A DNA stretch of 64,000 nt. Origin: a bacterium SCSIO 12643 (GTDB taxonomy: Bacteria; Bacteroidota; Bacteroidia; Flavobacteriales_G; Salibacteraceae). Each line of letters starts with the position of its first letter. Within the stretch, counting starts at the first letter, position 1. Below the pieces are notes generated by a model. It had not been told where the DNA came from. It saw nothing but the letters and a program-made list of their open reading frames with translations, and searched no databases. This document shows, piece after piece, positions 1 to 64,000 of this stretch. The position numbers were made by a program, and so were the translations under genes. The stretch lies in assembly GCA_024398135.1 (NCBI GenBank), contig CP073750.1, forward strand, positions 744,001 to 808,000, written 5' to 3'.

Positions 1-2
1 TT

Positions 3-1046
3 GCTATGAAAGGTGTTTACGCCCGAGGCTTTATGAGTAGCTTCATCATTTTTGCCATTTTTGGGGCTTTTATTCTTGTTATTTGGAGAGCTGCTGTATT
101 AATGGAGGCTGGCGAAATGTCTAACGGAGACCTAACCACCTTCTTATTCTACACTGTATTCGTAGGCGCATCTATCGGTGGATCTGCTGATTTATACTCA
201 AGACTACAAAAGGGTGTAGGAGCCACAGAGGATTTACTTAAAATTTTTGAAGAAAAACCAGAAGCTATAATCACTACTGATAAACTTCAGAAGATTCCTA
301 ATCTTAAAGGTGAAATTGAATTTCAAAACGTAAACTTCCATTACCCAAACAGAAGTAATATTGAAGTCCTTAGAAATATTTCATTTAAAGCAAATCAAGG
401 TGAACGCATAGCCTTAGTCGGGCAATCCGGAGCAGGAAAATCAACTCTGGTTTCACTTATTCTAAGATTTTTCAATCCTCAAACAGGGAGTATCAAGCTA
501 GACACAAAAAACATAGCTGAGTATGAATTATCACCTTTAAGAAACGAGATGGCAATAGTTCCTCAGGAAGTAATACTTTTCGGTGGGAGTATTCAGGAAA
601 ATATCGCATATGGTAAACCGGATGCCTCTTTAGAAGAAATAAAAGCTGCAGCTCAAAAAGCCAACGCTTTAGAATTTATAGAATCTTTTCCAGATGGATT
701 TGACACATTAGTTGGTGAAAGAGGGATTCAGTTATCTGGAGGGCAAAGACAAAGAATAGCTATTGCGCGTGCAGTGCTTAAAAATCCAACTATTCTTATT
801 TTAGATGAAGCAACCTCATCTTTGGATAGTGAATCTGAAAAACTGGTACAGGAAGCCTTGGATCAATTAATGAAAAACAGAACATCTATTGTTGTAGCTC
901 ATAGGTTATCCACAATCAGAAAGGCAGACCAGATTTTGGTTCTCAAAAATGGAGAAATCATAGAACGAGGTACCCATGAAGAACTCATTAAAATTGAAAA
1001 TGGGAATTATAGAAACCTTAACGAGCTACAGGTAAAAACAGAGTAA
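3..1046 (+). CDS. ABC exporter half-transporter, C-terminal part (5' end outside window)
   Basis: The reading frame is open at the left edge, so only the last part of the permease and the whole ATPase are present. About 60 residues of membrane domain (hydrophobic stretch near residues 10-30) are followed by a complete nucleotide-binding domain. It shows Walker A GQSGAGKST, the signature LSGGQRQR, Walker B ILILDEATSSLD and the switch histidine in VVAHRLST. The permease-then-ATPase order and these motifs fit the MsbA/multidrug exporter group of type IV ABC transporters, which act as dimers in the inner membrane. The substrate cannot be read from the sequence; lipid or drug export is the usual role. 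The gene converges on the glycan locus with only 18 bases between stops. Confidence 0.9.
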   Translation, partial: AMKGVYARGFMSSFIIFAIFGAFILVIWRAAVLMEAGEMSNGDLTTFLFYTVFVGASIGGSADLYSRLQKGVGATEDLLKIFEEKPEAIITTDKLQKIPNLKGEIEFQNVNFHYPNRSNIEVLRNISFKANQGERIALVGQSGAGKSTLVSLILRFFNPQTGSIKLDTKNIAEYELSPLRNEMAIVPQEVILFGGSIQENIAYGKPDASLEEIKAAAQKANALEFIESFPDGFDTLVGERGIQLSGGQRQRIAIARAVLKNPTILILDEATSSLDSESEKLVQEALDQLMKNRTSIVVAHRLSTIRKADQILVLKNGEIIERGTHEELIKIENGNYRNLNELQVKTE

Positions 1047-1064
1047 AGCACTAAAAGACATATA

Positions 1065-2399
1065 TTAATATGCCTTCTCTTCTCCTCTGACACCATTTAC
1101 CAATGTATCGTAAATGATTTTAATATCCAGAAAGAAGTTCCAATTCTCTATGTAAAAACGATCAAGGGTAATTCTACCTTTAATATCTTGTTTTGTTTTA
1201 GTTTCCCCTCTATATCCCATGGTTTGAGCTAAACCAGTAATACCTGGCTTCACAAAATGACGTAACATATATCTATCTACAACATTAGAAAACTCTTCAG
1301 TATGTTTCACCATATGCGGTCTTGGACCAACAACTGACATATCTCCTAAAAGCACATTAATAAACTGAGGTAACTCGTCAATACTGGTTTTACGAATAAA
1401 AGCACCAATCTTCGTTATTCTGGCATCCCCTTTTGAAGCTTGTAAGCTATTAGCGTTTTTATTCACAGTCATTGATCTAAACTTAAAACAATCAAATTCT
1501 TTATTATTAATTCCTGACCTTTTTTGTTTAAAAATAACAGGACCTTTCGACTCCAGTTTAATTAATAATGCCATTAACGGCATAAGCCACGATAACACAA
1601 AAACAATAACAAATAATGAAAAAATAATGTCAAAACCTCTTTTAACCTGAGCATTCATCCAATCATCAAGGGCTATTTCGCGATAAACCAAAACTGGTTG
1701 ATATCCTACATAATCCAATTTCAAATTACTCGCAAAAAGTCCAGAAAAATTAGGCACCACACGAATCTTGATTAGATTATTGTCAGCATAATCAACAATC
1801 TTATTAAATTCGTCCGATGAAAACTGTTTTGCTGAAATGAAGACCACATCAATCTTTTTATCCTTAAGCACTTGAACAAACTTATCAAACTGGTAATCAG
1901 TATTATTCAACACTCCTTTCAAATGATATCCTAAATCATTCCCTTTAAATAAGTTCCTTTCCAAGTTTTTTGTATCAGGAGTATTTCCCAGAATTAAAAC
2001 GTTTCTATAGTTATGCCCCAAGCTTCGATATCTCTTAATCATCACGATTTCGACAATGCGAATCAACATAACAAACCCCAAGAACAAACCATGAAAAAAT
2101 AAGTAAAATGAGTGACTATAATTTGCTCCTAATACAAATGATTGCAACATGACATTTATTCCTAGATATATAATTCCAAGTCTTGTAATATCATGTAAGA
2201 TTTTGGGGGTTCTCGAATATCTCTTTAATCTATAATTTCTTATTAAATAAAGAGAAACAGTCCAAGCTAAAAGTGATACAAGTAAACTTTTAGTAAGCAA
2301 CTGATAATTAAAATATGAAAGCGCTGCATGCCAGATTATTTCAAGAATAATCACATCCAATAACACTTGAAGTGGAAATAGTAATTTAGAGTATCTCAT
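1065..2399 (-). CDS. Polyprenyl-phosphate hexose-1-phosphate transferase (WcaJ/WbaP type), initiating enzyme of glycan synthesis
   Basis: This enzyme transfers a sugar-1-phosphate from a nucleotide sugar to undecaprenyl phosphate at the inner membrane, the first step of repeat-unit assembly. The N-terminal half has about four membrane segments and a Rossmann-like CoA-binding-type region (ILGNTPDT). A further hydrophobic segment precedes the cytoplasmic catalytic domain, which carries FKQKRSG, FKFRSM, DELPQ and GDMSVVGPRPH, all hallmarks of the bacterial sugar transferase family. I start it at the ATG at 2399 (444 residues). A TTG at 2429 is in frame, but it lies inside a TAAATTTG promoter-like element. 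It is the last gene of the minus-strand glycan locus. The sugar transferred is unknown. Confidence 0.9.
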   Translation of the reverse strand: MRYSKLLFPLQVLLDVIILEIIWHAALSYFNYQLLTKSLLVSLLAWTVSLYLIRNYRLKRYSRTPKILHDITRLGIIYLGINVMLQSFVLGANYSHSFYLFFHGLFLGFVMLIRIVEIVMIKRYRSLGHNYRNVLILGNTPDTKNLERNLFKGNDLGYHLKGVLNNTDYQFDKFVQVLKDKKIDVVFISAKQFSSDEFNKIVDYADNNLIKIRVVPNFSGLFASNLKLDYVGYQPVLVYREIALDDWMNAQVKRGFDIIFSLFVIVFVLSWLMPLMALLIKLESKGPVIFKQKRSGINNKEFDCFKFRSMTVNKNANSLQASKGDARITKIGAFIRKTSIDELPQFINVLLGDMSVVGPRPHMVKHTEEFSNVVDRYMLRHFVKPGITGLAQTMGYRGETKTKQDIKGRITLDRFYIENWNFFLDIKIIYDTLVNGVRGEEKAY

Positions 2400-2426
2400 G
2401 GGCAGTAATGTTTTTAAGGTCAAATG

Positions 2427-2434
2427 CAAATTTA
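2427..2434 (-). promoter_or_regulatory. Candidate Bacteroidota -7 element (TAAATTTG) for the sugar transferase gene
   Basis: The minus strand reads TAAATTTG, matching TAnnTTTG, and ends 27 bases before the ATG at 2399. No clear -33 TTG is seen. It argues against the upstream TTG start. It may also give the last gene of the locus its own transcript. Confidence 0.4.
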
Positions 2435-2525
2435 ACCATAATTCAGTTTGTTAGGCTTTGTTTGATAATTTTTAGTTTGTTGGAAGTATAGACGAAGTTT
2501 TAATTGATAGGGTTGGCTTGGAATG

Positions 2526-4379
2526 TTATTTTTTGCGTTCCTGCATTAAATATATTTGAAATACAACCATTGGAAAAAATACAAAGGAGATAATCCCTTT
2601 CGACCGCAGCAACAAAGATTCCGAAAACATTATGGTTAAAAGCATCAAAAAAACTGCAAACATCAAATGATTTTTTCTTCTAATTGCAAATGAACATAAT
2701 TGGAATAAAACAAAAATCAAAAACAAAAAACCTCCAATCCCTGTTTCAATCAGAGTCTGAATGTATTGATTATGGAAATTGTACACATAGAATCCTCCTC
2801 TCTCGTCCGAACTCTTTCCCTTATATAATTCATAAAAATCATATCTTTCATCTAATAAGGGTTGACCATTATTAACTCCTACTCCTAAAATGGAATTAAA
2901 TTCAGAACTTTGCTCTATTTCCCAAAAACACCGTAACTGAAATATTCTAAGGCTTAGTCCATTCCATGGATATACGGGTCCAAACTTTTCATTGTATAAT
3001 GCTTCTTTTGCTCCTTTCAAGTCCAAAATATCTAGATATCTGGATTGCAACTTTTTCGAAGACGAGAGAACCAAAACAATCATAATTAATACAACGCTCA
3101 ACATACCCAGCATTCTCTTCATACCTCTTAATTTATTCTTAGCCTTAGACGCAAGAAGCACGATAGTTGAAATTATCAATGCAAACGAAATCATTTTCGA
3201 ACTCAACAATACTATATATATAAACAATAGTATAATAATTAAAAACGCCCCTATATCAGACATTTCATATCGTAATGTACTGATATTAATCAATAGAACC
3301 ATAGCATATAACAAAGCAATATATATGGCATTTGCCCCACCAAATGGTTCTAGCAAAGTATGATAATAAAACTCTTCAGAATTTAAAGTTGTACTATACC
3401 TAAGAGTAGCCAGAAAAATGCTAAATAATGCAAATAGGATATAAGATAAAGCTACATATCTGAAGACTTTTTTAAAATCAAAATTATTCAATGGCTGTGA
3501 TAACCAAATTGGTAGTAACACCAGAGGAAACAATCTTCCTAACATTATTAATGAATTAAGTTTATCTATACTCCATATAAATGAAATAGAGGAATAAATA
3601 AACAGCATTATAAATGATCCAAATTGTAGCGCTCTAATTTCCCGTTTTTTTATCCATAAATCATAAATAAGAAACAGACCAATAATTATTAAAACTTTAC
3701 TTGACCAATGTTCATTGAAAAGCAATGAAACACTTACCAGATAAATCAAAACCTCATCCCTATGTATCCTATTTCGAAAGTCATTATTTAAATACGAGTC
3801 AATGGTTATTGTTAGTAAATATGATATCAATATTGTTATACTAATCAATAAAGCAATTTCTACCCAATTTATTTTATAAAAATAGAGTACTGGAACCCTA
3901 TATTTATACTTTTCTCCCTTAGAATCATTAAATGAATAAGCTCTTAAATCACTATCTCGCCCCCTTTTATTTCCTACAAAATTGTTCAAAGGTAATTGTA
4001 TCTTTTGACCATTAAACAACATCTCCATACGTTTAATAAACGTATGAGGGTCTCCCATTTTAGAACTATTTAAAATAAAATACTTTGGTATTGAATCTGA
4101 AACAAATCCAAATATCATCTTGTTATTAGATAAATTGGACACTTTATAAGTGTCTTCAGAAAAAACGATGCTATCTCTAACGTCAGCTATAGACATTGTA
4201 ATTAAATCAGGAAAAGCTTGAATACTATCCTCAAATTCAATTTTTAATGCAATTTTATTTTGCTTATAGATAGGAACATTATAATAATTAAACTCTTGTA
4301 GAACTGAAGAAAATACAGCTAATAGGGTAAATAGCAAAAAAGCCCCAAAAAAGACAATTATTTTAATGTTTTTATTCAT
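2526..4379 (-). CDS. O-antigen ligase/polymerase family membrane protein (Wzy_C type)
   Basis: This is a 617-residue polytopic inner-membrane protein. An N-terminal anchor (about residues 8-25) is followed by a non-membrane domain of about 140 residues, probably periplasmic, and then by a run of ten or more hydrophobic segments. Before the last segments sits a large loop with GVGVNNGQ and then HNQYIQTLIETGIGG (His536), the pattern of the Wzy_C/WaaL ligase family. Such enzymes either polymerise lipid-linked repeats or ligate the finished glycan to its carrier. A second Wzy-like protein lies at 6640-7842, so one of the two is probably the ligase; this larger one fits that role better, by inference. 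Its start overlaps the stop of the upstream glycosyltransferase by 8 bases. Confidence 0.75.
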   Translation of the reverse strand: MNKNIKIIVFFGAFLLFTLLAVFSSVLQEFNYYNVPIYKQNKIALKIEFEDSIQAFPDLITMSIADVRDSIVFSEDTYKVSNLSNNKMIFGFVSDSIPKYFILNSSKMGDPHTFIKRMEMLFNGQKIQLPLNNFVGNKRGRDSDLRAYSFNDSKGEKYKYRVPVLYFYKINWVEIALLISITILISYLLTITIDSYLNNDFRNRIHRDEVLIYLVSVSLLFNEHWSSKVLIIIGLFLIYDLWIKKREIRALQFGSFIMLFIYSSISFIWSIDKLNSLIMLGRLFPLVLLPIWLSQPLNNFDFKKVFRYVALSYILFALFSIFLATLRYSTTLNSEEFYYHTLLEPFGGANAIYIALLYAMVLLINISTLRYEMSDIGAFLIIILLFIYIVLLSSKMISFALIISTIVLLASKAKNKLRGMKRMLGMLSVVLIMIVLVLSSSKKLQSRYLDILDLKGAKEALYNEKFGPVYPWNGLSLRIFQLRCFWEIEQSSEFNSILGVGVNNGQPLLDERYDFYELYKGKSSDERGGFYVYNFHNQYIQTLIETGIGGFLFLIFVLFQLCSFAIRRKNHLMFAVFLMLLTIMFSESLLLRSKGIISFVFFPMVVFQIYLMQERKK

Positions 4380-5451
4380 CCAATAATGACAAATATTCTT
4401 TATTTATTTTTTGCCAGGAAAACTTCTTTAGAACTATCAAGTGTGCCCGTTTAACCATATCTGTGTAATCCACCTTATTACGCTCCTTGATCAAATTAGA
4501 AACATCTGTTTCATTTGAAAAGTAAAAACCATTTTCCTCTAATATGGATCTATTAAAAACATTATCGTGTGCACATATTAACGTATCTGAGACCATTGCT
4601 TCTAGCAAAGACGGGTTTGTTCCACCAACACTATGTCCATGAAAATACAAATTAGAGTTTTTTCTTAATGAGTTTAATTTGCCCATATCATAAACACCAC
4701 CTAAAAATAGAATATTAGAGTATTCTTTAAACTTATTAACCAAATACTTACCGAACCCATTATCCGTTTTACCTACCACTACAAATTTTGTCTTCATCTT
4801 AGAACGCACAAAACCATCTAATATTACTTCAATGTTATTCTCAGGTTCCATACGCGCGATCAACAAATCATAATTGTCTTTTTGCAACTGATAATCAGCC
4901 AATACGGAATCATTAAATGTATTCTTAGGATTTACTCCGTACGCAATATATTTAGAATTTACATTATACTTCTCTTTAAGGTATTCCTGAATTCCAATAG
5001 AATCTGCTATAAGTATATCACTATTATCAACAGCTAATTTCTCAGCATACATCAAGAATTTCTGAACCATCTTGTTGTATTTTGATCGCTTCCACTCCAA
5101 CCCATCCATATTGGTAATAATCTTTGCTCCTTTGGGCAAAAGTTTACTCCAAATAGAGCTACTGGTATATCCCAACTGGAAAATCACATCAAAATTCCTC
5201 GATCTACTATCCAGAATGCAATTTAGGTCGTAAATAAATTGCCCAGACGTTCCGATTCGGTTTTCCGGATCGGTTTGGTGAATTAAATTGATATCATTCC
5301 AAATACTTTTCTGATATGGATGCAAAGACGAACAGTATACATAAGTTTCATGGTTATTCTCAACCAGATACTTCCCAAAAAACTCTGCAAACTGTTCAAA
5401 ACCTCCATGATAATTTGGGATTCCTCTCGTACCTAAAATTGCAACTCTCAT
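4372..5451 (-). CDS. Glycosyltransferase with DUF1972 N-terminus (GT4, rhamnosyltransferase-like)
   Basis: A cytoplasmic GT-B fold glycosyltransferase of 359 residues. The N-terminus ILGTRGIPNYHGGFE is the signature of the DUF1972 family, whose known members are often rhamnosyl- or related hexosyltransferases. The C-terminal half has the GT4 features: RMEPENN (start of the donor domain) and GGTNPSLLEAM, the EX7E-like nucleotide-sugar site. It probably adds one sugar of the lipid-linked repeat unit; donor and acceptor cannot be deduced. The ATG overlaps the stop of the upstream gene by 4 bases (ATGA type), and its own stop overlaps the next gene, which suggests translational coupling. Confidence 0.85.
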   Translation of the reverse strand: MRVAILGTRGIPNYHGGFEQFAEFFGKYLVENNHETYVYCSSLHPYQKSIWNDINLIHQTDPENRIGTSGQFIYDLNCILDSRSRNFDVIFQLGYTSSSIWSKLLPKGAKIITNMDGLEWKRSKYNKMVQKFLMYAEKLAVDNSDILIADSIGIQEYLKEKYNVNSKYIAYGVNPKNTFNDSVLADYQLQKDNYDLLIARMEPENNIEVILDGFVRSKMKTKFVVVGKTDNGFGKYLVNKFKEYSNILFLGGVYDMGKLNSLRKNSNLYFHGHSVGGTNPSLLEAMVSDTLICAHDNVFNRSILEENGFYFSNETDVSNLIKERNKVDYTDMVKRAHLIVLKKFSWQKINKEYLSLLDE

Positions 5452-6527
5452 TCTTTCTGTCCTTCTAATCTCTTTTCGTATTCTTTAGCTGCATATTCCC
5501 AATTATATGCGCTTAATATTTCATTTCTAATTTTATCAAAAGGGTAAATATCATCTGATATTGCCTTTAAGATCAACTCTTCAAATTCTAATTGATTATC
5601 AGGATCATAATGATACTTAAAAAAATCAAACTCTTTCATTGCGGTCGCATTTGAACAAATCACCTTAACGTTCATTACAGCCGCCTCTAAGGGTGGAATC
5701 CCAAACCCTTCGGCCAAAGAAGGAAAAACAACTAATGCCGCCTTATTGTATTGTTTTACCAATTCATTTTCTGTTAGCCCTGAAACTGTAACCAATGAAT
5801 CCTTTAAAGCACTTGCATTTTCTCGGACAAACTCATCATACTCAGAATAACGAAGGTCATACTTACCAATAAAAATAAGTTTATAACCCTTCTCATTTAA
5901 TTTCAGATTAACAAAAGCCTTCAAAACAGAGACATGATTCTTTCTAGGTTCAATTCTACTTACATATAGAATATTTTTATTTCTTTTACCTTCATTCAGC
6001 CCCTTTAACGAAGCATTCACTGAATTAGGCGTTATTCCAATTCTCGAAATTGGTATATTATAATGTGTACTAATACTCTCTTGTGAATATTTAGAAACAG
6101 TCAATAATACATCCGCATTTACAGATGACCAATAAAATAATGGGCTTTTCACTAGTTTAAAAAGTAACGGAAAATATGCCTTAAACCTCTTTTCACGAAA
6201 TAAAATATCATGATTTGTTACAATATATTTTCCAACCTTTATAATTGGTGATATATATTGAAAATGGCTATAATCAATTTTTCTTTTAAAAATAATATAG
6301 GGCAATTCAAAAATCAATCTAATATATTGATTTTTGAATTTAAATTTAATAAAATGTACATTCTCCAAATTGGGAAATTCTGAAGCCAAATTTGGAATAT
6401 CATTCGCAACGAAAAAAAAATCCCAAGTTGGGTTTCTTTTAATTAATTCAGAGTATAAACCTTTTATATAAGTTCGGGTTCCTTGATACTTCCCGTCAAA
6501 TATATGAGCATCAATTAATATTTTCAT
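5448..6527 (-). CDS. Glycosyltransferase family 4
   Basis: A 359-residue GT-B glycosyltransferase. The N-terminal acceptor domain starts ILIDAHIFDGKYQGTRTY, typical of GT4 mannosyltransferase-like proteins. The C-terminal domain has YVSRIEPRKNH and PSLAEGFGIPPLEAA, the donor-binding EX7E motif. It is cytoplasmic or membrane-associated and probably adds one residue to the repeat unit. It is coupled to the next glycosyltransferase by a 4-base overlap. A 112-base AT-rich gap separates it from the Wzy-like gene upstream, so a new promoter there is possible; I see no convincing one. Sugar specificity is unknown. Confidence 0.87.
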   Translation of the reverse strand: MKILIDAHIFDGKYQGTRTYIKGLYSELIKRNPTWDFFFVANDIPNLASEFPNLENVHFIKFKFKNQYIRLIFELPYIIFKRKIDYSHFQYISPIIKVGKYIVTNHDILFREKRFKAYFPLLFKLVKSPLFYWSSVNADVLLTVSKYSQESISTHYNIPISRIGITPNSVNASLKGLNEGKRNKNILYVSRIEPRKNHVSVLKAFVNLKLNEKGYKLIFIGKYDLRYSEYDEFVRENASALKDSLVTVSGLTENELVKQYNKAALVVFPSLAEGFGIPPLEAAVMNVKVICSNATAMKEFDFFKYHYDPDNQLEFEELILKAISDDIYPFDKIRNEILSAYNWEYAAKEYEKRLEGQKE

Positions 6528-6639
6528 AGCGATTTTATGAGCTACAATAATAACTCGTAATAGTTATATTTTCTAATTCCGAAAAATTACTTTTCACCAT
6601 CCATTAACTATTTCAATTAAACACTAATTCAAGATTATT

Positions 6640-7842
6640 TTACAGTTTCTTCCTACTCAAATCAAAATTGTCTTTAGCCAATATTTTATCAATTGATGAA
6701 GAAAAGGCCAATACCCAATAGCAGTAAAACAAAACACTTGAAGAATAACTTCCTGTAAATTGATAAATAAATATGAACCAAAATATAAGAAACCTAAAAT
6801 CGGACTTTGAAACATTTGTAATTCTGTACAATACTATTTCGACCGCTAAAACTATTACCAGTCCAACATAACCGAATATTGTTAATATTTCCGTTAATAC
6901 ATTTGGTAAACCAAACTTAGAGGTGGGCGTTTGTGTATATGAATAAAAAGACCTAATTATTTCTTGGCCTAGTTCTCTAATTTGCCCCCAACCGACTCCA
7001 AATAAATAGCTTCCATGCTCTTTAAGGATTTTATTCGCTAGAAGCCAAGGTTCCGAAATTCTCCCTCTTGCAGAAGAATCATTCCCTGTTAGAATATTAC
7101 CTAATCGTACAAACACTATGTTTTCCGGAAATAAAAATGATATTATTACAATAATGACAAATACCCCTAACATTAAATATCCTATTTGAGTTAATTTTTT
7201 TTTATCAATTCGATGCCTTGTCTTTTTTATAAACAGAATTAGTAAACTAAGAATTATTCCTCCCAATACTCCAAAAGATAAAGATGCAAACAAAGCTACT
7301 AAGAGAACCAATACTTTTGGTTTATCTCTTTTTACGATAAAGAAAAATAAAATAGGCGCAAAAGCCATAGAATAGTAGGATGGCTCAATTGTAAACAACC
7401 TAAAACGAGGTAATAGACCTACCCTACTAAATTTTGAAACCTCCCAGAACAAGTCCGCGTAACCAATTGATAAAGTCAAAATGGCCAGAATAAAAAACCA
7501 GGAATTAATTATTACAACTTTATCAAAAGTCCTAAGTACAATCTCCGGCTTTCTATTAACAGCATCATAAAACCAAATAACTTGGATTAATGTTAAGAAA
7601 TGCAGCAGCATCGATCGATAATAATAATACCAACCTACATGATCATTAAAAAAATGAGCTATCAAGTATAATCCGCTTATCAAAACAAATCCTTTATATA
7701 CTTTTCCATATTCATTAACTGACTGAAAAAAAAACAAAGGAGCTAATATTAATGTATATTGGATACCAAAAGGAAGACCCAAATTATTAATAAAGAGAAA
7801 TATTAAAATAAATAAGGTTATATAATTAAACCGAATTATCAT
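6640..7842 (-). CDS. Wzy-like O-antigen/capsule polymerase
   Basis: A 400-residue protein made of about 10-12 hydrophobic segments. It has a central EPSYY motif and, between later segments, a larger polar loop with SARGR and GVGWGQIRE, features shared by many Wzy polymerases and O-antigen ligase relatives. Wzy enzymes join lipid-linked repeats on the periplasmic face of the inner membrane. The family is very diverse, so the call rests on topology, the motif and the setting: flippase, Wzz-like protein and initiating transferase are all in the same locus. The start codon overlaps the stop of the upstream KpsS-like gene (ATGA). Confidence 0.75.
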   Translation of the reverse strand: MIIRFNYITLFILIFLFINNLGLPFGIQYTLILAPLFFFQSVNEYGKVYKGFVLISGLYLIAHFFNDHVGWYYYYRSMLLHFLTLIQVIWFYDAVNRKPEIVLRTFDKVVIINSWFFILAILTLSIGYADLFWEVSKFSRVGLLPRFRLFTIEPSYYSMAFAPILFFFIVKRDKPKVLVLLVALFASLSFGVLGGIILSLLILFIKKTRHRIDKKKLTQIGYLMLGVFVIIVIISFLFPENIVFVRLGNILTGNDSSARGRISEPWLLANKILKEHGSYLFGVGWGQIRELGQEIIRSFYSYTQTPTSKFGLPNVLTEILTIFGYVGLVIVLAVEIVLYRITNVSKSDFRFLIFWFIFIYQFTGSYSSSVLFYCYWVLAFSSSIDKILAKDNFDLSRKKL

Positions 7843-9218
7843 TTCAACCCAATTGTGTTTAAAAACGCCTCTGAGACTTTCTTAATATTAATATCTTCCA
7901 TACATCTAGGGTCACTAATTGGGTCACTAATAATACCGGAATAGCTATTTTTTTTGATCCAATTTGAGTATTCAAGGTCAACTTCCTCTTTGTATTCTAC
8001 AGAATCAATTAATGACTGCAAATTATTCTTAGGATCTCGAAGTAAAGTAAAATCAATATGTCTGCACATTGAAAGTCTATTAAAAAAGATTGGAATAAAA
8101 GTAAACGCAGGGGTTTTCATTAATGCTGCTTCATACGCAATCGTTCCGGAGATCGTAAAAACTGCTTTTGCTTTATCTATCAAGCTATATGAGTCTGCTC
8201 TATATTCTACAAATTCAACATTCTTTAAAGCCTGAATTCGATAATAAAAATCTAGATTTCGATCTCCAATGGCATTCGTATGTTCTTTTACAATCAAAAA
8301 AGTATCTTGTGGTAATATTCTCCAAATGTTTTTTATAATCTCAAACTGATTCTCAAAATACCTCCCAGTATTATCAATAGATGCTTCAGGTTGCTTATGT
8401 AATGTAAATAGAACAAAATCCTTCTTCAAAACGTCCTCTTCACGTTGTTCCTTGATAAACCAATGATACTTTTTCTTATTTACATAATAAGATAAAAAGC
8501 CAAACATAGCTCTCTTCAAACTATCTGGTTTTGTTGGATCATGACTTTCGTAAATTCTTTCACTAAAAAAGTACTTTGCCTTTTTAACAAAATAGGAAAT
8601 TTTGGATTTTTCATCTAACAAGGTATCGTTTAATGCTAAATAACTTGGTTTTTTAGCCTTTAAAACTGACATATTCTTTTCATTTAATTCTGGATTCTGG
8701 CTTTCCAAAATTGAAGACTGAAATTCATCCTCAAAAAAAGCAAACCGGCCTCCTGGAATTCTTACGGTATGAGGAGATAAGAACTTACCTTTTAGCTCTT
8801 TATTTAAACTTAAAACCCGATGGGCCAAAATTTCATGAGCCCATGTTTGTTCCCCAAAAACAAAATCAATACTATTACCCTCAAAAAAGCTATAGTATTC
8901 CTGAGAAAGAATAGATAAATATTCTACTGCCCACTTTTCATACTTTAATACCCGATCACCCAGAAATAGTTCGTTTATCTTATATTTCCCAATATTTCCT
9001 TTATCTTCTTTTTTTGAAAGAATTGAAAATTTGTCAATGAACAACACACTGGATTTAGGATAATCAAGAATTAATTGATCATAGAGCAATTGATTCACAG
9101 TAATCCAATAAATATTACAATCCGTTAATTGCTTTGCAACCTGATCAAATAATTGAGACTTCCCGTAATTAGCCACAAAACATACATTCTTAACTTCCAT
9201 TTCTTCGAATTTCACCAT
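7839..9218 (-). CDS. KpsS/LipB-like capsule polysaccharide biosynthesis protein, possible acidic-sugar transferase
   Basis: A 459-residue soluble protein without membrane segments. The C-terminal half resembles the capsule polysaccharide synthesis/export family (KpsS/LipB, GT-B like): LHKQPEAS, then FLIVKEH, then ISGTIAYEAALMKTPA, a nucleotide-sugar-site-like stretch. Known KpsS/KpsC proteins are Kdo transferases, and relatives in sialic and pseudaminic acid clusters are proposed nonulosonate transferases. Here it lies within a locus rich in nonulosonic acid genes, so it is a plausible transferase of Pse or a related sugar from its CMP form; that is inference. An internal ATG at 9200 is an alternative start just before the conserved-looking NVCFVANYGKS. 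Confidence 0.6.
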   Translation of the reverse strand: MVKFEEMEVKNVCFVANYGKSQLFDQVAKQLTDCNIYWITVNQLLYDQLILDYPKSSVLFIDKFSILSKKEDKGNIGKYKINELFLGDRVLKYEKWAVEYLSILSQEYYSFFEGNSIDFVFGEQTWAHEILAHRVLSLNKELKGKFLSPHTVRIPGGRFAFFEDEFQSSILESQNPELNEKNMSVLKAKKPSYLALNDTLLDEKSKISYFVKKAKYFFSERIYESHDPTKPDSLKRAMFGFLSYYVNKKKYHWFIKEQREEDVLKKDFVLFTLHKQPEASIDNTGRYFENQFEIIKNIWRILPQDTFLIVKEHTNAIGDRNLDFYYRIQALKNVEFVEYRADSYSLIDKAKAVFTISGTIAYEAALMKTPAFTFIPIFFNRLSMCRHIDFTLLRDPKNNLQSLIDSVEYKEEVDLEYSNWIKKNSYSGIISDPISDPRCMEDINIKKVSEAFLNTIGLK

Positions 9219-9242
9219 TCATAGATCAATGAGAACAACTCC

Positions 9243-9905
9243 TTACTTTACTTTTTCCAACTTGTGTGTTGAGTACACACCAGCAACCGAAATAGATTTA
9301 TAGACAGTGGATAACGGACCTATAGAAACTTCATCACAAACAACTATACTCTTAGTAAACACACAGTTAGACCCAATAAAAATATTATTACCAAACTCCA
9401 CCGTTCCAACTAACATATTTCTTTTGGTATCAAATCCATGTGTCCAAATTTCACTTCCATTCCCTCCAAACACCACATTGTTCCCAATTTTTATTTTTCG
9501 CACCACGTCAAAGTAATTACTTCTAAGAATACTGGAGCCTTCTCCAATGATTACATTTTGATCTTTGAACGACATTCCCGCAAACGCAAGTCCTTTTTTG
9601 GGGCCTCCCAAAAAATTCTTACTTGTAATTACTGAATTAACACCTAAAACAACTCGATTTAAACTCTTCAACCGATTTAGTTTAAAAATGGAAGATCCAT
9701 TACTTAAAATTAGTTCTTCTACATTAATGTAATTCAAATATCCAATTCGTGCATTGCTTATTTTGACTTGGGAACACCTAAAAATATTCAACATTCCTAT
9801 ATGCGAATTATAATCCACTTCAAAACCTAACAACCCGCGATACAGGAATATTCGCACCTTATTGAAAGGTATAAATGCTATTATTACAGAAATAAGTAAT
9901 TTCAT
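9243..9905 (-). CDS. Left-handed beta-helix (hexapeptide repeat) acyltransferase
   Basis: A 220-residue protein with a short hydrophobic N-terminus and imperfect hexapeptide repeats along its length. The C-terminal third (GNNVVFGGNGSEIWTHGFD, then FGNNIFIGSNCVF and VSIGPLSTVYKS) resembles serine/galactoside O-acetyltransferases, with a WTHG histidine in the position of the usual catalytic His. It probably transfers an acetyl or other acyl group onto a sugar of the glycan in the cytoplasm. It lies 2 bases from the flippase stop and in the same direction, hence is co-transcribed. The acceptor is unknown. It is not a GNAT enzyme, so it is not a PseH homologue, but it could acylate the Pse pathway intermediate. 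Confidence 0.75.
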   Translation of the reverse strand: MKLLISVIIAFIPFNKVRIFLYRGLLGFEVDYNSHIGMLNIFRCSQVKISNARIGYLNYINVEELILSNGSSIFKLNRLKSLNRVVLGVNSVITSKNFLGGPKKGLAFAGMSFKDQNVIIGEGSSILRSNYFDVVRKIKIGNNVVFGGNGSEIWTHGFDTKRNMLVGTVEFGNNIFIGSNCVFTKSIVVCDEVSIGPLSTVYKSISVAGVYSTHKLEKVK

Positions 9906-9907
9906 AA

Positions 9908-11131
9908 TTATACTAGTTTAAATTTCCTTTTTTTCAGAATAACTGCACTAAACGCAAAGGTCAAAAATGAACTAAGACCCATGGAAATTGTAACTTTTTC
10001 CAAAAAACCCACCCTCAACAAATTCAATAATAGAATAAATATCATCCCATTAAAAATAGCTAAATACAGTTTTATAATATTTTTTCCTTCACGACTATAA
10101 TATAGTTCCAAATAGGAAGATATAGACCAAAAAAATGTAAACCCTATTATTAAAACAACATTTAAAATATCATACGTAATGTTGCTATATGTATAATACC
10201 CTCCTATTAAAACACTCACCCCGGACACCGAAAGAACCAATAAAAACAAATATTTCTTAAATAGATCTATTTTTATTTCCTTCTCGGCCCCAGAAACAAA
10301 TATTTCTTTTGATAAAAATCCCAAAATTGCAGAATGGGTTAAAGTGATAAGCATGCTAAATCGTTGTGTCAGAGATAAAAATATTCCATCTTGCCCTTCT
10401 AAATTTTCAATTCCATTTATTTTACCGTAATTGGCCACATACATGATAATAAAAACTTGAAAAATAGTGGGCCACGAAAATACCACTGACCCTTTTATAG
10501 TTTCAATTAAGACATTCAACCTAATTTTAAAACCCATTAAACTCTTCCACAAAACACGCACAAAATACATAATGGAAAAAAGAATCTGACCTATAAATAT
10601 TACCCATAACTCAAATTTTAAATGACCAAAGTAAAAGAAGATCAAAAGGCACAACGATACCAAATTGGAAGTTAACGTAATTAAAAGTGCTTTATGTGGA
10701 TTATCAGTTATTCGATAATAAGAAGTTAGAAAAGTAAAAACCGAAATAAATAGGGATCTTGAAACGATAAAAATTATATAATCTTCAAATGGGAATATAT
10801 AATAATGAATGGCTATTGCTAAAACACCTAGCAAAAATATGATGAAATAAATGTATTGAAAAGTCATTATTAGGCCTTGAATAACCTCCTTCCCATGACT
10901 TTTGTTTCTATATAGGTAAAAAAAATACCCACTCAACCCCATATCTAGAAATGGGACTATGACTGCCACAACTGAATAGATATATTCAATTTGAATATAT
11001 ATCAACTGCTCATCAAAAAAAGACAATACGGCTAAGGGCATTAAAAAAATAACAGCCTTATCTAAATAGCTAAGGGCCATAAAGCTCAAAAGCGACATAT
11101 TATCTTTAAAGAGATTGATAATTCTACTCAC
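9908..11131 (-). CDS. Wzx-like polysaccharide flippase
   Basis: A 407-residue protein with about 12 hydrophobic segments spread evenly and a positively charged end, the layout of the MOP/Wzx flippase family. Such proteins move undecaprenyl-linked repeat units from the inner to the outer face of the inner membrane. The sequence is divergent, as is usual for Wzx, so topology and context carry the call. It is a little shorter than typical Wzx (about 420-480). A 297-base stretch without a convincing gene lies upstream. Confidence 0.75.
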   Translation of the reverse strand: MSRIINLFKDNMSLLSFMALSYLDKAVIFLMPLAVLSFFDEQLIYIQIEYIYSVVAVIVPFLDMGLSGYFFYLYRNKSHGKEVIQGLIMTFQYIYFIIFLLGVLAIAIHYYIFPFEDYIIFIVSRSLFISVFTFLTSYYRITDNPHKALLITLTSNLVSLCLLIFFYFGHLKFELWVIFIGQILFSIMYFVRVLWKSLMGFKIRLNVLIETIKGSVVFSWPTIFQVFIIMYVANYGKINGIENLEGQDGIFLSLTQRFSMLITLTHSAILGFLSKEIFVSGAEKEIKIDLFKKYLFLLVLSVSGVSVLIGGYYTYSNITYDILNVVLIIGFTFFWSISSYLELYYSREGKNIIKLYLAIFNGMIFILLLNLLRVGFLEKVTISMGLSSFLTFAFSAVILKKRKFKLV

Positions 11132-11428
11132 TCAAACCATTTTATATGTTACTTAAACAGGTATAAAGTCCATTAATAATTGCTCAAAAACCAATTTATC
11201 TCAGCCTAATCGGCAATATTCACACAAGCTCCTTAACCCTAACACCTATTAATCTTATAGTTACAAATTGAATTGATCGCTGTGAATTTAAACTTTTCAA
11301 GACCATAAACTATATTGTTTCCAAAATCACTTTTTTGAAAAAGTTTATTTCTAAGCTCTATTACGAATGTTGGAAACATCATTCCATTCCAGACAATAAT
11401 TACAAAATCTTTCTTTTCCATAGCTTTT
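11132..11428 (-). other. Gap in the glycan locus with a possible gene remnant
   Basis: About 300 bases lie between the deacetylase and the flippase, in a locus whose other genes mostly touch or overlap. An open frame of 60 codons (11239-11421, minus) starts 8 bases after the deacetylase stop with MEKKDFVIIVWNGMMFP, which looks like the beta-strand start of an enzyme, but it ends in stops and no frame continues it clearly. It may be the N-terminal remnant of a lost gene or a small protein of unknown role. I see no terminator or promoter here. Confidence 0.25.
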
Positions 11429-12139
11429 CTAGATAATAGCCCTGACTAAATGTAACGCTTCAGCCAACCTTACCCCATTAGCCACGCCCCACATTTTTGC
11501 ACGAATTTCAAGTGCCTCAGGTGATCTAGGATGGGGATATTCTCTTTTCTCAAATTCATATGCCTCCATAGCTGTGATTTTAGCATTTAAATCCTTTTGA
11601 CCAATTTCGATAAATAGATTTGGAGTAAAGTGATGCGGATCAGTTGAAGCTCTCCATTCTGTTCCTGACATCGTTTCAAATGTAATTATTGTTTTAACCA
11701 ATTCATGCTCCATTGGTCTACAGGCCGTAATTACAGCTTCAAAAGTTCTTTGATGATCAATATTTACATCGCCTCCATGATGTGTGAAAACTACTTCGGG
11801 TTGGAATTCTGCCTTCTCTTTTTCTATTACTTTAATGATATCAAGTAAAGCAACAGTATCAAAGCGATTATCCGGAAAGTCATAAATACCTACAGACTCA
11901 TATCCAATTGCTTTCCTTGCTGTTTCAATGTTTTGACGATGTATATCTATTTCACTCTGCCATAGCTTTGGGTCGCGGTGATCAGACCTAGATGTAATCC
12001 CTTCACCTAAGATTATTGCTCTTACGGAACATTGAAATTCAGCTACTAACCTATGTACGGTTCCACCAATGCCCAATACCTCATCATCAGGGTGCGCTAC
12101 TACGACAAATATCTTCTTATTTCTTAAAAATTCTAACAT
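11429..12139 (-). CDS. PIG-L/LmbE family deacetylase
   Basis: A 236-residue zinc-dependent N-deacetylase-fold protein. The N-terminal VVVAHPDDEVLGIGG (AHPDDE at residues 15-20) is the PIG-L metal and catalytic motif. A second motif, FTHHGGDVNIDHQ, carries the third metal ligand. Known relatives remove N-acetyl groups from GlcNAc-type sugars (GlcNAc-PI, MshB, BshB). In this locus it follows two formyltransferase-fold genes and PseI, so it could free an amino group of a nonulosonate or its precursor for formylation; this is inference. Its start overlaps the end of the formyltransferase gene by 23 bases. A conserved C-terminal region (AMEAYEFEKREYPHPRSPEAL) is also typical of the family. Confidence 0.85.
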   Translation of the reverse strand: MLEFLRNKKIFVVVAHPDDEVLGIGGTVHRLVAEFQCSVRAIILGEGITSRSDHRDPKLWQSEIDIHRQNIETARKAIGYESVGIYDFPDNRFDTVALLDIIKVIEKEKAEFQPEVVFTHHGGDVNIDHQRTFEAVITACRPMEHELVKTIITFETMSGTEWRASTDPHHFTPNLFIEIGQKDLNAKITAMEAYEFEKREYPHPRSPEALEIRAKMWGVANGVRLAEALHLVRAII

Positions 12140-12791
12140 CTGATAAAATTGATTTATTTGATTTCAGAGAAGCTCGAGAAAATTCCATACGAAGATACTC
12201 AGTCTCTAAAAATGCTTTTGGATAACCTTCACAATCCAACATGCGTATATAATCAAACACCTCGTTTAACTCTTTTAATTCAGCTACATTTCCCTGATTG
12301 GGCTTCCGTCTTGAGAAAACAACAGGCTCACCCTCTTGGGGAATGGGCATAGGATTTAATTGAATAATTGTGTCTATCATTTTCGAGATTACCACAGCAC
12401 CTCGAATAAAAATCTCCTCCGCTGTTCCAAACAACGATAATGGCGCTTTTAAATAAATAGCACCAGTATCAATTCCCTCTGAAACTTTAATAGCCGATAT
12501 TTGAGTGTCTACATGACCTCGAACAATTAAATTCTGTAATGGACTCCCTCCTCTTCCATATGGAAGATCAGTCATGTGAAAAACAATACACTCAAATCTG
12601 TCAAATATTTCTGAAGGGATAATCTGAGACCAATGAGGAATAAATATTCTTTTTGGCTGAATTTCATATAATTTCTTCAAATGAAAGTCTTTTTCAGAAG
12701 AAATTCGAAACCAATTTTCATTCGCTCTTGCCGACAAGTTGTTAAATAAATCATCATGCCATGGCTTTGAAGTTAATAGAATATAATTCAT
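12117..12791 (-). CDS. Formyltransferase-fold enzyme (Fmt/ArnA-N-like), nonulosonic acid cluster, copy 1
   Basis: A 224-residue protein like the catalytic domain of methionyl-tRNA or sugar-amine formyltransferases, which use 10-formyl-THF. Visible are FHMTDLPYGRGGSP with His72 and EGIDTGAIY with Asp108. The His-Asp spacing of 36 equals that of E. coli Fmt (H108/D144). The Asn usually two residues before the His is Val70 here. I start at the ATG at 12791, two bases from the PseI stop and directly before MNYILLTSKPW; an upstream in-frame ATG at 12830 would overlap PseI by 38 bases. It probably formylates an amino sugar in the Pse-type pathway; the exact substrate is not known. Confidence 0.75.
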   Translation of the reverse strand: MNYILLTSKPWHDDLFNNLSARANENWFRISSEKDFHLKKLYEIQPKRIFIPHWSQIIPSEIFDRFECIVFHMTDLPYGRGGSPLQNLIVRGHVDTQISAIKVSEGIDTGAIYLKAPLSLFGTAEEIFIRGAVVISKMIDTIIQLNPMPIPQEGEPVVFSRRKPNQGNVAELKELNEVFDYIRMLDCEGYPKAFLETEYLRMEFSRASLKSNKSILSDVRIFKK

Positions 12792-12792
12792 A

Positions 12793-13842
12793 TTATAAAT
12801 CGTTCCAGGTAAGTGGGGTTCCTCTTTCAAAATCTTTGATGGCTACTTTACCTAATATAGATTCATAGTATCTGGGTTCCATACCATCACCCGGTCTGAT
12901 AATGCGAACATTTTTTTCCGTAAACATTTCCCCCTTTTTAATCTCATTGACTACATATACCGATCGTTTAAATCGTAAACTGGCATTTTCATCTTTTAAA
13001 ATTTCATATTTTACTTCACCTACCGCTTCCCAAGCACGCTTTGATTCTATAACCAGAGCCTGAAGCTCAGCAGGCTCAATAGAGAAGGCCGCATCTACCC
13101 CTCCCTCTTCTCTGGATATAGTAAAGTGTTTCTCTATTACACGCGCACCAAATGCTACAGAAGCAACAGCAGCCCCAATACCCCCGGTATGATCAGACAA
13201 TCCTGTATAGCAACCGAACATTTCTCTCATATGACTAATAGTCGCTAAATTGGTATTCTTTGGACTTGCAGGATAGGTGCTCGTACATTTTAATAAAATC
13301 AAATCCTTACACCCGTTTTCTCTTAAAACACTCACCGAACCAGCAATATCACTTAAAGTAGACGCCCCAGTTGACATGATAACCGGTTTCCCCGTTTTGG
13401 CTACCTTTTTAAGTAATGGCCAATCCTTATTTTCAAAAGAAGCAATTTTATAGACGGGAACATCAAGCTCTTCTAAAAAGTCAACTGAAGTAGCATCAAA
13501 TGGAGTACTAAACGGAATCAAACCTCTCTCCTTTGCCCGATCAAAAATAGGTTTATGCCATTCCCAAGGTGTATACGCAATTTGATAAAGATCATGTAAC
13601 GTCTTACCGTGCCATAAGGATTTTGGATCATCAATATAAAACAAGCCTTTATCACAAGGGATCGTCATAGTATCAGCCGTATAGGTTTGTATTTTTAAAG
13701 CATGTGCTCCTGCATCTGCAGCCGCATCCACAATTTCTAACGCTTTTTCTAATGATTGATTATGATTCCCAGACATCTCTGCAATAATAAATGGAGCACT
13801 AGCATCACTAATTTCAAAATCGGCAATCTTAAAACTATTCAT
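12793..13842 (-). CDS. pseI: Pseudaminic acid synthase PseI (NeuB family)
   Basis: It condenses a 2,4-diamido-2,4,6-trideoxy hexose with phosphoenolpyruvate to give pseudaminic acid (or a close variant) in the cytoplasm. The protein has 349 residues, as expected. The TIM-barrel NeuB domain shows IIAEMSGNHNQSLEKA, ALKIQTY, PFSTPFDATSVDFL, STGAS, KCTSTYP, LSDHTGG and EKHFT. The C-terminal SAF (antifreeze-like) domain, about residues 288-349, has FKRSVYVVNEIKKGE. The IIAEMSGNHNQ form is typical of PseI, against AEAGVNH in sialic and legionaminic acid synthases. It overlaps the upstream formyltransferase gene by 8 bases. Confidence 0.92.
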   Translation of the reverse strand: MNSFKIADFEISDASAPFIIAEMSGNHNQSLEKALEIVDAAADAGAHALKIQTYTADTMTIPCDKGLFYIDDPKSLWHGKTLHDLYQIAYTPWEWHKPIFDRAKERGLIPFSTPFDATSVDFLEELDVPVYKIASFENKDWPLLKKVAKTGKPVIMSTGASTLSDIAGSVSVLRENGCKDLILLKCTSTYPASPKNTNLATISHMREMFGCYTGLSDHTGGIGAAVASVAFGARVIEKHFTISREEGGVDAAFSIEPAELQALVIESKRAWEAVGEVKYEILKDENASLRFKRSVYVVNEIKKGEMFTEKNVRIIRPGDGMEPRYYESILGKVAIKDFERGTPLTWNDL

Positions 13843-14473
13843 TTTCCTCGCTGTATATTTTTATTATGTATTTCTTTTTATTTATCCAAAAATAGGCCGG
13901 ATAGCGCTCATTATCACACACTCGTAACATATTAAATTGCTCTGCCAAATTTTTTTGAATATCTAACGCACTATCTTTTGCGGTTCTTTTGGCATAAAAC
14001 GACTCTTCTCCCTTTTGTTCCCGTGCACTAACATTGGGATATGCATTTACGAATCGAACAATTAAATCATTGGTAACTATTCCCTGTATATGTTTGATTT
14101 CAGGTAACAGTTCTTGCCCGGTTAATTCCATATATTCCTGATCATAAATCACTCCAGAATCAATAGATTCCGTTGCTTCGAACAGGGTAACCGGAATTCT
14201 ATTTTTTCCTTCCAATATTTGCCAAGTCACAGGTGACCAACCTTTCCCCCTTGGCAAATCACTTTCATGAACCACCAAATTATGGGTATTTAATACCAAA
14301 TTAGAAAACTTCTTTTCACACGCTAACAAACACAAAATATCGCCACTCTCCACTTCATCATGTTTATGAATCAAGGACACCTTGTGCCCCAACTGTTGTA
14401 ACTTGGTTAATAGTTCTTTTGCATAGGGAATAATCCAAGAACCTTTATTGTCTACTAAAAGTTGAATCTTCAT
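13835..14473 (-). CDS. Formyltransferase-fold enzyme, nonulosonic acid cluster, copy 2
   Basis: A 212-residue relative of the Fmt/ArnA formyltransferase domain, more divergent than the neighbour at 12117. It has VVHESDLPRGKGWSP with His69 and ESIDSGVIY with Asp105; the 36-residue His-Asp spacing of the family is kept. The usual catalytic Asn two before the His is Val67. It sits between PseG (4-base overlap) and PseI (8-base overlap), exactly where a PseH acyltransferase would be expected in the pathway. It is therefore a candidate for N-acylation (formylation) of the UDP-4-amino sugar made by PseC. That role is inference from position and fold. Confidence 0.72.
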   Translation of the reverse strand: MKIQLLVDNKGSWIIPYAKELLTKLQQLGHKVSLIHKHDEVESGDILCLLACEKKFSNLVLNTHNLVVHESDLPRGKGWSPVTWQILEGKNRIPVTLFEATESIDSGVIYDQEYMELTGQELLPEIKHIQGIVTNDLIVRFVNAYPNVSAREQKGEESFYAKRTAKDSALDIQKNLAEQFNMLRVCDNERYPAYFWINKKKYIIKIYSEENE

Positions 14474-15486
14474 GATATGTTTTTAAATAGATTTTGATAA
14501 CGACCTTTCACTTGGGAATCAATAATATGCGTATGTCTTTCTTGAATACTCTTCAATTCCAGAAGATTCAATTCTTTCCATGCACTAGCAAAATCTTTAA
14601 ATTTATTGGAATCCACAAATGCATGAAGGGCCTTAAATCCATTAAAAATTTTCAATTGATTATCAGCGTAATAACCAGAAATTATGGGTAATCGCATAGC
14701 GATCGCCTCAAAAAGTAAACCACTTGCTGGCAAAACACCAAAATCAGCACCTTTCATTAACTGACACATTTCAATTTCAGATAGCCCTTGATGGACCTTC
14801 ACTCTTTCATTTTGTATAAAAGGAGAAAGTGAATCCATGTAGGCATAACTATTCCCGATGACAACATCAAACTCCACTTTCGTATGCTTTACGAACCAAT
14901 CAAGGGTCAATTTTGTCAGGTTGTAAAAATCAGCTCCACCAAAAGAAATTACTGCTTTTTTCAATTTATTTTTCACCTCATACCCATTAGTCATTGCTTG
15001 CAAAAATGCTGGTCTCAATAATGCGTACTTAGGACCTAATGCTGTACCAAAACAGTTACTAGGTAAGACATAATTCTTTTCTTCCACTCCTGGTGCATGA
15101 TTAATTATTAGATCCACTTCATATGTTCCGCCACCATCATCTTCTATCATCACCACATAGACATCATTCCTTTTTAGTTTACGACAGTAGTCTAACCCAA
15201 ACCAATATCCATCCAAGACCACAATATCAACCCCTTTAGCATAATCTCCTAAATCAAATGGTATATAGCCTATTCTCTCATCCGGAGTGGTATAAACGAA
15301 AGCCTTCAATTCTATTAAATTGAAACCACTTTCAATAATTACCTTCTGAAGACTTTGTGAAGGAGCAGAAACGGCAAAACTGATTTGAAAATTATCCGCT
15401 AACATTTTGGCCAGAGCTAAACATCTGTAAAAGTGCCCCCAACCAATTTTAGCATTAGCATCTACTCTAAAAAGAATTTTAGTCAT
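14470..15486 (-). CDS. pseG: UDP-2,4-diacetamido-2,4,6-trideoxy-beta-L-altropyranose hydrolase PseG
   Basis: It removes UDP from the N-acylated nucleotide sugar, giving the free hexose used by PseI. The 338-residue GT-B-like protein starts ILFRVDANAKIGWGHFYRC; the GxGHxxR motif with His18 matches the catalytic region of PseG. Further on are FGGADFYN and the C-terminal substrate loop GLLFEAIAMRLPII. It is coupled to PseF upstream (8-base overlap) and to the formyltransferase-fold gene downstream (4-base overlap). If N4 carries formyl instead of acetyl in this organism, PseG would have to accept that substrate. Confidence 0.9.
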   Translation of the reverse strand: MTKILFRVDANAKIGWGHFYRCLALAKMLADNFQISFAVSAPSQSLQKVIIESGFNLIELKAFVYTTPDERIGYIPFDLGDYAKGVDIVVLDGYWFGLDYCRKLKRNDVYVVMIEDDGGGTYEVDLIINHAPGVEEKNYVLPSNCFGTALGPKYALLRPAFLQAMTNGYEVKNKLKKAVISFGGADFYNLTKLTLDWFVKHTKVEFDVVIGNSYAYMDSLSPFIQNERVKVHQGLSEIEMCQLMKGADFGVLPASGLLFEAIAMRLPIISGYYADNQLKIFNGFKALHAFVDSNKFKDFASAWKELNLLELKSIQERHTHIIDSQVKGRYQNLFKNIS

Positions 15487-16171
15487 TCAACATCAACTTA
15501 TATTTTAACTCAGCTAGTAGCCAATCTGTTTCAGTATCAATATCCTGTCCTTCTATTTCAGAAATTACAATATAACCACTATTTGATGTGTAAAGCTTTT
15601 GGTTTTCCACAAATTTCTTTAAATCGCAAAAGTAAAACTGTCCCGCATCATGATACATTGTTTCTAAATCTTGTGATCGTGTATTCATATACTCTGGAAA
15701 ATTCATAATAACTTTGTCGCCCTGAGTTTTTAACGACCTCTGAACAGGAAAGCCAAATGACATTATTGGAAATACAGTGTCAAAATTCCCCTTAACCAAT
15801 TTAGTAAATGCTTCCGTCAACTTTTCTTTTGTAACGAAAGGAGCCGTTGGATAAATACACACTCCGTAATCAAAATGATTCCCTTGTTTAGTGTATTCTT
15901 CAATTACTTCAAGCATTACATCTGAAGTACTAGCAAAATCATCTGAATTTTTCATGGAACGCAAAAAAGGTACTTTTGCACCATATTTCAATGCGATTTC
16001 TTTAATCTCCAAATCATCTGTAGATACCATTACCTCATCAAAAAGTTTCGACTCAATAGCTGCGCGGATGGAATACGCAATAATCGGCTTTCCTGAAAAT
16101 TTCTTGATATTTTTTCGTGGAATCCTTTTACTTCCTCCTCTAGCGGTAATAATCGCTATATTCTTAGGCAT
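15479..16171 (-). CDS. pseF: Pseudaminic acid cytidylyltransferase PseF
   Basis: It activates the nonulosonic acid with CTP to the CMP-sugar used by glycosyltransferases. The protein has 230 residues. The N-terminal IAIITARGGSKRIPRKNIK is the CTP-binding motif of the NeuA/PseF family; YPTAPFVTKEKL and the DIDTETDW metal-binding segment near the C-terminus are also visible. It overlaps PseC by 8 bases upstream and PseG by 8 bases downstream. A second cytidylyltransferase domain occurs at 20576-22225. Confidence 0.92.
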   Translation of the reverse strand: MPKNIAIITARGGSKRIPRKNIKKFSGKPIIAYSIRAAIESKLFDEVMVSTDDLEIKEIALKYGAKVPFLRSMKNSDDFASTSDVMLEVIEEYTKQGNHFDYGVCIYPTAPFVTKEKLTEAFTKLVKGNFDTVFPIMSFGFPVQRSLKTQGDKVIMNFPEYMNTRSQDLETMYHDAGQFYFCDLKKFVENQKLYTSNSGYIVISEIEGQDIDTETDWLLAELKYKLMLND

Positions 16172-17321
16172 TGTAAAATTCGTTTATTTTATCAATAACA
16201 AAACACTGTTCCTCATCTGTCAAAGAAGGAAACATAGGTAAACTTAAGCAACGGGAATAATAAGCCTCCGCATTTGGTAGGTCACCTTCTTTCCAACCTA
16301 AACCACGATAATAAGGACTAAGATGAACAGGAATATAATGTACTTGTCCAAAGACACCATGTTCCCTTAAATAATCATAAAGTTCTTTTCTTCTATCAGT
16401 TAAAATCACATATAAATGATATGCATGTCCAATTCCTTGATCAACGAAAGGTGTCTTGATTTGACAAACATTTTCAAAAGCTTTATTGTATTTCTCAGCA
16501 ATTTCATTTCTTCTAACTATTCCTCTTTTTGCCCTATCTAATTGAGAAATACCTAATGCACAATTTATATCTGACAAACGATAATTATACCCCAATTCCT
16601 GCATCTCATAATACCATCCTCCATGATTTTCATTTAGTTTATTCGGTTCCTTAGTAATCCCATGTGAACTGTATAACTTGAGTTTTTTATACAACTCTTC
16701 ACTATTTGTTGTTACCATCCCACCTTCTCCGGTAGCGATATGTTTTACAGGGTGAAATGAGAATACTTGCAAATCGGAATAAGCTCCATTCCCACAATAT
16801 TGAATCTTATTTTTAGAATCCACAAAATAACCTCCTGGTGCATGACATGCATCTTCAATAATCCACATGTCATATTTTAGCGCAATTTCCTTTAATCTTT
16901 CTGCATTAATCGGGTACCCTGCAAAATCTACAGGTATAATACCTTTGTATGTTCCTTTAGGAGCTTTTTCTAGTTTTTCTTCTAAGAGATCTAAATCCAT
17001 CAAATAAGTTGAAGAATCTATATCTACAAAATCTATATCAGCTCCACAATACAATACCGAATTAGCAGATGCTGCAAACGTTATCGGTGTAGTAATAACC
17101 TTGTCACCTTTGTTTAACCCTAAAACCAAATTAGCCAAATGCAATGCATCTGTTCCATTTGTTACAGCTACAGCATACTTTGCTCCAACATAATTCGCAA
17201 ATTTATCTTCAAACTCTTTAACCATTGGTCCCTGAGTCAAAAAGTCCGATTTTAACGTTTGGATAACCTTAGTTATATCCTCTTCTGTTATATTCTGCCT
17301 TCCATAAGGTATTATCTTCAT
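16164..17321 (-). CDS. pseC: UDP-4-amino-4,6-dideoxy-N-acetyl-beta-L-altrosamine transaminase PseC
   Basis: A PLP-dependent aminotransferase of the DegT/DnrJ/EryC1 family, 385 residues. It converts the 4-keto product of PseB into the 4-amino sugar with glutamate as donor. Visible are the start IIPYGRQNITEEDI, the cofactor Asp in EDACHAPGG and the Schiff-base lysine in FSFHPVKHIATGEGG. It follows PseB by 27 bases and overlaps PseF, so the genes form one operon. Confidence 0.93.
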   Translation of the reverse strand: MKIIPYGRQNITEEDITKVIQTLKSDFLTQGPMVKEFEDKFANYVGAKYAVAVTNGTDALHLANLVLGLNKGDKVITTPITFAASANSVLYCGADIDFVDIDSSTYLMDLDLLEEKLEKAPKGTYKGIIPVDFAGYPINAERLKEIALKYDMWIIEDACHAPGGYFVDSKNKIQYCGNGAYSDLQVFSFHPVKHIATGEGGMVTTNSEELYKKLKLYSSHGITKEPNKLNENHGGWYYEMQELGYNYRLSDINCALGISQLDRAKRGIVRRNEIAEKYNKAFENVCQIKTPFVDQGIGHAYHLYVILTDRRKELYDYLREHGVFGQVHYIPVHLSPYYRGLGWKEGDLPNAEAYYSRCLSLPMFPSLTDEEQCFVIDKINEFYNA

Positions 17322-17348
17322 AACAAATCAACTTCAATAAATATATTC

Positions 17349-18359
17349 CTAAATGGTACTATCCACGTGAGATTTAATTAAACTCCTTAAACTATCTATT
17401 GTTTCCCATTCGGTATTATCTCCAGAATTGTATGAAAACCCAGATGGAACTAATTTGGCATTTTGTTGTTCTATAAAAGAACTCAAATTAAAAGTTGGCT
17501 GCGATGGTAATATTGCATAATAGGTTCCTAGATCATATGTATAAAAAGCATCTGAAGTAGTTATCATCTCTTCATGGATTTTTTCACCAGGCCTTATCCC
17601 TACAACCTTTTTCTCACAATCTGGTCCAATCGCTTCAGCAACATCCATAATCCTGTATGAAGGAATTTTCGGAACAAAAATTTCTCCACCCCAAGCATTT
17701 TCTATTGCATGGAACACCATATCAATTCCTCCATCTAGTGAAATATTGAATCTTGTCATTTTTTTATCCGTAATAGGTAAAACTCCTTCCTTTCTTTTAT
17801 CCATAAAAAAAGGTATTACAGATCCATTCGATCCCATAACATTACCATATCTCACCACTGAAAATCTCAAATCACGATCTCCCTTGATATTATTTGCTGC
17901 AACGAATAACTTATCCGAGGCTAGCTTTGTTGCTCCATAAAGATTAATCGGGGCACATGCCTTATCCGTAGATAAAGCTACCACGTCTTTAACCCCAGTT
18001 TTCAAACAAGCATCAATTACATTTTGAGCTCCAGAAATATTAGTTTTAACTGCTTCATCCGGGTTATACTCTGCTAGATGAACATGTTTCATTGCAGCGG
18101 CATGAATTACAATATCAATTCCCTCCATCGCTCTAATCAACCTTTCTTTATCTCGCACATCTCCAATAAAAAATCGAATCGCTGGATATTCATAATGAGG
18201 AAACTCCTGATCCATAACAAATTGCTTTTGTTCATCCCTAGAATAAATCACCACTCTTTTAACATTTGGCCATTGACCAAAAATCCTTCTAGTCATTTGC
18301 TTCCCTAATGATCCAGTTCCACCGGTAATTAGAATTGACTTACCATTTAAATCCAACAT
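17349..18359 (-). CDS. pseB: UDP-N-acetylglucosamine 4,6-dehydratase (inverting) PseB
   Basis: First committed enzyme of pseudaminic acid synthesis: it turns UDP-GlcNAc into UDP-2-acetamido-2,6-dideoxy-L-arabino-hexos-4-ulose. The protein is an extended short-chain dehydrogenase of 336 residues. It has the NAD-binding ILITGGTGSLGKQ, the catalytic LYGATKLASDK (with Lys), ALSTDKA, and YSRDEQKQ, which is characteristic of PseB/FlaA1. It starts 38 bases after the Wzz-like gene and leads the PseB-C-F-G-(formyltransferase)-I run. No dedicated promoter is evident in that short gap. Confidence 0.94.
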   Translation of the reverse strand: MLDLNGKSILITGGTGSLGKQMTRRIFGQWPNVKRVVIYSRDEQKQFVMDQEFPHYEYPAIRFFIGDVRDKERLIRAMEGIDIVIHAAAMKHVHLAEYNPDEAVKTNISGAQNVIDACLKTGVKDVVALSTDKACAPINLYGATKLASDKLFVAANNIKGDRDLRFSVVRYGNVMGSNGSVIPFFMDKRKEGVLPITDKKMTRFNISLDGGIDMVFHAIENAWGGEIFVPKIPSYRIMDVAEAIGPDCEKKVVGIRPGEKIHEEMITTSDAFYTYDLGTYYAILPSQPTFNLSSFIEQQNAKLVPSGFSYNSGDNTEWETIDSLRSLIKSHVDSTI

Positions 18360-18397
18360 GTTTTTTATTTTATTATTTTAAACTTAGTTATAAGACT

Positions 18398-19444
18398 CTA
18401 TTTTTTCTTTCCTAAACCAATTAAATAATGATTCAATTCAATCCCAATTAAAACCAATAACATCAATGAAATAATTACTAGAGGAAATCTAATCATTGAC
18501 TTATCCATTGCAGAGTTTTTTTCAAATCCAACAGATTGGAAATTTGACACTATATTTAGAATTTCAGATTGTAAGATTCTTGATCTACTCAAGTCGTCCA
18601 GTCTTTTATTTACTTTTTGTTCTTCAGAAAAAAGTTTAAGCTCATTTGACGAATCTTTCTCTCCCCCCATATTGATGCTGGTTCCTTGAACAGATTCTTT
18701 TTTAGCTTCAAGCAACAAAACATCTTTATACACACTTCTTAGCGAATCTATTTCACTTAAAGAAGACTCCAAATATTGCTGGTTTCTGTCTAACAATTCT
18801 TTTTCAGACTCTTCTAGTCTTTTGAAATAGTTATTGTCTACGACATTAGAAACGATATCCTTTTCTAGTTTGATAAATACATTATTAGAATTAGACACAA
18901 CAATAATCTCGTGTTGACTAAAAGAATATTCTGGAAAATTATCCTTGTAGCTTTCATAATCAAAATTTAGAGCAATTGTCGAGTCAATAGAACTTAAAAA
19001 CTCATCATAAGTAGACAGCAAATAATTTTCATTAATTACTGGTTGAATCTCAAAACTAACCAAAGACTCCGCTTCCTCAGTTGAAATATGAAATACTTCA
19101 GAAAGCATTTTCGTATTTCCTTGCGCAATTAATTCGTCATAAAAACTAATATTTTTATATAGCTGGCGGCCGCTTTCATAGTTCGGTTTGACCACCATGG
19201 ACGCCTCATATTGAGGCTCCGCTATATAATCCAATAAAAATCCAATTGCTCCACCTAATCCCCCAACTATCATCAACTTGATAATATGCTTTCTAAGAAA
19301 TAGCAAACAGGCTAAAAAGATATTCAACAATCCAAATATTAAATTCTTAATAAAATCAACAAAACCCTTTATTCCATCACCAATAAAAGTAAACAACTGA
19401 CTTAAATCTATTTCTTCGTCTTTATGGGAAGTATTATCTGACAT
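18398..19444 (-). CDS. Wzz-like chain-length/polysaccharide co-polymerase protein
   Basis: A 348-residue inner-membrane protein. An amphipathic or hydrophobic N-terminal region (about 35-75) leads into a large periplasmic region with coiled-coil character (around 205-300), and a second membrane segment (about 322-342) precedes a basic tail. This two-segment layout matches Wzz/PCP proteins, which set glycan length together with Wzy. The region after the first segment (EPQYEASMVVKPNYES) also fits Wzz. There is no tyrosine-kinase domain. The sequence is divergent, so this is a topology-plus-context call. A TACTTTTG element at 19462-19469 probably starts a transcript through this gene into pseB and beyond. 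Confidence 0.75.
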   Translation of the reverse strand: MSDNTSHKDEEIDLSQLFTFIGDGIKGFVDFIKNLIFGLLNIFLACLLFLRKHIIKLMIVGGLGGAIGFLLDYIAEPQYEASMVVKPNYESGRQLYKNISFYDELIAQGNTKMLSEVFHISTEEAESLVSFEIQPVINENYLLSTYDEFLSSIDSTIALNFDYESYKDNFPEYSFSQHEIIVVSNSNNVFIKLEKDIVSNVVDNNYFKRLEESEKELLDRNQQYLESSLSEIDSLRSVYKDVLLLEAKKESVQGTSINMGGEKDSSNELKLFSEEQKVNKRLDDLSRSRILQSEILNIVSNFQSVGFEKNSAMDKSMIRFPLVIISLMLLVLIGIELNHYLIGLGKKK

Positions 19445-19461
19445 GGTTCAAAATTTTCGCG

Positions 19462-19469
19462 CAAAAGTA
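19462..19469 (-). promoter_or_regulatory. Candidate -7 element (TACTTTTG) ahead of the Wzz/Pse operon
   Basis: Minus-strand TACTTTTG fits TAnnTTTG and ends 17 bases before the ATG at 19444, a distance shared by other promoters in this window. A clear -33 TTG is not present. It would drive the Wzz-like gene and the pse genes. Confidence 0.5.
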
Positions 19470-19515
19470 GTAATTAATCCCCTTTAATGAAATTAAATTA
19501 TTCTACCAAGAACCA

Positions 19516-20574
19516 CTATTCTATACAACTCCATTTAAGAATATCATCTTCGGCCAAATCCTTGTTCACGGTCTTTCCTAAAACATTACTTATTTCGCTA
19601 GGAGAAATCCCACTTGCGGGTCTCTTCCATGTCAAATGATCACGCGTTAAAACTTCTCCTGAAGATATCTCCCTTGATAAAACCAAGCTTCTTCTTGCAT
19701 TTTTTCTTGCAGGATTTTCGGTAACAAGAGGTTCCTTCCTTTGCTTACCGATCAGCTCATAAACCAAATCCATCTTTTTATGAAAAAGCTTTAAATCCTC
19801 CTTATCCATTGCATGGTAATGGTCATTTCCAGGTAAACTTTTATCATGAGTAAAGTGTTTTTCAAGAACTACAGCCCCTAGCAAATTTGCTATTTTCAAA
19901 ACTTCCATATCTCCTGGTACGGTATGGTCAGAATATCCAGGAATCGTATTTGGATATCGCTTAAATTGATCAATAAGCATTCCTAAGTTAGCATTTTCAT
20001 TTAATGTTGGATAATTTAATATACACCCCATCAAACATACAACCGAATCATACTTTGAGATTGTTTCTAAGGCTCTCTCTATTTCCCAATGATAAGATGC
20101 GCCCGTAGACAAAATAATTGGCTTTTTATAGCTAGCTAATATTTCAATGAAAGGTAAATTCGTTATATCAGAAGATGATATTTTAAAAACATCCATTAAG
20201 TCATTCAAAAAATGAGCCGATTCCACATCAAATGGAGTAGACATAAATTCAATATCCATTGAATCACAATACTTCTTCAATTGCTCAAATTCACTTTTCC
20301 AAAATTTATCATATTTCTTAAACAGCTCAAATTGACTTGCTGTTGGTTCTTTTTCTGTATCCCAATACGCAGGACTATCTTTAGAAGCTATCTTACCTGC
20401 TTTGTAAGTTTGAAACTTAATCGCATCTGCCCCCCCTTCCTTGGCTTCATCAATAAGACGTTTTGCCAATTCAATAGATCCCTCGTGATTGACACCCGCT
20501 TCAGCAATAATATATGGTCTCATTAACCTATCATCACCTTCCTTAAAAACTTTAAAAAAATCTATAATCTTCAT
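19516..20574 (-). CDS. Second NeuB-family nonulosonic acid synthase (NeuB/LegI/SpsE-like)
   Basis: A 352-residue PEP-dependent sugar synthase paralogous to PseI. The NeuB barrel has IIAEAGVNHEGSIELAKRL, AIKFQTYKA, FMSTPFD, STGAS, GYSDHTVPGD and EKHFTHD. The C-terminal SAF domain (about 290-352) starts near ARRSLVLSREISSGE. The AEAGVNHEG form is that of sialic/legionaminic acid synthases, not of PseI, so it should make a different C9 sugar from a different stereoisomer or from ManNAc. No NeuC- or LegB/C-type gene lies in the window. It is separated by one base from the fused cytidylyltransferase/PseG-like gene, its likely partner. Confidence 0.85.
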   Translation of the reverse strand: MKIIDFFKVFKEGDDRLMRPYIIAEAGVNHEGSIELAKRLIDEAKEGGADAIKFQTYKAGKIASKDSPAYWDTEKEPTASQFELFKKYDKFWKSEFEQLKKYCDSMDIEFMSTPFDVESAHFLNDLMDVFKISSSDITNLPFIEILASYKKPIILSTGASYHWEIERALETISKYDSVVCLMGCILNYPTLNENANLGMLIDQFKRYPNTIPGYSDHTVPGDMEVLKIANLLGAVVLEKHFTHDKSLPGNDHYHAMDKEDLKLFHKKMDLVYELIGKQRKEPLVTENPARKNARRSLVLSREISSGEVLTRDHLTWKRPASGISPSEISNVLGKTVNKDLAEDDILKWSCIE

Positions 20575-20575
20575 T

Positions 20576-22225
20576 TTATCTATCTATCACGCTATTTATC
20601 AATTTCATTACCCTTTTTTTCCCGCCTTTCAAATCACTATCTAGCATCCTAGAACTCATAAACTCACGCACATCATGATTTAAGACTTTTCTAAATGTAT
20701 CTAAAATTTCAACATCAGATGTTTCATATCCTAAACCAAGATTGTAAAATCCATTTTCTTGAGATGCAAAGAAATGTGTTAATTCTCTTTCATTTTGGCA
20801 AAGAACTATACTTGGAACTCCTATTGAAGCTGCTTCGAATGTTGTCCTTCCAGCTGAAGTAAATATTATGTCGGAATTTCTCATTACAGTAGAGATATCA
20901 GATACATTGGACTTTATTTCTACGTTTGAATACGTATTTTTCAACTTATTCACTTCTTGATATCCCAACCCAACGATTACCACCAAACTAATATTTCTAC
21001 TTTCACACTCTTTATTTATTACCTTCAAAACTCTTTCAGTAAAATTATTAGGATCGACTCCTCCAAAGGACAACAAAACTCTAGATACTTTAGGATTAAC
21101 GTATAGATTATCAGTATACAAAAACTCATTTCTTAAAATAAAATATTTGGCTCCAAAATAATGATTGGATATCATACCCTTTTCAGGATACATTGCGTTA
21201 AGTACTAAATCCGCTTTTTTGGCTCCTGAACCTAAATCTTCAAAGTTTATTACTGTACATCCTGCTGCTTTAAGTTGATCAACATAATTCGATTCCGTAT
21301 CAAGTCTATCATTAATAATTACATCAGGACTCAAATTAAGAATTTCGGGAACAATGTCTTCTGTTTTCTGAATATATACTTCATAATTATATTCCGTTAT
21401 TTTCTCATACGCTAATTGACTATCAGAATCAACCAGGAAAATAACTTTATGATTCAATATCTCATTTGCAATACTCAGCGTATTGTACACGTGCCCCATA
21501 CCAACAATATTATTACCAGTAACCACAAATAATAAGGTTTTCTTATTCAAATAATACTCACATAAATTCCAATCCTCAAAGTCATCTATATCTATGGATT
21601 CTTTCTTTGATAAGGGGTAAATAGTTACATTATTTCCCAGTCTGGAACTTTCACTAACATATTCAGATTTTGTAATCAAAAAGCCTCCGGTTTCCTTGAA
21701 AACCTGAGGTAAATACTGTCTATTTACACGTTTTTCATAATTGGGTTCAAATCCAAAACTAGTTTTCTTCCAGGTTAAATGACTATCATTTACACCTGAA
21801 AGTATTGTATCAATATTTGAGTCATTCATCATAAGAATAGCCTGACGCAAACTATTAGATTTCAATAATGGAGAAGTAGGTTGCAAAGTAATTACATACT
21901 TATAATCATATCCTCTTGCATCTTTCATTCTGATATAAGCATCATATATTACTGGATCTAAAGTTACACTGTCTTCAGAGATTTCATTCTTTCGCTTTAA
22001 TGGCACAGCTCCAAACTTCTCAGCAAGTAATAATATCTCATCATCATCGCTTGAGACACAGCAATCTAATTCAACCTTACAGTTTAAAGCATTACTAATA
22101 GAATAATAAATCAATGGCTTACTATTCAATGCTCTTAAATTTTTTTGAGGAATACCTTTAGATCCTCCACGCGCAGGGATAACAACAAGTATATCCGATT
22201 GTTTATTCTCGTTCACTAAACTCAA
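20576..22225 (-). CDS. Fused CMP-nonulosonate cytidylyltransferase and PseG-like protein
   Basis: A two-domain protein of 549 residues. Residues 12-228 are a NeuA-type cytidylyltransferase (VVIPARGGSKGIPQKNL, LQPTSPL, SIDIDDFEDW). Residues 232-549 are a PseG/GT28-like domain with GMGHVYN at 242-248, SFGGVDPNNFTER and FTSAGRTTFEAASIGVPS. The histidine (His245) of the PseG GxGHxxR motif is kept but the Arg is Asn. The fusion joins the step before and the step after the synthase encoded next door (19516), so the pair could work as a compact nonulosonate branch. What sugar it handles is not evident. It is the first gene of the minus-strand glycan locus. Confidence 0.85.
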   Translation of the reverse strand: MSLVNENKQSDILVVIPARGGSKGIPQKNLRALNSKPLIYYSISNALNCKVELDCCVSSDDDEILLLAEKFGAVPLKRKNEISEDSVTLDPVIYDAYIRMKDARGYDYKYVITLQPTSPLLKSNSLRQAILMMNDSNIDTILSGVNDSHLTWKKTSFGFEPNYEKRVNRQYLPQVFKETGGFLITKSEYVSESSRLGNNVTIYPLSKKESIDIDDFEDWNLCEYYLNKKTLLFVVTGNNIVGMGHVYNTLSIANEILNHKVIFLVDSDSQLAYEKITEYNYEVYIQKTEDIVPEILNLSPDVIINDRLDTESNYVDQLKAAGCTVINFEDLGSGAKKADLVLNAMYPEKGMISNHYFGAKYFILRNEFLYTDNLYVNPKVSRVLLSFGGVDPNNFTERVLKVINKECESRNISLVVIVGLGYQEVNKLKNTYSNVEIKSNVSDISTVMRNSDIIFTSAGRTTFEAASIGVPSIVLCQNERELTHFFASQENGFYNLGLGYETSDVEILDTFRKVLNHDVREFMSSRMLDSDLKGGKKRVMKLINSVIDR

Positions 22226-22230
22226 TGTTC

Positions 22231-22238
22231 AAAATTAA
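22231..22238 (-). promoter_or_regulatory. Candidate -7 element (TAATTTTG) of the nonulosonate branch, near-leaderless
   Basis: Minus-strand TAATTTTG ends 5 bases before the ATG at 22225, which would put the transcript start at or near the start codon. A second match, TATATTTG, lies at 22264-22271 and would give a leader of about 30 bases. Which one is used cannot be decided here. Confidence 0.35.
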
Positions 22239-22317
22239 CTGGATTGTATAACTAATTTCATCTCAAATATACATCTAAGCCCTATTATCGCCTAAAGAAT
22301 AATCAGAACCATTTGGC

Positions 22318-22947
22318 CTAGTAAGGAACAAATATCAATTTCTTTGTTTCAAAGAAATCTTCTTCGTAATACGCATTTAGGTTAACCTCCTGATAAGCAG
22401 ATCGAATTTCACGCATTTCTTCATCCAAATCCCCTCCTTTTAATGCTAAAATCCCATTATTTACTCCTTCTATTCTTGGTGCATTTATTTTTTGATGTAC
22501 CCAATGACGAAACGGTTTCATTCTGGTAACCGCTCGGCTCACCACAACGTTGAACTTTCCTTGTACTTTTTCAGCTCTTCCATGAATAGCTTTAACATTT
22601 TCTAATCCTAATGATTCTGAGACAGCCTTAACTACTTTAATCTTTTTTCCAATTGAATCTACCATTAGAAATTCCGCCTCCGGAAACATAATTGCCAATG
22701 GAATTCCTGGGAAACCACCTCCGCAACCCACATCTAAGACCTGCGTTCCGGAAGGAAAACTTGTAAACTTAGCTATAGCAAGACTATGTAACACATGTCT
22801 GGTATACAATTCATCAATATCTTTCCTGGAAATCACATTGATCTGTTCATTCCATTCCCTATACAAATCATTTAACGCGCTAAACAATTCTTTCTGGTGA
22901 TCGGTTAAATTATCAAAATATTTCTCAATGATTTCTATTCCATCCAT
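22318..22947 (-). CDS. rsmG: 16S rRNA (guanine-527-N7)-methyltransferase RsmG
   Basis: A SAM-dependent methyltransferase that modifies G527 of 16S rRNA. The 209-residue protein shows ISRKDIDELYTRHVLHSL, the SAM site VLDVGCGGGFPGIPLA, and VSRAV, all conserved in RsmG (GidB). I place the start at the ATG at 22947 (MDGIEIIEKYF), not at 23004. The longer version would run through the terminator of the sigma-factor gene and past a TACATTTG element at 22952-22959. That element leaves only 4 bases before the ATG, suggesting a leaderless transcript. Confidence 0.93.
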   Translation of the reverse strand: MDGIEIIEKYFDNLTDHQKELFSALNDLYREWNEQINVISRKDIDELYTRHVLHSLAIAKFTSFPSGTQVLDVGCGGGFPGIPLAIMFPEAEFLMVDSIGKKIKVVKAVSESLGLENVKAIHGRAEKVQGKFNVVVSRAVTRMKPFRHWVHQKINAPRIEGVNNGILALKGGDLDEEMREIRSAYQEVNLNAYYEEDFFETKKLIFVPY

Positions 22948-22951
22948 ACCG

Positions 22952-22959
22952 CAAATGTA
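22952..22959 (-). promoter_or_regulatory. Candidate -7 element (TACATTTG) of rsmG, leaderless geometry
   Basis: Minus-strand TACATTTG fits TAnnTTTG and ends 4 bases upstream of the rsmG ATG. Transcription would start at or next to the A of the start codon. It lies just downstream of the sigma-factor terminator. Confidence 0.4.
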
Positions 22960-22973
22960 TACCAGTATACCAT

Positions 22974-23012
22974 AAAAAAATAGCCTCCCGCTGTTTCCCA
23001 ACAACCGGAGGC
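22974..23012 (-). terminator. Intrinsic terminator after the ECF sigma factor gene
   Basis: On the minus strand an 8-base stem (23005-23012 with 22983-22990, one mismatch, G/C-rich) with a 14-base loop is followed by a short spacer and a run of seven T. It starts 22 bases after the sigma-factor stop and separates that gene from rsmG. Confidence 0.75.
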
Positions 23013-23033
23013 CCTAACCTACTATACTAATCG

Positions 23034-23627
23034 TTAATATTGTAATGCAAACTGCGAGTTTCCTATCATATCCTCAAGCATCCCTCTTGCTCTATGAAGT
23101 CTGGTTTTCACCGTGCCTTCTGGCAAATCAGTCTGCGAGGCGATCTCAGCATAACTCAGTTCTTTAAAATATCTTAGCGTTATCAACTCTTTATAAATTC
23201 CTTTCAATTCGGAAACAAAATTTCGAATAGCTTCAATTCGCTCTTCTTTTTCTATCTCTTCTATTGGAGTTAAAACGTCAGATTTCAAATTATATTCTTG
23301 AATCTCTCCATATTCATTAGATATTGCATCTATTGATGTGGTAGACAATGTTTTCTTTCTTAAAGAATCTATCGTATGATTAATACTTACACGTTTTAAC
23401 CAAGTGCTAAAAGCATGTTTTGGTTCATATTGATCCAATTGCTCAAACGCTTTGGCCATTGACTCCATCATCAAATCGTTGGCTAACTCCTCGTTCTGAA
23501 CGCGCTTATAAATTTCGAAGAAAATACTCTTAGAGTAAAGATTCATTAATTGCTCATAAGCACGCTGGTCTCCATTTTTAGCTTTTAAGATTAACTCGTA
23601 ATCTCTTTTTGCTTTGATTGTCAACAT
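23034..23627 (-). CDS. RNA polymerase sigma factor, ECF family
   Basis: A 197-residue sigma-70 family protein with region 2 (about 10-80; AYEQLMNLYSKSIF, FSTWLKRVSINHTIDSLRK) and region 4 (about 135-190; ITLRYFKELSYAEIA then EGTVKTRLHRAR). Region 3 is absent, as in ECF factors. It is widespread in Bacteroidota as a SigE/SigW-like factor; its regulon is not evident. No anti-sigma gene is adjacent. The minus strand carries TACGTTTG at 23709-23716 as a likely -7 element, and a terminator follows the stop. Confidence 0.9.
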   Translation of the reverse strand: MLTIKAKRDYELILKAKNGDQRAYEQLMNLYSKSIFFEIYKRVQNEELANDLMMESMAKAFEQLDQYEPKHAFSTWLKRVSINHTIDSLRKKTLSTTSIDAISNEYGEIQEYNLKSDVLTPIEEIEKEERIEAIRNFVSELKGIYKELITLRYFKELSYAEIASQTDLPEGTVKTRLHRARGMLEDMIGNSQFALQY

Positions 23628-23708
23628 AATTCAAATTTTGAGTGAATAAGCGTACTTTTATTTCATATGGCAATTTTTGTCGTTAATGTGAAAAATAATT
23701 TTACGATA

Positions 23709-23716
23709 CAAACGTA
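23709..23716 (-). promoter_or_regulatory. Candidate -7 element (TACGTTTG) of the sigma-factor gene
   Basis: Minus-strand match to TAnnTTTG located 81 bases before the sigma-factor ATG, in the gap after the stop of the GT2 gene. No clear -33 TTG at the usual distance. Confidence 0.35.
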
Positions 23717-23717
23717 A

Positions 23718-24875
23718 TTATATCCAACGTTTGCGTTGATCTTCTTTAACAATATTTAAGAAGCTTACCCAAGGGTAAAACAGCATCAAAGCCCACTCTA
23801 AAATCCAGCTCCACAGGAATAAATCCAATACTTTTAACCTTCTCATGATTAAAAACTGAATTATACCCTGTAACAATATTTTCACCCCATACATTCCTAA
23901 AACAAGCTCGAATCCGAAATTCAAAATCAGTAAAATCACAAACAAGGCATTAAGAATATATTGACTAATAGGATATACCAGTAGCAGTACTTTATGAATC
24001 AGTTTATACTTTGGAGCTGTAGTTAGATGTCTCCGTTTTTGAAACTCCCATTTGGCATAGGTACTCTTTGCCACACTATATGTAAATGACTCTGGCGACA
24101 ACTCTACTCCAGTATTCTTTGAATTAGAAACTTCATTTATAAATAAATCATCATCTCCGGAAACCACATTTAAATGAGAAGTAAACCCTTTTGCATCAAA
24201 ATACAGATACGAATGATATCCCATATTCCTACCGACCCCCATATATGGCACACCAGAAATGGCAAATGACAAATATTGTACAGCTATCTTATAAGCATCA
24301 AATCGAATTAGTTTATTCAGAAAACCGGATTCCTTTTTAAAAGGACTATATCCTAAAACGACTTTCTTAAACATCAAACGCTCCGCCATGTTTCTTAACC
24401 ATAAATCCGAATCAGGGTAACAATCTGCATCGATAAATACCAAATGAGGATATTTAGCCGCTTTAATTCCCATGGTTATAGCATATTTTTTTCCTCCTTC
24501 AAAATCTCCACTTTCAACCAGCTTACTCGTCCTAAAATTAGGATACTTCTGAGAATATTCCCTTAGTACATCAACAGTATCATCCAAACTACAATCGTCT
24601 ACCACAATAACCTCGAACTCTACATCCTTTTGTGTCATTATCGCAGGTAGATGTTCTCGAAGCATATTGGCATCATCTCGTGATGCAATAATCACGGAAA
24701 CAGGGTCTGGATGAACTTTTTTATCCTTTTTTTTATAAAAAATAAGACGACTAAAAATGAATAAATGATAGATCATAAACAGGATCAGCGCAATACTATA
24801 ACCCCACAATACAATAGCATTCAACCCATTAAGATTGAAATCGAATAATTCAATGTATCTCTGAAACTGCTCCAA
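23718..24875 (-). CDS. Membrane glycosyltransferase family 2
   Basis: A 385-residue GT-A glycosyltransferase anchored in the inner membrane. There is one N-terminal segment (about 20-42) and two or three C-terminal segments (about 290-380). The catalytic domain has VSVIIASRDDANMLREH, VVDDCSLDD, the DxD-type FIDADCYPD, SGDDDLF and QKRRHLTTA, which corresponds to the QxxRW region of processive enzymes. Related Bacteroidota proteins are annotated as cellulose-synthase-like or cell-wall glycosyltransferases; the product is unknown. It stands apart from the glycan locus, separated by rsmG and the sigma gene. TATTTTTG at 24900-24907 (minus) ends 24 bases before the ATG and is its likely -7 element. 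Confidence 0.87.
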   Translation of the reverse strand: MEQFQRYIELFDFNLNGLNAIVLWGYSIALILFMIYHLFIFSRLIFYKKKDKKVHPDPVSVIIASRDDANMLREHLPAIMTQKDVEFEVIVVDDCSLDDTVDVLREYSQKYPNFRTSKLVESGDFEGGKKYAITMGIKAAKYPHLVFIDADCYPDSDLWLRNMAERLMFKKVVLGYSPFKKESGFLNKLIRFDAYKIAVQYLSFAISGVPYMGVGRNMGYHSYLYFDAKGFTSHLNVVSGDDDLFINEVSNSKNTGVELSPESFTYSVAKSTYAKWEFQKRRHLTTAPKYKLIHKVLLLVYPISQYILNALFVILLILNFGFELVLGMYGVKILLQGIIQFLIMRRLKVLDLFLWSWILEWALMLFYPWVSFLNIVKEDQRKRWI

Positions 24876-24899
24876 CTAAATTCATTACTGGTTATTTTC

Positions 24900-24907
24900 C
24901 AAAAATA
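24900..24907 (-). promoter_or_regulatory. Candidate -7 element (TATTTTTG) of the GT2 gene
   Basis: Minus-strand match to TAnnTTTG ending 24 bases before the ATG at 24875, in the divergent region shared with tgt. Confidence 0.4.
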
Positions 24908-24940
24908 GTCTCAGAATAGGGTCTACCTATAGCAATCACA

Positions 24941-24948
24941 TATCTTTG
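24941..24948 (+). promoter_or_regulatory. Candidate -7 element (TATCTTTG) of the tgt operon
   Basis: Plus-strand match to TAnnTTTG about 95 bases before the tgt ATG, diverging from the GT2 promoter. It would give an unusually long leader for this genome. Confidence 0.4.
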
Positions 24949-25042
24949 CCCGCGACTTTTCAACAAATTATCATTGAGATTATTCGCTCTACTTTGATAA
25001 GTTTATTGACTATCGTTTAAATCAATTAAACATCTGTTTATA

Positions 25043-26173
25043 ATGGAATTTAAGATTAAAGCAAAAGATGATAACTCTAAAGCCAGAGCTGGTAAAATAA
25101 AAACGGATCACGGAGAAATCCTAACTCCTATATTTATGCCTGTGGGTACTGCTGGTACTGTTAAATCGGTCCACCAGAAAGAGCTAAAAGAAGATATTAA
25201 GGCGCAGATTATTTTGGGTAATACGTATCATCTTTATTTAAGACCAGGGCTAGATACTTTACAAAAAGCAGGTGGATTACATAAATTCATAAATTGGGAT
25301 AAACCTATTCTGACCGATAGTGGCGGCTATCAGGTATACTCTTTATCTGGCAGAAACAAAATCAATGAGGATGGGGTCAAGTTTTCTTCCCATATCGATG
25401 GGTCAAAACATTTGTTCACTCCGGAAAATGTAATGGACACACAACGAATTATCGGGGCCGATATCATGATGGCATTTGATGAATGTACGCCATATCCATG
25501 CGATTATCATTATGCTAAAAATTCCATGCATATGACGCATAGATGGTTAGATCGTTGTATCAATAGATTCAATGAAACGGAAGGAGTTTATGGTCATAAT
25601 CAGGCTTTATTCCCAATTGTACAGGGGTCAACCTATAAAGATTTAAGAAAACAATCCGCTGAATATATCGCATCGAAAAACGCATTTGGAAATGCCATTG
25701 GGGGGTTATCCGTTGGAGAACCTCATGAAGATATGTATGCCATGACCGAGGTTGTTTGTGATATTCTTCCTGATGATAAACCAAGATATTTAATGGGAGT
25801 CGGTACTCCTGAAAATATTTTGGAATCTATAGCTTTAGGAGTGGATATGTTTGATTGTGTAATGCCCACCCGAAATGCCAGAAATGGTCAACTATTTACA
25901 AGAAATGGGATTATTAACATAAAAAATAAAAAATGGGAAAATGATTTTTCACCATTAGACCCTGATGGCACAACTTATGTTGATCAGTATTATTCTAAAG
26001 CATACTTAAGACATCTTATTCATTCCAAAGAAATTTTAGCAGCTCAAATCGCTTCTATACACAATTTGGGATTCTATCTTTGGTTAGTATCCGAAGCACG
26101 TAATCAAATTCTTAATGGTACATTTGATGCATGGAAAACTAAAATGGTTAAAAAAGTAACGCAAAGACTGTAA
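25043..26173 (+). CDS. tgt: Queuine/preQ1 tRNA-guanine transglycosylase Tgt
   Basis: It exchanges G34 of tRNAs with GUN anticodons for preQ1, the first tRNA step of queuosine synthesis. The 376-residue TIM barrel has the substrate Asp92 in TDSGGYQVYSLSG, GGLSVGE, YLMGVGTPE and MFDCVMPTRNARNG with the nucleophile Asp. The three zinc-binding cysteines of the usual CxCxxC motif are replaced by Gly309, Thr311 and Asp314, while the fourth ligand His340 (SIHNLGF) is kept. I recall similar Cys-less versions in flavobacterial Tgt, so this may be lineage-wide. An LptF/G gene follows after one base, so the two are co-transcribed. Confidence 0.95.
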   Translation: MEFKIKAKDDNSKARAGKIKTDHGEILTPIFMPVGTAGTVKSVHQKELKEDIKAQIILGNTYHLYLRPGLDTLQKAGGLHKFINWDKPILTDSGGYQVYSLSGRNKINEDGVKFSSHIDGSKHLFTPENVMDTQRIIGADIMMAFDECTPYPCDYHYAKNSMHMTHRWLDRCINRFNETEGVYGHNQALFPIVQGSTYKDLRKQSAEYIASKNAFGNAIGGLSVGEPHEDMYAMTEVVCDILPDDKPRYLMGVGTPENILESIALGVDMFDCVMPTRNARNGQLFTRNGIINIKNKKWENDFSPLDPDGTTYVDQYYSKAYLRHLIHSKEILAAQIASIHNLGFYLWLVSEARNQILNGTFDAWKTKMVKKVTQRL

Positions 26174-26174
26174 G

Positions 26175-27251
26175 TTGAAAAAATTAGATATCTATATCAT
26201 AAAGAAATTCCTGACAACGTTTTTCTTTATTCTTGGGATTATGATGGTGATTGCCATCATTTTTGACGTTTCCGAAAAGCTTGATGACTTTTTAAAACAT
26301 GATGTTCCAATGGAGGAAATCGTGTTCAATTATTATATCAATTTCGTTTTCTTTTACGGAAACCTCTTTAGTCCTCTATTGATATTCTTATCCGTTATTA
26401 TTTTCACTTCAAGCATGGCTTTTAAAAGTGAAATTATTGCGATTCTAAGCTCAGGGATATCCTTTAATAGACTTCTCGTTCCATATTTTATCACTGCTAC
26501 GATCCTGGCTTTAATTTCATTTTATTTTAATCATTTTGTGGTTCCTCATGCCAGTAAGGAAAGACTTGCATTTGAATTAGCCTATGTGGGGTATCACGCG
26601 AAAAACCCACATAAAAACCTCCATAAACAAATTAAACCGGGTCACTATATCTATGTAGAAAACTATAATGTGGATCGCGATATTGGTTATAAATTCACTT
26701 ATGAGATTCTGAATGAAGGAAAACTTGAATACAAATTACTTGCTGATTATATCCAATGGGATACAACTGCTAACAAATGGGAGCTTCGTAACTACTACAT
26801 TAGAGAAATTCAAGATGGTAAAGAAAAACTTTACGGAGGGAAAGTGATCGATACTACTATGTCGTTTCTACCTGATGAATTTGAACATAAAGATTATAAC
26901 ATTGCGATGATGGACACTCCTGAATTAATGGAGTTTATCGAAGATGAAAAACTACGAGGATCCGAGCTTATTCCCACTTATGAGGTAGAAAAAAATCAGC
27001 GAACTGCGATGCCTATTGCGACCTATATTTTGGTTCTAATTGGTGTCTCATTTGCGAGTCGTAAAGTACGTGGAGGAATAGGGTTGCACCTGGCTATTAG
27101 TGTGGCAATCAGCTTTATATATATTTTCGCTATGCAAGTCACCAAAGTCTACGCTATCAAAGCAGGCCTTAATCCACTTATCGCAGTGTGGATACCCAAC
27201 ATTTTCTTTGGGATTCTTGCATTTTACTTCTATTATCGCGCCCCAAAATAA
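26175..27251 (+). CDS. LptF/LptG family permease (YjgP/YjgQ)
   Basis: An inner-membrane component of the LptBFG machine that extracts lipopolysaccharide for transport to the outer membrane. The 358-residue protein has the family layout: an N-terminal segment (about 12-35), two more by residue 125, a periplasmic beta-jellyroll region (about 130-270) and three segments at the C-terminus. The start KLDIYIIKKFLTTFFFILG is typical. It begins with TTG, one base after the tgt stop, with no better start nearby. Whether it is LptF or LptG cannot be decided; in Bacteroidota the partner is usually elsewhere. Confidence 0.9.
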   Translation: MKKLDIYIIKKFLTTFFFILGIMMVIAIIFDVSEKLDDFLKHDVPMEEIVFNYYINFVFFYGNLFSPLLIFLSVIIFTSSMAFKSEIIAILSSGISFNRLLVPYFITATILALISFYFNHFVVPHASKERLAFELAYVGYHAKNPHKNLHKQIKPGHYIYVENYNVDRDIGYKFTYEILNEGKLEYKLLADYIQWDTTANKWELRNYYIREIQDGKEKLYGGKVIDTTMSFLPDEFEHKDYNIAMMDTPELMEFIEDEKLRGSELIPTYEVEKNQRTAMPIATYILVLIGVSFASRKVRGGIGLHLAISVAISFIYIFAMQVTKVYAIKAGLNPLIAVWIPNIFFGILAFYFYYRAPK

Positions 27252-27330
27252 ATTTAGGGTATTTGAAACCGAGCGTATATGGATTATGCTTACTTTCGAT
27301 CCTCAAATATTTTCTAAAATAAATTGACGT

Positions 27331-28287
27331 ATGGCAGCATATTTAGAATTCGAAAAGCCTATTGCAGACTTAGAAGAACAATTGGAAAAGGCTTTAGAAA
27401 TAGCGGATATAGGACAAGTTGATGCTTCACAAACCATCAATGATTTAAAAAAGAAAATCAACGAAACAAAAAAAGAAGTTTATGCCAAATTAACACCTTG
27501 GCAAAGAGTTCAGGTATCTAGACATCCTGAGCGACCATATACATTGGATTATATCACTGGAATGACTGATGGAAATTTCGTGGAACTTCACGGTGATAGA
27601 AACGTAAAAGACGATAAAGCAATTGTTGGTGGACTAGGTTCTATCGATGGTAAATCATATATGTTCATCGGACAGCAAAAAGGCATCAATACCAAAATGC
27701 GTCAATATAGAAATTTTGGTATGGCCAATCCAGAAGGATACAGAAAAGCACTTCGTCTAATGAAATTGGCTGAAAAATTTAATAAACCAATCATTACTCT
27801 AATTGATACTCCGGGAGCATACCCAGGATTAGAAGCAGAAGAGCGTGGTCAGGGTGAAGCTATTGCACGTAACCTATTTGAAATGTTCCAATTAAAAGTT
27901 CCAATCATTTGTATTGTAATTGGAGAAGGGGCTTCAGGAGGTGCTTTAGGTATTGGTATCGGTGATCGCGTTTTAATGCTTGAAAACACCTGGTATTCAG
28001 TTATATCTCCAGAGTCATGTAGTTCTATTTTATGGCGCTCTTGGGAGCATAAGGAAAAAGCTGCTGAAGCTTTAAAACTTACCTCAAAAGACATGCTTAA
28101 GAATAAACTAATTGATGGTATTATTAAAGAACCTGCAGGTGGAGCACATTCTAATAAGGCAGACATGGTAAAACGTGTAAAAAGAGAGGTGATCAAATCT
28201 GTTAAGGCTTTAGAAGAAATCGATCCGGAAGAGCTTATCGAAAACAGAATTCAAAAATTCTGTGATATGGGCGTCTACGCGAAATAA
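27331..28287 (+). CDS. accA: Acetyl-CoA carboxylase carboxyltransferase subunit alpha
   Basis: It forms, with AccD, the carboxyltransferase that moves CO2 from biotin to acetyl-CoA to make malonyl-CoA for fatty acid synthesis. The 318 residues match the family length. Visible are the N-terminal helix ([13 protein letters not shown]), [60 protein letters not shown] and [10 protein letters not shown]. accD is not adjacent. It follows the LptF/G gene by 79 bases and may be read from the same transcript. Confidence 0.96.
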
Positions 28288-28388
28288 GCTTCCATAAATA
28301 TTCTTTTACACAATTGTTCATAATATATATGGACAATTTGTTGAGAAATGTACATTATATTCATTACAATATAATGCAGGTATTCCTG

Positions 28389-28396
28389 TAACTTTG
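28389..28396 (+). promoter_or_regulatory. Candidate -7 element (TAACTTTG) of dnaB
   Basis: Plus-strand match to TAnnTTTG ending 18 bases before the ATG at 28415. An in-frame ATG-like start at 28394 would overlap this element, which supports the downstream start. Confidence 0.45.
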
Positions 28397-28414
28397 TGTA
28401 AACACATCACGTTA

Positions 28415-29932
28415 ATGAGCGAACAAATTAGCAATACAAAATTCAAAAGAAATACTCCTAAAACATCTCCATTCGGAATGGAGATGGGAAAAATACCACC
28501 TCAAGCTCTAGAACTCGAGGAAGCAGTTTTAGGGGCTTTATTGCTAGAAAAAAAAGCCGTTGATGATGTGGTGGATATCCTTTCTCCGGATTCTTTTTAT
28601 AAAGAAGCGCATCAAAAAATTTATAGTGCTGTAAAAGAGCTTTTCGGAGAATCCAAGCCTATCGATTTACTTACTGTTACAGAAAAATTAAAAAGCAACG
28701 GGGAGCTCGAATTTGTTGGTGGACCATATTATATTTCTCAATTAACCAATAGGGTTGCCTCAGCAGCTAATATTGAGTTTCATGCGAGAATTATTGCACA
28801 AAAACATATTCTAAGGGAATTAATCCGAATTTCTTCAAATACAATTACAAAAGCATTTGACGATACATCGGATGTATTTGATCTCTTGGACGAGGCTGAA
28901 GATGCTTTATTTCAAGTGGCCCAAAACAATATTAGTAAATCAGGAGAAAGCATGTCTTCTCTGGTGCAACAGGCCATTTCAAAAATTGAAGAATTAGGAA
29001 ATAAAGAAGAAGGTGTTAGTGGTGTACCTACTGGTTTTAGAGATTTAGATGAAATGACCTCGGGGCTTCAACCATCGGATTTGATCATCCTGGCGGCAAG
29101 ACCTGCAATGGGTAAAACCTCATTTTCTTTAACTTTAGCAAGAAATACTGCTGTGGACTTTGGTCAAGGTGTCGCGGTCTTTTCGCTAGAGATGTCCTCA
29201 GTTCAATTGGTTACCAGACTAATTTCTGCAGAAACACAATTGACATCAGAAAAACTTCGTAAGGGGAAGCTAACCGATTACGAATGGGAGCAATTAACTT
29301 CCAAAATTGATAATCTATCAAAAGCGCCAATATTTATTGATGATACACCTGCAATTTCTGTATTCGAACTTCGAGCAAAAGTAAGACGACTCAAATCTCA
29401 GCACGATATTCAATTGATTGTAATTGATTATCTCCAATTAATGACTGCAGGTGGTAGTGGTGGAAATAGAGAACAAGAAATCTCCACAATCTCCAGATCC
29501 TTAAAAAGTATTGCAAAAGAAATTAACGTTCCAGTGATTGCCTTATCTCAGCTAAGTCGTGCTGTGGAAACCAGAACAGGACACAAACGTCCTATGTTAT
29601 CGGACTTGAGGGAATCCGGAGCAATTGAGCAAGATGCAGATATTGTAATGTTCCTATACCGTCCAAGTTATTATGGATTTACAGAAGATGAAGAGGGCAA
29701 TTCTGTGGAAGGTATTACAGAACTTATTGTAGCTAAACACCGTAATGGTAAAGTAGATACCGTCAAGCTCAAATTTGTGGATCATTTAGCTAAATTTGTG
29801 GATAACGATTATAACGAAATGTCATTTGGAGGAGCATTGCCACAATCCGATGATTTTGGAGGAAATTACACGGTATCAAGTAAAATGAATGATGACCTTC
29901 CTCCTGCTGACGATGACTTTGCACCTTTCTAA
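28415..29932 (+). CDS. dnaB: Replicative DNA helicase DnaB
   Basis: The hexameric helicase that unwinds DNA at the replication fork. From the ATG at 28415 it has 505 residues. The N-terminal DnaB domain (about 25-130; PPQALELEEAVLGALLLE) is followed by a linker and the RecA-like C-terminal domain with VPTGFRDLDEMTSGL, Walker A AARPAMGKTS, VFSLEMSS, IVIDYLQLM, SQLSRAVE and DLRESGAIEQDADIV. No intein is present. I preferred this start over 28394 because a promoter element covers the latter. The next gene begins 12 bases after the stop. Confidence 0.95.
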   Translation: MSEQISNTKFKRNTPKTSPFGMEMGKIPPQALELEEAVLGALLLEKKAVDDVVDILSPDSFYKEAHQKIYSAVKELFGESKPIDLLTVTEKLKSNGELEFVGGPYYISQLTNRVASAANIEFHARIIAQKHILRELIRISSNTITKAFDDTSDVFDLLDEAEDALFQVAQNNISKSGESMSSLVQQAISKIEELGNKEEGVSGVPTGFRDLDEMTSGLQPSDLIILAARPAMGKTSFSLTLARNTAVDFGQGVAVFSLEMSSVQLVTRLISAETQLTSEKLRKGKLTDYEWEQLTSKIDNLSKAPIFIDDTPAISVFELRAKVRRLKSQHDIQLIVIDYLQLMTAGGSGGNREQEISTISRSLKSIAKEINVPVIALSQLSRAVETRTGHKRPMLSDLRESGAIEQDADIVMFLYRPSYYGFTEDEEGNSVEGITELIVAKHRNGKVDTVKLKFVDHLAKFVDNDYNEMSFGGALPQSDDFGGNYTVSSKMNDDLPPADDDFAPF

Positions 29933-29944
29933 AAAAAGAGCAAC

Positions 29945-31210
29945 TTGATACGAAAAATATTATTCATACTTACACTGACCATTCTTAGCTCTAATCTTTT
30001 TGCGAGTTACATCCTTATTCCTATGGATGAAGATAACCAGAAAAATCATTTAAAAGCTTATGGTATTGCCTTTTGGGTTCTCCAGCAAGATGTTGAAGTT
30101 GAATGGTTACTCAACTATCAAGGTGGTAGTTTTATGATCAAAAATTTACAACCAATTGTAAATGAGTGTACCATTCGTAATGTATCTTACAAAATCATAT
30201 CTGATGCCCAGGCGATTTCCATCAAACAAGAAATCGCAAACCCACAAGCAAATATGGACGTTGTTAAATTGGAAAAGACACCTAAAATAGCGGTGTATTC
30301 TCCTAAAAATAAACTTCCTTGGGATGATGCTGTCACTTTAGTTTTAACCTATGCAGAAATCCCATATGATGTGATTTATGACAAAGAAATCATTGAAGGT
30401 AAGTTAAATCTGTATGATTGGCTACATATGCATCATGAAGACTTTACTGGACAGTATGGCAAATTTTATCAGGCGTATAAAAATGCGAACTGGTATAAAC
30501 AACAAGTTGCACAAATGGAGCAGTCTGCAAAAGAACTTGGATTTGAAAAAGTCTCTCAATTAAAACTTCAAGTAGCTCAGAATATCAAAAACTATATCAT
30601 TGGAGGAGGGTTTCTTTTCTCCATGTGTTCCGGTACAGATTCTTATGATATCGCATTGGCGGCTCATAATACTGATATCTGTGAACGAATGTATGACCAT
30701 GACCCAGCTGCTCCAAATGCACAGGCAAACTTGGATTTTTCTCAAACATTGGCTTTCACAAATTTCAAGTTAATTGTAAATCCACTTCAATACGAATATT
30801 CAAATATTGATGCCACTCCAATTCATGCAAGAACACCTGAAAACTCTGATTTATTTACTCTTTTCGATTTCTCTGCAAAATGGGATCCCATTCCTACAAT
30901 GCTATGTCAAAACCATACACAAGTTATAAAAGGTTTTATGGGACAGACAACTGCATATTATAAAACGGTTATTAAACCCGAAGTTCTAATAATGGGCGAA
31001 AACAAAAGCCTTAACAGCGCAAAATACATTCATGGGACAATTGGTAAAGGTCAATGGACATTTTATGGAGGTCACGATCCTGAAGACTATCAACATTTGG
31101 TTGGAGACCCACCTACAGATTTAAACCTACACCCAAATTCTCCAGGATATCGATTAATTCTCAATAACATACTCTTTCCGGCAGCTAAAAAGAAAAAACA
31201 AAAGACTTAA
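29945..31210 (+). CDS. Secreted protein of the Bacteroidota 'asparagine synthetase B'-labelled family, with GATase1-like motif
   Basis: A 421-residue protein with a signal peptide (about 1-20, cleavage near LFAS). Homologues near dnaB in Bacteroidota are, to my knowledge, labelled asparagine synthetase B, but I see no AsnB synthetase or N-terminal-nucleophile glutaminase motif. From about residue 115 it reads like a class I glutamine amidotransferase/DJ-1 fold: IAVYSPKNKLPWDDAV as the first strand and IIGGGFLFSMCSGTDS as a possible nucleophile elbow with Cys. The C-terminal GHDPEDYQH also resembles such domains. It starts with TTG 12 bases after dnaB. The reaction is unknown; the periplasm is the likely site. 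Confidence 0.6.
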   Translation: MIRKILFILTLTILSSNLFASYILIPMDEDNQKNHLKAYGIAFWVLQQDVEVEWLLNYQGGSFMIKNLQPIVNECTIRNVSYKIISDAQAISIKQEIANPQANMDVVKLEKTPKIAVYSPKNKLPWDDAVTLVLTYAEIPYDVIYDKEIIEGKLNLYDWLHMHHEDFTGQYGKFYQAYKNANWYKQQVAQMEQSAKELGFEKVSQLKLQVAQNIKNYIIGGGFLFSMCSGTDSYDIALAAHNTDICERMYDHDPAAPNAQANLDFSQTLAFTNFKLIVNPLQYEYSNIDATPIHARTPENSDLFTLFDFSAKWDPIPTMLCQNHTQVIKGFMGQTTAYYKTVIKPEVLIMGENKSLNSAKYIHGTIGKGQWTFYGGHDPEDYQHLVGDPPTDLNLHPNSPGYRLILNNILFPAAKKKKQKT

Positions 31211-31220
31211 ACCTAACCAA

Positions 31221-33050
31221 TTAGTTAAAGAAATCCCATCTTAATCCAACAGAAAAACCAAAGTCTTGCATTGGGTAAAATGGAGCCATCATATAATTTG
31301 GTTCCTGGAGAACTAACTGTGCAAGGTTCTGAAAATTAACAAACCCTTGAGCTCCTTTAATTCTTGCACTGATGTAAAAATTTAAATAGGGATAATCACC
31401 CACTTGATATTGCTCTTGATAGGTAAATGCTCTAATAAATGGAGCATAATTATTTGCGTAATACTTTGTATTCTGCCAATAATCGATTCCATATCGCAAT
31501 TCCATCGCACCTTTAAACAAATATCTTTGATAATAAAATGAAACCATCCAGGTCCATTCAGGAACATTAACCGGTGCAGATGCATCTACTTGTTGATGAA
31601 CAACTCCAAAATCAAAGTAATAGGACTTTATTTTAATTTTTTTCGACAGCTTAAAAGAATATTGATTAAAAGACTGCTTATACTGTTTAGGCAAAGCCAA
31701 AGAATCGTAATACGTATAATTATCCATGGTCCCGATTTCCCCATCTAATCGTAAGCCCAATCTCTGACTAATAAAACTAGCAGACACTTCATTACTTGTT
31801 GAATAATCAAGAATTCTAAACCAACTCAATTCCGACCCTGAATAAAACTGATATTTAACCTCGGGTAGTGATTTTTGCGATTTTCCTCGAACTATGGCTT
31901 TAAAGCTTTTATTAATAGGAATGGTTATACTCAACTGAGTTAAATATCCATCACTATTAAAGCCAGATAAGCCTTTTTTAAATTCTCCGTTTAAAAGCAC
32001 CTTACCTACTTCCAAATCTGATACAGAAAAGATAGCATAATTCTCATTCAAAATAGTATCTCTACCTAATGTCTTAAATTCTGACCAGTTAGCCCCTGCT
32101 CCTAATCGTATCTTCATTCCATTACTAAAACCTGAATATTGATAAGTTAATTCATTATTTAAGCCAAATTCATGAAACTTATCTACATATTTAGTAGTAT
32201 CCGTAAGATCTATTCCAAATCTACTATAATAGGTACTGTCTAATATGGTATCATTAAACCAATAATCACTGACAAAACCAACAGTATTCAACATAAATGA
32301 CCCTGTTTTTCTACGTCCGTTTACCGTATCATTTTTAAACAAATTAAAATACTGTGCAACATGTACTTTCCTAATATCATAATGATTCGTTGCATTTTCC
32401 AATTCAACCTGTACTCCTAATTTATTTCCAGTAAATACGCTCAAATTTGCAGAGTCTCTTTTGATACCTCCATTTTCACCAGCCAAACCAGATTTAACTA
32501 CATACTTTAACAAGAATCCATATTTGTCCTTTTTTGTGGCGTAACTTGATTGCCCAGAAAAGATCCGCGCAGTTGTTTTTTGATTTAAATAGAATCCATC
32601 TGATCCAAAAGTTCTAAATCCCGCTGTTATGTTAAATCTGGAATTATAGTTCTGAGTATATAAAACAGAAAAATCTTGAAGCCTCTTAGGCCCCACTATA
32701 TATCCCGCCCTAACAAATGGCACATTAGTTTTATAAATATGGTCACCATAAAAATTAGTATGTAATCTATTAAAAGCAAATTCTCCTGAACGAATCCCAT
32801 AAGAAAGTGACTTGAACTTCATAGAGTCCAGAGCCAAACCAGGGTTTCCCAAAAAAATATTCAATTCCTTACCGTCTGGGTTATAATGATAAAATTCACT
32901 TAAAACCGTATCAACCGGTTCAAAATTATAATCACCATTAATAGGAAAAACAACACTTGACTTCTCAACTTTGTGAGCAATTGTAGTATCATTTTGCGAA
33001 AAAACATTGTTAATCAACAATGTAGCTACTATAAAAACAAGATATTTCAC
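31221..33050 (-). CDS. Putative porin, outer-membrane beta-barrel (Bacteroidota 'putative porin' family)
   Basis: An outer-membrane protein of about 609 residues. I start it at the GTG at 33050, which gives a normal signal peptide (KYLVFIVATLLINNVFSQ); the upstream ATG at 33086 would put 12 polar residues before it and lie in the T-run of the rRNA terminator. The body has many amphipathic beta strands with aromatic girdles (FYLNQKTTARIF, YYFDFGVVHQQ) and ends FSVGLRWDFFN with the C-terminal Phe-rich strand of barrels. It matches my memory of the putative-porin family (Porin_10). Substrate unknown. It is convergent with 29945-31210 and follows the rRNA terminator in the same direction. Confidence 0.75.
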   Translation of the reverse strand: MKYLVFIVATLLINNVFSQNDTTIAHKVEKSSVVFPINGDYNFEPVDTVLSEFYHYNPDGKELNIFLGNPGLALDSMKFKSLSYGIRSGEFAFNRLHTNFYGDHIYKTNVPFVRAGYIVGPKRLQDFSVLYTQNYNSRFNITAGFRTFGSDGFYLNQKTTARIFSGQSSYATKKDKYGFLLKYVVKSGLAGENGGIKRDSANLSVFTGNKLGVQVELENATNHYDIRKVHVAQYFNLFKNDTVNGRRKTGSFMLNTVGFVSDYWFNDTILDSTYYSRFGIDLTDTTKYVDKFHEFGLNNELTYQYSGFSNGMKIRLGAGANWSEFKTLGRDTILNENYAIFSVSDLEVGKVLLNGEFKKGLSGFNSDGYLTQLSITIPINKSFKAIVRGKSQKSLPEVKYQFYSGSELSWFRILDYSTSNEVSASFISQRLGLRLDGEIGTMDNYTYYDSLALPKQYKQSFNQYSFKLSKKIKIKSYYFDFGVVHQQVDASAPVNVPEWTWMVSFYYQRYLFKGAMELRYGIDYWQNTKYYANNYAPFIRAFTYQEQYQVGDYPYLNFYISARIKGAQGFVNFQNLAQLVLQEPNYMMAPFYPMQDFGFSVGLRWDFFN

Positions 33051-33086
33051 ACGAACAATTTTACAACAAGAAGTTGGTATAGGCAC

Positions 33087-33121
33087 AAAAAAAAAGGTGT
33101 CAATTTATAAAAATTGACACC
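33087..33121 (-). terminator. Intrinsic terminator of the rRNA operon
   Basis: A perfect 11-base-pair stem (33111-33121 with 33096-33106) with a four-base loop is followed on the minus strand by nine T. It lies 9 bases after the 5S gene. Confidence 0.92.
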
Positions 33122-33129
33122 TTCTGAAA

Positions 33130-33240
33130 ATTGGCAACGACATACTCTCCCGCCTATTACAGCAGTACCATCTGCGCTGGTGGGCTTAACTTCTCTGTTC
33201 GGAATGGAAAGAGGTGATCCCCACCGCTATAGTCACCATA
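33130..33240 (-). rRNA. rrf: 5S ribosomal RNA
   Basis: The minus strand shows the conserved 5S core CCATTCCGAACAGAGAAG and AAGCCCACCAGCGC, with ends that can pair (TTGGCAACGAC region with the start near 33240). Length about 110 bases; ends approximate. It is the last gene of the operon. Confidence 0.93.
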
Positions 33241-33307
33241 AACTATTCAATATTTTCGAAATTTTGAAGATAGACTTAATAACTTATACATCATCTCGGT
33301 TATTAGA

Positions 33308-36172
<2,865 letters not shown>

Positions 36173-36397
36173 AATCGAAATGATTTACAGTTATTAAGCC
36201 TTTTATAATAATATCTCTATTGTTAATGTTATCTTCAAAATTTCAAAGAACTTTTTTGATACCAATGTATCAATTGTGAAAGATTTGGAGTTGAACCATT
36301 TTCTCGCTTACCTTATTAAGCTTCTTTCTTTATTCCTTTTACAGATCTTTTGGCTCGTAAGCCGTTTTTGAGTAATTAGCGTTCCAATATACTCTTG

Positions 36398-36471
36398 TGG
36401 AGAATATCGGAGTCGAACCGATGACCTCCTGCGTGCAAGGCAGGCGCTCTAGCCAGCTGAGCTAATCCCCC
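36398..36471 (-). tRNA. tRNA-Ala (anticodon TGC)
   Basis: 74 bases on the minus strand, starting GGGGGATTAGCTCAGCTGG with anticodon loop CTTGCAC and T-arm GGTTCGACTCC. The acceptor stem pairs with TTCTCC-A. CCA is not encoded. It is the spacer tRNA next to 23S. Confidence 0.97.
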
Positions 36472-36478
36472 GTTATTG

Positions 36479-36552
36479 TAGTCCCAGGCAGACTTGAACT
36501 GCCGACCTCTACATTATCAGTGTAGCGCTCTAACCAGCTGAGCTATGGGACT
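36479..36552 (-). tRNA. tRNA-Ile (anticodon GAT)
   Basis: 74 bases on the minus strand with acceptor AGTCCCA/TGGGACT, D-arm AGCTCAGCTGG, anticodon loop CTGATAA and T-arm AGTTCAAGTCT. CCA is not encoded. It lies between 16S and tRNA-Ala, 7 bases from the latter, the usual order of a spacer Ile-Ala pair. Confidence 0.97.
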
Positions 36553-36668
36553 CTATTCCCTTTCCTCTTACCGATAAAAACCCTACCGAGATTTCCGGGA
36601 TCTCAATAATTTTAAATAGCGAAAAGCGCAAATATCCAACAGATATATAATTGTGTAGTACACTCTAA

Positions 36669-38193
<1,525 letters not shown>

Positions 38194-38352
38194 AATAAAC
38201 TTAATTGTCTATCACTCTTAAATATCTTGGGGGATATTTGCTTAAATTTTTATGCTTTTCAACTATTCAAAGAACTTTAATATTCTTTTCTCTTATTCAC
38301 TTCGTCTCGTTCCCGAGACTCAACTCTTAAGAGCTTATTTCTTTTAATCTTT

Positions 38353-38400
38353 GCCCCTCGAAAGGGGCGGCAAAGGTAACTCTAGTTTTTATTCTGACAA
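38353..38400 (-). promoter_or_regulatory. rRNA promoter P1 (proximal)
   Basis: Minus strand: -33 TTG at 38398-38400, exactly 19 bases, then -7 TACCTTTG at 38371-38378, followed by CCGCCCC and an inverted repeat GCCCC-N6-GGGGC (38353-38368). Matches the Bacteroidota housekeeping promoter consensus. Confidence 0.85.
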
Positions 38401-38474
38401 GCTTTTTCTGAAAAAATATTTTTTTTCTTCCTAACTCACCACTTCAAAACCGCACCAACCTTTTCAAAAACTAT

Positions 38475-38521
38475 CCCCGCGAACGGGGCGGCAAAGGTAA
38501 CTCTATTTTCTTTCCAAACAA
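38475..38521 (-). promoter_or_regulatory. rRNA promoter P2
   Basis: Minus strand: TTG at 38519-38521, 19-base spacer, TACCTTTG at 38492-38499, then CCGCCCC and a CCCC-GTTCGC-GGGG-type inverted repeat. 121 bases upstream of P1. An A/T-rich tract lies just upstream. Confidence 0.85.
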
Positions 38522-38601
38522 GAAAAAATTAAAAAAAATATTTTTCTTTTTTCTCGCTCCTCCTACTCCTCAATCTCTCCCGTTACCTCAACTTTTTCTT
38601 T

Positions 38602-38648
38602 ACCCCCGAAAGGGGCGGCAAAGGTATGTCGTTTATCCTTCTCCTCAA
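38602..38648 (-). promoter_or_regulatory. rRNA promoter P3 (distal)
   Basis: Minus strand: TTG at 38646-38648, 19-base spacer, TACCTTTG at 38619-38626, then CCGCCCC and a short GC-rich inverted repeat. 127 bases upstream of P2. Confidence 0.85.
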
Positions 38649-38900
38649 CCATATTTTTGAACTATTTTTTAAATATTTTTAGTTTAAACACATAACTCCC
38701 TCTTATACCATTACATACAGCACGATTTTTTTTTAGCTTTTCTTTAACCAATTCCACCTCACAATCCAACTCCTTAATCATCCCTGCAAGACACCTTTAT
38801 TATATAGGAGTTATATAAATACTAATTCACTGGATTTACTTACGAGATCTTTCTACAAAAAGATTCATTTCTGGGTTATTTAAGAGATAAAAAGTTTTAC

Positions 38901-39611
38901 TTAAGGATTTGTAATCGCAACAGACAGGGTTTTACCATTATAAAATTTATACCCGTGACTCGCGAAACTATAAATATACGCCCCCATTTCGACAGGATTG
39001 ATTGTTGCTTGATAATCCGGGAAAGCTTTTTGTAACATTTCTGTATTTACAGAACCTATGGCCAAAGCATTCACATGAATATTTTTTTTTCCATATTCTA
39101 CAGAAGCACTCTCCAACCAGGATCCTAATGCTGCTTTAGACGCCCCATAAATAGACAAGCCCCCAAATCTAACACTGCCTTGATATCCTGACATAGATGT
39201 TATACCTAAGATATTAGCTTGTTCACTTTTTTCCAGATATGGTTCTAATAATTGAGTGAGCAATACAGGCACATTAAAATTCACTCTAAAAACTCGGTCT
39301 ATATGTGCTTGATCAATATCAGAACAATCTTTGACTTCCAAAACTCCAGCAACATGAATCGCAGCATCTAATTTTTCTACATTTAGATGAATGAGTTTTT
39401 CTTCAACCTTTTCAACTACCTGATCATCCAAAAGGTCAACATTGATCATATTCAATTCTCCTGAGTAGTTTCTCGCCAGAGATTCTAAATCTCTTTGTTG
39501 ATCTTTATTTCTTAAGACTCCGATAACATTCCAACCATTCTTCAAGAAACTAAGACATGTTTCTTTTCCAATACCAGATCCAACACCGGTGATAAAAGCA
39601 CAATTCTTCAT
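38901..39611 (-). CDS. Short-chain dehydrogenase/reductase
   Basis: A 236-residue classical SDR oxidoreductase, NAD(P)-dependent. It has the cofactor motif ITGVGSGIGKE (TGxxxGIG), HVAGVLE in place of NNAG, the catalytic Ser in ITSMSGYQG, and YGASK with the catalytic Tyr and Lys. The C-terminal substrate region is short and the substrate is unknown. Its ATG shares one base with the stop of the upstream sensor-like gene (TAATG type), so the two are translationally coupled and probably function together. Confidence 0.88.
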   Translation of the reverse strand: MKNCAFITGVGSGIGKETCLSFLKNGWNVIGVLRNKDQQRDLESLARNYSGELNMINVDLLDDQVVEKVEEKLIHLNVEKLDAAIHVAGVLEVKDCSDIDQAHIDRVFRVNFNVPVLLTQLLEPYLEKSEQANILGITSMSGYQGSVRFGGLSIYGASKAALGSWLESASVEYGKKNIHVNALAIGSVNTEMLQKAFPDYQATINPVEMGAYIYSFASHGYKFYNGKTLSVAITNP

Positions 39612-40939
39612 TAAACTAAAGCCTTCTTAAACACACGTTTCTTCAATACAAATTTCAACATTCCACCCGGCACATTATGGGTATTCATCATAAAGTTATT
39701 TGAACTCATATAAATCTTGCGTATTGAAGCTATTGTTATCACATCCAATATTGGCATGTTCACATTTATAGGTTTTGATATAATCATAGCCACCACTCCA
39801 TCTTTTGCACTCACCAATTGCGCAGAAACACTTTCAACATTATTGGCATCCACTAATGTTTCTGATATGGAAACCAGAAATCTAGTAATAATATTTTGCT
39901 CGTTTTCTTCAATCATGTTGAAGTTGCCACTATAATTGAATTCAAATCGAATGCCATTTATAGTATTTAGATCTTTTAAATGATGCTCAATTCCAGAAAC
40001 CCATAGAGGTGTTTTTACTTCATGCGTTTCTTCAAATAAACCTCCTGCACGTTTTGACAGAATCAACTCGGGAGAAAGACGCTTTGATTCCTGTTCTGCT
40101 TCTTTATTCTTTTCGTTCTCAATCATGTCCTTTTTTTTTTCGTCACCATCAGGTTCTGACGATGGATAGTTTTCATTTTCGTTTGTATCAGGGCTAACAT
40201 CTAAAACCTTCTTTTCTTCAATATAGCTTACTGGCACCTTTGTTTGTGAACCTGAAACTTCAACAAATGAATCATACTGTAGAGCCATACGATTTCGAAT
40301 CATCATATAAGAAGTCATCAGAAGCAATAGCAACACAATTGCCCATAGATAATATTTCAAATCCGCTAACTGTGCTTCTTGTTCATTAGTTTCTTTAGGT
40401 ACATTTTTCACTACTACAGGAGCAGACTCATAAGGTACAATATCGGTTTCAACAACCTCTAACTCCACCTCTTCTCTATTATCTACTTCTTTTTTCCAGT
40501 CCACTTCAGGTAACGTATTCAAAATACTTTGATATTCTTTCAAGAAACCTTTAGCTAACCTCTTATTGCCTTGCTTTGAGTTAATTTTATACAACAATGC
40601 ATTAGCATAAAGTTCACTTTTTATGAAAGAATATTTGTATGCCACATTTTTTAACCTCCACGCATAATTCTTAGCTAAATCCAATTCATCCAACTGAAAA
40701 TAGGTTAGGGCTATTTTATGCAAAGACTCTGCTACCTTCTCATAATTTTTTTGCGCATAGAAGATATCATACTCCACTTGATAGTCTAGCAAGTTTGCAT
40801 TCATCAGCTGCATTTTATCCCCAGGCAAATCCATATTATCTACTCCATAAAGGTGATCCTCTATAGACAAAGACTCTCCATTCACTCCACCTACCCAGCA
40901 AAAGCTCAAAATCAACACTATCCAACCAATCTTGCTCAT
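39611..40939 (-). CDS. Membrane protein with helical repeats and a degenerate histidine-kinase-like C-terminus
   Basis: A 442-residue protein. It has a signal peptide (1-21), a helical periplasmic region with TPR-like character (about 45-140), a membrane segment near 198-218, a long acidic/lysine-rich cytoplasmic linker (about 235-305), and a C-terminal domain (about 310-442). This domain follows the order of strands and helices of a NarX/LytS-type HATPase: IRFEFNYSG, then NIITRFLVSISETLVDANN where kinases have RIxQExLxNxxKH, then SAQLVSAKDGVVAMIIS, and GGMLKFVLKKRV at the end. The catalytic Asn and DNG residues are not visible. I infer a pseudokinase-type signalling protein; family not recognised with certainty. 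Confidence 0.5.
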   Translation of the reverse strand: MSKIGWIVLILSFCWVGGVNGESLSIEDHLYGVDNMDLPGDKMQLMNANLLDYQVEYDIFYAQKNYEKVAESLHKIALTYFQLDELDLAKNYAWRLKNVAYKYSFIKSELYANALLYKINSKQGNKRLAKGFLKEYQSILNTLPEVDWKKEVDNREEVELEVVETDIVPYESAPVVVKNVPKETNEQEAQLADLKYYLWAIVLLLLLMTSYMMIRNRMALQYDSFVEVSGSQTKVPVSYIEEKKVLDVSPDTNENENYPSSEPDGDEKKKDMIENEKNKEAEQESKRLSPELILSKRAGGLFEETHEVKTPLWVSGIEHHLKDLNTINGIRFEFNYSGNFNMIEENEQNIITRFLVSISETLVDANNVESVSAQLVSAKDGVVAMIISKPINVNMPILDVITIASIRKIYMSSNNFMMNTHNVPGGMLKFVLKKRVFKKALV

Positions 40940-41049
40940 ACCATTCGTTTTCTACTACTAATTTAGCCCTTTGAATCGCTGAAAAAGCCTATTAATTCTT
41001 AGACTTATTCACTACAGACCATGGATAAACATCAAAGCATCTGGTTCTT

Positions 41050-41057
41050 TACCTTTG
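41050..41057 (+). promoter_or_regulatory. Candidate -7 element (TACCTTTG) of the PP-loop ATPase gene
   Basis: Plus-strand match to TAnnTTTG, identical to the rRNA -7 element, ending 21 bases before the ATG at 41079. No TTG at the 19-base distance. Confidence 0.45.
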
Positions 41058-41078
41058 CCCCCCAAATGAATCATCAAC

Positions 41079-41777
41079 ATGAAGAAAAATGTAGTTCTAA
41101 ACTGGAGCGGGGGTAAAGATGCCACCATGGCTTTTCACCAACTCTCACATCATGAGAATATTGAGGTTATATCTTTACTCACATCCATTAACTCCAAAAG
41201 AGAAAGAATTACAATGCATGGTGTACCATTATCTTTACTGAAAAGACAAGTAGATGCTCTGAATCAACAGCTTGATTTAATCACTTTGCCGGAAAACATT
41301 TCAATGGAAAAGTATTCATCAATCGTTAGAGAAAAAGCCCAACAACATCATCAAGATGGTATTTCTCATTATGCTTATGGTGACATTTTCCTACAAGATC
41401 TCCGAGATTTCAGAGATGAGGAAGCCGCTAAATCACAATTAAAAACACTCTATCCATTATGGGGATTAAACACTAAAGAACTAGCCATGCAATTTATTCA
41501 CTTGGGCTACAAAGCCATTGTTGTGGCGGTTAGCTCGGCTAAATTGTCTCAAGAATTTGCCGGCAGAATTTATGACAAAGAATTTATTACAGACCTTCCA
41601 TCTAATATAGATCCGTGTGGTGAAAATGGTGAATTTCACACTTTTGTTTTTGACGGTCCACTATTCAAACATCCCATTGATTTCACCAAAGGAACAACTT
41701 CTCTACACCGATATGCCTCTTCAGATAATTCCGATTCAAAATGGGACAATGGAGTTTGGTTCTGTGATATTAGCTAA
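41079..41777 (+). CDS. Diphthine-ammonia ligase-like PP-loop ATP pyrophosphatase (DUF71 family)
   Basis: A 232-residue adenine nucleotide alpha-hydrolase-fold enzyme. The PP-loop NWSGGKDATMA is at the N-terminus; YGDIFLQDLRDFRDE and the C-terminal DPCGENGEFHTFVFDGPLF are signatures of the DUF71/Dph6 family. Eukaryotic Dph6 amidates diphthine on EF-2, but bacteria lack diphthamide, so bacterial members must do something else, perhaps B12- or tRNA-related amidation. The stop overlaps the convergent NadR-like gene by 8 bases. Confidence 0.87.
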   Translation: MKKNVVLNWSGGKDATMAFHQLSHHENIEVISLLTSINSKRERITMHGVPLSLLKRQVDALNQQLDLITLPENISMEKYSSIVREKAQQHHQDGISHYAYGDIFLQDLRDFRDEEAAKSQLKTLYPLWGLNTKELAMQFIHLGYKAIVVAVSSAKLSQEFAGRIYDKEFITDLPSNIDPCGENGEFHTFVFDGPLFKHPIDFTKGTTSLHRYASSDNSDSKWDNGVWFCDIS

Positions 41778-42276
41778 GTCTTTCGTTTATGAATTGTATA
41801 GCTTGATCTAAACGTTTTTCCAAAGTTTCGTTTATTTCCAGCACATTTTTTTTATCCTTCAAATCATTCTTATACAACTCAAATAAACGATCTCTGTCGG
41901 TTTTATTCTCTCGCAGTTCATCATACACCCATGGAATATTGGGCTTACACAATAAGATCAGATCATAAATTTGTCGCTTTTCCAGACTTCGTATTTCCGG
42001 ATCAACTTCATTATACTTTTCCTGGCTCCAAATTTTTATAACTTCGACTCCAGTATCTGAAAACACATAACCGAGTTGCCCTTGATACACTTCTTTTTCC
42101 AATTTAAATTGTCCTTTTGCAATATTCAAAAGATCATCCTTATAATAATCAGATTTATTGCTTAAATAAATCCTAGCATACTCTTCAACTATCCCTCCAT
42201 CATAGTACTCAGCCAAAGCTTTTGCCAAAAAACTCTTCCCACTAGATTCCGGTCCTGTTATTAAAATCTTATACAT
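41770..42276 (-). CDS. NadR-like P-loop kinase (AAA_28)
   Basis: A 168-residue P-loop protein resembling the C-terminal ribosylnicotinamide kinase domain of NadR. It has Walker A ILITGPESSGKSFLAKALAEYY, then EEYARIYL, FSDTGVEVIKIW (Walker B-like) and the lid YDLILLCKPNIPWVYDELRE, in which the P-W-x-x-D pattern is typical of NadR. It probably phosphorylates nicotinamide riboside for NAD salvage. I use the ATG at 42276; the longer frame (42303) begins inside a TACTTTTG promoter element at 42301-42308. Confidence 0.82.
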   Translation of the reverse strand: MYKILITGPESSGKSFLAKALAEYYDGGIVEEYARIYLSNKSDYYKDDLLNIAKGQFKLEKEVYQGQLGYVFSDTGVEVIKIWSQEKYNEVDPEIRSLEKRQIYDLILLCKPNIPWVYDELRENKTDRDRLFELYKNDLKDKKNVLEINETLEKRLDQAIQFINERLS

Positions 42277-42300
42277 AGAACAATGCGCAAATACTATCCA

Positions 42301-42308
42301 CAAAAGTA
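42301..42308 (-). promoter_or_regulatory. Candidate -7 element (TACTTTTG) of the NadR-like gene
   Basis: Minus-strand match to TAnnTTTG ending 24 bases before the ATG at 42276. It decides against the longer open frame. Confidence 0.45.
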
Positions 42309-42357
42309 AAAATTGCCATATTCATTGAATATCCATAGGTGCTTTATTATTTAATTC

Positions 42358-42365
42358 TAATTTTG
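42358..42365 (+). promoter_or_regulatory. Candidate -7 element (TAATTTTG) of the DUF3352-like gene, near-leaderless
   Basis: Plus-strand match to TAnnTTTG ending 6 bases before the ATG at 42372, so the transcript would begin next to the start codon. Confidence 0.4.
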
Positions 42366-42371
42366 GCTTTT

Positions 42372-45092
42372 ATGTTTAGAATATTCTCTTTATTACTTTC
42401 AGTCTTACTTGTAGGCATCTTTCTATTCTGGGGATTTAAACAAATCAAATCATCTCATTTACCTGAAAAAGATATTTACACTTATGTACCACAAAATGCT
42501 TATGTGATCATTGAAGTGGAGAAGCCTTCTAAACAATGGAAAGACATTCTTTCTAACAATATCATTTGGGATGAACTACTCACCTTTGACCAAATTCAAA
42601 ATTTAGAATTTCAAATCAATACTTTGGATTCAGCTTTTGCACAAAATTCCAAAATCACCTCACCAGATCAGTTGATTCTAAGCTTTGTTTCTGATTCATT
42701 GGATCAAAATGCTGTCGTTTTTCAATCAAAAATTTCGTCAGTCGTTACTACAGATATCCTTTTCGAATCTATTTCAAAAGTTCTTAATGGTCATAAAAAA
42801 GTTCTGGTTTCAGAAAACCAAATGGAACTGGAAACTGATTATGGTATTTTGTACATACTTTATTCTGATCAAATTTTAACCATAAGCAGACAAAAAAGCA
42901 TTTTGGACGAAATCCAAAGACAAGTTGCAAATAATCAATCTCTACTTTCCGATTCCTTATTTGTTTCCGTAAAAAAGACTTCCTCTAAAAACTCAAATCT
43001 CCGGGTTTTAATACAACCAAATATACTATTCCAACAAACAACACCCTGGACCAATGGAAGAACCCAGGCGCATATTAGCACTTTACCCACCATATCAAAT
43101 TGGATAGAATTAGATAGTGATATCAAACCCGATGAAATTAGTTTAAATGGTTTTGCAACCGCTTCAGGCACACAGGACATATGGCTTTCCTTGTTTAAAA
43201 ATCAAGATCCGATTACTCCCAGAGTTATTGAGTTTCTACCTGATAGAACAGCATTTCTTATGCATTATGGGTTTAGTGATTATCAAAAACTCCGTATAGA
43301 ATATATTCAAAACAAAACACTTACATCAGGTTACAACTATAATGACGTCATTCATACCTGGGACACGACTTATGACATTTCTATTCAGACAGATTTTTTA
43401 AACTGGATCGATAATGAAATAGCCCTCATTATTGCCGAACCTGACCGCTTTGATTATTCTAACGACATCATGTTATGGGTTAGCTCAAATGATTCCAGAG
43501 CCACATTTGACTTTTTAAAACATATCTCCACTAAAATTGCAACAAAAAAGGATCAGGAAATCCAAATCATAAATTATCGAAATTATCAAATTGTACAGTT
43601 AGACATTCCTGATTTTATCCAAATGACACTTGGAGATCCTTTCAAGGATTTACAGGAAAACTACTTTACTCAAATTGACGATTATATTGTTTTTGCAAAT
43701 TCTCCTGGAACATTGCAATGGACCATCGATAAAATTGAGAAAGGGTTGACATTAGAAAATGATCCGCATTATGAAAATTACACTCATAGAATTTCTAACG
43801 AATCCAATATTTACATTTATTCTAACATCGCACAGTCCACTAACATTTATGCACATCTATTGAATAGTAAACTCAAGTCTGAGATTGATACACACAGGGA
43901 ATGGATTCAAAAATTTCAGGTGTTTTCAACCCAAATTAGTTACGAGTCGGATGATTTATACTATGTAAATGGATATTTCAAATACAATCCGATATACAAA
44001 AAAGAGTCCAATTCACTATGGGAAACCCCACTTCAATTCACATCTAATTTCAAACCACGATTTGTCAAAAATCATTACACGCAAGCCACGGAAATATTCA
44101 CTCAGGACACGAACAACATTATATACCTCATAGATAATAAGGGGAATATCTTATGGAGCAGACAAATCGATGAGACCATCATTTCTACCGTAAAACAAAT
44201 TGACGCACTTAAAAATGGTAAACTTCAACTGGCATTTAACACATCTTCTCAACTATACATTATTGATCGAAATGGACACGATTTAAAGCATTTCCCAATA
44301 AAACTTCCCGCACCAGCAAGTGCACCGGTAACCATTGCTGATTACGACAACAATTTAAACTATCGCTTTTTGGTTCCTTGTAGTGATCAAAATATTTACA
44401 ACTATGATATCAAGGGGAATTTAATCACCGGTTGGATCTACAAAAAGAATGGTTCAACAATAAATCACCCACTTCAGCATATAAAAATAAAAGGTAAGGA
44501 TTATATAATTGCTTCATACAACGATGGACATGTTAAAGCTCTTGACCGAAGAGGTAATATCAGAATAAATCTTCAATCAAAATTCAATTTTGATTTGATT
44601 GGCGCTCCATATGTTCAAGTAAGTTCTGAACTTGAAAACTCATATATTCTTGGTGTAACCCAGCGAAATGAAATTGTAAAAATTGATCTATCGGATCAGA
44701 AAACAAGACTTTTCTCTGTTTCACAAGATAGTATTAATAGTGTTTCATTTAAAAATGTGGACGATGATGGATCAATTGAAATCATATTCACATCACCTGA
44801 TTATATCTCTGCGTTTAAAACAGACGGCAATCAGGTTTTTGAATTTAAAACAGAAAGCACTACATCTTACAAAGCCAGTGTATACTACTTTGGCCAACAG
44901 CATTATATTGGTTATTCTTCATTTAAAGACAATCGAATATATTTATCCGATTTCGATGGTAATATCATTCGATCGTTCCCTTTAAAGGGCGCTTCTCCGT
45001 TTAGCATTTCGGACATTAATAATGATGGTCGTTTTAATGTTGTAACAACTGATAAAGATGGCTTTATGTATACCTATACTCTCGAAATTTAA
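42372..45092 (+). CDS. Membrane-anchored DUF3352-like protein with C-terminal beta-propeller-like region
   Basis: A large protein of about 906 residues from the ATG at 42372, with one N-terminal membrane anchor (about 1-22) and the rest outside the cytoplasm. The first two thirds resemble the DUF3352 family (YVPQNAYVIIEVEKPSKQW at the start). From about residue 590 there are blades of a propeller: IDNKGNILWSRQ, IDRNGHDLKHFPIKL, YDIKGNLITGW, LDRRGNIRINL, SDFDGNIIRSFPL, with VADYDNN/INNDGR calcium-type loops like FG-GAP repeats. Function unknown; surface or periplasmic. It precedes the DUF5723 and CHAT genes on the same strand with a 107-base gap. Confidence 0.65.
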   Translation: MFRIFSLLLSVLLVGIFLFWGFKQIKSSHLPEKDIYTYVPQNAYVIIEVEKPSKQWKDILSNNIIWDELLTFDQIQNLEFQINTLDSAFAQNSKITSPDQLILSFVSDSLDQNAVVFQSKISSVVTTDILFESISKVLNGHKKVLVSENQMELETDYGILYILYSDQILTISRQKSILDEIQRQVANNQSLLSDSLFVSVKKTSSKNSNLRVLIQPNILFQQTTPWTNGRTQAHISTLPTISNWIELDSDIKPDEISLNGFATASGTQDIWLSLFKNQDPITPRVIEFLPDRTAFLMHYGFSDYQKLRIEYIQNKTLTSGYNYNDVIHTWDTTYDISIQTDFLNWIDNEIALIIAEPDRFDYSNDIMLWVSSNDSRATFDFLKHISTKIATKKDQEIQIINYRNYQIVQLDIPDFIQMTLGDPFKDLQENYFTQIDDYIVFANSPGTLQWTIDKIEKGLTLENDPHYENYTHRISNESNIYIYSNIAQSTNIYAHLLNSKLKSEIDTHREWIQKFQVFSTQISYESDDLYYVNGYFKYNPIYKKESNSLWETPLQFTSNFKPRFVKNHYTQATEIFTQDTNNIIYLIDNKGNILWSRQIDETIISTVKQIDALKNGKLQLAFNTSSQLYIIDRNGHDLKHFPIKLPAPASAPVTIADYDNNLNYRFLVPCSDQNIYNYDIKGNLITGWIYKKNGSTINHPLQHIKIKGKDYIIASYNDGHVKALDRRGNIRINLQSKFNFDLIGAPYVQVSSELENSYILGVTQRNEIVKIDLSDQKTRLFSVSQDSINSVSFKNVDDDGSIEIIFTSPDYISAFKTDGNQVFEFKTESTTSYKASVYYFGQQHYIGYSSFKDNRIYLSDFDGNIIRSFPLKGASPFSISDINNDGRFNVVTTDKDGFMYTYTLEI

Positions 45093-45199
45093 TCTCAAAA
45101 AGTTGTTATATTATTCTTAATAAGAAATTCCGTGAATAGACCTTATTTAGTTATTATTTCTTAATTTTCGGAACAATCTAACAAACCCCAAACAACAAA

Positions 45200-46531
45200 A
45201 TGAAACGGTTAATATTATTAGTACTATACAGTATTACCACCTCTTTATCTGCTCAAAATGTCTTGAGTATATATAATATGAGGCATATTCCTCAAGTGGT
45301 TTATGCAAATCCATCCTTTATTCCTTTGGGACGTGTAAACGTCTCTATTCCAGGACTAGGCTCTACCTATGCCCAGGTTGGAAAATCAGCTTTTGTAACG
45401 CAAGGCGTAGCCAATGTGGATGCAAATGGCACATTAAGATTAGACGTTGACAAGTTTTTAAATGGACTAGAAGATGAAAATCTGGTATATGGAGGTACAT
45501 CCATAGAAGCGCTACATGTTGGGTTCTCTGCAGGAAAAAATTACATCTTCTTCGCTTCAAATGATAAAATTTCTGCGGATTTTGAGTTCCCGAAATCTCT
45601 TGCCATTTTAATTTCTGAGGTTTATGAAGATTTAGGAATTCCGAATGGTTATCATAGAATTGATGATACCAAAGTTCAGTATACACATGTCAGAGAGTAT
45701 TCTGTTGGCTGGGCCAGAAGAATCAACAAAGACCTTAACGTAGGCGTTCGTTTTAAACTTCTATCGGGAATTGCAAATATTAGAACAAACAGTACCGGTA
45801 TTGTGATTGATAGCGCTACAGCTGACAACGAACTCTCAGGCTTGATTAATATCAATATGCAAACTTCCGGAATTACTGAACTGACAGACGATCCTTTACG
45901 TGCTGTAGCGGGTTATTCTAATTATGGTTATGCCCTGGATTTTGGTTTCGACTATAGGATCAATCAAAAATTTAAAATTGCTGCCAGTGTGCTTGATTTA
46001 ATGGGCACGGTAAAATGGAAGGATAACATCAATAACTACGAAGCTGAAAATGTTCGTGTTGATTTTAATACTGTGGATTGGGCATCTATTATTAATCCGG
46101 GAAGTGGAAACGGTTTTGGTGCAATCTATGACTCTATTGTCGAAAATGTAGATCCAAACGCGGTGAAAACACCATATGAAACGCATACACCTACAAAGGT
46201 AATTGCTTCAGGAACCTATTTCATTACACCAAAAATAGAAGCTACTGTGGTTGGTGAAGGACTCTTTGCACCAGACTTTTTCCAACCTTATGTCAGAGTA
46301 GGAATCCAAGGTCGAGTAAAACGTTTTCTAAATTACATGATTTCGTACTCTATTGTAGATGATCGTGAAGACTTTAAAAATTTGGGCGTTGGATTTGCAA
46401 TCAACCTAGGTCCATTCCAGCTACATGCTTTAACTGATAATATTTTCGATCCCTACATCACCTCTTACAAAAATTTCAACCCAAGTGTTCGTGCTGGTAT
46501 AAATCTAACAATTGGACGTGACTATGAATAA
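45200..46531 (+). CDS. DUF5723 family outer-membrane protein
   Basis: A 443-residue protein with a signal peptide (1-18, ending SLSAQ) and beta-barrel-like strands to the end (FQPYVRVGIQGRVKR, VRAGINLTIGRDYE). The N-terminal ANPSFIPLGRVNVSIPG is typical of Bacteroidota outer-membrane proteins of the PorV/DUF5723 sort. Function unknown. The CHAT-protease gene begins inside its last codons (ATG at 46524), so the two are translationally coupled; this is the clearest hint that the barrel and the protease belong together. Confidence 0.75.
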   Translation: MKRLILLVLYSITTSLSAQNVLSIYNMRHIPQVVYANPSFIPLGRVNVSIPGLGSTYAQVGKSAFVTQGVANVDANGTLRLDVDKFLNGLEDENLVYGGTSIEALHVGFSAGKNYIFFASNDKISADFEFPKSLAILISEVYEDLGIPNGYHRIDDTKVQYTHVREYSVGWARRINKDLNVGVRFKLLSGIANIRTNSTGIVIDSATADNELSGLININMQTSGITELTDDPLRAVAGYSNYGYALDFGFDYRINQKFKIAASVLDLMGTVKWKDNINNYEAENVRVDFNTVDWASIINPGSGNGFGAIYDSIVENVDPNAVKTPYETHTPTKVIASGTYFITPKIEATVVGEGLFAPDFFQPYVRVGIQGRVKRFLNYMISYSIVDDREDFKNLGVGFAINLGPFQLHALTDNIFDPYITSYKNFNPSVRAGINLTIGRDYE

Positions 46532-49500
46532 TCAGAACTTTAATACTTCTAGGATAATCGAACGTATTTTATTTATCCTGATGCTCGTTCCGTTCATTGC
46601 TTATACTCAGGATGATCAGAAATGGGAAAAGGAATTTAATAAACTAGAGAATCACTATAAGCATGGGAGATATTTTCAGGCTTCAAGTGGTGCTAAAGCG
46701 TTATTGAACAAAATCACAAAGAAAGGAGAACTAAAACAATTTTATCTGCCCAGTCAGGCCCTTTATTTAAAGTATCAAGCGGCTCTGGGCTTAAGAAAGG
46801 ATAATGACATCCAGTTAGATTCTATTATTGCGCAATGGGATACTTTACAAAGCTTTCCTTCTGACTCTTTTACGCTTATGAGTAATATAGCGATTGCCTC
46901 ATCTGCATTTGCTTATTCTAAATTCGAACAAGCGGATTTAAAATATAATACTGCACAACAATCGATAAATAAAAATAGTGACCCCTATAAATATTGGGCG
47001 CAATATATCAGAATTGCCAGAATGGAATTGTTTCTCCAAACCATGAGTTACAACAAAGCAAAGCGATACATCGATGAAACCATCTCCTATCAAAGAAACC
47101 TGACCAAGAAAAAGGAAAAGGTTTACAATGAAAAGAAAGGGGTTGAAGAGTTTGTGAAGGTTAAAAAGAAAGACTATAACAACAGATTAAGTACGCTTGG
47201 AGAGTTAATGGTCATGAAAGCGGATATATTTTTAGGTCAGGGCGACCTCGAAATGGCCGATTCTATTTATGTCAAAAATGAAAAAGACCTCTTTCAACTT
47301 GTCAAGAAAAAGGATATCAGTTATATCAAAAACTGGTATGGGTATACTAAACTCCAGGTGCTTAAAGGAGATCCTTATGCTGGACTGGATTTACGAAAAG
47401 TTCGCAAAAAATATGCAACCAATGTAAAATACAATATTCCAAACCTACTCTATTTTGACATGTTTGAAAATGAAATTCGAGCGGATGCACAACTGGAGAA
47501 TTTTTCTAAATACTCTAAAGCATTAAAACAATATGAAAGAGAGGTTTTGAAAAACTTCCCTAAAAAATCAAGTCATCAGTTCACCGCAGATTATCTGGGA
47601 CATCTTGAAGATTTGAGCAAAGGGAAATACAAGACATATGGTAAGCGTATGTCCAGGCAAGCGGAAGACTTACATAATTATTATGGTCTGAATGATGCCG
47701 GACAACTTCCATTTTTATACGATTTAGCCAAAGCTCAAATAAGTCTTTATGATTATACCGGTGCAAAACTTACCTATGAGAAAATTCTACAAATCGCTGA
47801 TATTAATAATTCTGACTCCAATTCATTTTATTATAATGCGAATTTGGAATTGGGGTCGTATTATTTGAATTATACCACCAACTACAAAGCTGCGGATTCG
47901 ATTTACAACAAGTATTTTGATGTGTTCGTTTTAAAGGAACTACATCCATACCATCCTTTCTATGGTAAATTCCTGAATGATTATGCTTTAATCAATACCA
48001 AGCAAGATGATTTTACAGAGGCCATTACCAAATACAAACGTCTGGCTGAAATCAATAAGGTCAAATATGGAGATCAATCCGAAGAATATGCTTTAGTTCT
48101 ACAACGCATGGCTCGAGCTCAAGTCGATATCGGAGATTATACTTCTGCCGAAGAAAATCTAATTAGTGCATTAACTGCATATAAAACTGAAAAGAAAACC
48201 AAAACGCAAAACTACGTTTACACGCTTCAAGCAATTGGTGAATTATATGCTATTAACGGAGATTTTGTCAATTCAAAGAAAAAACTGGAAGAAGCCTATG
48301 CTTTGGCTAAAAAGTATGACATCGTTAATGAAATGCTTCCGGTAAATATGAACGAAGGTTTAGCTGAACTGTATTTTGAAGTGGGAAAATACGATCAGGC
48401 AGAGGATATTTTAGAAGCTACAATTAAACTAAAAACTGAAAAACTAGGTGCTGAGCATATTGAGTTAATCAAACCATACGCATTACTGGGACAGGTCGAT
48501 TTAGTTCAGGGGAGACTTATTGACGCAGAAAAAAATATCTCAAAATCGGTAGCAATTAGTAAAACAAACTTTGGCGAAAACTCTCTTAGATATCTGGAAC
48601 GTAAAGTTCTTCTTGGTCAGGTATATTATAAAATGGGCGATTATGAGCGTTCACTAGAAATTTATAATTCTGTTATTGCAGCTTATGAAGAAAAGTTTGG
48701 TTCCGTATACCTCAATATTTCTGATATTTTGATTAGAAAGACTCGAGTACAAATGGAAATGGATGTGGAAATGAGTCAACTCATGGATAATCTGAATCGT
48801 GCCAATCAGATTATTACCACAAATGTTAATGACCATCACCCTAAGGTAGCTGAGGTGATTGAATTAAAAGCTCTCATCTATCTTAGAGAAAAGAATTACG
48901 ATGAAGCCCTGATTCAATTACAAGCTGCAAACCTTATTTATACATCTACTTATGGTGATCAACATTTTAAAACCGCAGATAATCAGGTAAATATTGCCCT
49001 ACTCTATTATAAAAAGGGTAATTATGTTAACGCTCATACCTATTATAATAAGGCCTTAAGCATCTACAAAAAGATCTTTAGTACAGCGCATCCCAAATAT
49101 GTATCTACTCTTAGTAAAATTGGTCAAACATTCTATGCACAGAAGAATTACAAAAAGGCGGCTGAAGTTCTAAGAACTTCCACTAGCATGTATTTGTCAT
49201 ACATCAATAGTTATTTCCCTTCACTATCAGAATCTGAAAAGTCAAAATACTGGGCGAGTATTCGTGGTGACTTTGAAATCTTTAATTCGTTGGTACTTCA
49301 ATATTATAAAGAAGACCCTTCGATTATTGGAGACATGTATAACAATAGACTGGCAACCAAAGCATTATTACTTAATTCATCTGTAAAACTCAAGGAGCGT
49401 ATTATGACCTATGGTTCTCCTGAGTTAATTGCCAAATATCGAAACTGGCTTTCCCAAAAGGATTTATTGACCAAAGCAATTGGTATGAATCAGGAAACTT

Positions 49501-50780
49501 TGGATTCTAATGAAATCAATATTGCCCAGTTACAAAATGAGATCAATGTTTTGGAAAAAGAATTAAGCGAAAGTGCACAGGGCTTCTCGCAGAATTATGA
49601 AAATAAATCAGTCAACTGGGTATCAGTTAAGAACACATTAACTGATCAGGATGCTGCTATGGAGATTATTCGCTTCAACTATTTTGATACTGAATTTACA
49701 GACTCGGTAGTTTACGTAGGCTTATTCGTTACAAAGGCTTCCAGAGACCAACCGGAAATTGTAATTCTTCCAAATGGAAATGAATTAGAAGGAAAGTACT
49801 TCAGTTATTACCAAAATGCGATTAAAGAAAAATCAAGTGATCGAAAATCTTACGCTCAATACTGGGAGTATTTTGATTCGAAACTGTATGGCAAAAAACG
49901 TATCTACTTTTCGGGTGATGGGGTTTATAATCAAATCAACCCTGAAACATTTATGGATTACAACAAAAACTACCTGATCAACACTTATACTTTTTACTTT
50001 GTATCAAACACTAAAGATATCGTTGACCAATCTCGGGGTGGAGCTACTGTTTATACGAATACCACAGCGGCATTATTTGGGAATCCATATTTTGGAAATT
50101 CTTCTTCCACAAACAGTATTACTTCTATTGAATCTCTTCCAGGAGCAGAAAAAGAAGTGCAAGAACTCAATGCATTTTTAACTGAGATGAAGTGGACTAC
50201 TCAAAAGTTTATTGGTAAAGATGCAAGTGAAGGAGCACTTAAGGAATTGGAAAGTCCACGTGTATTACATATTGCCACGCACGGATTCTTTATGGCTGAT
50301 GAAAAACAAACTTATCAAAATGAAAGTATCATCGGAGAGGAAAACCAACAGATCAGTAATCCGTTAATGCGTTCCGGATTATTATTTACTGATGCAAGTG
50401 ACTTATTAAGTACTGAAAATGTATTTAAGTTCAATCAGCACGATGGTGTTTTAACAGCATACGAAGCTATGAACCTGAATCTGGACCATACAGAGATTGT
50501 ATTTCTAAGCGCGTGTGAAACGGGCCGTGGAGAAGTCAAATCCGGTGAAGGTGTATATGGTTTACAGCGTTCTTTTATTGTGGCAGGTGCACAGAATGTA
50601 GTAATGACCTTATTCAAGGTAGACGATGCTGTTACTCAGAAACTCGTGAATCTATTCTACGCGGAATGGATCAAAACAAATGATAAACGAACTGCTTTTA
50701 TTAATGCAAAGAAAGCCATCTTAGATGAATACAAAGATCCTATTTACTGGGGCGCATTTATTATGGTTGGGTTAGATTAA
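46524..50780 (+). CDS. TPR-CHAT protein, putative caspase-like (separase-related) protease
   Basis: About 1419 residues. An N-terminal hydrophobic signal or anchor segment (about 13-30, ending AYTQ) is followed by some 900 residues of tetratricopeptide repeats (for example ATYKRLAEINKVKYG-like units around 500-900). The C-terminal CHAT domain (about 1060-1419) shows the catalytic pair: His1253 in HIATHGFF and Cys1331 in FLSACETGRGE, followed by GLQRSFIVAGA and WGAFIMVG. CHAT proteases are caspase/separase relatives, often paired with TPR regions that sense a partner. The signal-like N-terminus suggests an envelope location. It is coupled to the DUF5723 gene. Substrate unknown. Confidence 0.88.
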   Translation: MNNQNFNTSRIIERILFILMLVPFIAYTQDDQKWEKEFNKLENHYKHGRYFQASSGAKALLNKITKKGELKQFYLPSQALYLKYQAALGLRKDNDIQLDSIIAQWDTLQSFPSDSFTLMSNIAIASSAFAYSKFEQADLKYNTAQQSINKNSDPYKYWAQYIRIARMELFLQTMSYNKAKRYIDETISYQRNLTKKKEKVYNEKKGVEEFVKVKKKDYNNRLSTLGELMVMKADIFLGQGDLEMADSIYVKNEKDLFQLVKKKDISYIKNWYGYTKLQVLKGDPYAGLDLRKVRKKYATNVKYNIPNLLYFDMFENEIRADAQLENFSKYSKALKQYEREVLKNFPKKSSHQFTADYLGHLEDLSKGKYKTYGKRMSRQAEDLHNYYGLNDAGQLPFLYDLAKAQISLYDYTGAKLTYEKILQIADINNSDSNSFYYNANLELGSYYLNYTTNYKAADSIYNKYFDVFVLKELHPYHPFYGKFLNDYALINTKQDDFTEAITKYKRLAEINKVKYGDQSEEYALVLQRMARAQVDIGDYTSAEENLISALTAYKTEKKTKTQNYVYTLQAIGELYAINGDFVNSKKKLEEAYALAKKYDIVNEMLPVNMNEGLAELYFEVGKYDQAEDILEATIKLKTEKLGAEHIELIKPYALLGQVDLVQGRLIDAEKNISKSVAISKTNFGENSLRYLERKVLLGQVYYKMGDYERSLEIYNSVIAAYEEKFGSVYLNISDILIRKTRVQMEMDVEMSQLMDNLNRANQIITTNVNDHHPKVAEVIELKALIYLREKNYDEALIQLQAANLIYTSTYGDQHFKTADNQVNIALLYYKKGNYVNAHTYYNKALSIYKKIFSTAHPKYVSTLSKIGQTFYAQKNYKKAAEVLRTSTSMYLSYINSYFPSLSESEKSKYWASIRGDFEIFNSLVLQYYKEDPSIIGDMYNNRLATKALLLNSSVKLKERIMTYGSPELIAKYRNWLSQKDLLTKAIGMNQETLDSNEINIAQLQNEINVLEKELSESAQGFSQNYENKSVNWVSVKNTLTDQDAAMEIIRFNYFDTEFTDSVVYVGLFVTKASRDQPEIVILPNGNELEGKYFSYYQNAIKEKSSDRKSYAQYWEYFDSKLYGKKRIYFSGDGVYNQINPETFMDYNKNYLINTYTFYFVSNTKDIVDQSRGGATVYTNTTAALFGNPYFGNSSSTNSITSIESLPGAEKEVQELNAFLTEMKWTTQKFIGKDASEGALKELESPRVLHIATHGFFMADEKQTYQNESIIGEENQQISNPLMRSGLLFTDASDLLSTENVFKFNQHDGVLTAYEAMNLNLDHTEIVFLSACETGRGEVKSGEGVYGLQRSFIVAGAQNVVMTLFKVDDAVTQKLVNLFYAEWIKTNDKRTAFINAKKAILDEYKDPIYWGAFIMVGLD

Positions 50781-50832
50781 AGCTAGCTCATATCTTTGAA
50801 TAAGATTAGATCAAACACGAAATTTCAACCAC

Positions 50833-50866
50833 AAAAAAGGGCTGTTACATTGTAACAGCCCTTTTC
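50833..50866. terminator. Bidirectional terminator between CHAT and FecR-like genes
   Basis: An inverted repeat of about 15 bases (50835-50849 with 50851-50865; core GGGCTGTTACA/TGTAACAGCCC) is flanked by A and T runs on both sides. It can end transcription of the plus-strand CHAT gene and of the minus-strand FecR-like gene. Confidence 0.85.
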
Positions 50867-50900
50867 AATTTATTCATTCTAAAGAGAGACTTCGTGTATA

Positions 50901-51824
50901 TTATTTAATCTCTTTAACGTCTTCTAATCCAATCTTGAATAAGAACATATTATATGCATTTTGGTACTCTACAATATTTGGTTCTTTTTCAATAGCACTT
51001 TCATAATAAGGAATTGCATTTAGAAACAATTCTTGTTCTTCAAAATACGTAGCGATTACCATATCACCAATAGCAGAATTTGCAGGCACTTCACTCTTTA
51101 ACATCCCCAGATCAGTTTCATATTTCGCCATTTCTGATCTGGTTGGCACCTGTAAGGAAACAAAACCAGAATTTTTTGAAGGATCGTTTGCATCCGCTAT
51201 TTTCATCTTATACACCTGTCCAGGATTTAATCCCAATTTCGAGAAATCTATAGCGATAAATTGCTCATTCGTATTCTGAGAAAAAACGGACTCTTCGTAA
51301 AGATTGAAAATTGAAACATTGTAAGAAGAAGCATCGATTTTAGGGAACCATTGTACACTTCCTGAAGTTCCGGTGATTTTAGTCGTTTCTGGCAAAAATA
51401 CCACGATATCCTTGTTCTCGATTGAACGTTCCACAGAACCTGTATACTTCATGTTTCTAGCTGTGTTATCATCCACCTTGCTCATATCCTTAACCAAAAG
51501 ATCCAAATACTTTTGAGCCAATGAAGTCTCACCGCTTGCCAAAGCATTAGACAATTCAGAAACATAATATACCCCTCCTTTTTTCAGCTCTACGGCTTTG
51601 CCATCCATACTTACCAAGCCCACGTAACTCGTAGATCCGGTAATAATGATTTTGTCGTCTTGATATATCTTAACCCCTGTGGATATTGGGGTGTACTCAT
51701 CAGGGTTCGCTCCTCTCTGAACCATACAGGTACCCTTTGCTGCCAGTGTTTTAAACAGTACTTCTTGAGCATACACCCCAACGCTCAAAAAACTAGCAAA
51801 CAGAATTATTGCTATCTTTTTCAT
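50901..51824 (-). CDS. Secreted FecR-like/TPR protein
   Basis: A 307-residue exported protein with a signal peptide (1-19, ending VYAQ). Residues about 25-100 resemble a FecR-type periplasmic domain: ISTGVKIYQDDKIIITGSTSYVGLVSMDG, where extended strands follow a Q-x-G-D-x-I-x-T pattern. A middle beta domain (about 150-225) follows, and near the C-terminus a TPR-like pair (NAIPYYESAIEKEPN). It diverges from the CHASE2 gene with 124 bases between and converges on the CHAT gene. FecR-type domains often pass envelope signals. Exact role unknown. Confidence 0.65.
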   Translation of the reverse strand: MKKIAIILFASFLSVGVYAQEVLFKTLAAKGTCMVQRGANPDEYTPISTGVKIYQDDKIIITGSTSYVGLVSMDGKAVELKKGGVYYVSELSNALASGETSLAQKYLDLLVKDMSKVDDNTARNMKYTGSVERSIENKDIVVFLPETTKITGTSGSVQWFPKIDASSYNVSIFNLYEESVFSQNTNEQFIAIDFSKLGLNPGQVYKMKIADANDPSKNSGFVSLQVPTRSEMAKYETDLGMLKSEVPANSAIGDMVIATYFEEQELFLNAIPYYESAIEKEPNIVEYQNAYNMFLFKIGLEDVKEIK

Positions 51825-51920
51825 TATTTTAGTTTGTTTAGGAAAATTTTAATTCGAGAATCAAAAAAATATAAAAGAATATTTAATAAACCACTCAAAA
51901 TCAACGATAAAAATAAATAT

Positions 51921-51928
51921 TATTTTTG
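51921..51928 (+). promoter_or_regulatory. Candidate -7 element (TATTTTTG) of the CHASE2 gene
   Basis: Plus-strand match to TAnnTTTG ending 20 bases before the ATG at 51949. No clear -33 element. Confidence 0.4.
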
Positions 51929-51948
51929 GATAAACAAAACCGGAGATC

Positions 51949-53166
51949 ATGAAAATATTTCTGCGAAAGAGCGTATTCATTTGTACCATTTTTATCTTCG
52001 GATTCCTTTATCTGCTTGCAAAAATCCCAATGCAGTTCGAGTTATTAGATCCAATTGGAAAGGCTCTAAAAGACTTCGAATTGACGGATTTGGTATACAG
52101 CCAATTACGAACTGAACAAACATTAGACACCAATATTGTCCTGGTCAATATTGCGCATCTTTCCAGATCCGAGATTGGAAAACAAGTTGAGATTATCAAT
52201 AAATATGAGCCTCAGGTTATTGGTATTGATGCTTTCTTCAGGTCAAAAAAAACCTTTCAGCAAGACATTCAATTGATCATGGCTTTATCTCAGGTAAAGA
52301 ATCTGGTATTGGTTTCGGATTTAGAAAGACCAAATGCAGATGCAACTTGTTTTGACTCCCTGGGCACTTCTCATCCACAATTCAATGATTTTGCTCAAAA
52401 TGGTTTTGCTGACGTTAAAACCAGTGAAGTCAGCTTTCGAACCATTCGAAAATTCACACCATCTTTTTGTTTGAAAGACACCAACTATCTTTCGTTTCCA
52501 GCTAAACTAGTTGAATTATATGATCCATCTAAGGTAGAGAAACTACTAGCCAGAAATAACGAACTTGAGATTATTAATTGGCGTGGAAATTATAGTAAGT
52601 TCTACAGAATAGATGCTCAACAACTCCTGGATGAAGAAGGTGATTTTTCTTTTATCAAAGGGAAAATCGTTATTATGGGATTTCTTGGTGAACGAGAATT
52701 AGGGGAAAAGTCATTGGAAGATACATTCTTTACCCCATTAAACCCTCAATCTGCTGGGCGCGCATATCCAGATATGTATGGAGCTACAGTACATGCCAAT
52801 GTAGTCTCTATGATATTGAGTGAAGATTATATCAATCAACCGCCAGATTGGATCATGATTTTAATCGCGTTTCTACTTGTATATTTTAATGTAGCGATTT
52901 TTATCTGGATTGGAGATCATCATAAAGTTTACTACGACCTCATTACTAAAATGTTGATTTTGGTTGAAGTCGCATTACTTTTTGGAATCGTCATGTTTAT
53001 TCTCCTTTACCTCCAAATCAAGATAAATCTTACTGTGGCTATTATTGCGATTATCTTTTCGGGTGACCTTACTGAGCTTTATGTTGGGTCACTTAAAGAT
53101 TTAGCCATTATTGGACTCCGAAAAATTGGTTTAAATCCGGATAAATACAGATCCAAAGAGAATTAA
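51949..53166 (+). CDS. CHASE2-domain sensor without an output domain
   Basis: A 405-residue inner-membrane protein. One segment (about 8-25) is followed by an extracytoplasmic CHASE2 domain (about 35-295) with IVLVNIAHLSRSEIGKQ, VIGIDAFF, the long central region, and GRAYPDMYGATVHANVVSMIL. Three membrane segments follow (about 301-325, 338-362, 365-385) and then a short tail of about 20 residues. That is the CHASE2 layout of bacterial sensor kinases and cyclases, but no kinase, cyclase or phosphatase domain follows. In cyanobacteria CHASE2 can be fused to CHAT; here a CHAT protease is encoded close by. It overlaps the convergent glucosaminidase gene by 4 bases. Confidence 0.82.
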   Translation: MKIFLRKSVFICTIFIFGFLYLLAKIPMQFELLDPIGKALKDFELTDLVYSQLRTEQTLDTNIVLVNIAHLSRSEIGKQVEIINKYEPQVIGIDAFFRSKKTFQQDIQLIMALSQVKNLVLVSDLERPNADATCFDSLGTSHPQFNDFAQNGFADVKTSEVSFRTIRKFTPSFCLKDTNYLSFPAKLVELYDPSKVEKLLARNNELEIINWRGNYSKFYRIDAQQLLDEEGDFSFIKGKIVIMGFLGERELGEKSLEDTFFTPLNPQSAGRAYPDMYGATVHANVVSMILSEDYINQPPDWIMILIAFLLVYFNVAIFIWIGDHHKVYYDLITKMLILVEVALLFGIVMFILLYLQIKINLTVAIIAIIFSGDLTELYVGSLKDLAIIGLRKIGLNPDKYRSKEN

Positions 53167-54140
53167 CTTCTTCTCAGATAGATTTTCTGACCAGGCTTTA
53201 ACTGTGCGTTTTTAGATAGATTATTGTACTTCATAATCTTCTTCATCTTTACACCATATTTCTGAGAAATTGTCCAAATCGAATCCCCGGATCTCACAAT
53301 ATGATATGTTTGCGCTCCTTTATTTCTTTTTGGTTGCAGGTATACGATTTGGCCTTCAATAAACTTATAATCTTTTGATACGTTGTTGTATAATTTTATC
53401 TGCCATGGTCCCATTTCCATTTTTCTTGCAATGGTTTCCGGGGTATCTCCTTTCGAAGCTACGATATACTTGATCTTGTTTTTGGATAGCTTCACCATAG
53501 GTTTTGCATAGTAATCTACGTCTCCAAATTGATCGTTATTATCATATGATTCGTTTGGCGATTTCACCTCAGTATTAGGTGTCTCATTCCCTTCGTTTTT
53601 TTGATCTTTCGGCTTCTTCTTACCCAAAGCAATTTGATCATATTTATACAATTGATGATCTTCAATAATTTTAATTAAAAGCTTTGGATACTTTGGGTTT
53701 GTAGCATACCCTGCCCTCTTCAATTCATTCGCCCATCCTTTATAATCCGTGATTTTTAACTCAAAGCATTTGGCATACCGTTTTTTATGTAAAAAATCTG
53801 CATGGTCTGCATACGAATCATAGACTGATTTATATACCCTAAAGCACTCTCCCTTCTTATCATCATCATGATACGTACGTTCTCCTGTCCAGGAACTATG
53901 ACATTTAATCCCAAAGTGATTATTAGACTTTTTTGCCAATTCACTATTTCCATTGCCACTTTCCAGAAGTCCTTGCGCTAGTGTAATACTCGCTGGCACC
54001 TTATGTTTACGCATATTCTCAATCGCAACATCTTTATACTTCGCAATATATTGTTCACGTGTCATCTTTGATTGTCCACTTGCACTACTATACAACGCAA
54101 TCATCAATACACTCCAAATAACATATTTCAACTTTCTCAT
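53163..54140 (-). CDS. Secreted glucosaminidase with two LysM domains
   Basis: A 325-residue peptidoglycan hydrolase. After a signal peptide (1-23) comes a GH73-type glucosaminidase domain (about 25-165): YIAKYKDVAIENMRKHKVPASITLAQGLLESGNG, where the Glu of LESGNG is the likely catalytic acid, and NNHFGIKC. Two LysM repeats follow, one weak (about 225-270, ASKGDTPETIARKM) and one clear (about 280-325, YHIVRSGDSIWTISQKYG). It cleaves between GlcNAc and MurNAc in the cell wall, for growth or separation. TAACTTTG at 54166-54173 (minus) is its likely -7 element. Confidence 0.92.
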   Translation of the reverse strand: MRKLKYVIWSVLMIALYSSASGQSKMTREQYIAKYKDVAIENMRKHKVPASITLAQGLLESGNGNSELAKKSNNHFGIKCHSSWTGERTYHDDDKKGECFRVYKSVYDSYADHADFLHKKRYAKCFELKITDYKGWANELKRAGYATNPKYPKLLIKIIEDHQLYKYDQIALGKKKPKDQKNEGNETPNTEVKSPNESYDNNDQFGDVDYYAKPMVKLSKNKIKYIVASKGDTPETIARKMEMGPWQIKLYNNVSKDYKFIEGQIVYLQPKRNKGAQTYHIVRSGDSIWTISQKYGVKMKKIMKYNNLSKNAQLKPGQKIYLRRS

Positions 54141-54165
54141 GTGAATTTCAATAAATCTTAACCAA

Positions 54166-54173
54166 CAAAGTTA
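54166..54173 (-). promoter_or_regulatory. Candidate -7 element (TAACTTTG) of the glucosaminidase gene
   Basis: Minus-strand match to TAnnTTTG ending 25 bases before the ATG at 54140. Confidence 0.45.
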
Positions 54174-54242
54174 CATGTGTCTCCAGACGTCTTTCAGCAT
54201 ATCTTCTATTGGATACAAACAGGTTAGTGTTAGTATTCCTAT

Positions 54243-55166
54243 CTAATCTGATGCCAGTGGAATATTGAATCCGAAACGCTCATTTAATCCTCTATTTCCC
54301 TGTACACCACCGGTATGAATTGCCGTAATAACGCTACCTTTTGGGAAATAGTCTTGGGTTATCATTTTATATAGTCCAAACATCATTTTGCCGTTGTAAA
54401 TTCCATCCAAAACAAAACCATGTTTTTCATAGAAAGCCTTTAGAAAATCTGCTAATTGTACATCCATTTTAGCAAAACCACCAAAGTGATATCTAGTCTC
54501 TACATTATAATTCTGCATATTCACACCTGCGTCTCTCAAAAACTTGTTAACCTCATCAACCATGAAATCACCTCCTTTCATAGCCGGAAATCCAATTACT
54601 TTCTGATTTTCTTCGGTTCCTGCTACAATTCCTGCCATTGTTGAACCTGTTCCACACGCCACGGTTATATGTGTAGTTTCTTTTGGAATTTCACTCACTA
54701 TTTCTTTGCTCCCCCTCATTCCCAAAAGGTTACCTCCTCCCATTGGAACAAAAACAAATTCACCTTCTTCTTTCCTTAATTTGTTGAAATAATCCTGATT
54801 AATATCGTTGTAATCCGACTTCGAAAAAAAACGAATCTCCATTCCTAATTCCTCTGCCCGACTTAAAGTTGAATTACTCCTGTAAGATTCATAACCTCGA
54901 ATTAATCCAATAGTATCAAAACCAAATAACTTTCCAGCCTCTGCTACTGCTGCGATATGATTTGAATAAGGACCTCCAACTGTGACTATTTTGTAGATTC
55001 CTTTTTCAGCCGAATCCAATAAATTATACTTCAACTTACGCCACTTATTACCTGAAATACCGGGATGTAACAAATCATCTCTAAGCATAAAAACCTGCAC
55101 ATCTTTACCATCAAATAAAGTATCCTCCAGCTTTTGAACATTAGATTTTTTTTGTGGCCAAATCAT
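54243..55166 (-). CDS. PLP-dependent ACC deaminase/D-cysteine desulfhydrase family enzyme
   Basis: A fold-type II PLP enzyme of 307 residues from the ATG at 55166; the longer frame to 55235 adds an unrelated-looking 23 residues. The PLP lysine lies in HPGISGNKWRKLKYN; VGGPYSNHIAAVA and VACGTGSTMAGIVAG bind the cofactor phosphate. The family converts 1-aminocyclopropane-1-carboxylate to 2-oxobutyrate and ammonia, or D-cysteine to pyruvate, H2S and ammonia; in Bacteroidota the D-cysteine activity is more likely. It diverges from pheT. Confidence 0.87.
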   Translation of the reverse strand: MIWPQKKSNVQKLEDTLFDGKDVQVFMLRDDLLHPGISGNKWRKLKYNLLDSAEKGIYKIVTVGGPYSNHIAAVAEAGKLFGFDTIGLIRGYESYRSNSTLSRAEELGMEIRFFSKSDYNDINQDYFNKLRKEEGEFVFVPMGGGNLLGMRGSKEIVSEIPKETTHITVACGTGSTMAGIVAGTEENQKVIGFPAMKGGDFMVDEVNKFLRDAGVNMQNYNVETRYHFGGFAKMDVQLADFLKAFYEKHGFVLDGIYNGKMMFGLYKMITQDYFPKGSVITAIHTGGVQGNRGLNERFGFNIPLASD

Positions 55167-55259
55167 ATCGCAAATAAAGCGGTTTTCTACAGAGAATGCA
55201 GAAACTGAGCACCTAATTTTTAAAATCAAAAACACTTATTATTCAATCAACAATATCCT

Positions 55260-55267
55260 TAATTTTG
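55260..55267 (+). promoter_or_regulatory. Candidate -7 element (TAATTTTG) of pheT
   Basis: Plus-strand match to TAnnTTTG ending 19 bases before the pheT ATG. Confidence 0.45.
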
Positions 55268-55286
55268 CAGCTTATTTTTTTGACAC

Positions 55287-57722
55287 ATGAACATATCATA
55301 TAACTGGCTTAAAGAGTATGTAGACGTTGACTTAGACGTGAACAGAATTGGTGAATTACTTACAGATTCAGGACTTGAAGTGGAAGGTATTGAAGATTTC
55401 ATTTCTGTTCCTGGTGGCTTTGAGGGATTATTTGTAGGTGAAGTTTTGACATGTGAAAAACACCCTAATGCAGATAAATTAAGTGTAACAACTGTAAACA
55501 TCGGATCAGATGAACCTTTGAATATTGTTTGTGGTGCTCCCAATGTTGCAGCTGGTCAAAAAGTAATTGTAGCCACTGTGGGTTGCACATTATATCCAGT
55601 TTCTGGAGAATCATTCAAAATCAAAAAAGGAAAAATCCGTGGAGAAGTGTCCATGGGAATGATTTGCGCTGAAGATGAAATCGGTCTGGGAACAAGTCAT
55701 GATGGAATTATGGTTTTAGATAATTCGTTAATTCCAGGCACACCTATTTCGGATGTTTTCAAAGTAGAAAAAGACAAAGTCATTGAAATTGGTCTTACGC
55801 CAAATCGCGCTGAAGCTGCTTCACATATCGGTACAGCACGTGATCTTGTAGCATTGTCAGTTGTTACTGCCGACCTAAATGTTCCAGAGATCAAATGGCC
55901 TAATGTTGACACGTTCAAAGTTGACAATACCGATTTAAACATTGATGTAACCGTTGAAAATACAGAAGCATGTGTCAGATATACCGGTGTTTCTATGACC
56001 GGTGTTGAAGTAAAAGAATCTCCGGAATGGTTGCAAAATAGATTAAAGGCTATTGGGTTAAGCCCAATCAACAATATTGTAGATATCTCTAATTTCGTTT
56101 TACATGAAATCGGACAACCACTACACATTTTTGATGCGGATCAAATTAAGGATCATCAAGTTAAAGTGAAAACTTTAGCTTCCGACACAAAATTCACCAC
56201 GCTAGATGAAGCAGAAAGATCATTAAATGAAAGAGATTTAATGATTTGTGATTCTTCGGATGCAATGTGTATCGCAGGAGTTTTTGGTGGAATGACTTCC
56301 GGAGTTTCTGAAAACACTAAAAATATTTTCATTGAATCAGCTAACTTCAACCCAGTCTGGGTTAGAAAAACAGCAAAGCGCCATGGTTTAAATACTGATG
56401 CTTCCTTTAGATTCGAAAGAGGTGTTGATCCAAATCTTACGGTATATGGATTAAAAAGAGCTGCATTATTAATTCAGGAAATCGCTGGGGGGCAAGTATC
56501 TTCTGAAATTTCTGATTTCTATCCAAACCCGGTAGAACCTTACGCTGTTGATTTTAGAATTTCCTATTGCAACCGAATTATTGGGAAAGAGATTTCTAAA
56601 GAGGAAATCATTAAAATCCTAAATGGATTAGAAATTACAGTTTCGGAAGATCAGGGAGACCTATTGAAACTTGCCGTTCCTTATTACCGTGTAGATGTAC
56701 TTAGAGAAATTGACGTCATTGAAGAAGTACTTCGTATCTATGGCTATAACAATATAGAACTTCCTACCAAGTACAATGCTTCGGTGATTTCTCAGGATGG
56801 TTTGGATCATGAAATTCTTTTAAATAAGGTTTCCGACCACTTAACCAGCAACGGCTTTATGGAAGCCAAGTCCAACTCATTAACATCATCTGCATACTAC
56901 GAGAATTCTGAAAACTGGCCAGTTGCCAAATCTGTCAGAATGAAAAATCCATTAAGTCAGGATTTAAATGTGATGCGACAGACTATGTTGTTTGATGCTT
57001 TGGAAGCTGTAAGACACAATCAAAATCGTCAAACCAATGATTTAAAGTTTTACGAATTTGGTAAAACATATCAATTAAATGATCAAATTCAGGAAAGCCA
57101 TAAATTGTCATTGACTTTGGTTGGCCGAAGATATCCTGAAAACTGGAGTACTGATAGCGAAAAGGTGGGTCTACAAGATTTAAAAGGCTACGTGCATTCT
57201 GTATTTAATTTACTACATCTGAACAACCAAAACATTGAAATTTCTGATCAGGTAATTTCAGATTTTGAATACGGTATCGTTCTAAAAGTAAATAATGAAA
57301 TTATTGCACAAGGTGGTCTTGTTTCTAACGAACACGTGAAGACTTTCGGTATTAAAAGTGATGTTTTCTTTATTGAAATTGATTGGTCATTTATTAAAGA
57401 ACTTTCCGGCACACATAAAATCAAATATGTCCCGGTTCCAAAGTTTCCTCAAATGAGAAGAGATTTATCTCTATTGTTGGATAATCAAATTCAATTTGGA
57501 CAGATTGAAGAATTGGCAAAAAAAGTGGATCGCAAACTTCTAAAAGAAGTCAATCTGTTTGATGTTTATGAGGGGAAAAATCTTCCTAAAGGGAAAAAAT
57601 CTTATGCAGTTAGTTTCACCTTCCAACACGCGGATAAGACACTTACTGATAAACAGGTAGACAAGATTATGCAGAAGTTGATTAAAGAATTAGGTAGTCA
57701 GCTGAATGCTGAATTGAGATAA
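55287..57722 (+). CDS. pheT: Phenylalanine-tRNA ligase beta subunit
   Basis: The 811-residue beta subunit of the alpha2-beta2 PheRS. In order: N-terminal helix (ISYNWLKEYVDVDLDVN), tRNA-binding OB domain (about 40-150; VGEVLTCEKHPNADKL), B3/4 editing domain (about 215-385), B5 domain (about 400-475), catalytic-like core, and C-terminal FDX-ACB anticodon-binding domain (about 715-811; VPKFPQMRRDLSLLLD). Length is normal. pheS is not adjacent. A terminator follows. Confidence 0.97.
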   Translation: MNISYNWLKEYVDVDLDVNRIGELLTDSGLEVEGIEDFISVPGGFEGLFVGEVLTCEKHPNADKLSVTTVNIGSDEPLNIVCGAPNVAAGQKVIVATVGCTLYPVSGESFKIKKGKIRGEVSMGMICAEDEIGLGTSHDGIMVLDNSLIPGTPISDVFKVEKDKVIEIGLTPNRAEAASHIGTARDLVALSVVTADLNVPEIKWPNVDTFKVDNTDLNIDVTVENTEACVRYTGVSMTGVEVKESPEWLQNRLKAIGLSPINNIVDISNFVLHEIGQPLHIFDADQIKDHQVKVKTLASDTKFTTLDEAERSLNERDLMICDSSDAMCIAGVFGGMTSGVSENTKNIFIESANFNPVWVRKTAKRHGLNTDASFRFERGVDPNLTVYGLKRAALLIQEIAGGQVSSEISDFYPNPVEPYAVDFRISYCNRIIGKEISKEEIIKILNGLEITVSEDQGDLLKLAVPYYRVDVLREIDVIEEVLRIYGYNNIELPTKYNASVISQDGLDHEILLNKVSDHLTSNGFMEAKSNSLTSSAYYENSENWPVAKSVRMKNPLSQDLNVMRQTMLFDALEAVRHNQNRQTNDLKFYEFGKTYQLNDQIQESHKLSLTLVGRRYPENWSTDSEKVGLQDLKGYVHSVFNLLHLNNQNIEISDQVISDFEYGIVLKVNNEIIAQGGLVSNEHVKTFGIKSDVFFIEIDWSFIKELSGTHKIKYVPVPKFPQMRRDLSLLLDNQIQFGQIEELAKKVDRKLLKEVNLFDVYEGKNLPKGKKSYAVSFTFQHADKTLTDKQVDKIMQKLIKELGSQLNAELR

Positions 57723-57743
57723 GGTTTCAACAAAACTTCAAGA

Positions 57744-57775
57744 GCCCCTATTTGAAAGAATCAGGGGCTTTTTTG
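57744..57775 (+). terminator. Intrinsic terminator of pheT
   Basis: A perfect 7-base stem AGCCCCT/AGGGGCT with a 13-base loop runs into six T, 21 bases after the pheT stop. Confidence 0.85.
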
Positions 57776-57845
57776 TACAATTAAACAACTAGTAACCAAA
57801 ACCATATTAATCGTTTCTTCCTTTAAATTCTTGTCTATCTTTATG

Positions 57846-57853
57846 TATCTTTG
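57846..57853 (+). promoter_or_regulatory. Candidate -7 element (TATCTTTG) of the LuxR-type gene
   Basis: Plus-strand match to TAnnTTTG ending 24 bases before the ATG at 57878. It covers an upstream in-frame TTG, deciding for the ATG. Confidence 0.5.
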
Positions 57854-57877
57854 GTATTTAACGCTAATACATCTACG

Positions 57878-58570
57878 ATGGCTCGAACCAAAATCTCAGT
57901 ACTTACGGAGGATAAGTGGCTGGAAGAAAAAACTGCTTACGAAATCCAGAAATCTGAATATGCGGTAGGATTTATAGGTGTCTCCGAATCACATCTTCTT
58001 AACTACCTCAAAAAAAACACCATATATAATCACATACTACTCATTAAGCCTACACCCGAAAATCAAATGGCATTTAGTGAAACTTTTTTAAGGTCATTAT
58101 GTAAGATTAACGTAATCATTATTGGTGGTCCTTTAGCCGATGAGCATAAAGCTATTATTCAATCCAGTCATATCAGCGGGTACCTCACCTTAAAAGATAT
58201 ACATGCGACTACAATAAAAGAAATGGTTTTTCAGATAAACAAATTAGGATATTTCCCAAATGATCATATTCCTATCAGGTACTGGATCAACTCTCCAAAG
58301 AAAACCCAGGAGTTAGTGCAACCCAAATTCACGAATAAAGAAAAGCTTATCCTTTTCCATATGTGTCATGGATTTACCAATGTTGAAATTGCTGAGATTA
58401 TTAAATCAAGTATCTCAAATGTTCGCAACCACGTTGAAAGAATGAAAGCCAAAGCACAGGTACAAACCAATATAGAAATGGTCGCAGTAAGCGTCTCCAA
58501 CAATTGGATACAATTGTGTCGTGAAAATTTTAAAAGACATAACCCATATATCATGAAATTAACCCGTTAA
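57878..58570 (+). CDS. LuxR/FixJ-type transcription factor with a degenerate receiver domain
   Basis: A 230-residue protein. The N-terminal 120 residues follow the alternating pattern of a response-regulator receiver (ISVLTED, then HILLIKPTP, then VIIIGGP), but the phosphorylated Asp of the usual LLDxxMP segment is Lys57, so it cannot be activated by ordinary phosphorylation. The C-terminal domain (about 150-215) is a GerE/LuxR helix-turn-helix: FTNKEKLILFHMCHGFTNVEIAEIIKSSISNVRNHV. No kinase gene is adjacent. A perfect dyad lies between this gene and the next, suggesting regulation of the frameshifted surface-protein gene, its own expression, or both. Confidence 0.8.
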   Translation: MARTKISVLTEDKWLEEKTAYEIQKSEYAVGFIGVSESHLLNYLKKNTIYNHILLIKPTPENQMAFSETFLRSLCKINVIIIGGPLADEHKAIIQSSHISGYLTLKDIHATTIKEMVFQINKLGYFPNDHIPIRYWINSPKKTQELVQPKFTNKEKLILFHMCHGFTNVEIAEIIKSSISNVRNHVERMKAKAQVQTNIEMVAVSVSNNWIQLCRENFKRHNPYIMKLTR

Positions 58571-58578
58571 AATCAGCC

Positions 58579-58605
58579 ATGTGGTAAAACCACCACATTT
58601 TTTTT
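58579..58605 (+). terminator. Intrinsic terminator of the LuxR-type gene
   Basis: A stem ATGTGGT/ACCACAT with a six-base loop is followed by eight T, 8 bases after the stop codon. Confidence 0.8.
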
Positions 58606-58677
58606 CATCAATTTGTTTCAAGCCCCAGCCTTAATATTTCAATATCCTATTTACTCTAGATTTTATAAAAGTTAATT

Positions 58678-58699
58678 ATTTACCATTTCTGTGGTAAAT
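58678..58699. promoter_or_regulatory. Perfect dyad, candidate operator
   Basis: ATTTACCA-N6-TGGTAAAT is a perfect 8+8 inverted repeat, with a further CTACCATTT half-site at 58700-58708. It is upstream of the SprB-type gene and just after a LuxR-type regulator gene. It is not followed by a T-run, so it is less likely a terminator. Confidence 0.45.
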
Positions 58700-58779
58700 C
58701 TACCATTTGTTTCAATTCTTGTTTTTAGCAACTTTACTCTGAGCAATATTGCTCTTTTTAACTTTAACTTATTATTTAT

Positions 58780-61004
58780 ATGAAACGATTAATCTTATTC
58801 TCTACATTAATTCTATTTCACCTAATCTCAAATGCTTGTATCATAAATTCTCCGATCATTACTAATGCCTCCTGTTTAACAACAAGTGATGGAGTAGTTA
58901 ATTTTCAAACAGCAAATTGCGGTACCCTTCAATTTCTTTGGAATGATGGTGTATCATCAACAAATGTTAGAACTAATATGAGTCATGGAACTTATACTGT
59001 AACTATAACAGACCCTTTGCAACCAAATAACAGACCTATTACGAAAACAGTCATCATACCTGTTGATGATTTTTACTTAACAACAACCTCTACAGATGTT
59101 TCATGTCCAATTAACTGTGATGGGACTGCTACTGTTGTAGCGGTTTCGACCAGTCCCAGTATTAGCTATCTATGGAGCAATGAGAAACTAGCAATTCACT
59201 TCTCTCACTTTGTCAAGGAACATACAGTGTCACTGCAACGAATAACACTTGTGGCACTAGCTCTTCTAGTTCGGTTGTCGTAAATAATGCTCAAGCACAA
59301 AACAATACTAGCCACCTAAATACAATAAATCAAACCAATCAAAATGATATCATAACAAAAACCATAAAAGATGACGATGGAAATATTTATATTTTAGGTG
59401 ATTTTACTGGTGAAAGTATAATTGGAGGATTCACTATTGATGCAGGAGGGAACTCTATTCAACAAAACGGAGTTTTTTTAGCTAAATATGACCCCTGTGG
59501 AAATCAAGCATGGGTATTTTATATTCAGAATGCTAACACTATACCTTACGATATACAGTCTATTGATTTATTTTTCCCTATCTGGAATCAAAACACAATT
59601 TATTTTTCTACTAATTTAGAAGGCTCCCCTCAAGGAAATTGGTTTAACTATAATTCATCAATTGGAAACTCTACGAATTTCGGAATAAGTTCTGCAAATT
59701 CTGGTCATAGGCTTTTTACTACTGCAGTAAGCACAAGTAATGGTCAATTTTCAGCGAATTGGAGTTACCCTCTAGCTTTAGGTGATCAGATTAAATGCGT
59801 TAGAGTTACAGGACACTTAAACAATAAAGTGTTTTTATATGGCGGACAAATAAATGGGCAAGCTAAAGTATTAAGAAGACAAAATACCAATATAACCGAA
59901 GTAATTGAAGATAAAAACCTAGGTAACATTGTTTCTGATTTTGAAATTAATGATAATGGAACAGAAATTTATGCTGCAATAAACTTAATCAGCTCCTCTG
60001 CCATATTGGATGGAGTAAATTCGGTTTCAGCGCAAGGAGATGCTGTTATATTAAAAGCTTCAATTTCCTCAACATGGCAGGCACCTTCATATATTAAAGA
60101 AGCTAAGGGCTCAAATGTAATCATTAATGATATCGATATTGGTCTAGACGATTACGATTGGCTTACTGCTGTTGGTACATATAATGGTACAACTCCAAAC
60201 TGGAGCACCCGCTACACTCAAATTACCTCTAATACGGAAACGGCTTTAATCGCCCAGTTCAACAAAAGCAATCTTTCAAATTCTGGGACCTATCAATTAG
60301 ATGGAGATTTTACTTCCGCAAGTGCAACAGCTGTAACTACAGATTATGATGATGTCATGGTAACAGGTATTATCAAAGATGGAGATTGGTACAGTATTGA
60401 TGCCAACGGAAGCCAGAACAGTACTTCCTCAGTAGGCAGCGGACCAGGAGTCAACACCATGTGGGCAGCCAAATTTAGTTCTGGTCCTACGCAAACGACA
60501 TGGCTAACCGGAGCCGTGAGCACCCAAAAAAGTATGGTTGTCAATGATATCGTTTATGATGCAGGGACAGATTTATTCTTTATTGGTGGAGGGTATGGTG
60601 ACAATGTCTCTTTTTATCCCCACTCTCAATTACTCTTTCCTAGCTCTATAGGAAGTGACCAATTGGGATATGTGATCAGAGGAGTTAGTTCTACTGCCTT
60701 TTTCCACAAAACAGCACTTGGAAACGAAACAGATCAACAATTATCCGATGTTGAAAATATAGTGACCATGTATCCTAATCCCAATAATGGTACATTTAAC
60801 TTAAACATTCAATCAGAAACAACAGGCACATTACAAATTACTATTTACAATGTAAATGGCACCAAGGTATATTCCAACGAATATGATAAATCATCTCATT
60901 CATTTGATCAACAGTTATCTATTTCTGATCTGACCTCAGGAATTTATATGATGCATATTAGCATTAACGGCACGACTCAATATCAAAAGTTTATGGTTAA
61001 GTAA
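58780..61004 (+). pseudogene. SprB-repeat surface protein with T9SS sorting domain, interrupted by a one-base frameshift
   Basis: The first frame (58780-59283) encodes a signal peptide (MKRLILFSTLILFHLISNA) and SprB-type repeats (DVSCPINCDGTATVV, YLWSNE) and then runs out of frame. In another frame the SprB repeat resumes (ETSNSLLSLCQGTYSVTATN) and is open without a stop to 61004. Restoring one G at about 59181-59184 (AATGAG to AATGGAG) gives the expected WSNGETS of the repeat and one protein of about 742 residues. The end (about the last 75 residues; MYPNPNNGTFNLNI, GIYMMHISING, KFMVK) is a type A T9SS sorting domain. The intact product would be a secreted or surface protein. A sequencing error or phase variation cannot be excluded. 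Confidence 0.88.
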
Positions 61005-61025
61005 TTGGGGCTTTATATAAAATTT

Positions 61026-61059
61026 AAAACAGCTATGGTTTTATTTCCATGGCTGTTTT
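61026..61059. terminator. Bidirectional terminator between the SprB-type gene and the SUI1 gene
   Basis: Inverted repeat of about 13 bases (61026-61038 with 61047-61059; AAAACAGC.ATGG, one G-T type mismatch) between two convergent genes, with A/T runs on both sides. Confidence 0.65.
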
Positions 61060-61399
61060 ATCCTCCAACGCGTTTCACGTTATAACCATCTTTTTTGAGT
61101 AATTCCATCACCTTATCTCTCACCTCGCCCTGAATAATTATTTCTCCGTCTTTTACAGAACCTCCTACTCCACATTTAGATTTTAATGCTTTTCCCAAAT
61201 CTTTCAAATCTTCGGAAGAACCAATAAAGCCTTCGACTATCGTTACGGACTTTCCCTTTCTCTGCTTACGATCAATTAATACACGTAAAGTTTGCTCTTC
61301 AGGAGCAAGGGTTTCCATTTCTTCATCTTCATCGTATGAATATCCATAATCCGGATTTGTTGAATACACAACGTCTACTCTTTTTTTCTTTTTCGCCAT
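61058..61399 (-). CDS. SUI1/YciH family translation initiation factor-like protein
   Basis: A 113-residue protein with a basic N-terminus (AKKKKRVDVVYST), an acidic middle and the SUI1 domain (about 30-113): LRVLIDRKQRKGKSVTIVEGF, LKSKCGVGGSVKDGEIIIQG and VMELLKKDGYNVKRVGG. Bacterial members (YciH) resemble eukaryotic eIF1 and affect start-codon choice, though not essential. TAACTTTG on the minus strand (61404-61411) ends only 4 bases before the ATG, so the mRNA is probably leaderless. Confidence 0.93.
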   Translation of the reverse strand: MAKKKKRVDVVYSTNPDYGYSYDEDEEMETLAPEEQTLRVLIDRKQRKGKSVTIVEGFIGSSEDLKDLGKALKSKCGVGGSVKDGEIIIQGEVRDKVMELLKKDGYNVKRVGG

Positions 61400-61403
61400 T
61401 CTA

Positions 61404-61411
61404 CAAAGTTA
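61404..61411 (-). promoter_or_regulatory. Candidate -7 element (TAACTTTG) of the SUI1 gene, leaderless geometry
   Basis: Minus-strand match to TAnnTTTG ending 4 bases before the ATG at 61399. Confidence 0.45.
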
Positions 61412-61483
61412 TATGAAGCTAAAAAGCTTACTACAGGTTTTCATATTTTTTCATCGTATTGTCGCTTCTTTTCTTTTCGTAGC

Positions 61484-61491
61484 TAATTTTG
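61484..61491 (+). promoter_or_regulatory. Candidate -7 element (TAATTTTG) of kdsB
   Basis: Plus-strand match to TAnnTTTG ending 21 bases before the ATG at 61513, with a TTG at 61459-61461 (spacer 22). It covers an in-frame TTG at 61489 and thus favours the ATG. Confidence 0.5.
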
Positions 61492-61512
61492 CCTCGCATT
61501 AAAAATACATTT

Positions 61513-62271
61513 ATGAATACGTTAGGAATTATACCAGCTCGATTTGGTTCAACAAGATTAGAAGGCAAACCTTTGGCGGACATTGAAGGAAAAACAATGA
61601 TCCAACGTGTTTATGAACAAGCTTCTAAAGCTATGGACGATGTGTATGTGGCTACGGATGATCAACGTATTGAACAAGCTGTTCTTGATTTTGGTGGTCA
61701 GGTGGTGATGACATCTCCACATCATACTACAGGGACTAATCGCTGTTTAGAAGCTTATCAAATTATTAAAACTCTATCTGACAAGAACTTTGATGTAGTT
61801 ATTAATGTACAAGGAGATGAACCCTTATTGGTGCCAGAGCAATTAAACGAGTTGATTTCTTGTTTCGAGGATTCTAGATCAGAAATCGCTACATTGATCA
61901 CTCCGGTTTTAAGAATGGATGATCTTTTCAATGAAAGCGAAGTCTTTGTGGTCTTTAATAAAGAGCAATTCGCTCTTTACTTTAGTCGCGCTGTTATTCC
62001 TCATATTCATGGGACGCACAAGACTAAATGGATGGATCATAATACCTACTACAAACATTTAGGGCTTTATGGATATACACCTAAAGCCTTAGAGCAATTT
62101 GCTCGACTTCCACAAACCAATTTAGAACTTACGGAAAGTTTGGAACAAAACAGATGGATCGAAAATGGTGGTAATATTAAATTGGCCATCACCCAATACG
62201 ATAGTATTCCTGTGGATACTATTGATGACCTGGAAAGAGTTCGTAAAATTGTCAGAGAAAGGCAAAAGTAA
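61513..62271 (+). CDS. kdsB: 3-deoxy-manno-octulosonate cytidylyltransferase
   Basis: It activates Kdo as CMP-Kdo for lipopolysaccharide inner-core synthesis. From the ATG at 61513 it has 252 residues, the normal length. Visible are IIPARFGSTRLEGKPLADI, VYVATDDQRI, HTTGTNR (usually SGTDR), VINVQGDEPL, FSRAVIPH and HLGLYGYTPKAL, with ESLEQNRWIENG near the end. Kdo is chemically related to the nonulosonic acids of the locus at the other end of the window, but the enzymes are distinct. Confidence 0.95.
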   Translation: MNTLGIIPARFGSTRLEGKPLADIEGKTMIQRVYEQASKAMDDVYVATDDQRIEQAVLDFGGQVVMTSPHHTTGTNRCLEAYQIIKTLSDKNFDVVINVQGDEPLLVPEQLNELISCFEDSRSEIATLITPVLRMDDLFNESEVFVVFNKEQFALYFSRAVIPHIHGTHKTKWMDHNTYYKHLGLYGYTPKALEQFARLPQTNLELTESLEQNRWIENGGNIKLAITQYDSIPVDTIDDLERVRKIVRERQK

Positions 62272-62305
62272 GCTACAGCATAGTTAACCCTATCCAAAAA
62301 CCATC

Positions 62306-62313
62306 TACATTTG
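62306..62313 (+). promoter_or_regulatory. Candidate -7 element (TACATTTG) of the riboswitch-controlled receptor gene
   Basis: Plus-strand match to TAnnTTTG placed so that transcription would start at about 62318-62320, right at the 5' edge of the TPP aptamer. Confidence 0.55.
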
Positions 62314-62316
62314 CCA

Positions 62317-62405
62317 CATATTCGGGGTGCTTTTAAAGCTGAGATTATACCCGTTCCCGCATGGGGATATACCTGATCCGGATAATGCTGGCGTAGGTAA
62401 ATAGT
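62317..62405 (+). promoter_or_regulatory. TPP (thiamine pyrophosphate) riboswitch
   Basis: The aptamer shows the conserved THI-box segments in order: CGGGGTGC, GCTGAGA, ACCCG, a variable hairpin (CCCGCATGGGG), ACCTGATC, GGATAATGCTGGCGTAGG. It starts 55 bases before the ATG of a TonB-dependent receptor. TPP binding should shut off expression when thiamine is plentiful. I cannot identify the expression platform in the following 55 bases with confidence. Confidence 0.95.
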
Positions 62406-62459
62406 TATCTCGATTCCGAATACGTATATATTTTATTATTCATTCTAATACTTTTAGAA

Positions 62460-64000
62460 ATGCGTATTTTTTCATTCAAATTTATTCTCACATTTATAAT
62501 TGTTGTTTTACAATTTTCACTTTCCGCACAACACTCTATTTCGGGAAAGGTCACAGATACACAACAAAAACCACTTATCGGAGCTACTGTTTATATTAAA
62601 GGAACGTATACAGGAGCATCTACTAATATTCATGGACAGTACAATATTAAAAGTGTACCCGAAGGTAAACTAACCATTGTTGCATCCTATCTGGGGTATC
62701 AACTCATTGAGAAAACAATTACGGTAAAGAAAGCAATCACCAATCTTAACTTTGAACTACCAGTATCAGCTGTTAGTATGGAAAAAGATGTGGTCGTAAC
62801 AGCCAATAAAGCTACCATTCAGACACCTATTGCTTTTCAAGATTTGGATAGTACATATTTGTCCGAGAACAATATCGGTGTAGACTTACCTTACATTCTT
62901 CAAAATGCTACTTCAGTTGTTGCTTCAAGTGATGCCGGGAATGGTATTGGTTATACATCCATGCGTATTCGAGGTAGCGATGCCACTCGTATTAACGTAA
63001 CCATTAATGGAATTCCTTTTAATGACCCTGAGAGTCAGGGTACCTTCTTTGTAAACCTTCCAGATATTGCCACTTCTGCGAATGATATTCAAATTCAGAG
63101 AGGCGTGGGGACATCTACCAATGGCGCAGGAGCTTTTGGTGCCAGTGTAAATATCAATACTACTGATTTAATCAAAGAGGCTTATGGAAAATATACTTTT
63201 GGAATTGGTTCTTTCAATACTTTAAGAAACTCGCTTTCTTTTGGTACCGGACTTACTGAAAATGGATTCGCTTTTGATGGTCGATTATCCTTGATTTCAT
63301 CTGATGGCTATATTGATCGTGCAACAGCAGATTTAAAATCGTACTATGCGAAAGCCGGTTATTATGGCAAAAAATTCTCCGCAAAATTCATCACATTTGG
63401 AGGAAATGAAAGAACGTATCAATCATGGAATGGAGTTCCTCAAGAATATTTAGATACCAACCGCACCTTCAATCCGTACAACTATAAAGATCAGGTGGAT
63501 AATTATTCACAAACGCATTATCAGTTGCATTTAAACTATGCGATCAATACGCATTGGAAAGCTTCTATTTCCGGATTTTATATTTTAGGTAAAGGCTATT
63601 ACGAAGAATATAAAGGAACCGATTACAATACTTTGTTGGAAGGAAGCCGTGAAGATTTTGCTGATTATGGTTTAAATCCTCTAATTATTGGTGGAGATAC
63701 AATCACAGAAACCAACCTGATTCGAAGAAGATGGTTAGATAACAATTTCGGGGGTATGGTATTTAATGTAACCTATTCGAAAAATAATATTAAAGGTGTT
63801 ATTGGTGGTGGATACAATCAATATTCCGGAGATCATTTTGGTGAGATCATCTGGGCAGAATATGCTTCAAATTCCCAAAAAGGCCATCGCTATTACGACA
63901 ATACCGGTGATAAAACAGATTGGAATATTTATGGCAAAGTAAATTGGCAAACTACTGAAAAAATCAACGTTTTTGCAGATCTTCAATTGCGTCAGGTAGG
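62460..64000 (+). CDS. TonB-dependent outer-membrane receptor, probable thiamine uptake (3' end outside window)
   Basis: 513 codons without a stop, cut by the window end. A signal peptide (about 1-22, ending LSAQ) is followed by a CarboxypepD_reg-like domain (about 25-105; ISGKVTDTQQKPLIGATVYIKGT), a plug domain (about 115-230; MRIRGSDATRINVTINGIPFND, then NGAGAFGASVNINT) and the first beta-barrel strands. Such receptors import ligands across the outer membrane with TonB energy. The TPP riboswitch ahead points to thiamine or a precursor or phosphate ester as ligand; this is inference from regulation. Confidence 0.92.
   Translation, partial: MRIFSFKFILTFIIVVLQFSLSAQHSISGKVTDTQQKPLIGATVYIKGTYTGASTNIHGQYNIKSVPEGKLTIVASYLGYQLIEKTITVKKAITNLNFELPVSAVSMEKDVVVTANKATIQTPIAFQDLDSTYLSENNIGVDLPYILQNATSVVASSDAGNGIGYTSMRIRGSDATRINVTINGIPFNDPESQGTFFVNLPDIATSANDIQIQRGVGTSTNGAGAFGASVNINTTDLIKEAYGKYTFGIGSFNTLRNSLSFGTGLTENGFAFDGRLSLISSDGYIDRATADLKSYYAKAGYYGKKFSAKFITFGGNERTYQSWNGVPQEYLDTNRTFNPYNYKDQVDNYSQTHYQLHLNYAINTHWKASISGFYILGKGYYEEYKGTDYNTLLEGSREDFADYGLNPLIIGGDTITETNLIRRRWLDNNFGGMVFNVTYSKNNIKGVIGGGYNQYSGDHFGEIIWAEYASNSQKGHRYYDNTGDKTDWNIYGKVNWQTTEKINVFADLQLRQV

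What the first reader, a model, noticed from the sequence alone, without database searches (positions are those of the whole stretch)
11429..22225. Doubled nonulosonic-acid pathway without PseH
The locus has PseB, PseC, PseF, PseG and PseI, but no GNAT-type PseH acetyltransferase. Every step after PseC appears twice: two NeuB-family synthases (PseI and an AEAGVNH-type), two cytidylyltransferases (PseF and a fusion domain), two PseG-like hydrolases (PseG and the fusion domain) and two formyltransferase-fold proteins. This suggests two different C9 acidic sugars from a shared amino-sugar pool, with formyl instead of acetyl at one amino group. Known: N-formylated Pse variants exist in some bacterial glycans. 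Inference: the branch structure and products.
Basis: partly seen in the sequence, partly recalled or inferred. Interest (0 to 1): 0.7.

Follow-up and report, generated by a model that had tools for sequence, protein, structure and literature searches.

The report
Pseudaminic-acid operon with acetyl-to-formyl swap genes
This bacterium carries a gene set for a sialic-acid-like surface sugar in which the usual acetyl-adding enzyme is missing and two formyl-adding-type enzymes plus an acetyl-removing enzyme take its place, which suggests a concrete, testable route to unusual versions of the sugar.

Summary
One tight minus-strand operon carries PseB, PseC, PseF, PseG and PseI, all over curated cut-offs. 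It also carries two formyltransferase-fold proteins, a second NeuB and a cytidylyltransferase/PseG-like fusion. No PseH passes the cut-off in the single-contig genome.

PIG-L and the second formyltransferase (FT2) recur together in pse loci: all 5 FT2 genomes among 346 (this one included) have both in one pse locus. The pair also occurs on a cyanobacterial plasmid and viral contigs. All 18 close PIG-L homologues lie in loci with nonulosonic-acid genes.

Best reading: FT1 formylates the PseC-made amine in place of PseH (C7); PIG-L strips the GlcNAc-derived acetyl and FT2 re-formylates that amine (C5). The product would be di-N-formyl, not mono-formyl, pseudaminic acid.

The fusion-NeuB2 pair looks like an independent two-gene module (5 of 5 other loci lack PseB/C/I nearby), so a 'shared pool' is not supported. 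A third NeuB locus exists. No chemistry was tested.

The parts
20576..22225 (-). Fusion: N-terminal CMP-sugar cytidylyltransferase domain plus C-terminal PseG-like hydrolase domain
   Evidence: AlphaFold model of middling confidence (mean pLDDT 66) matches CMP-NeuAc/CMP-Pse synthetases and, lower in the list, PseG 3hbm
19516..20574 (-). NeuB2, second NeuB-family synthase (AEAGVNH type)
   Evidence: next gene after the fusion in 5 of 5 other fusion loci
18398..19444 (-). Wzz-like membrane protein (chain-length type by eye; similar ORF near the fusion in L079)
   Evidence: no family search run on it
17349..18359 (-). PseB, UDP-GlcNAc 4,6-dehydratase (inverting)
   Evidence: over cut-off
16164..17321 (-). 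PseC aminotransferase
   Evidence: over cut-off
15479..16171 (-). PseF cytidylyltransferase
   Evidence: over cut-off
14470..15486 (-). PseG UDP-sugar hydrolase, without the C-terminal GNAT domain that many relatives carry
   Evidence: over cut-off; for the fused relatives
13835..14473 (-). FT1, short formyltransferase-like protein; inferred N-formyltransferase in the PseH step
12793..13842 (-). PseI pseudaminic acid synthase
   Evidence: over cut-off
12117..12791 (-). FT2, formyltransferase-like protein of the 1zgh kind (true start most likely 12791)
   Evidence: (1zgh, E 6.6e-66)
11429..12139 (-).
   Evidence: HPDD and HxxxDxNxDH motifs intact

Best explanation
The core operon makes a CMP-activated pseudaminic acid whose amino groups carry formyl instead of acetyl. 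PseB and PseC turn UDP-GlcNAc into UDP-4-amino-4,6-dideoxy-AltNAc (established chemistry of these families). FT1 formylates the new 4-amino group, future C7, in the step normally done by PseH (inferred). PIG-L removes the acetyl that came with GlcNAc, future C5, and FT2 puts formyl on the freed amine (inferred; the stage at which this happens is unknown). PseG removes UDP, PseI condenses with PEP and PseF adds CMP (established for these families). Predicted product: CMP-5,7-di-N-formyl-pseudaminic acid. The fusion plus NeuB2 is a separate module that makes a second CMP-nonulosonic acid from a nucleotide sugar that this operon need not supply. UDP-ManNAc, giving Neu5Ac, is the simplest guess but is untested.
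For: PseB/C/F/G/I over cut-offs. No PseH over cut-off in the genome and no GNAT in the window. FT2: in 5 of 346 class genomes (this one included), all 5 inside a pse locus with PIG-L, adjacent in 4 and one gene apart in 1. Among 65 other PseI loci, FT2 is in 4, all among the 12 with PIG-L (Fisher p 7e-4; loci are not independent). Same family: G365 has PseB, PseF, PseG, GNAT, FT2, PIG-L, PseI in a row. Cyanobacterial plasmid AP017960: GNAT, FT2, PIG-L, PseI contiguous. Viral collection: contig L155 (probably host DNA) has PseB, PseC, PseF, PseG, FT1, FT2, PseI, PIG-L, the window's set. PIG-L: all 18 class genomes with a close homologue (325 bits or more, this one included) have it in a locus with nonulosonic-acid genes, 12 in PseI loci and 6 in others. 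Of 13 weaker PIG-L loci fetched, 10 have a formyltransferase-like gene within two genes and the other 3 a NeuB. Logic: with no acetyltransferase found for C7, the GlcNAc-derived acetyl is the only N-acetyl in the pathway for PIG-L to remove. FT1 directly follows PseC in L085 and a DegT-like gene in viral contig L163.
Against: No chemistry was measured. In both FT1 and FT2 the residue two before the catalytic His, normally Asn in N-formyltransferases (recalled), is Val, Ile, Leu or Cys, so the mechanism may differ. One locus (L021) has PseH over cut-off together with FT1, FT2 and PIG-L, so FT1 is not strictly a PseH substitute. L155 also has a GNAT about 2.3 kb downstream. FT1 relatives occur with no NeuB nearby (L084; viral contigs L163, L164, L167, L168). 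PIG-L occurs without FT2 in 8 of 12 PseI loci, and without any formyltransferase found in the Mariluticola pse locus. A more distant PIG-L relative on a Priestia plasmid has no pse gene annotated within 8 kb. FT2 occurs without PIG-L in 5 of 11 viral contigs, 4 of them near-identical. The PIG-L substrate could be another sugar of the same glycan. Acyltransferase detection was incomplete: 24 of 65 loci gave none.
Confidence: 0.55

Rival explanations
1. Mono-formyl pathway: only one amino group is formylated, giving Pse5Ac7Fo or Pse5Fo7Ac; the other gene products act elsewhere or on the second sugar.
For: Pse5Ac7Fo is a known natural sugar (Pseudoalteromonas distincta, quoted in PMC3210612, passages). 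Sets with a GNAT plus FT2 plus PIG-L, for which one formyl is the natural prediction, exist in L052, L058, L088 and L162.
Against: Formylating C7 alone needs only FT1; formylating C5 alone would leave C7 without an enzyme, as no GNAT was found in the window. FT2 and PIG-L are not tied to the second sugar: none of the other FT2 or PIG-L genomes in the 346-genome sample carries the fusion.
Confidence: 0.2
2. PIG-L and FT2 act on a different amino sugar of the same polysaccharide (for example a GlcNAc residue), and only happen to be encoded with pse genes.
For: PIG-L-formyltransferase pairs also occur in loci with no NeuB or PseI among the genes printed (10 of 13 weaker PIG-L loci), and FT1/FT2 relatives occur in viral contigs without NeuB.
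Against: All 18 close PIG-L homologues sit with nonulosonic-acid genes, and FT2/PIG-L flank or adjoin PseI in six bacterial loci: window, L028, L052, L021, L088, L162.
Confidence: 0.15
3. A housekeeping or promiscuous GNAT elsewhere in the genome supplies PseH activity, so the sugar is still acetylated at C7 and the formyltransferase-like proteins are minor modifiers or inactive.
For: 17 weak PseH-profile matches in the genome; catalytic Asn not conserved in FT1/FT2.
Against: None reaches the cut-off and none is in the window. FT1 overlaps PseG by 4 and PseI by 8 bases, as translationally coupled genes do. His and Asp of the formyltransferase motif are kept in all aligned FT1 and FT2.
Confidence: 0.1
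4. The fusion-NeuB2 pair uses the PseB/PseC product, making a second diamino sugar from the same pool.
For: It is directly upstream of the pse genes, on the same strand (gap of 1 base inside the pair, 71 to the next gene). SpsG (PseG-like by recall) is required in a UDP-linked legionaminic route in Bacillus subtilis (PMC7439481, passages).
Against: 5 of 5 other fusion-NeuB2 loci have no PseB/C/I in the fetched stretch. PseC over cut-off is only in this genome of 5 searched. Three of those genomes have no PseI match at E 1e-90.
Confidence: 0.3

Closest known systems
Canonical CMP-Pse5Ac7Ac pathway PseB-PseC-PseH-PseG-PseI-PseF (Campylobacter, Helicobacter)
   Same: Five of six enzymes present over curated cut-offs.
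   Different: No PseH over cut-off; two formyltransferase-like proteins and a PIG-L deacetylase in the operon.
Aeromonas polar-flagellin glycosylation islands (PMC7874193, passages)
   Same: pse islands with a deacetylase between pseF and pseG or between pseH and pseI, and in one strain a GlcNAc-PI de-N-acetylase gene next to pseI; PseG-PseH chimeras noted.
   Different: 'formyl' has 0 occurrences in the main text, and the passages assign the deacetylase no specific role.
5-N-formyl-legionaminic acid in Halorubrum sp. PV6 (PMC6137143, passages)
   Same: A formyl group at C5 of a nonulosonic acid, with a predicted formyltransferase in the cluster.
   Different: Legionaminic pathway with LegH and a NeuC-type LegG; the words PIG-L and deacetylase do not occur in the main text.
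Natural pseudaminic acids with a non-acetyl group at C5 or C7: Pse5Ac7Fo of Pseudoalteromonas distincta; 5-N-lactoyl-7-N-acetyl Pse of Psychrobacter marincola (PMC3210612, PMC7281560, passages)
   Same: They show that acyl groups at both positions vary in nature.
   Different: Structures only; the passages seen give no genes for the exchange at C5.
LmbE/PIG-L sugar deacetylases such as teicoplanin deacetylase (PMC4101496, passages)
   Same: Same HxDD...H metal motif; remove acetyl from an N-acetylglucosamine unit.
   Different: Antibiotic or thiol substrates; no formyltransferase partner seen in the passages.
PDB 1zgh, deposited as methionyl-tRNA formyltransferase
   Same: FT2 matches it over nearly its whole length, E 6.6e-66.
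   Different: The search gives only the depositors' name for 1zgh; the shared HMTDLPxGRGGSPLQNLI motif is unlike the other methionyl-tRNA enzyme aligned (4iqf).

Membership tests
Pseudaminic acid (Pse) pathway | PseB, PseC, PseG, PseI, PseF equivalogs | tested here: met
   All five over NCBIfam cut-offs
Pseudaminic acid (Pse) pathway | PseH acetyltransferase (needed for Pse5Ac7Ac) | tested here: not met
   0 matches over cut-off in the genome; 3 of 66 PseI genomes in the class sample have one over cut-off, though many loci carry another GNAT
Folate-dependent N-formyltransferases (PF00551) | Profile match | tested here: inconclusive
   FT2 over the cut-off (30.8 against 26.1), FT1 just under (25.3)
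Folate-dependent N-formyltransferases (PF00551) | Catalytic Asn-His-Asp triad (recalled) | tested here: not met
   His and Asp kept; position two before His is Val, Ile, Leu or Cys, not Asn
Folate-dependent N-formyltransferases (PF00551) | Transfers formyl from N10-formyl-THF to an amino sugar | not testable with these tools
   No enzyme assay possible
PIG-L/LmbE de-N-acetylases | PF02585 match and HxDD...H metal site | tested here: met
   75.3 bits over 28.2; His16, Asp18, Asp19 and His129 present; motif as in PMC4101496
PIG-L/LmbE de-N-acetylases | Removes acetyl from the C2/C5 nitrogen of a Pse intermediate | not testable with these tools
   Inferred from context only
N-acetylneuraminate (Neu5Ac) pathway, for NeuB2 and fusion | NeuB_NnaB equivalog score | tested here: not met
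   312 bits, cut-off 400
N-acetylneuraminate (Neu5Ac) pathway, for NeuB2 and fusion | Hydrolysing 2-epimerase NeuC | tested here: not met
   The one Epimerase_2 match (E <= 1e-20) in the genome is wecB type; the PseG-like domain would have to replace NeuC

The most novel reading that the evidence does not exclude
PIG-L plus a formyltransferase is a mobile 'acyl-exchange cassette' that rewrites N-acetyl to N-formyl on bacterial sialic-acid-like sugars across several phyla and in phages. In this operon it acts together with FT1 to make a 5,7-di-N-formyl pseudaminic acid. Other partners beside PIG-L (GNAT-like or hexapeptide acyltransferases by eye) would explain other C5 acyl variants.
Probability: 0.35. 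Interest if true: 0.65.

Novelty: new variant of a known kind. Interest (0 to 1): 0.5.

Why it matters
The known Pse pathway starts from UDP-GlcNAc, so the C5 nitrogen arrives with an acetyl group. Yet natural pseudaminic acids with other groups at C5 are known. In the listings and passages I saw, no deacetylase-plus-formyltransferase route to a C5 formyl group is proposed. A deacetylase paired with a re-acylating enzyme next to PseI gives a direct, testable candidate. It would also let genome readers predict mono- and di-formyl variants. N-acyl groups of surface sugars affect antibody and phage recognition (general knowledge). FT2 and PIG-L on viral contigs suggest that phages may carry such modifications too.

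Tried and rejected
Shared pool for both sugars: rejected as the default, because the fusion-NeuB2 pair stands without PseB/C/I elsewhere.

One formyltransferase per sugar: rejected, because FT2 and PIG-L occur in pse loci without fusion-NeuB2.

Hidden PseH: searched genome-wide at E <= 10; best hit read in context.

Fusion on plasmids: of 3 records matched, I read one of the two Acinetobacter records, where pseF and pseG are separate genes; the Ensifer match covers only the first domain.

PIG-L on plasmids: 149 records at E <= 1e-20, mostly Sinorhizobium and Priestia. I read the context of three: Synechococcus (by way of FT2) and Mariluticola have pse genes, Priestia has none annotated. The others were not examined.

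Structure of FT1 from one sequence: useless, pLDDT 34. Structure of the fusion: mean pLDDT 66; it only supports the two folds.

Fusion in viral contigs: none at the patterns used. FT1 in plasmids: none.

FT1 in the class sample: 9 of 346 genomes at E <= 1e-12, six at 148 bits or more; of the three weaker ones, one is the FT2 of G088 and two (G109, G312) were not examined.

First DMB masses used a wrong reagent formula and were corrected.

Classification of acyltransferases in 65 PseI loci is incomplete: 24 gave none, and some of these hold ~330-353 aa ORFs next to PseI with only weak GNAT scores. L065 holds two PseI; only the first was used as the anchor.

Paper searches that bear on novelty: 'pseudaminic' with 'PIG-L' gave 0 papers; with 'formyl' and 'formyltransferase' 7; with 'formamido' 4; with 'N-formyl' 3; with 'deacetylase' 18; two of 'pseudaminic acid', 'formyltransferase', 'PseH' 44, 30 listed; 'nonulosonic' with 'formyltransferase' 3; two of 'nonulosonic', 'formyl', 'environmental bacteria' 133, 15 listed; a formamido term list 307, and the 30 listed looked unrelated; LmbE/de-N-acetylase terms 49, 20 listed. 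Of the 18 deacetylase papers I read passages of three. No paper was read whole. The library lacks most subscription journals, so absence there proves little.
Full report
What is there. The stretch 11429-22225 is one run of minus-strand genes. In order of transcription they are: fusion (cytidylyltransferase + PseG-like), NeuB2, a Wzz-like protein, PseB, PseC, PseF, PseG, FT1, PseI, FT2 and a PIG-L deacetylase. From PseC to PIG-L the genes overlap or nearly touch (-8, -8, -4, -8, +1, -23 bases), which suggests joint expression. PseB, PseC, PseF, PseG and PseI all pass NCBIfam's curated cut-offs. FT2 probably starts at 12791, one base after the PseI stop. The window lies at 744001-808000 of a single-contig genome of 4,118,273 bases.

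Absence of PseH. The PseH profile gives 17 matches at E <= 10 in the genome. None is over the cut-off and none is in the window. The best, 60.9 bits, sits in what looks by eye like a housekeeping neighbourhood with mltG and dapF. Absence of a PseH over cut-off is usual in the class: only 3 of 66 genomes with PseI, this one included, have a match over it. Many loci have a different GNAT. In 65 other PseI loci I found a stand-alone GNAT in 15, a GNAT within a PseG or another ORF over 400 aa in 16, a GNAT plus a formyltransferase-like gene in 8, a formyltransferase-like gene without GNAT in 2, and nothing recognisable in 24. So lack of PseH alone is ordinary. Formyltransferase-like genes with no GNAT are uncommon.

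The overlooked deacetylase. 11429-12139 is a PIG-L protein (PF02585, 75.3 bits) with an intact metal site. In the 346-genome class sample 32 genomes have a match at E <= 1e-25, and 18 of them (this genome included) a close homologue of 325 bits or more. Twelve of the 18 have it in a PseI locus. I fetched the other six, and all carry nonulosonic-acid genes: PseG with NeuB in four (L130, L131, L132, L135), PseB, PseC, PseG and NeuB in L133, and PseF with a GNAT on a short contig, L134. Of the 14 weaker matches, one is locus L021 and I fetched the other 13. Ten of the 13 have a formyltransferase-like gene within two genes of PIG-L and three a NeuB.

The FT2-PIG-L cassette. FT2 is rare: 5 of 346 class genomes and 2 of 35 family genomes, this one included in both counts. 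All five class loci have PIG-L in the same pse locus, adjacent in four and one gene away in L021 (and the window). The further family locus, G365, has GNAT-FT2-PIG-L-PseI. In 65 PseI loci FT2 is in 4 and PIG-L in 12, and all 4 overlap (Fisher p 7e-4, ignoring relatedness). Outside this class, the plasmid AP017960 of [Synechococcus] sp. NIES-970 has PseB, PseC, PseG, GNAT, FT2, PIG-L, PseI, the last four contiguous. A Mariluticola plasmid has PIG-L between pseF and pseG, with no formyltransferase found. A Priestia plasmid has a PIG-L relative with no pse gene annotated within 8 kb; the other plasmid records were not read. In the viral collection 11 contigs encode FT2. Six have PIG-L in the fetched stretch (L151, L152, L153, L154, L155, L157; L152 and L153 look identical, and there the two genes are about 6 kb apart). 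Five do not (four near-identical, plus L161 with FT2-FT1). L155 has the window's full set but lies beside a Maf glycosyltransferase and a phage-transposase-like ORF, so it is probably host DNA. L154 has terminase genes and is probably a real phage.

FT1. It is the weaker case. Close relatives lie in pse loci (window, L039, L021, L085, L155), beside PseG in the window, L039 and L155 and beside PseC in L085. They also occur in another NeuB locus (L086), in one place with no sugar genes by my labels (L084), and in viral contigs without NeuB (L163, L164, L167, L168). L021 has PseH as well. FT1 in the PseH step is therefore likely but not proven.

Mechanism. Pse biosynthesis starts from UDP-GlcNAc, whose acetamido group becomes C5; the amine made by PseC becomes C7 (established pathway knowledge; the steps are outlined in PMC6388019, passages). 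Formylation at C7 needs only a formyltransferase. Formylation at C5 needs the acetyl removed first. A deacetylase next to a formyltransferase next to PseI is the expected gene content for the second case. In this operon, in which no acetyltransferase was found, the GlcNAc-derived acetyl is the only N-acetyl available to PIG-L. The predicted product is di-N-formyl Pse. In L052, L058, L088 and L162, which keep a GNAT, the same logic predicts a mono-formyl Pse with formyl at C5. A caution: FT1, FT2 and 1zgh share motifs of the HxS/TDLP kind without the usual Asn, so their chemistry needs testing.

The second synthase. Full-length fusions are in 4 of 346 class genomes (a fifth match, G019, covers only the first domain and has stops) and in two named genomes. 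In 5 of 5 other loci NeuB2 is the next gene and no PseB, PseC or PseI lies in the stretch (weak PseB hits in L079 and L080 look like RmlB by eye). PseC over cut-off occurs only in this genome among five searched; Muricauda was not held. All five have an Epimerase_2 gene. Of four annotated, three are wecB type and one (G331) NeuC type. UDP-ManNAc is thus a possible general precursor, but Epimerase_2 genes are common (11 of 14 control genomes) and this does not decide the substrate.

A third nonulosonic-acid locus lies at about 963.5-969 kb of the same contig: GDP-mannose dehydratase (over cut-off), NeuB3 (410 bits, over the 400 cut-off), NeuD (over cut-off), a LegC-like aminotransferase (384, under 420) and a cytidylyltransferase. 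The genome may therefore make three such sugars.

Comparison with relatives. Eight of 35 family genomes have PseI. In their loci the acyl part differs almost every time: window FT1+FT2+PIG-L; G365 GNAT+FT2+PIG-L; G297 a short formyltransferase-like gene; G263 PseG-GNAT; G004 two GNATs; G350 a long ORF with a weak GNAT score; the same-genus G348 a long PseG without a clear GNAT; G349 nothing recognised. The window's combination is one of eight.

What is known. Formyltransferases in flagellin glycosylation islands were noted in Geobacillus and Enterobacteriaceae (PMC5109656, PMC4875605, passages). Geobacillus pse islands without PseH were noted in the first. Deacetylase genes in Aeromonas pse islands were noted (PMC7874193, passages). 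In the listings and passages seen I found no paper that joins a deacetylase and a formyltransferase in such a pathway. Verdict: a new variant of a known kind.

Noticed in passing
G000 C1 about 963526-968945 (L012 8526-13945): A third NeuB locus in the same genome: GDP-mannose dehydratase, NeuB, NeuD, LegC-like aminotransferase and cytidylyltransferase.
   Followed up: partly
L154, L151, L157, L152 (viral contigs): FT2 and PIG-L, in L154 with PseB and PseI, and in L152 with two NeuB, on viral contigs; L154 also has terminase genes and L151 a primase-like gene. Phages may modify or make nonulosonic acids.
   Followed up: partly
L164, L167, L168 (viral contigs): FT1 relatives in stretches that look by eye rich in glycosyltransferase-like ORFs, with short or full aminotransferase-like ORFs and without NeuB.
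   Followed up: no
L138, L139, L141, L142, L143, L146, L148: PIG-L within two genes of a formyltransferase-like gene in loci with no NeuB or PseI among the genes printed, suggesting the pairing is wider than nonulosonic acids.
   Followed up: no
window 33129-38193: A complete rRNA operon (5S, 23S, tRNA-Ala, tRNA-Ile, 16S) on the minus strand.
   Followed up: no
L018, L019, L038, L041, L045, L046, L055, L062: PseI loci with a ~330-353 aa ORF next to PseI that scores only weakly as GNAT; in L018 the PseH profile matches inside it. Possibly a GNAT fusion of unknown second half.
   Followed up: no
FT1 and FT2 families: The Asn expected two residues before the catalytic His (recalled) is replaced, while an Asp is present in the (S/T)DLP motif of most members; a possible active-site rearrangement.
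   Followed up: partly

What the first reader, a model, noticed from the sequence alone, without database searches (positions are those of the whole stretch)
38353..38648. Three tandem rRNA promoters with identical geometry and GC-rich starts
Each copy reads TTG-N19-TACCTTTG-CCGCCCC on the minus strand and is followed by a short GC-rich inverted repeat. They are spaced 121 and 127 bases apart, with A/T-rich tracts upstream of each. The identical 19-base spacer and discriminator argue for selection. A GC-rich discriminator is the hallmark of stringent control in other phyla, and the inverted repeat would form a hairpin at the very 5' end of each transcript.
Basis: partly seen in the sequence, partly recalled or inferred. 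Interest (0 to 1): 0.65.

Follow-up and report, generated by a model that had tools for sequence, protein, structure and literature searches.

The report
C-rich starts of Bacteroidota growth promoters
Three real promoters in a row drive this ribosomal RNA operon, and the run of C's at their start recurs across the Bacteroidota phylum at promoters of rRNA, tRNA and ribosomal-protein genes, which makes it a likely but untested handle by which these bacteria tie ribosome production to growth.

Summary
Three copies of TTG-N19-TACCTTTG-CCGCCCC lie on the minus strand (38648-38612, 38521-38485, 38400-38364) upstream of a complete 16S-Ile-Ala-23S-5S operon. Each is followed by a short hairpin with a UUCG loop whose closing pair varies. 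The genome's second rrn operon has the same three, but as a 99.98% identical block, so it is not independent evidence. Comparison is: the 15-base core is identical while flanks are only about 40% identical, nearly all of 111 Bacteroidota rrn leaders carry one to five such promoters, and position 5 after TTTG (the predicted start) is C in 162 of 166.

The main new result is wider than the finding. The same C-rich start marks rpsL and rplU promoters phylum-wide, but not fabI. In this genome about half of the non-rrn promoters carrying it drive tRNA, ribosomal-protein or tRNA-synthetase genes. The hairpin is a second layer: common at rpsL (21/28) and rrn (84/166), rarer at rplU (5/20), absent at fabI (0/16). 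Stringent control is plausible and testable, not shown. No start site has been mapped.

The parts
38612..38648 (-). Promoter P1 (distal): TTG 38648-38646, -7 element TACCTTTG 38626-38619, C-rich start CCGCCCC 38618-38612
   Evidence: Exact match; same copy in the second rrn operon
38485..38521 (-). Promoter P2 (middle): TTG 38521-38519, TACCTTTG 38499-38492, CCGCCCC 38491-38485
   Evidence: Exact match
38364..38400 (-). Promoter P3 (proximal): TTG 38400-38398, TACCTTTG 38378-38371, CCGCCCC 38370-38364
   Evidence: Exact match
38603..38615 (-). Hairpin after P1: CCCC-TTTCG-GGGG, UUCG loop possible with a U.G closing pair
   Evidence: Fold -7.0 kcal/mol, 1.4% of shuffles as low
38475..38488 (-). 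Hairpin after P2: CCCCG-TTCG-CGGGG
   Evidence: Fold -8.9 kcal/mol, 1.8% of shuffles as low
38354..38367 (-). Hairpin after P3: CCCCT-TTCG-AGGGG
   Evidence: Fold -7.0 kcal/mol, 2.2% of shuffles as low
38649..38676 (-). A/T-rich tract upstream of P1 (86% A/T), UP-element-like
   Evidence: Composition; function inferred
38522..38549 (-). A/T-rich tract upstream of P2 (93% A/T), UP-element-like
   Evidence: Composition; function inferred
38401..38428 (-). A/T-rich tract upstream of P3 (82% A/T), UP-element-like
   Evidence: Composition; function inferred
38265..38275 (-). boxA-like GTTCTTTGAAT in the 16S leader
   Evidence: Sequence; such motifs follow 69/166 rrn promoters of the class against 1 after shuffling; antitermination role inferred
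33129..38193 (-). rRNA operon driven by P1-P3: 16S 38193-36669, tRNA-Ile, tRNA-Ala, 23S 36164-33301, 5S 33240-33129
   Evidence: Rfam and ARAGORN

Best explanation
These are three tandem primary-sigma (sigma-ABfr type) promoters of a Bacteroidota rRNA operon, and their C-rich start is a phylum-wide mark of promoters that make the translation machinery. The most likely mechanism: A/T tracts upstream recruit RNA polymerase strongly, while the C-rich stretch just after the -7 element, beginning with a C directly after TTTG, makes the open complex short-lived, so that output falls quickly when (p)ppGpp rises or initiating nucleotides fall. Two to five copies in tandem raise the ceiling of transcription. 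Where present, the inverted repeat folds the first transcribed bases into a 5'-terminal hairpin that probably helps promoter escape or shields the 5' end of the leader. Shown here: the architecture, its conservation, its attachment to translation genes, and the excess of hairpins over controls. Inferred: start sites, promoter kinetics, ppGpp control and the role of the hairpin.
For: Exact repeated core in diverged flanks. 111 rrn leaders with 1-5 tandem promoters in nearly all. C at position 1 and at position 5 after TTTG: rrn 145/166 and 162/166, rpsL 28/28 and 28/28, rplU 20/20 and 18/20, fabI 4/16 and 5/16. In the own genome 39 hits of TAHNTTTGCNNYCC against 5 of the reversed pattern; 13 of 27 plausible non-rrn hits drive tRNA, r-protein or aminoacyl-tRNA-synthetase genes against 0 of 18 control promoters. 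In B. thetaiotaomicron repression of ribosomal and aminoacyl-tRNA pathways depends on (p)ppGpp (PMC10746209). Two DksA/TraR-domain proteins in this genome. From general knowledge: in E. coli rrn P1 a GC-rich discriminator with C next to the -10 element underlies stringent control.
Against: No start site, promoter activity or ppGpp response was measured for any of these promoters. By the usual spacing part of the C run is transcribed, so it is not a discriminator in the strict E. coli sense. Whether the DksA-like proteins act like DksA is unknown; the larger one lacks most zinc-binding cysteines. The C-rich start could mark strength rather than regulation. Growth genes outside translation also carry it.
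Confidence: 0.5

Rival explanations
1. The C-rich start only marks strength: it is the best start sequence for sigma-ABfr polymerase, kept because these genes need the strongest promoters. It carries no regulation of its own.
For: All marked genes are expected to be highly expressed; A/T-rich upstream tracts, also a strength feature, accompany rrn copies (mean 82% A/T).
Against: GC-rich melting regions usually slow promoter opening (general knowledge), which is an odd way to gain strength. Other highly needed genes such as fabI lack it.
Confidence: 0.25
2. The hairpin is the functional unit: transcripts of growth genes begin with a stem-loop that protects the 5' end from pyrophosphohydrolase or nucleases, or speeds promoter escape, and the C run is conserved because it is the 5' arm.
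For: Stems of three or more G-C pairs in 21/28 rpsL (3.9 expected), 84/166 rrn (42.6 expected), 5/20 rplU (0.7 expected), 0/16 fabI. Own downstream sequence pairs better than swapped sequence for rpsL, rplU and rrn, not for fabI. In the window the closing pair varies U.G, G-C, U-A around a constant UUCG loop. The 5' arm mostly starts at position 4-5, the predicted +1.
Against: About half of rrn and three quarters of rplU promoters keep the C run without a stem, so the C run cannot be conserved for pairing alone. G.U against A-C counts do not favour an RNA role.
Confidence: 0.13
3. Initiation at a C run senses CTP or leads to reiterative C addition, so that rRNA, tRNA and r-protein output follows the pyrimidine nucleotide pool.
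For: In F. johnsoniae the start is 4 or 5 bases after the -7 element (PMC6847099), which places it on the conserved C at position 5 or on position 6.
Against: C is generally a poor initiating nucleotide and polymerase may start at the next purine instead. No start site was mapped.
Confidence: 0.1
4. The three copies are a recent tandem duplication without special meaning.
For: Weak local similarity of P2-P3 upstream flanks and of P1-P2 downstream flanks.
Against: Flanks are 32-44% identical without gaps while the core is 15/15; a sister species keeps three; the same start occurs at unrelated promoters of the genome and across the class.
Confidence: 0.02

Closest known systems
sigma-ABfr primary promoters of Bacteroidota (TTTG at -33, TAnnTTTG at -7)
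   Same: TTG and TAnnTTTG elements, usual spacing, expected distance to the start site (PMC7366714, PMC6847099).
   Different: Adds a conserved C-rich start, tandem arrangement and a frequent start-site hairpin; the general consensus as published in these papers ends with TTTG.
E. coli rrn P1-P2 promoters under stringent and growth-rate control (general knowledge)
   Same: Tandem promoters, A/T-rich upstream sequence, GC-rich stretch with C directly after the melting element, boxA in the leader.
   Different: Different promoter elements and sigma factor, up to five near-equal copies, a bias to C rather than mixed G and C, a frequent start-site hairpin; ppGpp and DksA control not tested here.

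Membership tests
sigma-ABfr primary promoter | TAnnTTTG -7 element with TTG/TTTG about 19 bases upstream | tested here: met
   Three exact copies, spacer 19; spacer 18-21 in the class
sigma-ABfr primary promoter | Start site 4-5 bases after the -7 element | not testable with these tools
   No RNA data for this organism; spacing taken from PMC6847099
Stringently controlled rrn P1-type promoter | Drives an rRNA operon, in tandem | tested here: met
Stringently controlled rrn P1-type promoter | GC-rich stretch with C directly after the melting element, shared by rRNA, tRNA and r-protein promoters | tested here: met
Stringently controlled rrn P1-type promoter | Inhibition by ppGpp (with DksA), short-lived open complex | not testable with these tools
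   Only indirect: (p)ppGpp-dependent repression of ribosomal pathways in B. thetaiotaomicron (PMC10746209)
Stringently controlled rrn P1-type promoter | DksA homologue in the genome | tested here: inconclusive
   Two proteins over the PF01258 cut-off, one with a degenerate zinc finger; function unknown
Stringently controlled rrn P1-type promoter | RelA/SpoT enzyme in the genome | not tested
Antitermination-type rrn leader | boxA-like sequence in the leader | tested here: met
   38275-38265; enriched after class promoters, 69/166 against 1 shuffled

The most novel reading that the evidence does not exclude
Bacteroidota growth genes share a two-part start-site code not described elsewhere: a C-run initiation sequence at the predicted +1 and, in many, a covarying 5'-terminal hairpin. 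Together they set transcription of rRNA, tRNA and ribosomal-protein genes at the step from initiation to elongation, by a mechanism that differs from E. coli stringent control.
Probability: 0.25. Interest if true: 0.75.

Novelty: new variant of a known kind. Interest (0 to 1): 0.55.

Why it matters
Bacteroidota, a dominant gut and environmental phylum with an unusual primary sigma factor, must scale ribosome production with growth, and the promoter element responsible is not identified in the papers I could search. A sequence mark shared by rRNA, tRNA and ribosomal-protein promoters across the phylum gives a concrete element to mutate in B. thetaiotaomicron or F. johnsoniae. It would also help predict the growth regulon from sequence and guide the choice of promoters for expression vectors.

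Tried and rejected
The second rrn operon as independent evidence: rejected, the block including the promoters is 99.98% identical over 5760 bases, so gene conversion explains it. Recent tandem duplication of one promoter as sole cause: rejected, flanks are near background, though weak local similarity leaves an old duplication possible. Hairpin as universal: rejected. RNA-level against DNA-level role by G.U tolerance: inconclusive. Naming the organism through the SDR gene upstream in genome contigs: one unrelated locus only, so the organism is placed only as Bacteroidota, by its promoters, 16S start and relatives. Literature searches for a C-rich or GC-rich start in Bacteroidota rRNA or r-protein promoters found none in the open library; subscription papers are not covered, so a prior description cannot be excluded. 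Pattern hits judged spurious, inside ORFs or terminator-like: L174, L175, L183, L193, L208, L210.

Full report
WHAT IS THERE. On the minus strand the window holds a complete rRNA operon: 16S 38193-36669, tRNA-Ile, tRNA-Ala, 23S and 5S. Upstream are three copies of TTG-N19-TACCTTTG-CCGCCCC at 38648-38612, 38521-38485 and 38400-38364, 127 and 121 bases apart. Neither CCGCCCC nor TTG-N19-TANNTTTG occurs anywhere else in the 64 kb. The 28 bases before each TTG are 82-93% A/T. Each start is followed by a hairpin with a UUCG loop: CCCC-UUUCG-GGGG, CCCCG-UUCG-CGGGG, CCCCU-UUCG-AGGGG. Shuffles of the same bases reach that energy in 1.4-2.2% of trials. A boxA-like GTTCTTTGAAT lies in the leader at 38275-38265.

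IS IT SELECTED. The genome (4.12 Mb, one contig) has two rrn operons. Both carry all three promoters, but the two operons are 99.98% identical over 5760 bases including the promoters. Independent evidence comes from inside the window and from relatives. The three copies are identical in the 15-base core and only 32-44% identical in the ungapped flanks. A species of the same genus (L074) has three promoters at about the same spacing, with TACCTTTGCCGCCCCTTACGAGGG, TACATTTGCAGCCCCTTAGGGG and TACCTTTGCCGCCCCTTACGAGGG.

HOW WIDESPREAD. I collected 111 distinct rrn leaders from the family and from 395 genomes drawn evenly from the class. Nearly all hold one to five TTG-N18..21-TAnnTTTG promoters, often about 100 bases apart. 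After filtering near-identical starts, 166 promoters remain. Their start reads C, A/C, C/G, C/T, C, C/G, C/G, followed by A/T: position 1 is C in 145, position 5 is C in 162. In F. johnsoniae the start site lies 4 or 5 bases after the -7 element (PMC6847099), which puts +1 at position 5 or 6. Tandem C-rich rrn promoters are therefore the rule in this class, not a peculiarity of this organism. A boxA-like sequence follows 69 of 166 promoters, against 1 after shuffling.

THE WIDER RESULT. The C-rich start is not confined to rRNA. In this genome TAHNTTTGCNNYCC occurs 39 times, and 5 times when the pattern is read backwards. Six hits are the rrn promoters and I judged six spurious. Of the other 27, 13 drive translation genes: rpmB, rpmH, rpsL-rpsG, rplM-rpsI, rplU-rpmA, rpsU, an operon with rpmF, tyrS, and tRNA units for Met, Gln, Val, Thr-Tyr-Gly-Thr and Pro-Arg. 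rpsF has a close variant, CCGACCC. A sigma-70-family gene that looks like the primary sigma factor, prs, hpt-adk, HU and a bactofilin gene ahead of an apparent ATP-synthase cluster also carry it. Among about 18 plausible promoters with the same -33/-7 elements but no C at positions 5-6, none drives a translation gene (Fisher p = 3e-4). The classification was partly by eye, and the control set is the first 30 hits by position. Across the class, C at positions 1 and 5 is found in 28/28 and 28/28 rpsL, 20/20 and 18/20 rplU, but 4/16 and 5/16 fabI promoters.

THE HAIRPIN. Stems of at least three contiguous G-C pairs between the C run and the following 23 bases occur in 21/28 rpsL promoters (3.9 +/- 2.0 after shuffling), 84/166 rrn (42.6 +/- 5.0), 5/20 rplU (0.7 +/- 0.8) and 0/16 fabI. 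The start pairs better with its own downstream sequence than with one swapped in from another genome for rpsL (1 of 300 swaps as good), rplU (1 of 300) and rrn (0 of 300), but not for fabI (92 of 300). Relatedness among genomes is not fully removed by this test. The hairpin is thus real above background but optional, while the C run is close to universal. I could not tell an RNA role from a DNA role.

MECHANISM. The simplest reading is a counterpart of stringent and growth-rate control of E. coli rrn P1. There, from general knowledge, a GC-rich discriminator with a C next to the -10 element shortens open-complex life and makes the promoter sensitive to ppGpp, DksA and initiating-nucleotide levels. 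In B. thetaiotaomicron, repression of ribosomal and aminoacyl-tRNA pathways during host fasting depends on (p)ppGpp (PMC10746209), and this genome encodes two DksA/TraR-domain proteins. The larger has lost most zinc-binding cysteines but keeps a DxxD...EE stretch that resembles the DksA tip (read by eye). None of this shows that the C run is the element responsible. A pure strength signal, a hairpin-first role and CTP sensing remain open.

VERDICT. The stringent reading gains support from the shared regulon mark but is untested. I found no published description of the C-rich start or of the hairpin in the open literature searched; subscription papers were not covered.

Noticed in passing
window 38901-39611 (-): A short-chain dehydrogenase-like gene lies directly upstream of this rrn operon, and a similar reading frame (NTEM...FPGY...VNPENMA) ends just upstream of rrn in several genera of the family (L016, L020, L031), so the neighbourhood looks syntenic.
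   Followed up: partly
L182, genome position 862100-862141 (+): The gene of a membrane-bound H+-pyrophosphatase has a -7-like TATATTTG directly followed by CGCCCCCTTTTATAAGGGGGCG and TTTTATTT: a long perfect hairpin plus T-run that looks like an intrinsic terminator at the predicted transcript start.
   Followed up: no
G133:C1 756128-766899 and G295:C3 22784-28248: 16S starts lie about 5.2-5.5 kb apart on the same strand, so two or three rrn operons seem to stand head to tail in some members of the class.
   Followed up: no
L271 1231-1605 (+): A DksA/TraR-family protein with a mostly lost zinc finger but a DGSD...EE stretch like the DksA coiled-coil tip; candidate partner for stringent control.
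   Followed up: partly
L206 (genome 2662062-2662021, -): The tRNA-Pro/tRNA-Arg unit has the rrn-type start GCGCTCCCTTAAGGGAAC followed at once by a boxA-like AGTTCTTCAC, so boxA may also serve a tRNA operon.
   Followed up: no
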